From: a virus
DNA length: 30,001 nucleotides
IMG/VR virus record: IMGVR_UViG_3300046820_000420
Location: 1 to 30,001 of that record
Direction: 5' to 3' (one strand)
Shown: in pieces, positions 1 to 30,001 of the stretch
How the letters are laid out: every line of letters begins with the position of its first letter
Position numbering within the stretch: the first letter of the stretch is position 1
Notes under the pieces: generated by a model
Told to the model about the DNA's origin: nothing
Seen by the model: the letters and a program-made list of their open reading frames with translations, nothing else
Databases searched by the model: none
Made by a program: the position numbers and the translations under genes

Positions 1-777
1 CGTGCAGCAGCGCAAGCAGTTGGCGACTACACAAACGCAGGTGCAACATTCTCAAAGGTTGAATTGACTACAAAGAAGATTCGTCTTGACTGGGAAGTAT
101 CTGCAGAAGCACTAGAAGATAACATCGAAGGTGCAGCACTAGAAGATCACATTGTCCGTTTGATGACAAATGCTTTCGGTAACGATATCGAAGACCTTGC
201 AATCAATGGCGATGGCGCAACAGGATCATTCCTTTCAATCATGGACGGTTTCGTAAATCGTGTCAAGACTGATGGAGATGCTCACGAAGCAGTAGTTACA
301 GTTACAAATGATAACTGGACAACTGACGCAATGCAGAAGATCATTCTTGCAATGCCACGTAAGTACCGTGCACTCAAGTCTAACTTGAAGTTCTACGCAG
401 GAACAGATGCATTCCAGGGAATCGTTAAGAATAACGGTACACTTGCAGATGCAGTTGCTGAAGCATTCGCTTCACAGGCTGGTGGAACACCAATGAACCG
501 TCAGGCATACCTTGATGGTGGAGCACAGACATTCGGTGGAGCACGTTCAACACGTGTTCTAGGAATTGACGTACAAGAAGTTCCTTACTACCCTGCAGGA
601 TATGTCGACTTGACATTCCCACAGAACCGTGTATGGGGCTTCCAGCGTGACATCACAGTTAACCGTGAATACAAGCCAAAGAAGGACACTGTAGAATATA
701 CAGTCTTCGTTCGCTTCGGTATTCAATGGGAAGAACAAGATGCCATCGCATGGGCTGACGCTGCAGCAGAAGCATAA
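1..777 (+). CDS. major capsid protein, 5'-truncated by window edge
   Basis: The frame is open from base 1, so this is the C-terminal 258 residues of a larger protein; the TTG at 64 is internal and not a start. The visible part reads like the P- and A-domain region of HK97-fold major capsid proteins from actinophages: a helical stretch (KKIRLDWEVSAEALEDN and on to DLAINGDGA), a central segment with FYAGTDAFQG, and a C-terminal beta-rich end with DITVNREYKPKKDTVEY. Nearly every arginine is CGT (one CGC) and I see no AGA, the bias expected for a very abundant protein. It is followed by a hairpin terminator and sits directly before the head-tail joining genes, the usual place for a capsid gene. 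Assignment rests on family resemblance plus synteny; the fold itself was not tested. Confidence 0.82.
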   Translation, partial: RAAAQAVGDYTNAGATFSKVELTTKKIRLDWEVSAEALEDNIEGAALEDHIVRLMTNAFGNDIEDLAINGDGATGSFLSIMDGFVNRVKTDGDAHEAVVTVTNDNWTTDAMQKIILAMPRKYRALKSNLKFYAGTDAFQGIVKNNGTLADAVAEAFASQAGGTPMNRQAYLDGGAQTFGGARSTRVLGIDVQEVPYYPAGYVDLTFPQNRVWGFQRDITVNREYKPKKDTVEYTVFVRFGIQWEEQDAIAWADAAAEA

Positions 778-796
778 TCTGTAAACAGTACACTTT

Positions 797-834
797 AGGG
801 GGAGTAGGAGTTAGTTCTCCTGCTCCCCTTATTA
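797..834 (+). terminator. hairpin terminator after the capsid gene
   Basis: Bases 797-810 (AGGGGGAGTAGGAG) pair with 817-830 (CTCCTGCTCCCCTT) over 14 positions with only two G-U wobbles, around a six-base loop TTAGTT. The tail after the stem is ATTACTT rather than a clean U run. It lies 20 bases after the capsid stop and just before a new promoter, so it probably ends or attenuates capsid transcription. Confidence 0.75.
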
Positions 835-841
835 CTTATAA

Positions 842-850
842 TGATATAAT
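842..850 (+). promoter_or_regulatory. extended -10 promoter before the acidic-repeat gene
   Basis: TGATATAAT is a consensus extended -10 (TGn plus TATAAT at 845-850), and a second TATAAT lies at 837-842. No good -35 box is visible at the normal distance. The expected transcript start is near 857, giving a leader of about 12 bases that just contains the AGGAGG at 858-863 before ATG 869. Confidence 0.6.
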
Positions 851-868
851 ACTATTCAGGAGGAAATA

Positions 869-1324
869 ATGGACAATTTTTATAATAATCCTGCAGAAGA
901 AGTTGCAGAAGCAGTAGTTGCAGAAGAAGCCCCAGTTGTTGAAGAAACACCTGTTGTTGAAGAAGCACCCGTTGTCGAAGCAGTAGAACCTGCAAAGGAA
1001 GAGCCAAAGGCTGAAGAGCCAGAAGCAATTACAACACCATCATATCAGTCAGAGCCAGAAGAGCAAGCACTTGGCGCAGTAGCAAATGGAGTTATTGGTG
1101 CATCAACAACACCAAGGGCTCCAAAGAAGAAGCCAGTTGCAAAAGCAGAGAAGGATCCAAAGACTGTAGCAATCAAATCCACAAAGAATGTTTCTTGGGT
1201 TGGAATTGGCAAGGTGTCAAAGGGCATCAACATAGTTTCTGAAAAAGAAGCAGAGTTGTGGCTAACACGTGACCACGTTACACTAGTCTCACCATCAGAT
1301 GTGGCTAAGGAATTTGGTAACTAA
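869..1324 (+). CDS. acidic-repeat protein downstream of capsid; possible head-associated protein
   Basis: 151 residues. ATG 869 is preceded by a perfect AGGAGG five bases upstream. Residues 1-60 are very acidic and Pro/Val/Glu-rich, including three tandem EE(A/T)PVV hexapeptides (19-36). Residues 87-105 are lysine-rich. The C-terminal 50 residues (KSTKNVSWVGIGKVSKGINI, ending SPSDVAKEFGN) look like a small folded domain that I associate with proteins encoded beside actinophage capsids, whose role I do not know. Its own promoter, strong ribosome site and position between capsid and connector genes suggest a reasonably abundant virion protein, perhaps a capsid decoration or scaffold-like factor. 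An acidic disordered arm joined to a small domain fits that, but the function is inference. Confidence 0.6.
   Translation: MDNFYNNPAEEVAEAVVAEEAPVVEETPVVEEAPVVEAVEPAKEEPKAEEPEAITTPSYQSEPEEQALGAVANGVIGASTTPRAPKKKPVAKAEKDPKTVAIKSTKNVSWVGIGKVSKGINIVSEKEAELWLTRDHVTLVSPSDVAKEFGN
923..976 (+). repeat. three tandem 18-bp coding repeats (EE[A/T]PVV)
   Basis: Three consecutive 18-base units, each starting GAAGAA and ending GTTGTT or GTTGTC, encode the hexapeptide EE(A/T)PVV three times inside the acidic arm of the gene starting at 869. Differences between units are mostly in the middle codons. Such in-frame minisatellites can change copy number without breaking the protein. Confidence 0.85.
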
Positions 1325-1327
1325 TAA

Positions 1328-2236
1328 ATGGAAGTAATGAGAGTTCCACCTTATCCTATTATAACAACATGGGAATTACCCATACCAAATTATGGGTATA
1401 TCCAATATGTTGAGGATTTGGTGGATCACTCATTTACTGAGACAGAGGTAGAATCAGATGCTAATGGAATTGTTGAATATGTTCTACCATTAGAAAAGAT
1501 CCAGTTTGATAGAAAATTTCTTATTCGTTTTTATGATACAGAGCGTGAGCATATTCTTTATGAAAGCAATCTAGATGTAATTCGTCCATATGTTAATGCA
1601 AATAAACTTGGTACAACTGCATCAGAAATTGCAGAGTATAGAATGCTAGAACTTGTAGCAAGATCAATTATTGATACAATAATTCCAAACGGGTTTTATA
1701 ATTACAAAAAAATTATTCAAGCAGTTGGTCAAGGTGCTGACTATTTCCCACTATGGTATGACACAAGCAGAGTTTTAAAGGTTTATGAAAATAATGTTTT
1801 AGTTTATGATATTGATACTCCAGAACTAAACGAGTTTGATTATATAATTACGTTGGACAACTCTGCAATTCAAAGAGTTATATCTGGACTATACAATAGA
1901 GCAGAGCAGTCTGTTCCTAATCTTCCAATTGGTAGAGGAGATTTAGGATATTTTGGTTATCAGTTTGCTTCTTTTCCAGCAGGATATGATTATACCTTCG
2001 TGCTTGACTGCGGGTATAAAGGAGTTCCATCTGACGTAGAGTATGCAACACAAGCATTAATGGAAGATATTAAGTGCGGAAAGTTGGATTATTATAAGAG
2101 ATATGTTACTTCTTATAATACAGATCAGTTTAGAATTCAGTTTGACAAGTCTGTTCTTAATGGAACTGGTAACATGCTAGTAGATAAAATATTGGATAAG
2201 TACGCAAATACAATTACCAAGCCAGGGATTATGTAA
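1328..2236 (+). CDS. probable head-to-tail adaptor
   Basis: 302 residues. ATG 1328 lies three bases after the previous stop with no clear Shine-Dalgarno, so translation is probably coupled; ATG 1337 is a possible alternative. The N-terminal 100 residues are beta-rich. Residues 100-160 are helical (SEIAEYRMLELVARSIIDTI), and the C-terminal part is helical again (VEYATQALMEDIKCGKLDYY). Helical bundles of this kind are typical of the adaptor that docks below the portal. It is the first of four tightly overlapping genes between capsid and tail tube, the standard slot for adaptor, head closure, neck and terminator proteins. Family assignment is by position and general character; sequence alone does not prove it. 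Confidence 0.6.
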   Translation: MEVMRVPPYPIITTWELPIPNYGYIQYVEDLVDHSFTETEVESDANGIVEYVLPLEKIQFDRKFLIRFYDTEREHILYESNLDVIRPYVNANKLGTTASEIAEYRMLELVARSIIDTIIPNGFYNYKKIIQAVGQGADYFPLWYDTSRVLKVYENNVLVYDIDTPELNEFDYIITLDNSAIQRVISGLYNRAEQSVPNLPIGRGDLGYFGYQFASFPAGYDYTFVLDCGYKGVPSDVEYATQALMEDIKCGKLDYYKRYVTSYNTDQFRIQFDKSVLNGTGNMLVDKILDKYANTITKPGIM

Positions 2237-2682
2237 TGATATGCGAAGAGCCAGACTTTATCTTTCCAATGCAAGCAGATATCTACTATCCAATAGTTGA
2301 GCAAGGCACCTACGGCAACGTAAAAAAGACATGGGTCTTAGACAAAACAATTGCTGCCAACTTTAATTCTGCTGGAAGCGCTAGTAAAGAAGAGATCACG
2401 CCAAACGTAAATATAACACAAAAGACATCTTTAATCGGAAGAGCCAAGACAGACCTTCGCATATCCAGTCTTGATGCCCCACACTCAATAACAAATATTA
2501 TATTAACAAACATTCGTGATAAGAATTGTAATGAGATCTACAAAGAAACATCTGGTCCACGAAGCGGAAAGTCTACAATATTTGAAATAGCAACACAGGA
2601 GCCATATGTTGGTCCTTTTGGTGGTATAGAATATTACAACCTAGTAATTCGCAGGTCTGAGAATCAGGCGGTAGATGTATGA
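2236..2682 (+). CDS. probable head closure protein
   Basis: 148 residues, starting in a TAATG overlap with the adaptor stop. The opening (DFIFPMQADIYYPIVEQG, then YGNVKKTWVLDKTIAANF) has the pattern of SPP1 gp16/HK97-type head closure or stopper proteins: a short beta-barrel describing a Y-x-P...G-x-x-K-x-W stretch. The protein is short and beta-rich, as expected for that family. It overlaps the next gene by ATGA, giving a compact translationally coupled series. It would form a ring between adaptor and tail terminator that closes the filled capsid. Assignment combines motif resemblance with gene order. Confidence 0.6.
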   Translation: MICEEPDFIFPMQADIYYPIVEQGTYGNVKKTWVLDKTIAANFNSAGSASKEEITPNVNITQKTSLIGRAKTDLRISSLDAPHSITNIILTNIRDKNCNEIYKETSGPRSGKSTIFEIATQEPYVGPFGGIEYYNLVIRRSENQAVDV

Positions 2683-3350
2683 GAGTAACATTTGATGATA
2701 AGGCATTTATGAAAGATCTTAATAACATTATCAACTATTCTTATGGATTTCTTGATGGTGTTCAAACAGGTAAACGCAAACTATATGAAAGACTTGGCCC
2801 AGAGATTGTAGAACTTGCTGCACAATACGTAGATGTAAATGCAAGAGTTACGCCAGAGTTACTTCACCACATATATGAATGGGGCAAGGCAGGAAGTCCA
2901 AAGGCAAGACTATTTGATATAGATTACAAGATAAGTAATATTGGAATAACTTTTACGACAGCATTAAAGCAATCAACATCTATTAAAGATGGGTCAAATG
3001 TTCCATTTTATGACAAGGCAACAATAATGGAAAAGGGCGTTGCTGTAACTATAGTTCCTAAGAAGGCTAACGCATTGAGATTTGAAATCGATGGCGAAGA
3101 GTTTTATTCAAAAGATGGAGTTACAGTTGATAATCCTGGAGGACAAACCAAAGGACAGTTTGAAAAGGTTATAGATGAGTTTTTTGGAATATACTTTAAG
3201 CAGTCATTTTTAAAGTCAAGCGGTTTGCAAGATCACTTTAGAAGACCACAAGTATTTAAGAAAAATATTAAAGCAGGCAAAAGAGGTGGAAGAGGTCTTG
3301 GTAGAAAGATTGGCCATGACTGGGTAGCAAATGCAGGGATGGCATCATAA
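2679..3350 (+). CDS. probable neck / tail completion protein
   Basis: 223 residues, start in an ATGA overlap with the preceding gene. The N-terminal half is helical (DKAFMKDLNNIINYSYGFLD; LYERLGPEIVELAAQYVD), followed by a beta segment, and the C-terminus is strongly basic (FKKNIKAGKRGGRGLGRKIG). Proteins of about this size with a helical first half occur between head closure and tail terminator genes in many siphoviruses, including HK97 gp10-like tail-completion proteins. The basic tail could contact DNA or another neck ring. I do not recognise a diagnostic motif, so the call is positional. Confidence 0.5.
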   Translation: MRVTFDDKAFMKDLNNIINYSYGFLDGVQTGKRKLYERLGPEIVELAAQYVDVNARVTPELLHHIYEWGKAGSPKARLFDIDYKISNIGITFTTALKQSTSIKDGSNVPFYDKATIMEKGVAVTIVPKKANALRFEIDGEEFYSKDGVTVDNPGGQTKGQFEKVIDEFFGIYFKQSFLKSSGLQDHFRRPQVFKKNIKAGKRGGRGLGRKIGHDWVANAGMAS

Positions 3351-3949
3351 TGAACAAGTCACAATCTACATTTAATACTCCTGTTCTTTGGATTAATACG
3401 TATCTTCAAGAGAAAATATCAGAGTTGGTTACACCAATTATTAAGCAGATAGGTCAAGATGATCTTACAGAGTATACGCCTGCACAGGGTATAGGTGTTC
3501 CATTTTTTCCATCTAAGCCAACATCAATAGATGATCTTACTGAGCAGTGGGTTGTCATTAATGATGCAAGATATCCACAGGCTGGAGTTATGGCAACCTG
3601 GGACAGACTTGTCCGCATGCGTAGATCTCCGTTCCCACATATTAAACAAGAACAACTTTTGTATTATTTTTATGCTACACAAGAAAATGTTACAGAGACA
3701 ATGGTTCAGGTTCAGGAGGCAGTCCTTCGTCTCATGGATCGTGAGGATGAGACAGCCGAAGAAATTAATGCATGGGCAAAGGCTAAGGGCGAGATTGGCG
3801 GTATGACCAACAAGTTTTACTTCCACAGATTTAAGATTTATCAACTTGAAGAGGTTAGAGATATAATTGACTTTGGCACAGCCCGTACATATGGTGGTAA
3901 CAAGATAATCATTGATTTTGAGTACCACCAAGACACAAGCATCATCTAA
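3350..3949 (+). CDS. probable tail terminator protein
   Basis: 199 residues, starting in a TAATG overlap with the preceding gene. It opens with a helix (TPVLWINTYLQEKISELV), then strands containing TEQWVVINDARYPQ, then an acidic helix (MVQVQEAVLRLMDREDETAEE) and a final beta strand. An alpha/beta layout of this kind directly upstream of the tail tube gene is what tail terminators of the lambda gpU/SPP1 gp17 group show: they cap the completed tube and join it to the head. It is the last gene of the coupled connector series; a 70-base leader with its own promoter follows. Confidence 0.55.
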   Translation: MNKSQSTFNTPVLWINTYLQEKISELVTPIIKQIGQDDLTEYTPAQGIGVPFFPSKPTSIDDLTEQWVVINDARYPQAGVMATWDRLVRMRRSPFPHIKQEQLLYYFYATQENVTETMVQVQEAVLRLMDREDETAEEINAWAKAKGEIGGMTNKFYFHRFKIYQLEEVRDIIDFGTARTYGGNKIIIDFEYHQDTSII

Positions 3950-3956
3950 AAAGGCT

Positions 3957-3963
3957 GTATAAT
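3957..3963 (+). promoter_or_regulatory. candidate promoter and leader of the tail tube gene
   Basis: TATAAT at 3958-3963 (preceded by CTG) lies in the 70-base gap after the tail terminator stop. The expected start near 3970 gives a leader of about 50 bases ending in a GAGGTGA ribosome site at 4006-4012. There is no clear -35 box. The leader is A-rich and could be unstructured. Confidence 0.4.
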
Positions 3964-4019
3964 TATAGATGAGGAAACAAGCCCTTTTAATCTAAAAGAA
4001 AAAAAGAGGTGAAACAAAT

Positions 4020-4658
4020 ATGGCATATACAAGAGGTACTAGCAACAACATCATCGTTGGTGCAGCAGCACTTTTCACATATGATCTAGGCAACTTAACT
4101 GATGCCGATCTACCAGCATACCAGGTTGCAACATCATTTAGAGAGACACTTTCTAATGATGCAGACTTCCGCAATGTTGGTTACACAATGAACGGACTTG
4201 AACTACAGTTCCAACCTGACTTTGGTGAGGTTTCTGTAGACCAGGTACTTGACGTTGCAAAGTTGTACAAGCAAGGTATGCAGGTTAACCTAAATACCAC
4301 ATTTGCTGAAGCAACACTTGAGAACCTTCTCTTCGCACTAGCATCATCAGAGGACAACCTTTCTGAAGCAGACGGCGTTGGCGTTGGAGCAAACTCAAAG
4401 GAACTTAACCTTTCTGCAGGAGACTTGGGCGAATGTCCAGTTGAGCGTGGTTTGGTTGCAGTAGGTCCAGGTACAGGTGACTGTGCACTAGGATCTTCAA
4501 TTGAACGTGTTTATGTAGCATACCGTGCACTCTCAATCGAGAATGTTACAGTATCTGCAAAGCGTGACGAAGCGACAATGTTCGAAGTATCATTCCGTCT
4601 TCTTCCAAACGATGATGCATCATACGGTAAGATCGTAGATCGCACTATCCCAGCATAA
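4020..4658 (+). CDS. major tail (tube) protein
   Basis: 212 residues. ATG 4020 has a good ribosome site (AGAGGTGA) about eight bases upstream. The protein is a soluble beta-rich subunit opening AYTRGTSNNIIVGAAALFTY, with a segment that alternates strands and a helix (VDQVLDVAKLYKQGMQVNLN) and a C-terminal strand set (NVTVSAKRDEATMFEVSFRL). This matches tail tube proteins of actinophage siphoviruses, which stack as hexameric rings around the tape measure. Arginines are mostly CGT or CGC, as in the capsid gene and unlike the low-copy neighbours, which supports very high expression. It lies just before the chaperones and tape measure and is bracketed by its own promoter and a strong terminator. 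Confidence 0.8.
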   Translation: MAYTRGTSNNIIVGAAALFTYDLGNLTDADLPAYQVATSFRETLSNDADFRNVGYTMNGLELQFQPDFGEVSVDQVLDVAKLYKQGMQVNLNTTFAEATLENLLFALASSEDNLSEADGVGVGANSKELNLSAGDLGECPVERGLVAVGPGTGDCALGSSIERVYVAYRALSIENVTVSAKRDEATMFEVSFRLLPNDDASYGKIVDRTIPA

Positions 4659-4675
4659 TACAACTTAATAACATT

Positions 4676-4716
4676 ATTGCCCTTCTCATTAACTTGAGCG
4701 GGGCAATTTTGTTTTT
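4676..4716 (+). terminator. strong rho-independent terminator after the tail tube gene
   Basis: ATTGCCC (4676-4682) pairs perfectly with GGGCAAT (4701-4707), and an inner CTCA (4685-4688) pairs with TGAG (4695-4698) around a TTAACT loop. The stem is followed by TTTGTTTTT (4708-4716). This is the clearest terminator in the window and separates the high-copy tube gene from the low-copy chaperone gene. Confidence 0.85.
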
Positions 4717-4724
4717 GGTATACT
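4716..4724 (+). promoter_or_regulatory. extended -10 promoter giving a leaderless chaperone transcript
   Basis: TGGTATACT (hexamer TATACT at 4719-4724) is followed by exactly six bases and then the ATG at 4731. With the standard -7 position for the last hexamer base, the transcript would start at the A of the ATG. The six bases TGTAGG contain no usable Shine-Dalgarno. A weak TTGAGC at 4694-4699 could act as -35 with a long 19-base spacer. Confidence 0.55.
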
Positions 4725-4730
4725 TGTAGG

Positions 4731-5414
4731 ATGGCTACAAAAGTATACGAAAGCGACTACATAATATTGGTAGATGGTACAGAGGTTTTTGTCACACCAT
4801 TAAAGATAAAATATTTAAGAGAGTTCATGCATGCATTTGAAAATGTCAAGGGTGCAGGAAATGACGATGCTGCTATCGATGGTCTAGTCGAATGTGCAAG
4901 GATATGTATGAAGCAGTATTATCCAGAAATATCAAAGTCAACAGATCTTATTGAGGATGCAATGACATTAAAAGATATATATAGACTATTAGACATTGCT
5001 GCTGGTATTAAGGTAAATGAAAAATCTGAAGAGCCAGTTCAGAAACAGGCAACAGAAAGTGGCTCAACTTGGGAAACATTAGATTTAGCAAAACTTGAGT
5101 CAGAAGCATTTCTTCTTGGCATATGGAAAGATTATGAGGAATTAGAGAAATCAATGTCTATGCCAGAAATAATGTCAACGCTATCAGTAAAAAGAGAGTT
5201 AGATTATGCAGAAAAGAAATTTCTTGCAGCAATGCAGGGTGTTGATCTAGATAAGGAGTCTGGAAAACAAAATGAATGGGAAGCCATGAAAGCCAGGGTA
5301 TACAGTAAGGGCGCAGCAAAGGACCCTAATGATATACTTGCATTACAGGGACAAAACGCTGCAAACAAAGGTTTTGGAATTGGCATGGGGCTAACCTATG
5401 AAAAGATTGACTAG
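4731..5414 (+). CDS. tail assembly chaperone, long (G-T-like) form encoded without frameshift
   Basis: 227 residues. Residues 1-95 match the product of the next gene (shared LVDGT, PLKI, LR.F, C..., MKQY.PE, ED and Y at similar spacing). Residues 110-227 form a second domain (MSMPEIMSTLSVKRELDYAE; DPNDILALQGQNAANKGFGI) that I recognise as the T-type half of actinophage tail chaperones. In lambda the G-T fusion is made by a rare -1 frameshift; here both halves are in one continuous frame. All five arginines are AGA or AGG, and there is no Shine-Dalgarno, so low expression is likely. The protein would hold the tape measure and recruit tube subunits during tail assembly. Confidence 0.75.
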   Translation: MATKVYESDYIILVDGTEVFVTPLKIKYLREFMHAFENVKGAGNDDAAIDGLVECARICMKQYYPEISKSTDLIEDAMTLKDIYRLLDIAAGIKVNEKSEEPVQKQATESGSTWETLDLAKLESEAFLLGIWKDYEELEKSMSMPEIMSTLSVKRELDYAEKKFLAAMQGVDLDKESGKQNEWEAMKARVYSKGAAKDPNDILALQGQNAANKGFGIGMGLTYEKID

Positions 5415-5428
5415 TTCGAAAGACTAGT
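5410..5428 (+). terminator. short hairpin after the long chaperone gene
   Basis: ACTAGT (5410-5415) and ACTAGT (5423-5428) form a six-pair stem with a seven-base loop that spans the TAG stop codon, followed by TTG. The stem is short and the U run poor, so it may be a weak attenuator or simply chance. Confidence 0.3.
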
Positions 5429-5431
5429 TTG

Positions 5432-5440
5432 TGATATAAT
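5432..5440 (+). promoter_or_regulatory. extended -10 promoter of the short chaperone gene
   Basis: TGATATAAT has both TGn and a perfect TATAAT (5435-5440). The predicted start near 5447 leaves a leader of about 18 bases containing AGGAGG at 5455-5460, four bases before the ATG. TTGACT at 5407-5412 is too far upstream (22-base spacer) to be a normal -35. Confidence 0.6.
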
Positions 5441-5464
5441 TAACTAACTATAACAGGAGGAACA

Positions 5465-5788
5465 ATGGCTGAAAAAGCAAACAGCAAGACAGTTACACTA
5501 GTAGATGGAACCACATTACAGGTTCAACCACTAAAGATTTCACTACTTCGTCCATTCGTAAAGCGTTTTGGCGATCTCGCATTAGTTGCAGATGATAATG
5601 ACAAGTCAATGGACGTGCTCCTTGATTGTGTGCAGATTGCAATGAAGCAGTACAAGCCAGAACTTTCAGAGAACAAGGAATCCCTAGAAGACCTTCTAGA
5701 TCTTCCAACAGTATACGAGATCATTGAGGCTGCATCAGGAAGCGATGCTGCTACAAACAATAATCTTATTGCAACAATCAGCAAGTAA
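5465..5788 (+). CDS. tail assembly chaperone, short (G-like) form
   Basis: 107 residues, a paralogue of the first 95 residues of the upstream gene and lacking the T-type half. ATG 5465 follows a perfect AGGAGG. Both arginines are CGT and the codons generally resemble those of the capsid and tube genes, so this copy looks tuned for abundance. In lambda-like systems the short G form greatly outnumbers G-T; a separately promoted short gene would achieve this without frameshifting. The gene ends 23 bases before the tape measure start. No second open frame after its stop could encode a T half: the tape measure frame is closed by TGA at 5806. It presumably coats the tape measure protein. Confidence 0.75.
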   Translation: MAEKANSKTVTLVDGTTLQVQPLKISLLRPFVKRFGDLALVADDNDKSMDVLLDCVQIAMKQYKPELSENKESLEDLLDLPTVYEIIEAASGSDAATNNNLIATISK

Positions 5789-5804
5789 TTCAAAAGGGGG
5801 TGTT

Positions 5805-5831
5805 ATGAAAATTGTCAGACGTCAATGCTAA
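5805..5831 (+). other. eight-codon mini-ORF overlapping the tape measure start
   Basis: An ATG at 5805, four bases after the purine run AAAAGGGGG (5792-5800), opens a frame encoding MKIVRRQC that ends at TAA 5829-5831 and overlaps the TTG start of the tape measure gene. The ATG is spaced better from the ribosome site than the TTG. It could lower tape measure initiation, or it could mark a one-base assembly error in the AAAA run. Confidence 0.35.
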
Positions 5832-8800
5832 TATAGGCATAAATATAAACACGGCTGACGCCTTAGCACAACTAAGAACACTTCAGGCTGGTTTAAGCAA
5901 ATTTCATCAAACACTTGCTCAAGGAAACCTTGCAGCAACAAATGCACAAAAGGGTCTTAATGCACAACTTATCCAGTCAGTTAATGCGACTGGAAAGTTT
6001 GCTGCATCTCAGGTAAAGGTAGCAACAAGTACTCAGGCGTTTACATCTGCGCTTGAGAAAAACAAGTTAAGCATGGGGCAGTACTTTAGGTACACCGCTG
6101 CTGCTGCAACAGCAAACACAAAGTCTTTAACAAATATGTTTGCTCAAGAGCGTGAGATTATTAACCGTGCCCGTAGAGATAGAGTCAAGGCTTTACAGAC
6201 ACAATACGTTCAATTACAAAAGGCCAATGGTGGCTTTGCTGATGCAATAAAGATCATGCCAAAAACGCTGATGATGGCTAATGGCCAGTTTACAGAACTT
6301 GGCACAAGAATTCAGTATGCTGCACAAAGACAGCAATTTTTAAATCAGTTACTAAAGCAAGGTTCTACACAACTTCTGAACTTTGGTAAGAATACGCAGT
6401 GGGCAGGTCGCCAGTTGATGGTTGGTTTGACAATGCCTTTAGCAATGCTTGGATCATATGCAGCAAAGGCTTTCAAAGAAATGGAAGCAGCAGTAATAAA
6501 GTTTGAGCGTGTATATGGTGATGCTTTTACTGATAGCGCAGCAACAGATGTCGCAGTTGAAAATATTAAAAGAATTGCAAACGAGTACACAAAGTTTGGT
6601 GTTAGCGTAACAGAAACAATGGAGATGGCAGCAACCGCTGCTGCTGCAGGTTTCCAGGGGTCAGCACTTAATGCTCAGGTAAGAGAAGCAAACAAGTTAG
6701 CAGTCCTTGGTCAGGTTGAACTACAACAGGCTCTAGATACAACAATATCTTTGCAAAATGCCTTTGGTCTTTCTACTGAAGAACTAGCAAAAAAGATTGA
6801 CTTCCTTAACGCAGTTGAAAACCAAACAGTATTATCTATTGAAGATCTAACAATTGCAATTCCTAAAGCAGCACCAGTTGTAAAGCAACTTGGTGGAGAT
6901 GTTGAAGATCTTGCATTCTTCATGACTGCAATGAAGGAAGGCGGAATCAACGCATCAGAAGGCGCTAACGCATTGAAGTCTGGTCTTGCTTCTATGATTA
7001 ATCCAACTAAGAAAACTTCTGAAATGCTTGCAGCAATGGGCATTAATATCAAGGGTGTTGTAGAAGCAAACAAGGGAGACCTAAAGGGTACTGTAGTTGG
7101 TTTTGCAAGAGCGCTAGATGAATTAGATCCACTAAACCGTGCAAGAGCAATTGAACAACTTTTTGGAAAGTTCCAGTTTTCAAGAATCTCAACATTATTT
7201 CAGAACGTTGTAAAGGATGGGTCACAGGCATCTCGTGCACTTCAATTGTCTGGTGCATCACTAGAAGAACTAGCAATCATCTCTGAACGAGAAATGGGAA
7301 AGATTGAAGATTCTGTTGGAGTAAAGTTCCAGGCAGCGGTAGAGCAATTCAAGCAAACAATTATGCCAATAGGAAAAGAGTTCCTAGAAGCACTAACACC
7401 AATTATAAAATTTATAGGTGGATTATTTGAAAAGTTTAATAACCTATCTGACGGAACAAAGAAGTTTGTAACTGTAATTACAGCAGTTGTAGCAGGCATT
7501 GGCCCAATCTTCCTTATGACATTTGGTTTGCTTGCTAACGGTCTTGCAAACTTGATTAAACTTTTTGCATTAATCAGAGGTGGAATGGCAAAGTTAAATG
7601 GCCAAAACAAAATGCTTGGCGGAGGTTTTGATTATTTAACTCAGCAAGAAATCGAAAACCTATCATCATCTAATGCATTGCATGGATCTCACCAAAGACT
7701 TATTCAGGTATTTAATGTTGAAAGCGCATCGCTGCAAAAACTTGCGGGTTCATATGCAAATGCAGCATCACAAGCAAGAGCATTGGCAGCATCCTCTCCT
7801 GGACTATTTGCATCTCCTGGTGCCACATCTGCAGTATCTGGTTTACCTGGAGGAAAAGGTAAGCCAGTTAAAAAGTATGCAGGTGGAGTTTTACAGGTTC
7901 CAGGTCCAAAGGGTGCAGGAGATATTCAACCAGCACTGCTTGCTCCAGGAGAAGCGGTTATACCAGCGGATGTAACTGCAAAGAATATTGGATTCCTACA
8001 TGCAATGATGGATGGAAAAATTCCAGGACATATGGCAGGAAAACTTCCAGTAAGACCAGCATTCCACGCAAAGCCAGATGAGCAGCAATCAGGTGCCAAG
8101 TTCCTTGGTATGCCAAAGTCAATTGCGGAAGTAACACAGTCAAGACAGATTGCAGATAAAATTTCTGAGGCGGTTGCAAAGAGTCAGTTTGGCAAAGTTC
8201 CACCAACAGATTTTGGAACACTTATACAAGGAACATCTGGAAGAAGTTTCCCTATTCCAAATGTTGGCGGTATATACAGAAAGCCAAATGGAGAAGTAGT
8301 ATTCGTTAAACCAGCAGTAGATGCAACCTCTGCACTTGCGGAGGAACGTGCAACAATTATTGCAAGAAAAGCACATGGACTTAAGGCACCAGAACAAACA
8401 ATTAAAACAATGATGGATCCAACAGATCTCACTGGAAAAAGAAAGTTAATTGTACTTGAGTCACCATATGATCCAAAATTAGCAGAAGCAAGTGGTAAGT
8501 TCACTAAGAAGCAAATGGTAACACAACTTGTTGCATCACTTCTTCGTGGAGATAAAGATTTGTCTAAGTCTAATGTTTTTGGAGGAACCCTAGCAGACGT
8601 TGGTCCAGCAGGAGTCTTTGGTAGAGCATCAGGGTTTAGAGAGATCCAGCCACAAATGCCTTCTATGCAAGATCAAGCAATGATTAATCTTTTGGGTGTA
8701 AAGGGTGGAGCACGAAAAGACTTTGCATTATCTACTGCAGATATAGCAAAGAAGATGACACCACAAGAGTACAATGCTGCAGTAAATGGAGAAATTAACA

Positions 8801-11800
8801 GAGTTCTTCCAAAATTAAAGAAGACTATTGCTGGAATGAACTTACCTGCAGATGAGGCTGTTCCATACAATGCAATGATTGCTCGTCTTGAAGCAGGCAG
8901 AAGTGTTCAGTGGGATCAGTTCCAAAAGATCCACGCAGCAGCAGGATCCCCAGTTAAAAAACTTTCTACTGGCGTTCTTCCAGAATTAACCCCAGCACAG
9001 AAGAGTCAGTCACAAGTTGAAATGCAAAAGTTTTTTGATTGGGCAGATCAAAGAGTTAAAGACTCACAACTGGCACCTGAATTTAAGGGTAGATGGGATA
9101 AATCAACAGGTGGTGCATTTAGACAAAGCCTTATGGAAAAGATGGTTTACGACGCATCTACTGGAACATTCTGGACTAATCAGGGTGGAACGAATGGAGT
9201 AAGCCTAGAAAGAATGAAGGAGCGATTTGAGTATCGCTTTGGAATAAGTCCAGATCCAAAAACTGGTAAGTATGTAAAGTCTAACCTATTCAATATTAAT
9301 AAATTTTTAAGCAATGTAACTTCTGGTGGTGCATCTAAAAAGGGTGGAGACATACGGACAAATAATCCAAAGGCAGCAAAAGTTTGGGACGAAGTTAAGG
9401 CTGCAGCAGCAAATCCAGGAGGAATAAAGTCTGACACAACAATAAGAAAGTATGTAGACTTCCTTGCAAACATGAAGGATGCAAATGGTAAGCCAACTGA
9501 GTTAGCCCAAGGACTTACTTCAAAAAGTCTTAAGGCTCGCAAGGCTGCTATGGAGCAAGTTGATAAGATGTTTAAACTTGATGCATCCCATGCACAGGCA
9601 GTTAGAGTATATGATAGTTTAGAAGATGCAGCAGCAGGAAAATCAAGACCAGCAGCAAAGTCAGAAAAGTATTCTGCTGGAGTAATGGGTCCAGACTATA
9701 GAGTTGTAAATGAGTATGTAAAAACAAATGACCCATCACAAAAGAACAGATTCCAAGAAATTCTTGATTGGAATAATAAAAAAGGCAACCCACTTAATTT
9801 AGATAACGCACAGACTACAAAAATTCAGGCTGCTATTCAAGCAATCATGAAAGAAGAGAATCACCCATTTGAGCCAAAGAATCAGAAGCATGTAAAGGCA
9901 CTTGCAGAACTTGAGGTACTGGCAAGAGATACAGTTGCTAAAAATCCATCACTTGGTAAGGGTTTAAATATAAGTAAAAATCCTAATTCATACATGAACG
10001 CAAGACTAGTTCAAGAGATCATGTCTCAGAGAGTTGCAGACTCAGGCTGGTTTAAGAGAATGAATGAAAACAAGATGTTTATCAATACAGACATACTTGA
10101 TGAAAAGGGAAGACCAACTCGTGGTGGATTAGAAACTGTAAGAAAAACAGAGTACTACCGTGATCCAGTTACTGGAAAGTTTATTCCTTACACTGGACAA
10201 AACACTCTTCCTGTTTCTACTGGTAAGGTAACAAACAAAGGAACTGAAACTAGAACTCCAGATACTACAAAGACTGGTGGCGGACCAACTGCAACAAAAT
10301 CACAAGCAAAAACTTTTGCTATAAAAAGAGAAAAGGGCGATCCAAGATTCCAGGTAGCAGAATCAGGCTTAAGCAAGGCAGCCCAAGGAAGAGTAACAAA
10401 TGCTGTTCAAGAGCAAGCAAGACTACTAAAGTTAAGAAATAATTTAACAAGAGATGAAATCAATCAGGCTCTTGCATTATACAAAAAGAGAGTAGTTGCT
10501 GCTGAAGTAGAAAAAAGCAATACTATTGCACAAGAAAAAAGAATGCGTGAGCAAGCAAAAGCCGAGCAAGCACGAGTAGTAAGCGCTAAAGATGCTGCAA
10601 AGCAAGAAAAAGCAAATAAGAGAATGGCTCGTCAGGAAAAGGTTGGAAGATATTCTGGAGGAGCGGGTGCAGCACTTGGTGGTATTGCCATGGGCGCAAT
10701 GATGACAGGGGCCGACTCTAAGGTCACTGGTGGTCTATTTGCGGCCTCCGCAGTTGCTGGTATGGCTCCAATGCTAACTAACCCATATGCAGCAGCAGGC
10801 ACGGCTGCAGTGGCTCTTGCTGCTGGTTTGTTCATGCTTGATAAGTCTGCAAAGGCAGCAGCAGAATCACAATCTAAACTAGTTGACTCCACATTTGCAA
10901 CAACAGAAAAAATGAAGTCTATTGGAGAACTTACTGGAAAAGTTGGGGCTTCAGAAATATATGCACGAAAGAGATCAACATCTGTATCAGACAGATACAC
11001 AACAGGATTTGAAAGAGGAAAGCAGCCATTTGGATCTACATTCTTAGAAAATGAAGCAGGCAAGGGAATCATGTCTACATTTGTTGAGAACATGAAGTCT
11101 GGAACTGATACAGCAGCAAGACAAATGGCAGTTCAATTATCTGGATATGTTTCAGATGGAGTTATGACTGCAGAGCAAGCACACAGTGTTGCAAGTCAAA
11201 TCGGAATTAATTTAAACAATCAAACACTTACTTCTCAAATAAGTGGACAGTTGTTAGACCTCATTGGTCCATCTGGAGAAGACCTACTAAAGAATCCATT
11301 AGAGGTAAGAGTAAGATTAGTTGAAGAACAACGAGATTTATCAAAGTCTGCTACAGATCTTTTTGCAAAAGATATGCAGGCTTATTCAAAAACATTTGGA
11401 GATCAAAGCGGTGGCTTAAATCTTGGAGTTTCAGATTATTCTTGGGGAGAGTTGTTTGGTCAAACTGGATCAGAAAAACTTGCATCACAAACTGCAGCAA
11501 TGGGTGCACAAAACTTAGAGTTTAATCAAGCACAAATCGACTCACTGAATCTTCAATATGATAAAGAGTTAAAGATACTTGAAACTCAAAAAGCAGCAAC
11601 AGCAGATGCTGCAAAGAGAAAATTAATAGATGATCAGATTTCTGCACTAGAAACCAAGAGGGCAACAGGGGTTGAGGCTTTAAGAAAGACGAACAACGAA
11701 ATATTAAATGATCAACTTGCTGCATTTAAGATTGCACAACAAAGAAGCGCAGTAGAAGATGCATTCTTTGACTCGCTTAAAGATCAGGTAAGAACAAAGT

Positions 11801-14800
11801 ATAAGGGAACAGCCCAAGAAGCATTTGTAGATCCATTGCTAAAATCTACAGCAAAACTAGAAAGCAAAGAGTTAGAGGTTAAGGTAAATACCATAGTTGC
11901 TTCAGGCCAGATGCCTCCAGCAACAGCAAATGCACTTTTAGAAATGTTTGCTGGTGAAGAAACAGAACTAGACACATTTATTAATACAACAACACAGTTG
12001 CACGACCCAGGCAAGGTTGCTGAGTTGGTTAACTCACTTGGTGGAATAAAGAATAAGAAAACTGCTAGAGATATTATTACTAAGATTACAAGCAAAGATC
12101 CAAAAACAGCAGACAAACTTATGTCAACCGTTGCACTTATGCAAAAAATGGCTGGTAAGGAAATCAACATTCAGGCGTTCTTTGAGCAAGAAGATGCTAT
12201 GACAAAACTTGAAGATCTTAAAGACGAACTTGAAGAAGTTGAAAAAATGCCAACACCAATTACAAAAGAAGCAATTGCTAAAGTAGATACTGACGGAGAT
12301 GGCACAGTAGAAAATATGGATGCCTTGCTTGCGGTATGGGATCAATGGGGCAACCTTCCAGATGAAACAAAGAAAACTGTTGTTCAGGAATATATTACTC
12401 TGCTAAGGACAATTACAGAAGGTGATATCGATGCAGAAATTGCAAAGCAAAAGGCTGCTGCACCTTCTCAAATGGGTTCATATTACGATGCAAAGTCTAG
12501 CAACCCCGCTGCAAGAGAGCAAGTCAAGTCGCAACTAGCAGCAGAAAGAACAATGCAAGCAACTAAGCAAGCCATTGCCTCTGCTAAAGCAAACAAACTT
12601 GGAGATGATTCAAAGAATGGATCAAAAAAGGCTGACCCAATTAATGATATTTTAAGAAGATTAAAGGAAGTTAGACTTGCATCTCTAAATGCAGCAGGAG
12701 GAATTACAGAATTATTTAAGGCTGTTGGAGATGGGAAAAAGGTTAAGGGCGTAATTGGAGATGTCTTTAATGGTATGCAGCAGCAACTAACCAAGAAGGG
12801 CGCAAACCAACAGTTTATTGATTTCCTAACATCTATGATTGGCGATCCTGCAGAACTTGGTAAGTACATGAAGACTGCCACAAAAGCAACAAGTGGAAAA
12901 AATAAGGGCAAGGTTGTAGATCCATTTACTGGTAAGGTAATTAAGGGCGGTAAGGTTGGAGATGTTGTTCTATCTGATAATGCAAAGGCAGCACAAGCAG
13001 GACTAACTAAGGCAATTGGTGGAGAATATAACGCAGCACAACTTAAGGCAATTACAAATGATAAAGACCGTGCAAAGGTTATGGAGAGAATTACCACATT
13101 AGCAAAGACAAATAATAAGTTTGTTATTGATAATGCAACCCTACAAAATATTCTAAATGATGAATACTATGTAACTGAACTTGCTGCTGGAAGAATAACA
13201 GATGCAGAATTTGAAACAAATACTCAACTTGCAAAGCAGGCAGAACTAAGACAAAAGATTAATGGTATTGTTACAGAAGGCTTATCAGCAGGTCAAGAAA
13301 TTGCAGACAAGGGTAGAATTGGAGAACTTCTCAAGTTTATGAAGGAGACAACTGATCTGCCTAAGTTGTCTGAAAATGCATTGCTTGACATGATTAAAGA
13401 TCCAAACCAACTTTCTGCAGCCATCGCTGCAATGGATATGTATAAGACTGGTATTGAGAAGGTACCAGCAAGTTTACAAAAGGTTGTAGATGGACTTAAC
13501 AATGTTCAAAAGAATGCAAAGATTCAAGGGTACATAAACTTTGCATCACAAACAGTACCACAAAAGATATCTCAGGGTGCAGCCTCAGCACAGAACGTTT
13601 TGAGTGTAAAGGCAAGACTAAGAGAAAGAATGAGCATCTCTGAACTAAGAAAATATGGAACTAAGGCAAATCCTAATATGGGAGAAACTGCATATCAGAA
13701 TGCAGTAAAGGCTACTGGGGGTGCACCACTTACTGGTGGAGGAAAGAGTTTAAATCAGATTCAGGTTGCTCGTCAAGGTCTTGCATCACAAATGAATTTG
13801 GTTCAGGCACGAGCAAATCAAATACAAAGAGAAATTTCTGCAAAGGAAGACGAATTAAATAAGGCAATAGATGATAAAAATAAGTACTATGATAAACTTA
13901 TAGATACAGAAAAGGATCTTATTGAGGCTAATGAGTCTAAACTTAAAAAAGAATTTACAGACCTTATTGATACAAAGCAAAAGGAATCAAACAAGTTAAG
14001 CAATGACCTTGCAATAATTAACCATCAAGAAGAAAAAATAAATGAAGTTTACGATGAAAGAATTAAGGCTTTAACAAAGACACAGGAAATAAATCAAAGA
14101 CTTATATCTCAGCAGCAAACTCAACTTGGACTTGCAGATGCAATAACACAGGGTGACATTGCTGCAGCAGCACAGGCTGCTCAAGAAATGAGATCTCAGA
14201 ATGCTGCAGCCTATGCAGAAGATACAACTAATGCGCTAACTCAAGCACGAGATAACCAGATTAAGGGGCTTAGAGGTGCAGAGTCAGGAATGACTAAGGC
14301 ACAAATTAATGAGCGTCAATATCAGATATCACAAGAAATTTATAAACTTGAAACAAATCCTGCACGTCTTGCAATCGTTGCAGCAATTGAAGCATCACAA
14401 GCAAAGATTACTAAGTATGAAAAGGACAGGTCTATAGAGATTGATGCAATTAATGCTAAGTATGCAACAGAGATTGCTAATCTGAATACAGCACTTACAA
14501 CACAGAACAATATACTTAGCGCTTTAGAATCACAGGATGCAGCACTTGCTGCACAAGAGGCAGAACTATTGCTTATTCTAGATAGTTTGGCAGATATGGA
14601 TGACCTTGCTGGTAAAACACTAAAAGACTTTGAGGATATGGTTCTTAAGGCTGAGGCAATGGCAAGTGCACTAGAAGAGGATATTGTTCAGGCAATGATG
14701 GCAATAGAAGCAGACTCTGCGTCCGCTGCTGGTTCTTGGACTAGCATCCTAGACTCAATAAATGCTCTTCCAGAATCAATAAGCATTCAAAGCATTATTA

Positions 14801-15447
14801 ACGAGGTTAGAAATATAACTGAGCACATTACACGATACATCAAGACCATTTATGAGGATGGTGGATCTGACGATAGTTCTGATAGCAGTTCAAGTTCTTC
14901 AACTAAAAACACAACAACTAAGAGCCCAACTACTGCTCCAACAACTAAGGCTACTGGAAATACTGCAGCAACAACATCTTCTCCAAGTTCATTGGCTTCA
15001 AAAGAAAACGGTTTAATTGGAGCAGCATCTATGGCTGCAGCAGCAGCAGCAAAAGCATCTGCAGCACTGGCAGCAGCAGGTGCAAAATCAAATACAGCAA
15101 AGAACAATCTTAGCGGTGGTTCTTACTTCTCCTCTAATTGGACTGGTAAGTCTTCTGGAGGGCTAATACCTAAGTACTTGGCCGCTGGTGGTTTTGCTAA
15201 AGGAACAGACATTGTTCCAGCAATGCTAACACCTGGAGAATTTGTAATGAGCAAGTATGCTGTAGATACCTATGGTGTTGATAGAATGAAGGCAATTAAT
15301 TCTGGATCAGACAATTCTTCAGCAGTGTATAATTATGAGTTAGTAGTAAATGTTAAGTCTGATGCCAATGCAAGTGATATTGCAAATACAGTAATGGCTA
15401 AGATTAAGCAGGTAGACGATATGAGATTAAAGGGGAATAGATTCTAA
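5812..15447 (+). CDS. tail tape measure protein, very long, with extra modules
   Basis: 3211 residues, the largest gene here. The TTG at 5812 is the first possible start, since TGA closes the frame at 5806; the resulting N-terminus, MSDVNANIGININTADALAQ, fits tape measure proteins. Residues about 220-500 form the TP901/PhageMin-type core, followed by a hydrophobic stretch near 553-590. Residues 685-1530 hold modules separated by PVKK(Y/L)xxGV(L/M)-like linkers; one resembles a kinase fold (about 815-945). A charged coiled coil precedes a Gly/Ala-rich hydrophobic segment at 1616-1676. An EF-hand loop lies at 2159-2170. Long coiled coils cover 2670-2770 and 2820-2950, then a Ser/Thr-rich linker (3016-3060), an Ala-rich helix, and a GG...GTDIVPAMLTPGEFVM motif at 3116-3146. 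At roughly 1.5 angstrom per residue it would imply a tail near 480 nm if fully extended, so globular insertions are likely. Confidence 0.93.
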   Translation: MSDVNANIGININTADALAQLRTLQAGLSKFHQTLAQGNLAATNAQKGLNAQLIQSVNATGKFAASQVKVATSTQAFTSALEKNKLSMGQYFRYTAAAATANTKSLTNMFAQEREIINRARRDRVKALQTQYVQLQKANGGFADAIKIMPKTLMMANGQFTELGTRIQYAAQRQQFLNQLLKQGSTQLLNFGKNTQWAGRQLMVGLTMPLAMLGSYAAKAFKEMEAAVIKFERVYGDAFTDSAATDVAVENIKRIANEYTKFGVSVTETMEMAATAAAAGFQGSALNAQVREANKLAVLGQVELQQALDTTISLQNAFGLSTEELAKKIDFLNAVENQTVLSIEDLTIAIPKAAPVVKQLGGDVEDLAFFMTAMKEGGINASEGANALKSGLASMINPTKKTSEMLAAMGINIKGVVEANKGDLKGTVVGFARALDELDPLNRARAIEQLFGKFQFSRISTLFQNVVKDGSQASRALQLSGASLEELAIISEREMGKIEDSVGVKFQAAVEQFKQTIMPIGKEFLEALTPIIKFIGGLFEKFNNLSDGTKKFVTVITAVVAGIGPIFLMTFGLLANGLANLIKLFALIRGGMAKLNGQNKMLGGGFDYLTQQEIENLSSSNALHGSHQRLIQVFNVESASLQKLAGSYANAASQARALAASSPGLFASPGATSAVSGLPGGKGKPVKKYAGGVLQVPGPKGAGDIQPALLAPGEAVIPADVTAKNIGFLHAMMDGKIPGHMAGKLPVRPAFHAKPDEQQSGAKFLGMPKSIAEVTQSRQIADKISEAVAKSQFGKVPPTDFGTLIQGTSGRSFPIPNVGGIYRKPNGEVVFVKPAVDATSALAEERATIIARKAHGLKAPEQTIKTMMDPTDLTGKRKLIVLESPYDPKLAEASGKFTKKQMVTQLVASLLRGDKDLSKSNVFGGTLADVGPAGVFGRASGFREIQPQMPSMQDQAMINLLGVKGGARKDFALSTADIAKKMTPQEYNAAVNGEINRVLPKLKKTIAGMNLPADEAVPYNAMIARLEAGRSVQWDQFQKIHAAAGSPVKKLSTGVLPELTPAQKSQSQVEMQKFFDWADQRVKDSQLAPEFKGRWDKSTGGAFRQSLMEKMVYDASTGTFWTNQGGTNGVSLERMKERFEYRFGISPDPKTGKYVKSNLFNINKFLSNVTSGGASKKGGDIRTNNPKAAKVWDEVKAAAANPGGIKSDTTIRKYVDFLANMKDANGKPTELAQGLTSKSLKARKAAMEQVDKMFKLDASHAQAVRVYDSLEDAAAGKSRPAAKSEKYSAGVMGPDYRVVNEYVKTNDPSQKNRFQEILDWNNKKGNPLNLDNAQTTKIQAAIQAIMKEENHPFEPKNQKHVKALAELEVLARDTVAKNPSLGKGLNISKNPNSYMNARLVQEIMSQRVADSGWFKRMNENKMFINTDILDEKGRPTRGGLETVRKTEYYRDPVTGKFIPYTGQNTLPVSTGKVTNKGTETRTPDTTKTGGGPTATKSQAKTFAIKREKGDPRFQVAESGLSKAAQGRVTNAVQEQARLLKLRNNLTRDEINQALALYKKRVVAAEVEKSNTIAQEKRMREQAKAEQARVVSAKDAAKQEKANKRMARQEKVGRYSGGAGAALGGIAMGAMMTGADSKVTGGLFAASAVAGMAPMLTNPYAAAGTAAVALAAGLFMLDKSAKAAAESQSKLVDSTFATTEKMKSIGELTGKVGASEIYARKRSTSVSDRYTTGFERGKQPFGSTFLENEAGKGIMSTFVENMKSGTDTAARQMAVQLSGYVSDGVMTAEQAHSVASQIGINLNNQTLTSQISGQLLDLIGPSGEDLLKNPLEVRVRLVEEQRDLSKSATDLFAKDMQAYSKTFGDQSGGLNLGVSDYSWGELFGQTGSEKLASQTAAMGAQNLEFNQAQIDSLNLQYDKELKILETQKAATADAAKRKLIDDQISALETKRATGVEALRKTNNEILNDQLAAFKIAQQRSAVEDAFFDSLKDQVRTKYKGTAQEAFVDPLLKSTAKLESKELEVKVNTIVASGQMPPATANALLEMFAGEETELDTFINTTTQLHDPGKVAELVNSLGGIKNKKTARDIITKITSKDPKTADKLMSTVALMQKMAGKEINIQAFFEQEDAMTKLEDLKDELEEVEKMPTPITKEAIAKVDTDGDGTVENMDALLAVWDQWGNLPDETKKTVVQEYITLLRTITEGDIDAEIAKQKAAAPSQMGSYYDAKSSNPAAREQVKSQLAAERTMQATKQAIASAKANKLGDDSKNGSKKADPINDILRRLKEVRLASLNAAGGITELFKAVGDGKKVKGVIGDVFNGMQQQLTKKGANQQFIDFLTSMIGDPAELGKYMKTATKATSGKNKGKVVDPFTGKVIKGGKVGDVVLSDNAKAAQAGLTKAIGGEYNAAQLKAITNDKDRAKVMERITTLAKTNNKFVIDNATLQNILNDEYYVTELAAGRITDAEFETNTQLAKQAELRQKINGIVTEGLSAGQEIADKGRIGELLKFMKETTDLPKLSENALLDMIKDPNQLSAAIAAMDMYKTGIEKVPASLQKVVDGLNNVQKNAKIQGYINFASQTVPQKISQGAASAQNVLSVKARLRERMSISELRKYGTKANPNMGETAYQNAVKATGGAPLTGGGKSLNQIQVARQGLASQMNLVQARANQIQREISAKEDELNKAIDDKNKYYDKLIDTEKDLIEANESKLKKEFTDLIDTKQKESNKLSNDLAIINHQEEKINEVYDERIKALTKTQEINQRLISQQQTQLGLADAITQGDIAAAAQAAQEMRSQNAAAYAEDTTNALTQARDNQIKGLRGAESGMTKAQINERQYQISQEIYKLETNPARLAIVAAIEASQAKITKYEKDRSIEIDAINAKYATEIANLNTALTTQNNILSALESQDAALAAQEAELLLILDSLADMDDLAGKTLKDFEDMVLKAEAMASALEEDIVQAMMAIEADSASAAGSWTSILDSINALPESISIQSIINEVRNITEHITRYIKTIYEDGGSDDSSDSSSSSSTKNTTTKSPTTAPTTKATGNTAATTSSPSSLASKENGLIGAASMAAAAAAKASAALAAAGAKSNTAKNNLSGGSYFSSNWTGKSSGGLIPKYLAAGGFAKGTDIVPAMLTPGEFVMSKYAVDTYGVDRMKAINSGSDNSSAVYNYELVVNVKSDANASDIANTVMAKIKQVDDMRLKGNRF
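7864..9699 (+). repeat. repeated linker motif delimiting tape measure modules
   Basis: Three dispersed copies of a related motif occur in the tape measure: PVKKYAGGVLQVPGP at residues 685-699, PVKKLSTGVLPELTP at 1047-1061 and EKYSAGVMGP at 1285-1294. The first continues into GAGDIQPALLAPGEAVIP, and a related GG...GTDIVPAMLTPGEFVM lies near the C-terminus (residues 3126-3146). The copies divide residues 685-1530 into blocks of about 350, 235 and 235 residues. The PA.L.PGE.V element is common in tape measure proteins; its role is unknown to me. Confidence 0.6.
8251..8655 (+). other. candidate HipA/PI-kinase-fold domain inside the tape measure
   Basis: Residues about 814-948. In order: GGIYRKPNGEVVFVKP, whose K833 could be the ATP-binding lysine; an EER helix with E844/E845 and HGLKAPEQT, resembling the lobe after the alpha-C helix; LIVLES as a hinge-like strand (879-884); RGDKDLSKSN with D916 and N921 five apart, the same spacing as D309 and N314 of HipA; and ADVG with D929 as a DFG-like metal ligand. 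The usual histidine of the D-x-H-x-x-N loop is replaced by S918. All of this is motif reading; the fold is inferred. Confidence 0.45.
12286..12321 (+). other. EF-hand / dockerin-like calcium loop inside the tape measure
   Basis: Residues 2159-2170 read DTDGDGTVENMD, matching D-x-D-G-D-G-x-V-x-x-x-D with ligand positions 1, 3, 5, 7, 9 and 12 all acceptable (D2159, D2161, D2163, T2165 backbone, E2167, D2170). It is followed by a helix (ALLAVWDQWG). Only one loop is evident; a partner loop was not found nearby. Confidence 0.65.
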
Positions 15448-16118
15448 TGGCCACAAATCCTAATGCTGTTGCATACATGACAGGCAGACAAAAGTATGGA
15501 AGACCACAGGCTATGTTGTGGTCAGAAAATTCTGGCACACTGTCCAATGGCCTATACATTCCAAACGGCTATGAAATAGGAGCGCTTCCAGGAACACAGG
15601 TAGAGGAATCATCTTTAAATCAATTTTTAATCTTGTCTGATGACAATAGATCTGAAATAACTGTAGACAATACTAGAATTGAAAAGCGTGAAAGAATGAT
15701 CAATGGTCGCATGAGATCTTATCATGTTGCTGATAAATTAAATATTTCTACATCTTGGAACATGCTTCCGTCACGAGCATACGCTTTGGCTCCAGAGTTT
15801 AATGCATCTAATGGTTCATCGTCATACAACGGGGCATTTGGAAAGCCAACAGGTGCAGATGCACAGTATACAACTGATGGTGGTGCAGGCGGAGTAGAGA
15901 TGCTTGACTGGTACGAAAACCACAAGGGATCCTTCTGGGTGTACCTTGCATATGATAAGTATTCTAATTTCGGAAAAGAAGATGCAGCATATGGTCACTT
16001 AGCACAATATAACCAGGTAATTGAAATGTTCTTCTCTTCATTTCAGTATACAGTTGTAAAGCGTGGAAACTCAAACTATGATTTTTGGAATGTCTCAGTA
16101 ACCCTGGAAGAAGCGTAG
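15447..16118 (+). CDS. minor tail protein, probable distal tail (Dit-like) protein
   Basis: 223 residues, starting in a TAATG overlap with the tape measure stop and preceded by AAGGGG. It is rich in aromatic residues and beta-type sequence (LSNGLYIPNGYEIGALPG; RMRSYHVADKLNISTSWNML; GSFWVYLAYDKYSNF; QVIEMFFSSFQYTVVKRG). It lies directly between the tape measure and the large hub protein, the place of Dit proteins, which form the ring that starts tube polymerisation and links the hub. Proteins like this follow the tape measure in many actinophages as 'minor tail protein'. The Dit role is inferred from gene order. Confidence 0.65.
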   Translation: MATNPNAVAYMTGRQKYGRPQAMLWSENSGTLSNGLYIPNGYEIGALPGTQVEESSLNQFLILSDDNRSEITVDNTRIEKRERMINGRMRSYHVADKLNISTSWNMLPSRAYALAPEFNASNGSSSYNGAFGKPTGADAQYTTDGGAGGVEMLDWYENHKGSFWVYLAYDKYSNFGKEDAAYGHLAQYNQVIEMFFSSFQYTVVKRGNSNYDFWNVSVTLEEA

Positions 16119-16119
16119 T

Positions 16120-19100
16120 ATGTTTCAAAATGATGAGTTAAAGAATCACCTAGAGACATCTTCAGTAGTTAGAACACAGTCAGCAGTTATTGCTGAGTGG
16201 AACATGAATATACCAAATAATATAAAGAAGATTGGTAACTATAGGTATCGCCCAGCAGATTCTTTATCAGTCTATAACAGTATTATTAATAGTTTTGATA
16301 TGAATGAGAACGAGTCTTCATCTGTAAAATTTTACTATGGTGCAACAGATGCAGATGTCAGAGTGGACGGTGGCGTGGATGATCTAAATCAACCAATTAC
16401 GCTTACTCCACAAAAAGAAAAGGTAAAATTGTTTTATTCTTTAGAAAGTTGTTTTTATAGATTTAGACCAAGATCTGGAATCAATAAGGCTAGATACATA
16501 GGAAACACATACATTCATCATTCCAATACAAGCATGGCACAAAGACCAAGATACTATATGCCAGACAAGGATGATTATTTTAAGTACTGGACATCATATA
16601 GAACAGAAGACGGCATTGAGTATGGAATATCAAATAAGGTAATTAATGGTCAGAACTATATTTCTGATGCTGCTCCATTTGTTGTTTATGAAAATAAGAT
16701 TCCAACAAATCGTATTGTTGTAAAGATGCAGACACATATAGGTTCTAGCGATCTTGGCCCATTTTCAAAATCAAGCGGGTCTTTTGCAGATCCATTTTTT
16801 GGAGATTCTAATAAAAGAACTCCAGTAAAGTGGAAGATTCAGTCATTAAAAAATAACAACTGGGTAGACATTAAATCTTTTAATGCATCTTCAACAAGAA
16901 GAAATGGCTCACCACTTATATCTAACGATGGATATCTTGAGTTATCTTATGGGTTAATTGTTCCAGACAGGTATCGTGATAGTTTTATAAAAGCCGAAGA
17001 GTATTCTTCTGTAAACTTTTTACCAGAAAAAAGTGTAAATGGTTATGCATATCTAATTAAGCAAAATGATTTAGACCTTGGTGTTTATCACATATGGTTT
17101 AACGATAGGTACGAAACTTTTATTCCAAACTATGGATGGGATGTAGCGGATGAGTCAATAACAAGACTAACTAACTTTGTGACAGATTTAACATCACCAG
17201 TGACCTACTCAAATTCAACAGACGGCCAAAATGTATACAGAGAGTTTGAGTATTTGGAGGGACTAAGAGTTGTAGTTGATACAATGACAAGACCAGACTC
17301 TACGTTTGATCTTATAGAGTTGTCTCCAAGATTAGTCGTTGACCTTTCAGATAAGACACTTGATTTTTCAATTACAAAGACTGCATCAGATTTAGGATTA
17401 TCTGGTTTGCCTGTAGGTCAATTGCTTGCATCAAATGGAACCCTGAAGTTATTTGATTATGATCAGGCTTTTAATATAAATAATACATCAAGCATAATAA
17501 AAGATTATATTACTAAGAATATTCAAATAAAGTTTTACGAGATCGTTGTTAATGTAAAAGGCTATGATTATTTTGTTCCAATTAAAACAATGTATACCGA
17601 AGGATTTCCTGAAGTAGATAATCAAAATAGGCAGGTTTCTTTAAAGTTAAGAGATATGTTTTTCTATTTTGAGTCAATAACCGCACCACAAACACTTGCA
17701 ACAAATGCATCATTGAGTTATGCAGTAGCAATGATTCTTGATTCTATTGGTTTTTCCAACTATGCATTTAAAAGAGTACAGGGAGAGTCAGACCCAATAA
17801 TTCCATACTTCTTCATATCTCCAGATACAACTGTGGCAGAAGTTTTAAATCAACTTGCCATATCAACACAAACAGCAATGTTCTTTGATGAATACAACAA
17901 TTTTGTAATGATGAGCAAGAATTACATTCTCCCATCAACAGATGAGAGAAGCGTAGACTTTGAGTTGCATGGATCAAAAGATTTTACCAAAGATGGTGTT
18001 TTGCAAAATAAAACAACACAAAACAAATTGGCAAACATAATTTCAATAGCCTCTCAGAATAATGATATATTTAACGATGGCAGCATTAACTATAAGAGCA
18101 GATATATTCAAAAAACCTATGGCTCATTAAGACAAGCAAGTTTAATTGATAAAGAAAAGACCTGGATATATAAGCCAGTACTGCTGTGGGAAGTTGCAGG
18201 GGATCAAAACACAAAGTCTATCAATGGTCAGTCAAACAATCAGTCTAGTTATACATTAGGAGCAATACCTCTTAACTCAAACCTATCATCTACTGTGCCA
18301 TATGTAGCAAACAACACTTTAGTAAATAATGTTATGGACCTAGGAGAAGGAGTTTATTGGCTATCTAGATACAATGGATACTTTTATTCAAGTGGAGAAG
18401 TAATAAAGTTTGATGCAGTGGAGTATAGTGTTACAGGATATGGAAATGTTTGGATAAATAACGTTCTTGAGTATCAAAACTATTTCTCTAAACTTGGACA
18501 TAACGGTAAGATTTATCCAACTGGGCTAGTACGAATTTACTCTGTGCCTAATTATCAAGAGATAAATGGTGTGACAAAACTAAAGAATGGTCCAGTTGCA
18601 AAGCATGGTAGAGGTCAGTTTGGAACGCAGGTAGTTTCACACAGCGCTGGATTAGATCCATACTGGACATCAAATGATTCAGTTCGTGGATGCACTATGA
18701 GATCAGAATTACTTTTTAGTCTTGCGGATCAGTCATCTATTGATGCTCAAGTAGAGTCCTTATCTTTAGATGTTCAAGCAGCAGGTGTTTCTAATACACT
18801 GGCACAGCAGTCTGTTAGAACTGGAATTATTAAAAACTTTTTGTCACAGTATTACGGAACCGAAACAGATCTGAATAGATTAAAGACAACTCAAAGTGGA
18901 ACAATACAGTCATCGGCATTTGTACTTAATGGGCCTTCATTCACAACAACACAAAATGGAATTGACTTTATCTCATACGTACATAAACCACTTACAAATA
19001 AGTTCAAGCACTTTGGAACAAGAATGAGAATCATTGGTAAGATTGAAAACAATCAGAACCGTGGTCAAACACCAATTGGTAGCGATACATACTTTGTTGT

Positions 19101-20439
19101 AACTGGTAACTCTCCAGATCAAAATATTAACATTAGTGCAGGTTCAGGTGGCATGGCTGTAATGCTAAATCCTACAACAAATGTTGGATACTACTTTGAG
19201 ATACTTGCATTGACTGAAAACAATGTAAATAGTTATAGTTCAAATGCTGAAAATCTTGACAATGTTGTGTTTTATAAAGTAATGAGAGATTCAGCAACAT
19301 CTAAGGCTATACCAGTTAAACTATGGGGTGGCCTTACAAATATTATTGTTGACGATGGAAAGTTTACTGGTCAGTCCAGAATGGTTGGGGAAGAGAATCC
19401 AACAGTATACGACTTAGCGGTAGAGTACAAAGACCTTGGAAATATAAGAAGATTTTATCTTTACATAAACAATAGACTTATATCTACAGTAGACGACAAG
19501 AGTCCACTGCCTATCTATAACAATATGGCAATGTTTGTTCGTGGATCTGCAAGATGCATGTTTGAAAATATTTATGCACTAACAAATAACTATAGCCAGA
19601 ATACAACTTTTGCACTAGACACACCAGTTATGTCAGCAGTGGATGATCAAGAAATTGATGTTAATGAATCATTTAGAAAGTATGCAATGAGTGGAGTTGT
19701 CCAGTCTACATACCTATCTGGAATAAGCGCATCCCAACCCCCTGAATATAATATGTACTTTGAGGAGTTTGGGTCTATCATGAGAGAGGCTGCATACTTT
19801 AATGTTAGGTATGACAAGGCATACCCTGCACTATATGCGAAACTATCACCTACCTTTAACAAGATAAAAGGTTATACAGTTTCTGGATTTAGAGCGGGAT
19901 CTTATGGAGCAGAGTTCTTAATTTTTAATGCGACTGACACAGCATTGAGTTTAGATGAAACAACTGGAAACTATTTAAGAATTCAGGGTGTTACATTTAC
20001 ACAAGAGTCTCAGCATGAATTGACTATGGATGAATATTTTAGCAAGAATAGCGATTTCTCAAATCCAGACATATCTGGCTCAAGCCTAATAAAGTCTCCA
20101 ATAAAATATGACAATGACTTTAAGGATATCAAGGTTAGTAGAATGACCTATGGAAAGAAAGATTTTTCTTTACAGACTCCGTATATTCAAACACAAGACG
20201 ATGCAAATAGTTTAATGGAGTGGATAGTTAACAAAGTAGTTAAGCCAAGAAGATCAGTTGGTATAAAGATATTTGCTACCCCTATATTGCAACTAGGAGA
20301 CATAGTTACAGTTGACTACCAAGACAATGATTCTGTTAATCAGGTATCTAGTCCAACTAGCAGGTTCGTAGTATATAATATAGAGTATGCAAAAAATTCA
20401 GAGGGACCAGATATGACCGTATATCTAAGCGAGGTATAA
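16120..20439 (+). CDS. large minor tail protein: tail hub with binding domains
   Basis: 1439 residues, starting one base after the previous stop. Residues about 195-345 look like a galactose-binding/F5-8-type jelly roll (NRIVVKMQTHIGSS; PVKWKIQSLKNNNWVDIKSF). Residues about 400-620 (VDLSDKTLDFSITK; DYFVPIKTMYTEGFPEVD; SLKLRDMFFYFES; FFISPDTTVAEVLNQLA) resemble the tail-hub part of gp27/Tal-type proteins. Residues about 930-1160 look like a LamG/concanavalin-type sandwich (FVLNGPSFTTTQNGIDFISY; RRFYLYINNRLIST). The end (IFATPILQLGDIVTVDYQ) is the strand set typical of hub C-termini. It would plug the tail tip and carry surface-binding domains. Arginines are mostly AGA, which suits a low-copy protein. 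Domain limits are approximate. Confidence 0.7.
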   Translation: MFQNDELKNHLETSSVVRTQSAVIAEWNMNIPNNIKKIGNYRYRPADSLSVYNSIINSFDMNENESSSVKFYYGATDADVRVDGGVDDLNQPITLTPQKEKVKLFYSLESCFYRFRPRSGINKARYIGNTYIHHSNTSMAQRPRYYMPDKDDYFKYWTSYRTEDGIEYGISNKVINGQNYISDAAPFVVYENKIPTNRIVVKMQTHIGSSDLGPFSKSSGSFADPFFGDSNKRTPVKWKIQSLKNNNWVDIKSFNASSTRRNGSPLISNDGYLELSYGLIVPDRYRDSFIKAEEYSSVNFLPEKSVNGYAYLIKQNDLDLGVYHIWFNDRYETFIPNYGWDVADESITRLTNFVTDLTSPVTYSNSTDGQNVYREFEYLEGLRVVVDTMTRPDSTFDLIELSPRLVVDLSDKTLDFSITKTASDLGLSGLPVGQLLASNGTLKLFDYDQAFNINNTSSIIKDYITKNIQIKFYEIVVNVKGYDYFVPIKTMYTEGFPEVDNQNRQVSLKLRDMFFYFESITAPQTLATNASLSYAVAMILDSIGFSNYAFKRVQGESDPIIPYFFISPDTTVAEVLNQLAISTQTAMFFDEYNNFVMMSKNYILPSTDERSVDFELHGSKDFTKDGVLQNKTTQNKLANIISIASQNNDIFNDGSINYKSRYIQKTYGSLRQASLIDKEKTWIYKPVLLWEVAGDQNTKSINGQSNNQSSYTLGAIPLNSNLSSTVPYVANNTLVNNVMDLGEGVYWLSRYNGYFYSSGEVIKFDAVEYSVTGYGNVWINNVLEYQNYFSKLGHNGKIYPTGLVRIYSVPNYQEINGVTKLKNGPVAKHGRGQFGTQVVSHSAGLDPYWTSNDSVRGCTMRSELLFSLADQSSIDAQVESLSLDVQAAGVSNTLAQQSVRTGIIKNFLSQYYGTETDLNRLKTTQSGTIQSSAFVLNGPSFTTTQNGIDFISYVHKPLTNKFKHFGTRMRIIGKIENNQNRGQTPIGSDTYFVVTGNSPDQNINISAGSGGMAVMLNPTTNVGYYFEILALTENNVNSYSSNAENLDNVVFYKVMRDSATSKAIPVKLWGGLTNIIVDDGKFTGQSRMVGEENPTVYDLAVEYKDLGNIRRFYLYINNRLISTVDDKSPLPIYNNMAMFVRGSARCMFENIYALTNNYSQNTTFALDTPVMSAVDDQEIDVNESFRKYAMSGVVQSTYLSGISASQPPEYNMYFEEFGSIMREAAYFNVRYDKAYPALYAKLSPTFNKIKGYTVSGFRAGSYGAEFLIFNATDTALSLDETTGNYLRIQGVTFTQESQHELTMDEYFSKNSDFSNPDISGSSLIKSPIKYDNDFKDIKVSRMTYGKKDFSLQTPYIQTQDDANSLMEWIVNKVVKPRRSVGIKIFATPILQLGDIVTVDYQDNDSVNQVSSPTSRFVVYNIEYAKNSEGPDMTVYLSEV

Positions 20440-20440
20440 A

Positions 20441-20929
20441 ATGGCTGAAGCCCTACCAAATTTACCAGTATCAACTCCTTCATCAGCAAGTGATGGAGTG
20501 CTTGCAGCATCAAAAGACATATTCGTTATTACGGATGAGTCTCTTCCAATAGAGATAATGACAGACCTTGTTTTTGAAGATATTGGTGGTCAAGAAATTA
20601 TCAATATCTCAAGATCAGATATTGTTAACGGACAAAATGTTATATATCAGCCAATCAAAAATTTAACATCTATAAATTATCAGTATAACCCACAAAATAT
20701 TTTGTCATTACAGGACACTTCAGAGAGTTATTTCAAAAAGTTTCCTATTCAGTTAGATAAGAGAATTCCCAAGGTTGGGACTGGTCCAAATAATGAGACG
20801 GTATATATTGATCCAGACACTGGGGATCTTGTTATAAATGTTGTTGCATTAGAAAAAGATGAGCAGGTAGAGGTTCAAATCCTTAATGGTGGAGCCCTAT
20901 TTGATGATACAATATACGAGGTGAACTAA
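20441..20929 (+). CDS. small minor tail protein
   Basis: 162 residues, starting one base after the hub stop with GAGGT just upstream. The N-terminus is Pro/Ser-rich and flexible (LPNLPVSTPSSASDGVLAAS), followed by a beta-rich body (DIFVITDESLPIEIMTDLVF; DPDTGDLVINVVALEKDEQV). Proteins like this sit between the hub and fibre genes in actinophage tail modules. I know no defined function; a tip or fibre attachment role is likely from position. It abuts the next gene, whose ribosome site GAGGTGA lies inside its last codons. Confidence 0.5.
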   Translation: MAEALPNLPVSTPSSASDGVLAASKDIFVITDESLPIEIMTDLVFEDIGGQEIINISRSDIVNGQNVIYQPIKNLTSINYQYNPQNILSLQDTSESYFKKFPIQLDKRIPKVGTGPNNETVYIDPDTGDLVINVVALEKDEQVEVQILNGGALFDDTIYEVN

Positions 20930-22063
20930 ATGATTACTAATACTGGAAAAAATATCTTAGCCAAATATCTATTGGGACAGGCACCAGCCTATGCCTCATA
21001 CATTGCTCTTGGCTGTGGAGCCAAGCCATTGGCCTCAGATGGGGTTCTAGGAGACTACTCAGACCAGGAAAGACTAAACTTTGAAATGTTCCGTGTCCCC
21101 ATAATTTCTCGTGGATATGTATCTGAGGATAATTTAACTAAACTGGTTTTAACTGCAGAACTTCCAAGCGAAGAAAGATACGAGATTACAGAGGTTGGCA
21201 TTTTTTCAGCAGGATCGAATACATCTGCAGGAGCATACGATAGCAAGTCCATCTATGCATTTACTCAGGATGAGAATTGGGAATATCATACAGATACTGC
21301 AGCGGTATCTATACCAATTATCTACGAGCCTTTAGATGGAGACTTACAGAATAACGTTATAAACACAACTGAGAAGGTATTTCAAACAAACGCAGACAAT
21401 AGAATTTTTACCAATCAGGAAAGATATCTTAGATATGAAAGATGCAGATTCTTTAACAATATTGTTGTAGTTAGAGGAGATGTTTCAGATATATCTGTTG
21501 ATGGGAATAATCATTTGGTTATCAATTCAGGATCAGAGCACCTTCACTTAACTGGAGCAAGCCTTGATTTTAATAGAAATGCACCAACAGATGAAATCAA
21601 ACTGGCATTTACTGTAATCAATAAAGATGGAGAGTCTAATGCTGTCCCAGACAATGTAAAGATTATTGTTGAGTTTGCATCATCTGATATTCACAATACT
21701 GGCGAGTGGGCAAGATTTGAAGTCAACCTAAATAATGGAACATCTGCTGGTCAGCACAACTTTGCTACAAATAGATATGTAGTTGCCACAAGACAACTTC
21801 AAGAACTTTATAAGAGTTCTGGGTTTACTTGGAGTCAGGTAGATGTAGTTAAGATTCTTGCATGCGTCACAGATGGCGGAACAATCTCAGATGATTTCTA
21901 CGTATGCCTTGATGCTATAAGACTAGAAAACAATAGTTCTGCCAACCCACTATATGGCATGAGCGGGTACTCTGTTATTAGAAATGTAGGTGCACAGCCT
22001 ATTGTTAAGTTGGCAAATACAACAAACTATATTGAGTTTAGATTTGCTTTGGATGTTCAGTAA
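20930..22063 (+). CDS. minor tail / fibre protein with jelly-roll domain
   Basis: 377 residues; ATG 20930 immediately follows the previous stop and has a GAGGTGA site. Residues 1-140 (MITNTGKNILAKYLLGQAPA; YEITEVGIFSAGSN) resemble the N-terminal attachment domain of tail fibre proteins that begin with 'ITN.GK..LAKYL'. Residues about 150-345 are a beta-sandwich candidate with alternating strands (EIKLAFTVINKDGE; VKIIVEFASSDIHNTGEWAR; FYVCLDAIRLENNS) followed by NPLYGMSGYS, a run I associate with carbohydrate-binding-like domains of actinophage tail proteins. It is a good candidate for receptor contact. Substrate is unknown. Confidence 0.6.
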   Translation: MITNTGKNILAKYLLGQAPAYASYIALGCGAKPLASDGVLGDYSDQERLNFEMFRVPIISRGYVSEDNLTKLVLTAELPSEERYEITEVGIFSAGSNTSAGAYDSKSIYAFTQDENWEYHTDTAAVSIPIIYEPLDGDLQNNVINTTEKVFQTNADNRIFTNQERYLRYERCRFFNNIVVVRGDVSDISVDGNNHLVINSGSEHLHLTGASLDFNRNAPTDEIKLAFTVINKDGESNAVPDNVKIIVEFASSDIHNTGEWARFEVNLNNGTSAGQHNFATNRYVVATRQLQELYKSSGFTWSQVDVVKILACVTDGGTISDDFYVCLDAIRLENNSSANPLYGMSGYSVIRNVGAQPIVKLANTTNYIEFRFALDVQ

Positions 22064-22503
22064 TGGCATTACCAGATAGCGGTATTAAGAAAGTAATAAT
22101 ACCAAAGGCCTCTTTGCCACAAAGGTCTGGAGAAAATAAAGACTATGCTGTTAGATTTCGTATTGTTTCAGAAGATAAAAATAGAAGTTCTCATTGGTCA
22201 GTTAAATATTCAGTGCCTCTACCAGATGTCATTGGTATAGACTACAGGGTTGCAGTCAATCAAACAAGCGACACAATAACCACTGTCTGGACTCCAGAGC
22301 CTGGAACAAAATCTGAATTTGATGTTTATGTTAAATGGGATAGTCAACCATGGCAGTTTGTCTCTACAGTTTTTACAACTAGCCATTCTACTATTATTAA
22401 AACTGGAGCAACAACTGTTCAAATTGCTGTACAGGTTCCAACATTTCCAAAGCAAAGATATGCTGGATCAACTCTTTTTGAGTCTCCACAGGAAAACGTT
22501 TAA
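22063..22503 (+). CDS. minor tail protein with Ig/FN3-like domain
   Basis: 146 residues, starting in a TAATG overlap with the fibre gene. Residues 20-135 form an alternating strand pattern (NKDYAVRFRIVSEDKNRSSH, then W..KYSVPLPDV; TITTVWTPEPG; EFDVYVKWDSQPWQF; TTVQIAVQVPTFP) that resembles a fibronectin-III or Ig-like sandwich. Such domains decorate phage tail and capsid surfaces. No ribosome site is obvious, so translation is probably coupled to the gene before. Its stop overlaps the promoter of the next gene. Confidence 0.5.
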   Translation: MALPDSGIKKVIIPKASLPQRSGENKDYAVRFRIVSEDKNRSSHWSVKYSVPLPDVIGIDYRVAVNQTSDTITTVWTPEPGTKSEFDVYVKWDSQPWQFVSTVFTTSHSTIIKTGATTVQIAVQVPTFPKQRYAGSTLFESPQENV

Positions 22504-22512
22504 TGGTATAAT
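22504..22512 (+). promoter_or_regulatory. extended -10 promoter of the tail-tip protein gene
   Basis: TGGTATAAT is a consensus extended -10. The ATG at 22522 lies ten bases after the hexamer, so the predicted leader is about three bases, and AGATATATC in between contains no Shine-Dalgarno. This would be a near-leaderless transcript. Confidence 0.5.
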
Positions 22513-22521
22513 AGATATATC

Positions 22522-22965
22522 ATGTCAAAACTACCACTTCCAGAACGAGGACAGCCACTAGATGTTTCTTATATCTATCAGTTGGCTACAGCAATTAACG
22601 ATTTATCATCCCAGATATCTCCAGCAGTTTACAAGTATGTTACAGTAGATACTCCAGGGGTTGGAAAGCAGAGCGTCAAGGCTTCTGAGGCTAGAATTAT
22701 TGGTGGGTACGTCAACGTTGTAAATAGTTCTACTAGAAACGCAGGTACAGAAGTTGCGTTCTCCTATGACTTTCCAACAGACTTTAAGTATGCACCAATC
22801 GCAACTGCAACTCCAATCAATATTGGAGGAACAGATGCTGGTAAGAATGTATCAGTAGTACTAAAGACTGTGACAACTTCTAAGGTTGAAGGAATTGTTA
22901 GGTTTGGAACAACAGGAGATATGTCAGTAGATGTTAATCTTGTTATCATTGGAATTCCAAATTAA
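22522..22965 (+). CDS. small tail-tip or fibre C-terminal-domain-like protein
   Basis: 147 residues. The N-terminal 50 residues include a helix (VSYIYQLATAINDLSSQISP) that could trimerise. The rest is a beta domain (KYAPIATATPINIGG; KNVSVVLKTVTTSKVEGIVR; DMSVDVNLVIIGIPN) whose shape resembles gp53-like/H-type-lectin tail-fibre ends: a variable loop between strands and a terminal hydrophobic strand. A short trimeric tip attached to the fibre gene products just upstream is a plausible role. It has its own near-leaderless promoter and is the last tail gene before the accessory genes. Confidence 0.45.
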   Translation: MSKLPLPERGQPLDVSYIYQLATAINDLSSQISPAVYKYVTVDTPGVGKQSVKASEARIIGGYVNVVNSSTRNAGTEVAFSYDFPTDFKYAPIATATPINIGGTDAGKNVSVVLKTVTTSKVEGIVRFGTTGDMSVDVNLVIIGIPN

Positions 22966-22967
22966 TA

Positions 22968-23159
22968 ATGATAAAATGTATCAAATGCACCAGAAGAATG
23001 TTCATAGACAGACAGTATAGTAAAATTGATTACCTGGAAGTTTACTGCATATACTGCGGTTCAAGAAGATTCTTTAATCCACCAACAGCATCACCAGAGG
23101 GACTATGGCTATTAAAAAAGGAAGTATCGAGAGCGAAGGCTACAATGAGTCCCCTGTAA
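22968..23159 (+). CDS. small zinc-ribbon protein
   Basis: 63 residues, ATG two bases after the previous stop. Two CxxC pairs, C4/C7 and C27/C30, spaced 20 residues apart, form a treble-clef or zinc-ribbon core (MIKCIKCTRR; EVYCIYCGSRRFFNPP), followed by a helical tail (EGLWLLKKEVSRAKATMS). Small ribbon proteins like this accompany the MerR-like gene in phages of this type. It may bind nucleic acid or a host protein. It overlaps the next gene by 55 bases in another frame. Confidence 0.6.
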   Translation: MIKCIKCTRRMFIDRQYSKIDYLEVYCIYCGSRRFFNPPTASPEGLWLLKKEVSRAKATMSPL

Positions 23160-23647
23160 TACCAGGAAATAAAAAAGTTTGGTTTTTAAATGGAGACCTT
23201 GTAAGAATGCATCACCTAAACAGATCTAATGGAATAATGTCTGTTTATAATATTACACAAGATAGAATTGAAAGTTGTCTTATTAGTGATTTTAAAAATA
23301 AAAGAGAACGTGCATATACCGTTGGGCAGACTGCTGATTTAGTTAATCGTCATAAGAAATATCTGCCAGATTTAATGAAGCGTGGTGTAATTCCTTTTCC
23401 AACTGGATCTCAAAAAGGTGGAGCAAGAGGATTTCAGGTAAGATCATATTACTCAGAATCCCAAGTAAGGGAGATTCGTGATATACTTGCTACGTACCAT
23501 ATTGGTAGACCAAGGAAAGACAATTTAATAACAAATGATATTACTCCATCGCAGCAAGAGTTGACACGGCGCATGGGAGACGGTATACTTACATATACGA
23601 GAACTGAAGATGGACGATTTATTCCAGTGTGGAATGAGTCTATTTAA
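23105..23647 (+). CDS. MerR-like helix-turn-helix DNA-binding protein
   Basis: 180 residues. An N-terminal block (KKVWFLNGDLVRMHHLNRSN; IMSVYNITQDRIESCLISDF) precedes a MerR-family winged-helix segment at residues 70-125 (AYTVGQTADLVNRHKKYLPD; then LMKRGVIPFP, a basic wing GSQKGGARGF, and VRSYYSESQVREIRDIL). The C-terminus (MGDGILTYTRTEDGRFIPVW) looks conserved. MerR-type domains bind DNA; this could regulate the switch between structural and replication genes, beside which it sits. Start 23105 has AGAGGG about four bases upstream and overlaps the zinc-ribbon gene by 55 bases. No effector domain of classical MerR length is present. Confidence 0.65.
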   Translation: MAIKKGSIESEGYNESPVIPGNKKVWFLNGDLVRMHHLNRSNGIMSVYNITQDRIESCLISDFKNKRERAYTVGQTADLVNRHKKYLPDLMKRGVIPFPTGSQKGGARGFQVRSYYSESQVREIRDILATYHIGRPRKDNLITNDITPSQQELTRRMGDGILTYTRTEDGRFIPVWNESI

Positions 23648-23660
23648 CGAAGGGTATGAA

Positions 23661-23888
23661 ATGTCAGAAGTAGAAAATACAAGTAGCAGTGATAATACTA
23701 AGGTTGGTGTAACTCTTGGCTACACTCTTAATCTTGGAAACTTTCAGTCATTGAGAATTGATCTTAATGTTATTGATTCTAAGCGTGAAGGTGAGAATAC
23801 GAACGATGCTTTTGAGCGTGTGTACAAGTTCGTAGAAGACAAGTTGACAGAGAAGGTCAACGAAGCAAAGTCTGAAATCTCAGAGTAA
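23661..23888 (+). CDS. small conserved phage protein of unknown function
   Basis: 75 residues from ATG 23661, chosen because GAAGGG sits six bases upstream; the longer frame from 23610 would start inside the previous gene with a poor site. A Ser/Asn/Asp-rich start leads to a beta hairpin (KVGVTLGYTLNLGNFQSLRI) and an amphipathic acidic helix (NDAFERVYKFVEDKLTEKVN). I recall small proteins of this pattern next to phage replication genes but know no function. It overlaps the next gene by TAATG. Confidence 0.6.
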   Translation: MSEVENTSSSDNTKVGVTLGYTLNLGNFQSLRIDLNVIDSKREGENTNDAFERVYKFVEDKLTEKVNEAKSEISE

Positions 23889-24196
23889 TGGCTGAACGCA
23901 AAGACCGAATGGCTTTGCTTTCAAGATACAGCAAGTATCATACCGCAAGGTACGAATCAAAGCCATCCCTTAACCTAAATGTAGAGCAGTGGGCTTCAGA
24001 TGCACTGGTAGAGTCTTATGGTTTATCAGGCTGCTACGATATACTTGAGTATTACTTTTTAGTTTCAGAAAATCCATCATGGAACTACTTTGCATACAAT
24101 GCAGAGAAAATATTACAAGCACAAAAAGATAAAAAGAAAGATGACGAAGAGAGAGCAGAGCGCAGACGAATGGCAAAGGAGTGGCTAAGTGAATAA
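23888..24196 (+). CDS. unknown protein preceding the helicase; possible helicase partner
   Basis: 102 residues starting at a TAATG overlap. Mainly helical: residues 1-80 contain aromatic-rich helices (NVEQWASDALVESYGLSGCY; DILEYYFLVSENPSWNYFAY), and the C-terminus is a highly charged helix (KDKKKDDEERAERRRMAKEW). It overlaps the helicase gene by eight bases, so the two are likely made together. A small helical protein with a charged tail coupled to DnaB is where a helicase loader or inhibitor might be, but no loader motif is visible and this is a guess from position. Confidence 0.5.
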   Translation: MAERKDRMALLSRYSKYHTARYESKPSLNLNVEQWASDALVESYGLSGCYDILEYYFLVSENPSWNYFAYNAEKILQAQKDKKKDDEERAERRRMAKEWLSE

Positions 24197-25415
24197 TACA
24201 GAGGCAAAATTAATCTCCGCAGTACTTAATGACAAACAAGTACACGTTCTGCTTCAGGCAAACGTTGATAACCTTCTTAGAACACACACAGATGTTTGGA
24301 ACTTTATCAGAAACTATTTTGAGCATAACAGTTCCGTACCTCCAGTAAATCTTGTTGTAGAAAAGTTCCGTGACTTCCAGCCAGTTGACGGTGTTGGTGC
24401 AACAAAGCATCACCTAGAAGAACTACAAACAGAGTACCTTACAGATAGTCTAAAGGATATACTTCGATCTGCAGCAGGTGACGTTCAGCAGGGTGAAGGT
24501 AACAAGGCTTTAGAGAATCTAATCACACAGACATCAGAGTTAAAGAAAAACACATCAGCAATTCGTGACATTGATGTTACAGATCTTGAGTCTGCTGTTG
24601 CATACTTCGAGCATGTGAAAGAGCAGCAAGCACTAGGTCACGTTGGAATTAAAACAAATCTTCCAGGGTTTGACAACTACCTTCCTTCTGGAATCATGCC
24701 AGGACAACTTGGAGTGTTCCTTGCATATCCAGGTATTGGAAAGTCTTGGATGGCTCTCTACTTCGCTGTACAGGCCTGGAAACAAGGCAAGACACCACTC
24801 GTCATCTCACTTGAAATGAGCGAGACAGAAGTTCGTAATCGTGTATTTACAATTATGGGTGAGGGTCTTTGGTCACATAGAAAACTAAGCAACGGTGAGG
24901 TTGAGATAGAAACGCTAAAGATGTGGCATGCAAAGCATCTTCAGGGTAAGCCAGAGTTCCACATTATTTCTAATGATCAAGGAGGAGAAATCAACCCTTC
25001 AGTTCTTCGTGGAAAGATTGATCAATACAAGCCAGACTTTGTAATTGTTGACTACCTTCAGTTGATGGCTCCTAATCAGAAGTCAGATAATGAAACGGTA
25101 CGAATGAAGAACCTTTCACGAGAACTTAAACTAATGGCTATTGGCGAAGAGGTTCCGATTATTGCTATCTCATCTGCGACACCAGACGATGTAAATGATC
25201 TTAGCGGTGTTCCAACTCTTGGACAGACTGCTTGGTCAAGACAGATTGCCTATGATGCTGACTGGGTTATTGCCCTAGGCCGTAGTACCAATAGCGATGT
25301 TATTGAGTGTGCATTTAGAAAGAATCGTAATGGATTTATGGGAGATTTCTTGGTTCAGGTAGACTTTGACAAGGGATATTACAGGTATAAAGATTTTGAA
25401 GATAGGACGGTATAA
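24189..25415 (+). CDS. DnaB-like replicative DNA helicase
   Basis: 408 residues. GTG 24189 has AAAGGAG seven bases upstream. An N-terminal helical domain (residues 1-125) is followed by a RecA-like core beginning LPGFDNYLPSGIMPGQLGVF. Walker A is AYPGIGKS (179-186, K185), with Ala in place of the first Gly. The catalytic-type glutamate is in ISLEMS (E209), and Walker B is FVIVDYLQLM (D288). A C-terminal RKNRNGFMGDFLVQVDFD carries basic residues of the kind used for subunit contacts. Length is close to phage DnaB proteins and a little short of bacterial ones. It is the first of four replication genes and would unwind the fork ahead of the DnaE polymerase encoded downstream. Confidence 0.92.
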   Translation: MNNTEAKLISAVLNDKQVHVLLQANVDNLLRTHTDVWNFIRNYFEHNSSVPPVNLVVEKFRDFQPVDGVGATKHHLEELQTEYLTDSLKDILRSAAGDVQQGEGNKALENLITQTSELKKNTSAIRDIDVTDLESAVAYFEHVKEQQALGHVGIKTNLPGFDNYLPSGIMPGQLGVFLAYPGIGKSWMALYFAVQAWKQGKTPLVISLEMSETEVRNRVFTIMGEGLWSHRKLSNGEVEIETLKMWHAKHLQGKPEFHIISNDQGGEINPSVLRGKIDQYKPDFVIVDYLQLMAPNQKSDNETVRMKNLSRELKLMAIGEEVPIIAISSATPDDVNDLSGVPTLGQTAWSRQIAYDADWVIALGRSTNSDVIECAFRKNRNGFMGDFLVQVDFDKGYYRYKDFEDRTV

Positions 25416-25416
25416 T
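25411..25416 (+). promoter_or_regulatory. leaderless promoter overlapping the helicase stop
   Basis: TATAAT at 25411-25416 contains the helicase TAA stop (25413-25415) and is followed by seven bases and ATG 25424. The predicted leader is one base and ATGTTAC holds no ribosome site. It lacks the TGn extension. Chance occurrence in AT-rich DNA cannot be excluded. Confidence 0.4.
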
Positions 25417-25423
25417 ATGTTAC

Positions 25424-25750
25424 ATGGCAAATTATCATCACAAGCCCATAAAGAAGTTCTATTTAGATGGAGTTATCCATGATGAATCTGCCATAGGTAG
25501 GCTCAAACTAGAGTACATTAGGCTTCTAACCTCAGAAATGAAACTAACTGGATATGTACCAAGGTTTGACATAGAGCCAGATTTTACTATAGACTATAAT
25601 GAAAAGAAGAAAAGTTTTTATTTTGCATTAACACTACACGGAATATACATAGGAAGAAAGCAGAGCGAATGGATAATAGGGATAGACGGAATAAGACCAA
25701 TATATACACAAAAGAGCAAATCAAGCGAGTTCTCTCAGGAGCAGGTGTAG
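25424..25750 (+). CDS. unknown protein between helicase and primase
   Basis: 108 residues, nine bases after the helicase stop. It begins with a basic segment (YHHKPIKKFYLDGVIHDE), has a central helix (IGRLKLEYIRLLTSEMKL) and ends with strands (KKSFYFALTLHGIYIGRKQS; EWIIGIDGIRPI). No motif recognised. Its last 82 bases overlap the primase gene in another frame. The placement between helicase and primase suggests a replication accessory role, not shown by sequence. Confidence 0.55.
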   Translation: MANYHHKPIKKFYLDGVIHDESAIGRLKLEYIRLLTSEMKLTGYVPRFDIEPDFTIDYNEKKKSFYFALTLHGIYIGRKQSEWIIGIDGIRPIYTQKSKSSEFSQEQV

Positions 25751-26613
25751 ATATAGAGTCTGAGGTTGACTCTGACTATATTATTTTTTGTCCCTTCCAT
25801 AACAACAACAGAACACCTGCTGGTGAAATAGATAAGAGTACTGGTAAGTTTTTTTGTTTCTCATGCCACCATGTAACTGATTTAATTGAGTTTGTTATGC
25901 ACACTTCAGGTAGAACCTATTTTGAGTCAATTAGATTTATTAAAAGTAAAGAGATAGAGACAGACCTAGAGCAAGACATTAATAAAAAATTATACGTTAA
26001 GCCTGACTTTGTTTTGTATGACGAATTGATTTTAAAAAGACTTTATAACAATCTTCTTTCATCAGATAGAGCAAAAGATTACTTTAAGTATCGCAAGATA
26101 AATACAGCATCGTGGGCTAAGTTCTCACTTGGATATTCTGAAAAACAGGATATGGTTACTGTTCCAGTACACAGTCCAGACGGTATGCCAGTTGGATTTG
26201 TTGGACGATCAATTGAGGGCAAAGAGTTTAAGAATACACCAGGACTACCAAAAGCAAAGACATTGTTTAATTTAAATAGAGTCAAGTCTGCTGATAAGGT
26301 ATATGTAGTAGAATCATCTTTCGATGCTATACGTTTAGATCAGGTGGGTTTCCCAGCAGTGGCTACCCTTGGATCAAATGTCTCAAACATACAAATAGAA
26401 TTGCTTCAAAAGTATTTTAATAACATTATTGTTATTGCTGATAATGATGAAGCAGGTGGAAATATGAAAACTAAGATAGTTGAAAAACTTGGCTCTCGTG
26501 TTTCTGTAATACAACTAAATAAGCAATACAAGGACATTGGCGATATGCTAGATGAAGATATCAAGTCTCTAGAGTTTTCGTTTGACAAATCAATCATGTC
26601 TATGCTAAACTAA
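25669..26613 (+). CDS. DnaG-like DNA primase
   Basis: 314 residues. A CHC2-type zinc site is formed by C41, H44, C63 and C66 (CPFHNNNRTP; FFCFSCHHVTDLIEFV). The TOPRIM domain has E215 and D219 in VYVVESSFDAIRL and the metal pair D258/D260 in VIADNDEAGG. A stretch near 163-180 (VTVPVHSPDGMPVGFVGR) is the RNA-polymerase-like N-subdomain. The protein ends soon after TOPRIM, so it lacks the helicase-binding C-terminal domain of bacterial DnaG. ATG 25669 overlaps the gene before by 82 bases; no later ATG, GTG or TTG exists before the zinc site, so the overlap is forced. It would lay RNA primers for the phage polymerase. Confidence 0.9.
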   Translation: MDNRDRRNKTNIYTKEQIKRVLSGAGVDIESEVDSDYIIFCPFHNNNRTPAGEIDKSTGKFFCFSCHHVTDLIEFVMHTSGRTYFESIRFIKSKEIETDLEQDINKKLYVKPDFVLYDELILKRLYNNLLSSDRAKDYFKYRKINTASWAKFSLGYSEKQDMVTVPVHSPDGMPVGFVGRSIEGKEFKNTPGLPKAKTLFNLNRVKSADKVYVVESSFDAIRLDQVGFPAVATLGSNVSNIQIELLQKYFNNIIVIADNDEAGGNMKTKIVEKLGSRVSVIQLNKQYKDIGDMLDEDIKSLEFSFDKSIMSMLN

Positions 26614-26639
26614 TATAACAACAACAAAAGGAGAATAAT

Positions 26640-27293
26640 ATGAGCGTAATTAAGGGATTAAAAGATATCAACGCCCTGCTCGAAAAACCAAAATATGAAG
26701 GAACAGGACAAAAAGTGAAGTGGGTTAAACTTGCAGACGGTCAGTCAGCAAAGGTCAGATTTGTAGAAGAACTTGATCAGGACTCAGCAAACTACTCAGA
26801 GGATCGTGGTCTATCTGTTGTAGTATCAGAACATACAAATCCAAAGGATTACAAGCGAAAGGCTGCTTGTACAATTGACTCAGAAGGTCGTTGCTTTGGT
26901 TGTGAAATGGCTCGTAAGGAGCCAAAGTCAGGATGGAGAGCACGTCTTCGTTTCTACTGCAACGTTTTAATTAACGATGGTCTAGAAGATCCTTACATTG
27001 CTGTTTGGTCACAAGGAATCAGTAAGCAATCAGCATTCAATAACATTCGTGAGTATGCACTTGATACAGGTAGCATCTCAAACCTTGAGTGGAAGTTAAA
27101 GCGTAATGGTCAGGGAACTGAAACTAATTACACACTTCTTCCTTCAAAGCCAGATTCAGAGCCATTCAATTGGGAAGGCTTCGAGTTCCACAACCTAGAA
27201 AAGGTTGTTCGTGAAGTTCCGTATCCAGAGCAAGAAGCATTCTACTTTGGGTTTGACACTCCATCTGTTACCAGCACGAATATCGACTGGTAA
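26640..27293 (+). CDS. single-stranded DNA-binding protein, T4 gp32-like
   Basis: 217 residues; AAAGGAG lies a few bases before ATG 26640, so strong expression is expected. The zinc ligands H65, C77, C85 and C88 (SEHTNPKDYKRKAACTI; EGRCFGCEMA) have the same order and almost the same spacing as H64, C77, C87 and C90 of T4 gp32. The body has alternating strands with aromatic residues (WRARLRFYCNVLIND; EDPYIAVWSQGISKQ). An acidic C-terminal tail like that of gp32 is weak here (ends TSTNIDW). It would coat unwound DNA for the DnaE polymerase. The pairing of a gp32-type SSB with a bacterial-type polymerase is notable. Confidence 0.88.
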   Translation: MSVIKGLKDINALLEKPKYEGTGQKVKWVKLADGQSAKVRFVEELDQDSANYSEDRGLSVVVSEHTNPKDYKRKAACTIDSEGRCFGCEMARKEPKSGWRARLRFYCNVLINDGLEDPYIAVWSQGISKQSAFNNIREYALDTGSISNLEWKLKRNGQGTETNYTLLPSKPDSEPFNWEGFEFHNLEKVVREVPYPEQEAFYFGFDTPSVTSTNIDW

Positions 27294-27296
27294 TAA

Positions 27297-30001
27297 ATGA
27301 GTTACGTAGGCTTACACGTACATACCCACTATTCCCTCTTTGACGGAATCGCTACTCCAGAAGAATACGTTGACCGTGCAGTTGAGTTAGGGATGCCTGC
27401 AATAGCCATCACTGACCACGGTACTTTATCTGGGCATAGGGAACTGCACCGTATTGCAAAAGCGAAGGGTATTAAGCCTATACTTGGTATAGAAGGCTAT
27501 ATGTGTCAAGATAGATTTGATACTAGAGATAAGTCTGAAAGAGACGGAGATCTAGATCTAGTTTATAACCATATAGTCCTTCTTGCCAAGAACCAAATTG
27601 GTTTAGAAAACCTAAACAAGATTAGCGAAATCTCTTGGACAGAGGGATACTTCAAGAAGCCAAGATTTGATTTTGAGATTCTTGAAAAGTATGCTGAAGG
27701 AATTATTGTTACATCTGCTTGTCCAAGTAGTGTGTTAGTAAAGGCACTTGAGAACAATGAGTTTGCTATCGCTAAGAAGTATATTGAATGGTTTAAGCGA
27801 GTCTTTAATGATGACTACTATATTGAGGTTATGCCTCACAACGAAGCAGAAATCAACAAGCAACTTATTGCATTGGCAGATGAGTTTGGCATTAAGGTTG
27901 TCGTAACCCCTGACTGCCACCACAGCCATACAGATCAAAAAGAAATTCAGGAATTTAAACTTCTTCTTAACACTCACGTTAAGATTGATAAAGAGCATAC
28001 ATTTGAAAAGTCTAAGAAGCAACCAGACATGATGAAGCGACTTGACTACTTGTATGGTGAAGACAGACAGATTACATTTAATAAGTTTGACATTCATTTG
28101 CTTTCGTATGAGGAAATGAAGTCTGCAATGGAAGCACAAGGAATTGATCGTCCAGATATCTATGCTAACACTTTAGAGGTTGCAGAAAAGGTAACGGACT
28201 ATGGAATTCAAGAAGGATTAGATCTTCTACCAGCACAGTACAAGAACCCAGATAAAGAACTAAAAGAGTTAGCACTGGCTGGTCTTATTGAAAGAGGCAT
28301 CGTAGATAGCCAGGAATATCTAGATAGACTAGATGAAGAGTTGAAGGTCATCAAGGATAAGAACTTTGCGCCATACTTTCTTGTTGTTAGAAATATGATT
28401 TCTTGGGCAAAGAAAGAAGGCATCATGGTAGGTCCAGGTCGTGGATCTGCTGCTGGTTCTTTACTATGTTATGCACTAAGCATTACAGACATTGATCCAA
28501 TTAAGCATGGACTACTATTCTTCCGCTTTATTAATCCAGATCGTAATGACTTCCCAGATATCGATACAGATATTCAGGACTCTCGTCGTGAAGAGGTTAA
28601 GGATTATTTAGTTAGACAGTATCGACATGTTGCATCAATTGCTACATTTCTTTCATTCAAAGATAAGGGTGTAGTACGAGATGTTGCACGAGTTCTAAAC
28701 ATCCCACTAACAGATGTCAACAAAGTTTTAAAACTAGTTGATACATGGGAAGACTTTTGCACATCTAAATCAACACGGGAGTTCCGTGAGAAATATCCAG
28801 AGGTAGAAATATATGGAGAACAACTTCGTGGTCGTATTAGGGGCACTGGCATCCATGCTGCTGGTGTTGTCACTAGTAAAGATCCTATTTTTAGGTACGC
28901 ACCAATGGAGACACGCTCTTCTACTGGTAGCGATGAGCGTATTCCTGTGGTTGCAGTTGACATGGAAGAGGCTGAAAAGATTGGCCTCATCAAGATCGAC
29001 GCACTTGGACTAAAAACACTATCAGTACTAAAAGATACTCTAACCATTATTGAGGAAAGAGATGGTAAAGCCATTGACCTTCTTAAGATTGATATGAATG
29101 ATGCCAATGTTTATCAGATGCTATCTGATGGATACACAAAGGGCGTATTCCAATGTGAAGCAACACCATACACAAACCTTCTTGTTAAAATGGGTGTAAA
29201 GAATTTATCAGAACTTGCTGCATCTAACGCTTTGGTTCGCCCAGGTGCTATGAATACAATTGGTAAAGATTATATTGAGCGCAAGCATGGTCGTCAAAAT
29301 ATTGGGTATACTCACCAAGTACTAAAAGAATTTACGGAGGACACATATGGCTGTATTCTTTACCAGGAACAAGTTATGCAAGCATGCGTATCGCTTGGCG
29401 GTATGTCCATGTCGGAAGCAGACAAAGTTAGAAAGATCATTGGAAAGAAAAAGGATGCTAAAGAATTTGATCAGTTTAAGGAAAAGTTCGTAGAAGGTGC
29501 ATCTAGATTTGTTTCACCAAACCTTGCTCGTGATCTATGGCATGACTTTGAGGCTCACGCAGGGTACTCATTTAATAAGTCTCACGCAGTAGCATATTCA
29601 ACACTGTCATACTGGACAGCATGGCTCAAGTACCACTATCCACTAGAGTTTATGTATTCTCTACTAAAAAATGAAAAGGATAAAGATGCAAGAACTGAAT
29701 ACCTTATTGAAGCAAAAAGAATGGGCATTAGCATTAAGTTACCTCACATTAATGATTCAGATATTGACTTTAAGATTGAGGGTAAGGGCATTAGGTTTGG
29801 ACTCAGTGCTATCAAGTACATCTCTGACAAAATTGGAGAAAGGTACATATCTGCACGACCATTCAGTTCGTACAAAGAACTTGAAGAGTTCACCTTTACA
29901 AAAGGAAACGGAGTAAATAGCCGTGCACTGCAAGCACTAAGAATTATTGGTGCTGCAACATTTAATGATAATCCACGTAATGATGCAGAGATTAAAGAGA
30001 A
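27297..30001 (+). CDS. dnaE: DNA polymerase III alpha subunit (DnaE-type), 3'-truncated by window edge
   Basis: 901 complete codons are visible and the frame is open at the window end. ATG 27297 lies three bases after the SSB stop with no ribosome site, so it is probably coupled. The N-terminal PHP domain opens GLHVHTHYSLFDG (H7, H9), continues with ITDHG (D40, H41) and later PDCHH (D206, H208), so its metal ligands look largely intact. The polymerase core includes PGRGSAAGS (380-388), the catalytic aspartates D423 and D425 in PDIDTDIQD, and the third in KIDALGLKTL (D568). Further family blocks are GVFQCEA, NALVRPGAM, TYGCILYQEQVMQ and SHAVAYSTLSYWTAWLKYHYP. No intein interrupts the visible part. 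It would be the main phage replicase. Confidence 0.95.
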   Translation, partial: MSYVGLHVHTHYSLFDGIATPEEYVDRAVELGMPAIAITDHGTLSGHRELHRIAKAKGIKPILGIEGYMCQDRFDTRDKSERDGDLDLVYNHIVLLAKNQIGLENLNKISEISWTEGYFKKPRFDFEILEKYAEGIIVTSACPSSVLVKALENNEFAIAKKYIEWFKRVFNDDYYIEVMPHNEAEINKQLIALADEFGIKVVVTPDCHHSHTDQKEIQEFKLLLNTHVKIDKEHTFEKSKKQPDMMKRLDYLYGEDRQITFNKFDIHLLSYEEMKSAMEAQGIDRPDIYANTLEVAEKVTDYGIQEGLDLLPAQYKNPDKELKELALAGLIERGIVDSQEYLDRLDEELKVIKDKNFAPYFLVVRNMISWAKKEGIMVGPGRGSAAGSLLCYALSITDIDPIKHGLLFFRFINPDRNDFPDIDTDIQDSRREEVKDYLVRQYRHVASIATFLSFKDKGVVRDVARVLNIPLTDVNKVLKLVDTWEDFCTSKSTREFREKYPEVEIYGEQLRGRIRGTGIHAAGVVTSKDPIFRYAPMETRSSTGSDERIPVVAVDMEEAEKIGLIKIDALGLKTLSVLKDTLTIIEERDGKAIDLLKIDMNDANVYQMLSDGYTKGVFQCEATPYTNLLVKMGVKNLSELAASNALVRPGAMNTIGKDYIERKHGRQNIGYTHQVLKEFTEDTYGCILYQEQVMQACVSLGGMSMSEADKVRKIIGKKKDAKEFDQFKEKFVEGASRFVSPNLARDLWHDFEAHAGYSFNKSHAVAYSTLSYWTAWLKYHYPLEFMYSLLKNEKDKDARTEYLIEAKRMGISIKLPHINDSDIDFKIEGKGIRFGLSAIKYISDKIGERYISARPFSSYKELEEFTFTKGNGVNSRALQALRIIGAATFNDNPRNDAEIKE

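Follow-up and report, generated by a model that had tools for sequence, protein, structure and literature searches.

Most long-tailed phages make the tail assembly proteins G and G-T from one gene by a programmed frameshift. Few recoding events in phages are as well conserved, and the reason for its retention is an open question. The viral locus studied here belongs to a large uncultured lineage with Streptomyces phages among its relatives, and it raises the question of whether, and how, a phage lineage has done without the frameshift. An initial annotation of this DNA proposed that two genes replace the frameshift, one with a G-like and a T-like domain in a single frame and the other with a G-like domain only, and that duplication, separate promoters, and codon tuning set the same ratio of products. 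We considered this proposal for the window (the whole stretch of DNA that was analyzed, 30,001 nucleotides from IMG/VR virus record IMGVR_UViG_3300046820_000420) and for its relatives. In the window, the two genes have the gene for the major tail protein upstream and that for the tape measure protein downstream, and the features of the locus are as follows:

4020 to 4658, plus strand: major tail protein gene (PHROG 2175, "protein with Ig domain," E = 2.4e-31; same place in annotated Streptomyces relatives).
4676 to 4716, plus strand: terminator-like hairpin, AUUGCCCU...GGGGCAAU and then UUUGUUUUU, predicted from folding energy and conservation.
4716 to 4724, plus strand: predicted extended -10 of the long gene, TGGTATACT, with its hexamer 6 nt upstream of the start codon at 4731 (a leaderless-type promoter layout).
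4731 to 5414, plus strand: long gene, 227 amino acids in a single frame, the putative equivalent of GT (TAC-NC), based on ORF, PHROG, BLASTP, and HMMs.
4731 to 5018, plus strand: G-like domain of the long gene, residues 1 to 96 (PHROG, BLASTP, HMMs).
5061 to 5411, plus strand: T-like domain of the long gene, residues about 111 to 227 (PHROG 10474; homology to the -1 frame T ORF of Streptomyces phages).
5432 to 5440, plus strand: extended -10 TGATATAAT, predicted to be the short gene's promoter, 24 nt upstream of the start codon.
5455 to 5460, plus strand: Shine-Dalgarno sequence AGGAGG of the short gene (sequence; anti-SD duplex energy).
5465 to 5788, plus strand: short gene, 107 amino acids, the putative equivalent of G (TAC-N) and a paralogue of the long gene's G-like domain (ORF, PHROG, BLASTP, HMMs).
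5812 to 15447, plus strand: tape measure protein gene (PF10145, PhageMin_Tail, E = 1.8e-28).

By analogy with lambda, the major tail protein would be the partner of the T domain. The tape measure gene is probably carried on the short gene's transcript. It apparently starts at TTG 5812, within an overlapping 8-codon ATG ORF (ATGAAAATTGTCAGACG...TAA) at 5805 to 5831, and a similar start region is kept in three close relatives (L004, L006, and L009). The tape measure protein has 3,211 amino acids here versus about 2,100 in BillNye; roughly residues 770 to 1010 appear to be an insert that is unlike tape measure proteins (GTSGRSFPIPNVGGIYRKPNGEVVFVKP...) and is perhaps kinase-like by eye.

The two open reading frames have the positions given in the initial annotation, and their products are paralogous in the way that had been proposed. 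They are 40% identical over 86 amino acids (BLASTP, E = 8e-21), with the short product aligning to residues 8 to 92 of the long one. PHROG 10504 matches residues 1 to 106 of the long product (E = 2.8e-21) and residues 8 to 93 of the short product (E = 1.4e-12), and PHROG 10474 matches only the long product (residues 131 to 194, E = 3.6e-14). In other words, both share one N-terminal domain, and the long product has an additional C-terminal domain in the same frame. This T part, ESGSTWETLDLAKLESEAFLLGIWK, aligns with GSGSTWEELDLAKLEAEVFLLGMWK of the -1-frame T ORF of the Streptomyces phage BillNye, and tblastn finds similarity to the tail assembly chaperones of Streptomyces phages (best E = 7e-32). 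The predicted secondary structure of the G-like domain is alike in both: a beta hairpin, then helices.

To place the locus among its relatives, HMMs for the G-like and T-like domains were run over the stop-to-stop frames of all loci. The in-frame order, with the G-T gene followed by the G gene, was found in 242 loci fetched from IMG/VR (136 distinct G pairs), and 36 loci (25 distinct) have only one G, with T in a different frame; no mixed form was seen among these 242 and 36 loci. The single-G type comprises Streptomyces phages of the Stanwilliamsviridae, the Rhodococcus phages Trina and Francesca, and metagenomic loci such as L280 to L287. The chaperone of Francesca is annotated as a joined gene, and cultured Stanwilliamsviridae have the gene order major tail protein, tail assembly chaperone, second ORF, and tape measure protein. 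Judging from these cultured relatives, the host is likely an actinobacterium; a peptide-pattern scan of bacterial genomes found no relative. The G proteins of Trina, Francesca, and a metagenomic relative (L215:2519-3001, L216:2471-2995, and L279:2022-2459) contain an extra charged stretch within the G-like domain, which splits the HMM match in two.

When 127 G domains were placed in a tree with the Rhodococcus phages as the root, the long-G and short-G domains fell together (support 100/99), apart from the frameshifting G genes. The short-G domains form a clade (99/95), the long-G domains are one side of a weakly supported branch (55/63), and the group labels need three changes, which is the minimum. 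The tree, which unites both G copies apart from the frameshifting phages, supports a single old duplication; the simplest reading is that one copy was then fused in frame and the other lost its T part. The duplication, whose age the initial annotation had left to such a tree, thus appears to be old and not recent.

The copies may have diverged in role and not simply in dosage: the short protein might coat the tape measure protein, for example, and the long protein might act only at initiation. Besides the low identity of the two copies and their separate tree groups, the short G is more conserved than the long G in 80% of locus pairs (mean identity of 67% versus 58%). However, the shared secondary structure speaks against subfunctionalization, as do the start signals described below, which still split high from low expression as expected. 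We view it as possible, if somewhat unlikely, and it is compatible with a dosage mechanism instead of exclusive of it.

Start signals and codon use were compared across 55 dereplicated loci, whose promoter and codon traits descend from one ancestor and so represent one conserved design, not 55 independent events. An extended -10 precedes the long gene in all 55 loci; the spacing between hexamer and start codon is 6 nt in 41 of them and 6 to 9 nt in 52. The short genes also have an extended -10 in 55 of 55 loci, 24 to 37 nt upstream, and the hexamer is a perfect TATAAT (TGnTATAAT) in all but one. Among upstream regions with shuffled mononucleotides, 4 to 6% have an extended -10 that matches at 5 or more of the 6 positions. 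The two genes differ in their Shine-Dalgarno sequences: the median anti-SD duplex energy is -11.1 kcal/mol for the short genes versus -2.8 for the long genes and -7.1 for the major tail genes, and in the window, the short gene has AGGAGG and the long gene has no Shine-Dalgarno sequence. They also differ in upstream structure. The hairpin before the long gene has a z score below -3 in all 55 loci (median -5.5), compared to a median of -0.4 for the region before the short gene. The stem in the window runs from 4676 to 4707 with a U tract after it, and the region from 4659 to 4720 has a folding energy (dG) of -23.7 and a z score of -7.1. Divergent loci (L222 to L276) show the same start-signal pattern.

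These signals suggest that the major tail protein mRNA probably ends at the hairpin, which would shield the long gene from it; the long gene's own transcript would start on its AUG and be leaderless. Of the promoters in the initial annotation, the short gene's own promoter stands; the leaderless-type promoter of the long gene (4716 to 4724) had been missed. Alternatively, the long gene might be expressed by read-through from the major tail mRNA, with the -10-like sequence a by-product of the T-rich tail of the terminator. Generic promoter and terminator scans of the window listed neither the promoters nor the hairpin, probably because the promoters lack a good -35 and the hairpin stem is interrupted, and the U tract of the hairpin does abut the extended -10 (4708 to 4724). 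Read-through is nevertheless improbable: it does not account for an extended -10 at a near-fixed distance from the start in 55 of 55 loci (versus 4% of shuffled regions at the threshold of at least 5 of 6 matches) or for a strong hairpin before the -10 in all loci, and the long genes lack a good Shine-Dalgarno sequence for internal initiation.

The layout of the frameshifting phages suggests how the two sets of signals arose. In most of these phages, G is preceded by a hairpin, a -10-like element about 22 to 30 nt before the start, and a strong Shine-Dalgarno sequence, in that order. The hairpin and -10-like element lie between the major tail gene and G in most frameshifting Streptomyces phages (L163, L164, and L167 to L221), so a separate transcript for the chaperone and the tape measure protein is probably ancestral. 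Relative to this layout, the short gene retains the -10 and the Shine-Dalgarno sequence, and the long gene retains the hairpin and the -10 without the Shine-Dalgarno leader, which we infer was deleted.

Codon use differs between the two genes in the same direction as the start signals. In the window, all 5 arginine codons of the long gene are AGA or AGG (none are CGN) and both arginine codons of the short gene are CGT; here the initial annotation was exact, as it was for the Shine-Dalgarno sequences and for TGATATAAT. With the major tail genes as the reference, the median codon adaptation across the 55 loci is 0.70 for the major tail genes, 0.63 for the short genes, 0.56 for the tape measure genes, 0.51 for the gene upstream of the major tail gene, and 0.485 for the long genes, and the short gene is better adapted than the adjacent long gene in all 55 pairs. 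AGA and AGG account for 91% of the arginine codons in long genes, 54% in short genes, and 15% in major tail genes. The separate start signals and codon tuning that had been proposed for the window are thus conserved across these loci. Together, they point to more short than long protein, as proxies that give the direction of the difference and not the ratio. Leaderless mRNAs can be well translated in actinobacteria, so a missing Shine-Dalgarno sequence alone is no proof of low output from the long gene.

Among the single-G loci, all 15 dereplicated ones of the Streptomyces type have a -1 shift, and their overlap contains CCCAAAT (read as C CCA AAT in the frame of G) or CCCGGAA (C CCG GAA). The long genes of the 55 dereplicated loci have no conserved slippery heptamer. 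Instead of a lambda-type -1 frameshift, all two-gene loci have G and T in one open frame, and they match the T4-like type of arrangement as it is defined in PMC10885494: a short gene plus a long gene fused in frame, without a frameshift. Some long genes do contain a heptamer around codon 103 (AAAAAAA is one example) with stops soon after it in the -1 frame, as would be expected if the long gene still gave a G-only product by frameshifting and the short gene had another role. This is very unlikely, as no heptamer is conserved in position, 20 of the 55 long genes (including that of the window) lack any heptameric slippery site after residue 60, and the short gene is kept in every locus that is long enough to show it, except L012. 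In L012, the short gene runs into unrelated sequence (L012:3750-4100) near the contig end, and the contig is probably chimeric.

Other apparent exceptions also have simple explanations: L145 has a one-base deletion near the contig end relative to L144, and the contigs of L020, L027, L211, L269, and L273 end within 0 to 119 nt of the T match. We also considered a frameshift joining the short gene to another frame, which the initial annotation had named as evidence that would count against two separate genes. In no locus does a T-like match follow the short gene, and in the window, the tape measure frame is shut by a TGA at 5806 to 5808, just upstream of its start. Duplication with loss of the frameshift, as first proposed, is supported by the tree, the 242 in-frame loci, and the lack of a conserved heptamer.

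The chaperone function of both products is predicted from synteny and homology, with modest structural support. No Pfam family was above the cut-off, a sequence search against solved structures returned nothing usable, and the PHROG families matched by the two products are of unknown function. The model of the short product (pLDDT 79) has the HK97 chaperone 2ob9 as its best PDB match, which is weak (Foldseek E = 0.58; Z 5.2, rmsd 4.6, 87 aligned). The model of the long product (pLDDT 77) matches, among viral models, the GT protein of N15 (E = 3e-3, probability 0.98) and proteins named tail assembly chaperone; its top Foldseek matches in the PDB were noise only, with 2ob9 at Z 4.1, tied with unrelated chains. 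It is scarcely credible that the products are instead unrelated small proteins of unknown function, as the Pfam and PHROG results might suggest, given their position between the major tail and tape measure genes, their homology to annotated Streptomyces and Rhodococcus chaperones with T in another frame, and the HK97 and N15 structural matches.

Overall, the locus is very probably a two-gene tail chaperone system that replaced the programmed -1 frameshift, including the predicted start and dosage signals. We also think it fairly likely that a whole siphovirus-like lineage dropped the frameshift once, by duplication and in-frame fusion, and that the G:GT ratio is now set by a leaderless start for GT versus a strong Shine-Dalgarno start for G, so that a different molecular device would keep the ratio. 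All two-gene relatives share one duplication of the G/T locus; the first copy reads G and T in one frame, and the second copy has only G. Under the proposal, the mRNA of the major tail protein would stop at the hairpin just before the long gene, which would be made sparingly from its extended -10, with a leaderless start, no Shine-Dalgarno sequence, and poorly adapted codons. The short gene, with its own extended -10, strong Shine-Dalgarno sequence, and better codons, would be made in excess, together with the tape measure protein. If the products act like their lambda counterparts, the tape measure protein would be coated by many copies of the short protein (G), the T domain of a few long (GT) copies would bring in the major tail protein, and both chaperones would leave the finished tail.

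Relatives with and without the frameshift on one tree, combined with contrasting starts, offer a natural test of whether dosage alone or another use of the frameshift (coupling in time or place) matters. For annotators, the implication is that a frameshift should not be forced onto every chaperone locus.

The lambda proteins G and G-T both bind the tape measure protein, and the T part binds the major tail protein; the G:G-T ratio is about 30:1, and neither protein is in the virion (PMC5009743). The locus resembles the system of lambda and other long-tailed phages in its short and long products with a common N-terminal domain, in its position between the genes for the major tail protein and the tape measure protein, and in the small share of the long form that is expected. 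It differs in having two genes, T in the frame of G, no conserved slippery site, and separate promoters and start signals. The Stanwilliamsviridae (BillNye, BoomerJR, Wofford, Annadreamy, and Coruscant), Trina, and Francesca have homologous G and T domains and the same gene order, and the Streptomyces phages share the hairpin and -10-like element upstream of G and the strong Shine-Dalgarno sequence. However, these phages have a single G gene and their T lies in the -1 frame; those of the Streptomyces type carry the slippery sequence CCCAAAT or CCCGGAA.

Two other groups of actinobacteriophages invite comparison. Leaderless mRNAs are predicted in cluster O mycobacteriophages (PMC4351075), where, as here, the promoter is placed for transcription to start on the first base of the start codon, but their leaderless mRNAs have no link with the chaperone genes of the tail, where a frameshift is used. 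For Gordonia phages of cluster DJ, the authors of PMC12859696 found no candidate chaperone gene with a slippery site, and the gene between the two major tail genes lacks one, so these phages may have a non-frameshift arrangement like that of this locus.

The closest arrangement is that of some T4-like phages, in which a fused long gene accompanies a short one and no frameshift is used, according to the account in PMC10885494, citing Vladimirov, Gautam and Davidson 2022. The two-gene kind is therefore already known, and the present variant is apparently independent. The T4-like phages are myoviruses of another lineage; in the 127-domain tree, the present G genes group with the frameshift genes of the Stanwilliamsviridae, so that close frameshifting relatives place the switch on the tree, and the contrast between leaderless and Shine-Dalgarno starts is conserved. 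A search of the open-access literature found no report of this two-gene variant in this lineage. Three things seem to be new: the apparently independent origin of the arrangement in a lineage that has frameshifting relatives, the fixation of this arrangement throughout a broad metagenomic group, and the conserved contrast between a leaderless start and a Shine-Dalgarno start.

Follow-up and report, generated by a model that had tools for sequence, protein, structure and literature searches.

The tape measure protein (TMP) of a phage occupies the tube of the tail and is expelled as the DNA enters the cell. The injected phage enzymes known so far are mainly head-borne or separate virion proteins, and the extra enzymes found in TMPs are usually cell-wall hydrolases; the additional segments that TMPs may bear include peptidoglycan hydrolases and Rpf-like motifs, their substrate being the cell wall. 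In lambda, labelling places the TMP at the inner-membrane complex ManYZ while the genome is being injected (PMC13190303). TMP-like effectors of contractile injection systems (Tme, Sle1) have interchangeable functional domains that are delivered through the tube, and remarks in the same publication also give precedent for extra functional segments in TMPs; these particles, however, are contractile, bacterial and not infecting phages, and that publication reports no kinase domain in them (PMC13277306). T7 provides known cases of phage kinases modifying host proteins. Such kinases have been proposed for polyvalent proteins too, large proteins whose kinase domain is suggested to target host proteins upon entry and is described as being of Hanks type, with the whole C-terminal subdomain lost and the catalytic His kept (Iyer et al. 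2017, PMC5512222). Kinase-like motifs are likewise encoded among the head/tail genes of two haloarchaeal viruses, in neither case in a TMP: the gene for HSTV-2 gp16 (L167:10647-12119) lies between the head and tail-tube genes and that for HHTV-1 gp13 (L168:9436-12738), a protein of 1100 aa, two genes before that for a (Mu) gpF-like head protein. At the annotation level, phage virion-module proteins with kinase domains are already known; no report of a kinase in a TMP was found in the open-access literature. What is new here is a distinct kinase family dedicated to TMPs and exchanged as a cassette.

In the window, i.e. the whole stretch of 30,001 nucleotides that was analysed, the ORF at 5812-15447 (on the plus strand, like all features given below; TTG start) encodes a protein of 3211 aa with both the core domain (residues ~1-600) and the tail-gene context of a TMP. 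PF10145 (PhageMin_Tail) matches residues 261-452 in a Pfam search (E=1.8e-28) and phrog_10030 (tail length tape measure) matches the protein in a PHROGs search (E=5.8e-96), with PHROGs tape measure families spanning residues 1-680, and the gene order is the same as in Streptomyces phages such as Wakanda and StarPlatinum. A kinase-fold domain sits in the variable middle of this protein. It had been placed by an earlier note at 8251-8655 (residues 814-948), and the residues quoted there were all found at their positions in the ORF; that interval covers the core, but the full domain is larger, with a fold of residues ~780-1045 (8149-8946, as delimited by AlphaFold2 and Foldseek) inside a cassette of residues ~745-1055 (8044-8976). 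Shortly before the domain, at 7903-7965 (residues 698-718), there is a motif GPKGAGDIQPALLAPGEAVIP, and a similar one, GTDIVPAMLTPGEFVM, is found near the C-terminus of the TMP (residues ~3127-3146). Four other loci (L016, L021, L048 and L070) have a copy of the GPKGAGDIQPALLAPGEAVIP-type motif directly after the kinase domain, and the motif may mark module borders.

Structure prediction of the fragment 780-1045 with AlphaFold2, given an alignment of 44 viral relatives, produced the two-lobed kinase fold that the earlier note had anticipated, with a mean pLDDT of 93.7 and a pTM of 0.91 (the five models span 88.9-93.7). In fragment numbering, the predicted N-lobe has strands at 24-28, 41-44 and 50-56, the third of which contains K833 (fragment residue 54, in VFVKP; codon at 8308-8310), correctly assigned to a β-strand by the note, followed by a long helix at 59-74 with E844 (fragment residue 65; 8341-8343) and by further strands at 84-89 and 99-106. 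LIVLES (8446-8463), which had been described as hinge-like, closes strand 5 together with the hinge ESPYD that continues it. After a helix at 120-133 come the loop RGDKDLSKSN (8545-8574), two short strands, DVG (8596-8604) and a helical C-lobe, so that RGDKDLSKSN lies between a helix and two short strands immediately before ADVG. A second model, of the divergent relative L110 (~54% identical to the window, with DLHGGN in the loop), reached a pLDDT of 92.0 with the same layout. The order of elements in both models (E-E-E-H-E-E-hinge-H-loop) is that of a protein-kinase-like two-lobed fold, the L110 model being only a partial replicate because much of the alignment is common to both predictions.

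Foldseek comparison with the PDB returned, for each model, only kinase-fold proteins or complexes containing one among the 50 matches listed, including CtkA, SidJ, the MAP kinases JNK and p38, HipA, Golgi casein kinase (Fam20-type), FN3K and GAK. Among the matches listed, each is individually weak (best E 3.5e-3 and 4.1e-3, TM ≤0.40, high rmsd), and the argument for a kinase fold rests on the specificity of the list and not on any single score. By probability the best of these is CtkA (0.94-0.98), a HipA-family kinase, with HipA itself (3dnu) at 0.77, and the one with the lowest E-value is SidJ, a pseudokinase acting as a glutamylase; non-kinases also occur on the kinase fold. In the viral library there are five matches below 1e-3, the best being a fusion with an HK97-type portal (E 1.7e-5, TM 0.54), and PI3K/PI4K-annotated proteins of tailed viruses appear further down (~1e-3). 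Both families to which the note had likened the domain are represented, HipA among the PDB matches and PI3K/PI4K-annotated proteins among the viral ones. Judged from these models, residues ~780-1045 almost certainly have a kinase fold.

Conservation was read from 229 matching loci, which contain 132 distinct domain sequences down to ~40% identity. K833, R912, D914, D916 (codon at 8557), N921 (8572) and D929 (8596) are invariant in 132/132, E844 is kept in 130 and G931, of the DVG motif equivalent to DFG whose D929 would be the metal-binding aspartate, in 128. The strand-3 lysine, the helix-C glutamate, the catalytic aspartate with an asparagine at +5 and the metal aspartate that characterize the kinase fold are all in place, and the four residues singled out in advance (K833, D916, N921 and D929) proved to be without exception conserved. 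Of the pair E844/E845 only the former is conserved, E845 being mostly replaced by Q or V. The occurrence of the motifs is not due to chance. E883, S884 and P885 are invariant as well in the alignment of 44 sequences. The usual loop histidine is indeed replaced by a serine (S918) in the window, but over the 132 sequences this position is variable (S 46, Q 38, G 23, K 15, A 5, H 5), and the canonical histidine was seen in one clade only, that of L110 and L111 with the loop RGDRDLHGGN, a clade that is placed differently in trees of the kinase and of the TMP core. R912 and D914, four and two residues before D916, give an R-x-D-x-D arrangement that is not known from other kinase families.

By sequence the domain belongs to no named family, its predicted fold and motifs being those of a HipA/PI3-4K-type kinase, and it is reasonable to place it in the neighbourhood of HipA and PI3/4-kinases. 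The likeness to these two groups put forward in the earlier note holds for fold and motif layout but not for membership of either at the sequence level. HipA/CtkA proteins (Helicobacter pylori CtkA and the HipA/HipT Ser/Thr kinases, PF07804) have the K...E...D-x4-N...D layout in common with the TMP domain, and K181, D309, N314 and D332 of HipA are invariant among the seven HipA proteins that were aligned. A profile-profile comparison with these seven was not significant (E 0.4), the segment that was aligned pairing D309/N314 with D916/N921, and filing the domain under HipA was rejected on this ground; PF07804 (HipA_C) had no match in the 44 members, a search of the record being negative too. 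The two also differ in that the catalytic aspartate is 23 residues from the metal aspartate in HipA and 13 in the TMP domain, in that the histidine of the HipA D-x-H-x-K-N loop is present only in the L110 clade and replaced by S/Q/G/K/A elsewhere, and in that the TMP domain, carried within a structural protein, has no HipB-type antitoxin gene as a partner, no accompanying gene having emerged from the comparison with a kinase-less relative (L088, below). For PI3/PI4 kinases, PF00454 had no match at E≤10 in the 44 members, and the counterparts of their motifs D-R-H-x-x-N and I-D-x-G are R-x-D-x-D-L-x-x-x-N and D-V-G in the TMP domain, with DLHGGN in one clade and a register shared with HHTV-1 gp13. 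The two haloarchaeal proteins, which are PI3/PI4-kinase-like and belong to the viral fold matches, come close to this clade, the motifs of HHTV-1 gp13 (GNRDIHGGN...VDNG) and HSTV-2 gp16 (GNDDRHYGN...IDSG) resembling the RGDRDLHGGN of L110/L111. The family profile matches HHTV-1 gp13 with E=0.0012, pairing K, E, D and N, and 0/200 shuffles did as well, and HSTV-2 gp16 has a sub-threshold match to PF00454 (E 1.5e-5; 25.5 bits, the cut-off being 27.1). Outside the kinase core, neither protein has any relation to the TMP. HHTV-1 gp13 also contains HExxH-like stretches (HEMAH) that are suggestive of a metallopeptidase. Unlike the kinases of polyvalent proteins (PMC5512222), the TMP domain has a predicted helical C-lobe and mostly lacks the histidine, which places it outside that group.

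Searches with a single sequence and with the profile gave no family match in Pfam, PHROGs, NCBIfam or PDB sequences; matches to AOC_like and orange carotenoid protein were rejected as scattered chance matches. No real relative was found by tblastn with three different members against the 50,697 phage records of INPHARED, nor any relative in one scan of cellular genome contigs. The carriers are a large group of uncultured siphovirus-like phages. All 207 of the 5'-complete ORFs bearing the domain have a TMP core upstream, and no standalone copy was seen, in a sample that comes from kinase and TMP queries and in which linkage was not demanded for the kinase queries.

The kinase domain is missing from many of the 80 loci most closely related in the TMP core. 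The TMP of one of them, L088, shows 90% identity to that of the window in residues 1-765 and 65% in 1040-2420, with the flanks joined without a kinase: reading the junction in the DNA, MAGSIPELSPA in L088 corresponds to MAGKLP...[kinase]...GVLPELTPA in the window. The stretch absent from L088 measures 933 bp (8044-8976), i.e. 311 codons in frame, and its edges are marked by a 7-bp repeat, CTTCCAG, at 8044-8050 and 8977-8983, two copies that are 933 bp apart and the only ones in 7991-9000. Excision between these repeats would yield the L088 arrangement, which is suggestive of such a mechanism. The empty site in L088 is most simply a loss, because L088 falls inside a kinase-bearing clade. There is a second kinase-less TMP within the kinase-bearing clade, that of L102, where part of the downstream region is gone too. 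For 23/23 window genes that were checked, syntenic counterparts are present in the L088 contig, and a partner or antidote gene was rejected for this pair since L088 has all of them without the kinase. On a tree of 101 TMP cores, the presence and absence of the kinase needs seven changes, at least six of them forced by strongly supported branches. The tree of the kinase is unlike that of the TMP, L110 being near the window by its TMP core and elsewhere by its kinase, and holding the TMP clade together in the kinase tree was rejected (p 0.02, with the caveat of long branches). The distance from the TMP core to the kinase falls into four broad classes (~160-230, 400-520, 670-850 and 920-990 residues). 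The kinase domain is a self-contained movable cassette that is gained and lost as a unit. TMP length with and without the cassette does not differ significantly, so no ruler or spacer effect is seen, and since Pfam detected no alternative enzyme where 20 kinase-less TMPs have the equivalent region, we do not claim that cargo enzymes form a polymorphic set.

When the window was compared with six near relatives, dN/dS was 0.10-0.13 in the kinase, indicating purifying selection. This is similar to the TMP core (0.05-0.09) and to the linker before the kinase, and values in the variable region after it (0.13-0.29) are generally above. In blocks of 50 residues over 30 relatives, identity is 45-68% in the kinase (a figure inflated by the choice of loci via the kinase) and 7-21% in residues 1050-1600. 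The hypervariable stretch at 8962-10612 (residues 1051-1600) follows right after the kinase, yet is 65% identical in L088; in 20 kinase-less relatives the equivalent stretch gave no Pfam domain.

The domain is likely to be catalytically active. Going by the conserved residues, K833 together with E844 would position ATP, D916 would be the catalytic aspartate and site of phosphotransfer, and N921 and D929 would be the metal ligands. Since the tail tube is filled by the TMP, which leaves it with DNA entry, the domain is most likely virion-borne, within the TMP, and exposed at entry. A kinase, in contrast to the TMP segments that act on the cell wall, requires ATP and hence the cytoplasmic face; with ATP available only in the cytoplasm, the enzyme would work in the cell that makes the phage or, once injected, in the next one. 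That it is fused to the ruler protein and to nothing else speaks for injection. We consider it probable that the domain is a HipA/PI3-4K-like (non-Hanks) phosphotransferase that is carried in the tail and acts in the newly infected cell. It would come to lie on the side of the membrane where ATP is present as infection starts and would phosphorylate a host (or phage entry) target, aiding establishment; both delivery and target are inferred by us. More tentatively, with chances a little short of even, the TMP would be a delivery arm for an exchangeable enzyme, the kinase entering with or just before the DNA and phosphorylating a host target before phage expression. Candidates for this target, proposed just as tentatively, would be components of an early defence, of a membrane complex or of translation. 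A folded domain of ~270 aa may or may not fit into the tail tube of a siphovirus and pass through it; the domain may travel in unfolded form, or may not travel.

The same enzyme, made late along with the products of the tail genes, could instead work in the producing cell, phosphorylating host or phage proteins, or the TMP, during assembly and ahead of its packaging into the tail, its location in the virion being incidental. The TMP is synthesised in an ATP-containing cytoplasm, late expression would give many copies and the sequence has no sign of translocation, all of which would be consistent with this scenario. However, a late cytoplasmic role would need no fusion to the ruler, which is difficult to reconcile with the finding that 207/207 5'-complete carriers are TMPs and with the lack of any standalone copy seen, and we regard it as unlikely. 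The kinase-fold enzyme could also have a chemistry other than protein phosphorylation, namely AMPylation, glutamylation or the phosphorylation of a small molecule or lipid, and here the lowest-E PDB match listed (SidJ), the PI3/4K-like phage proteins among the viral matches and the unusual catalytic loop R-x-D-x-D-L-x-x-x-N with its extra invariant R912 and D914 have to be set against a D916-x4-N921...D929 spacing that is the ordinary arrangement of phosphotransferases and an alignment of HipA D309/N314 on D916/N921 (not significant by itself). This balance leaves us quite doubtful of another chemistry.

Two further explanations dispense with catalysis. A catalytically dead remnant of the fold could have a structural or binding role only, for example as a plug, a ruler spacer or a receptor-side binding module, given that a structural protein harbours the domain and that the group includes TMPs that manage without a kinase. 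But pseudokinases lose their catalytic residues, whereas here these are the most conserved positions over 132 sequences, and TMPs with the cassette do not differ significantly in length from those that lack it, which makes a purely structural role improbable. The idea that the motifs are a look-alike on something other than a kinase fold draws on the lack of a sequence family match and on E-values above 0.001 for the PDB matches. It seems scarcely tenable in view of two confident models, of listed top 50 matches that comprise only kinase-fold proteins and of motifs that are all invariant and in the correct order.

Buried as it is within structural proteins of great length, this kinase family escapes annotation pipelines. 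A kinase fold that is confined to TMPs, and present or absent between syntenic phages, offers a direct test of whether enzymes are delivered into the cytoplasm by the TMP, and of the way in which a folded domain gets through the tube of the tail. Phages with the kinase cassette may send an enzyme into the bacterium alongside their DNA.
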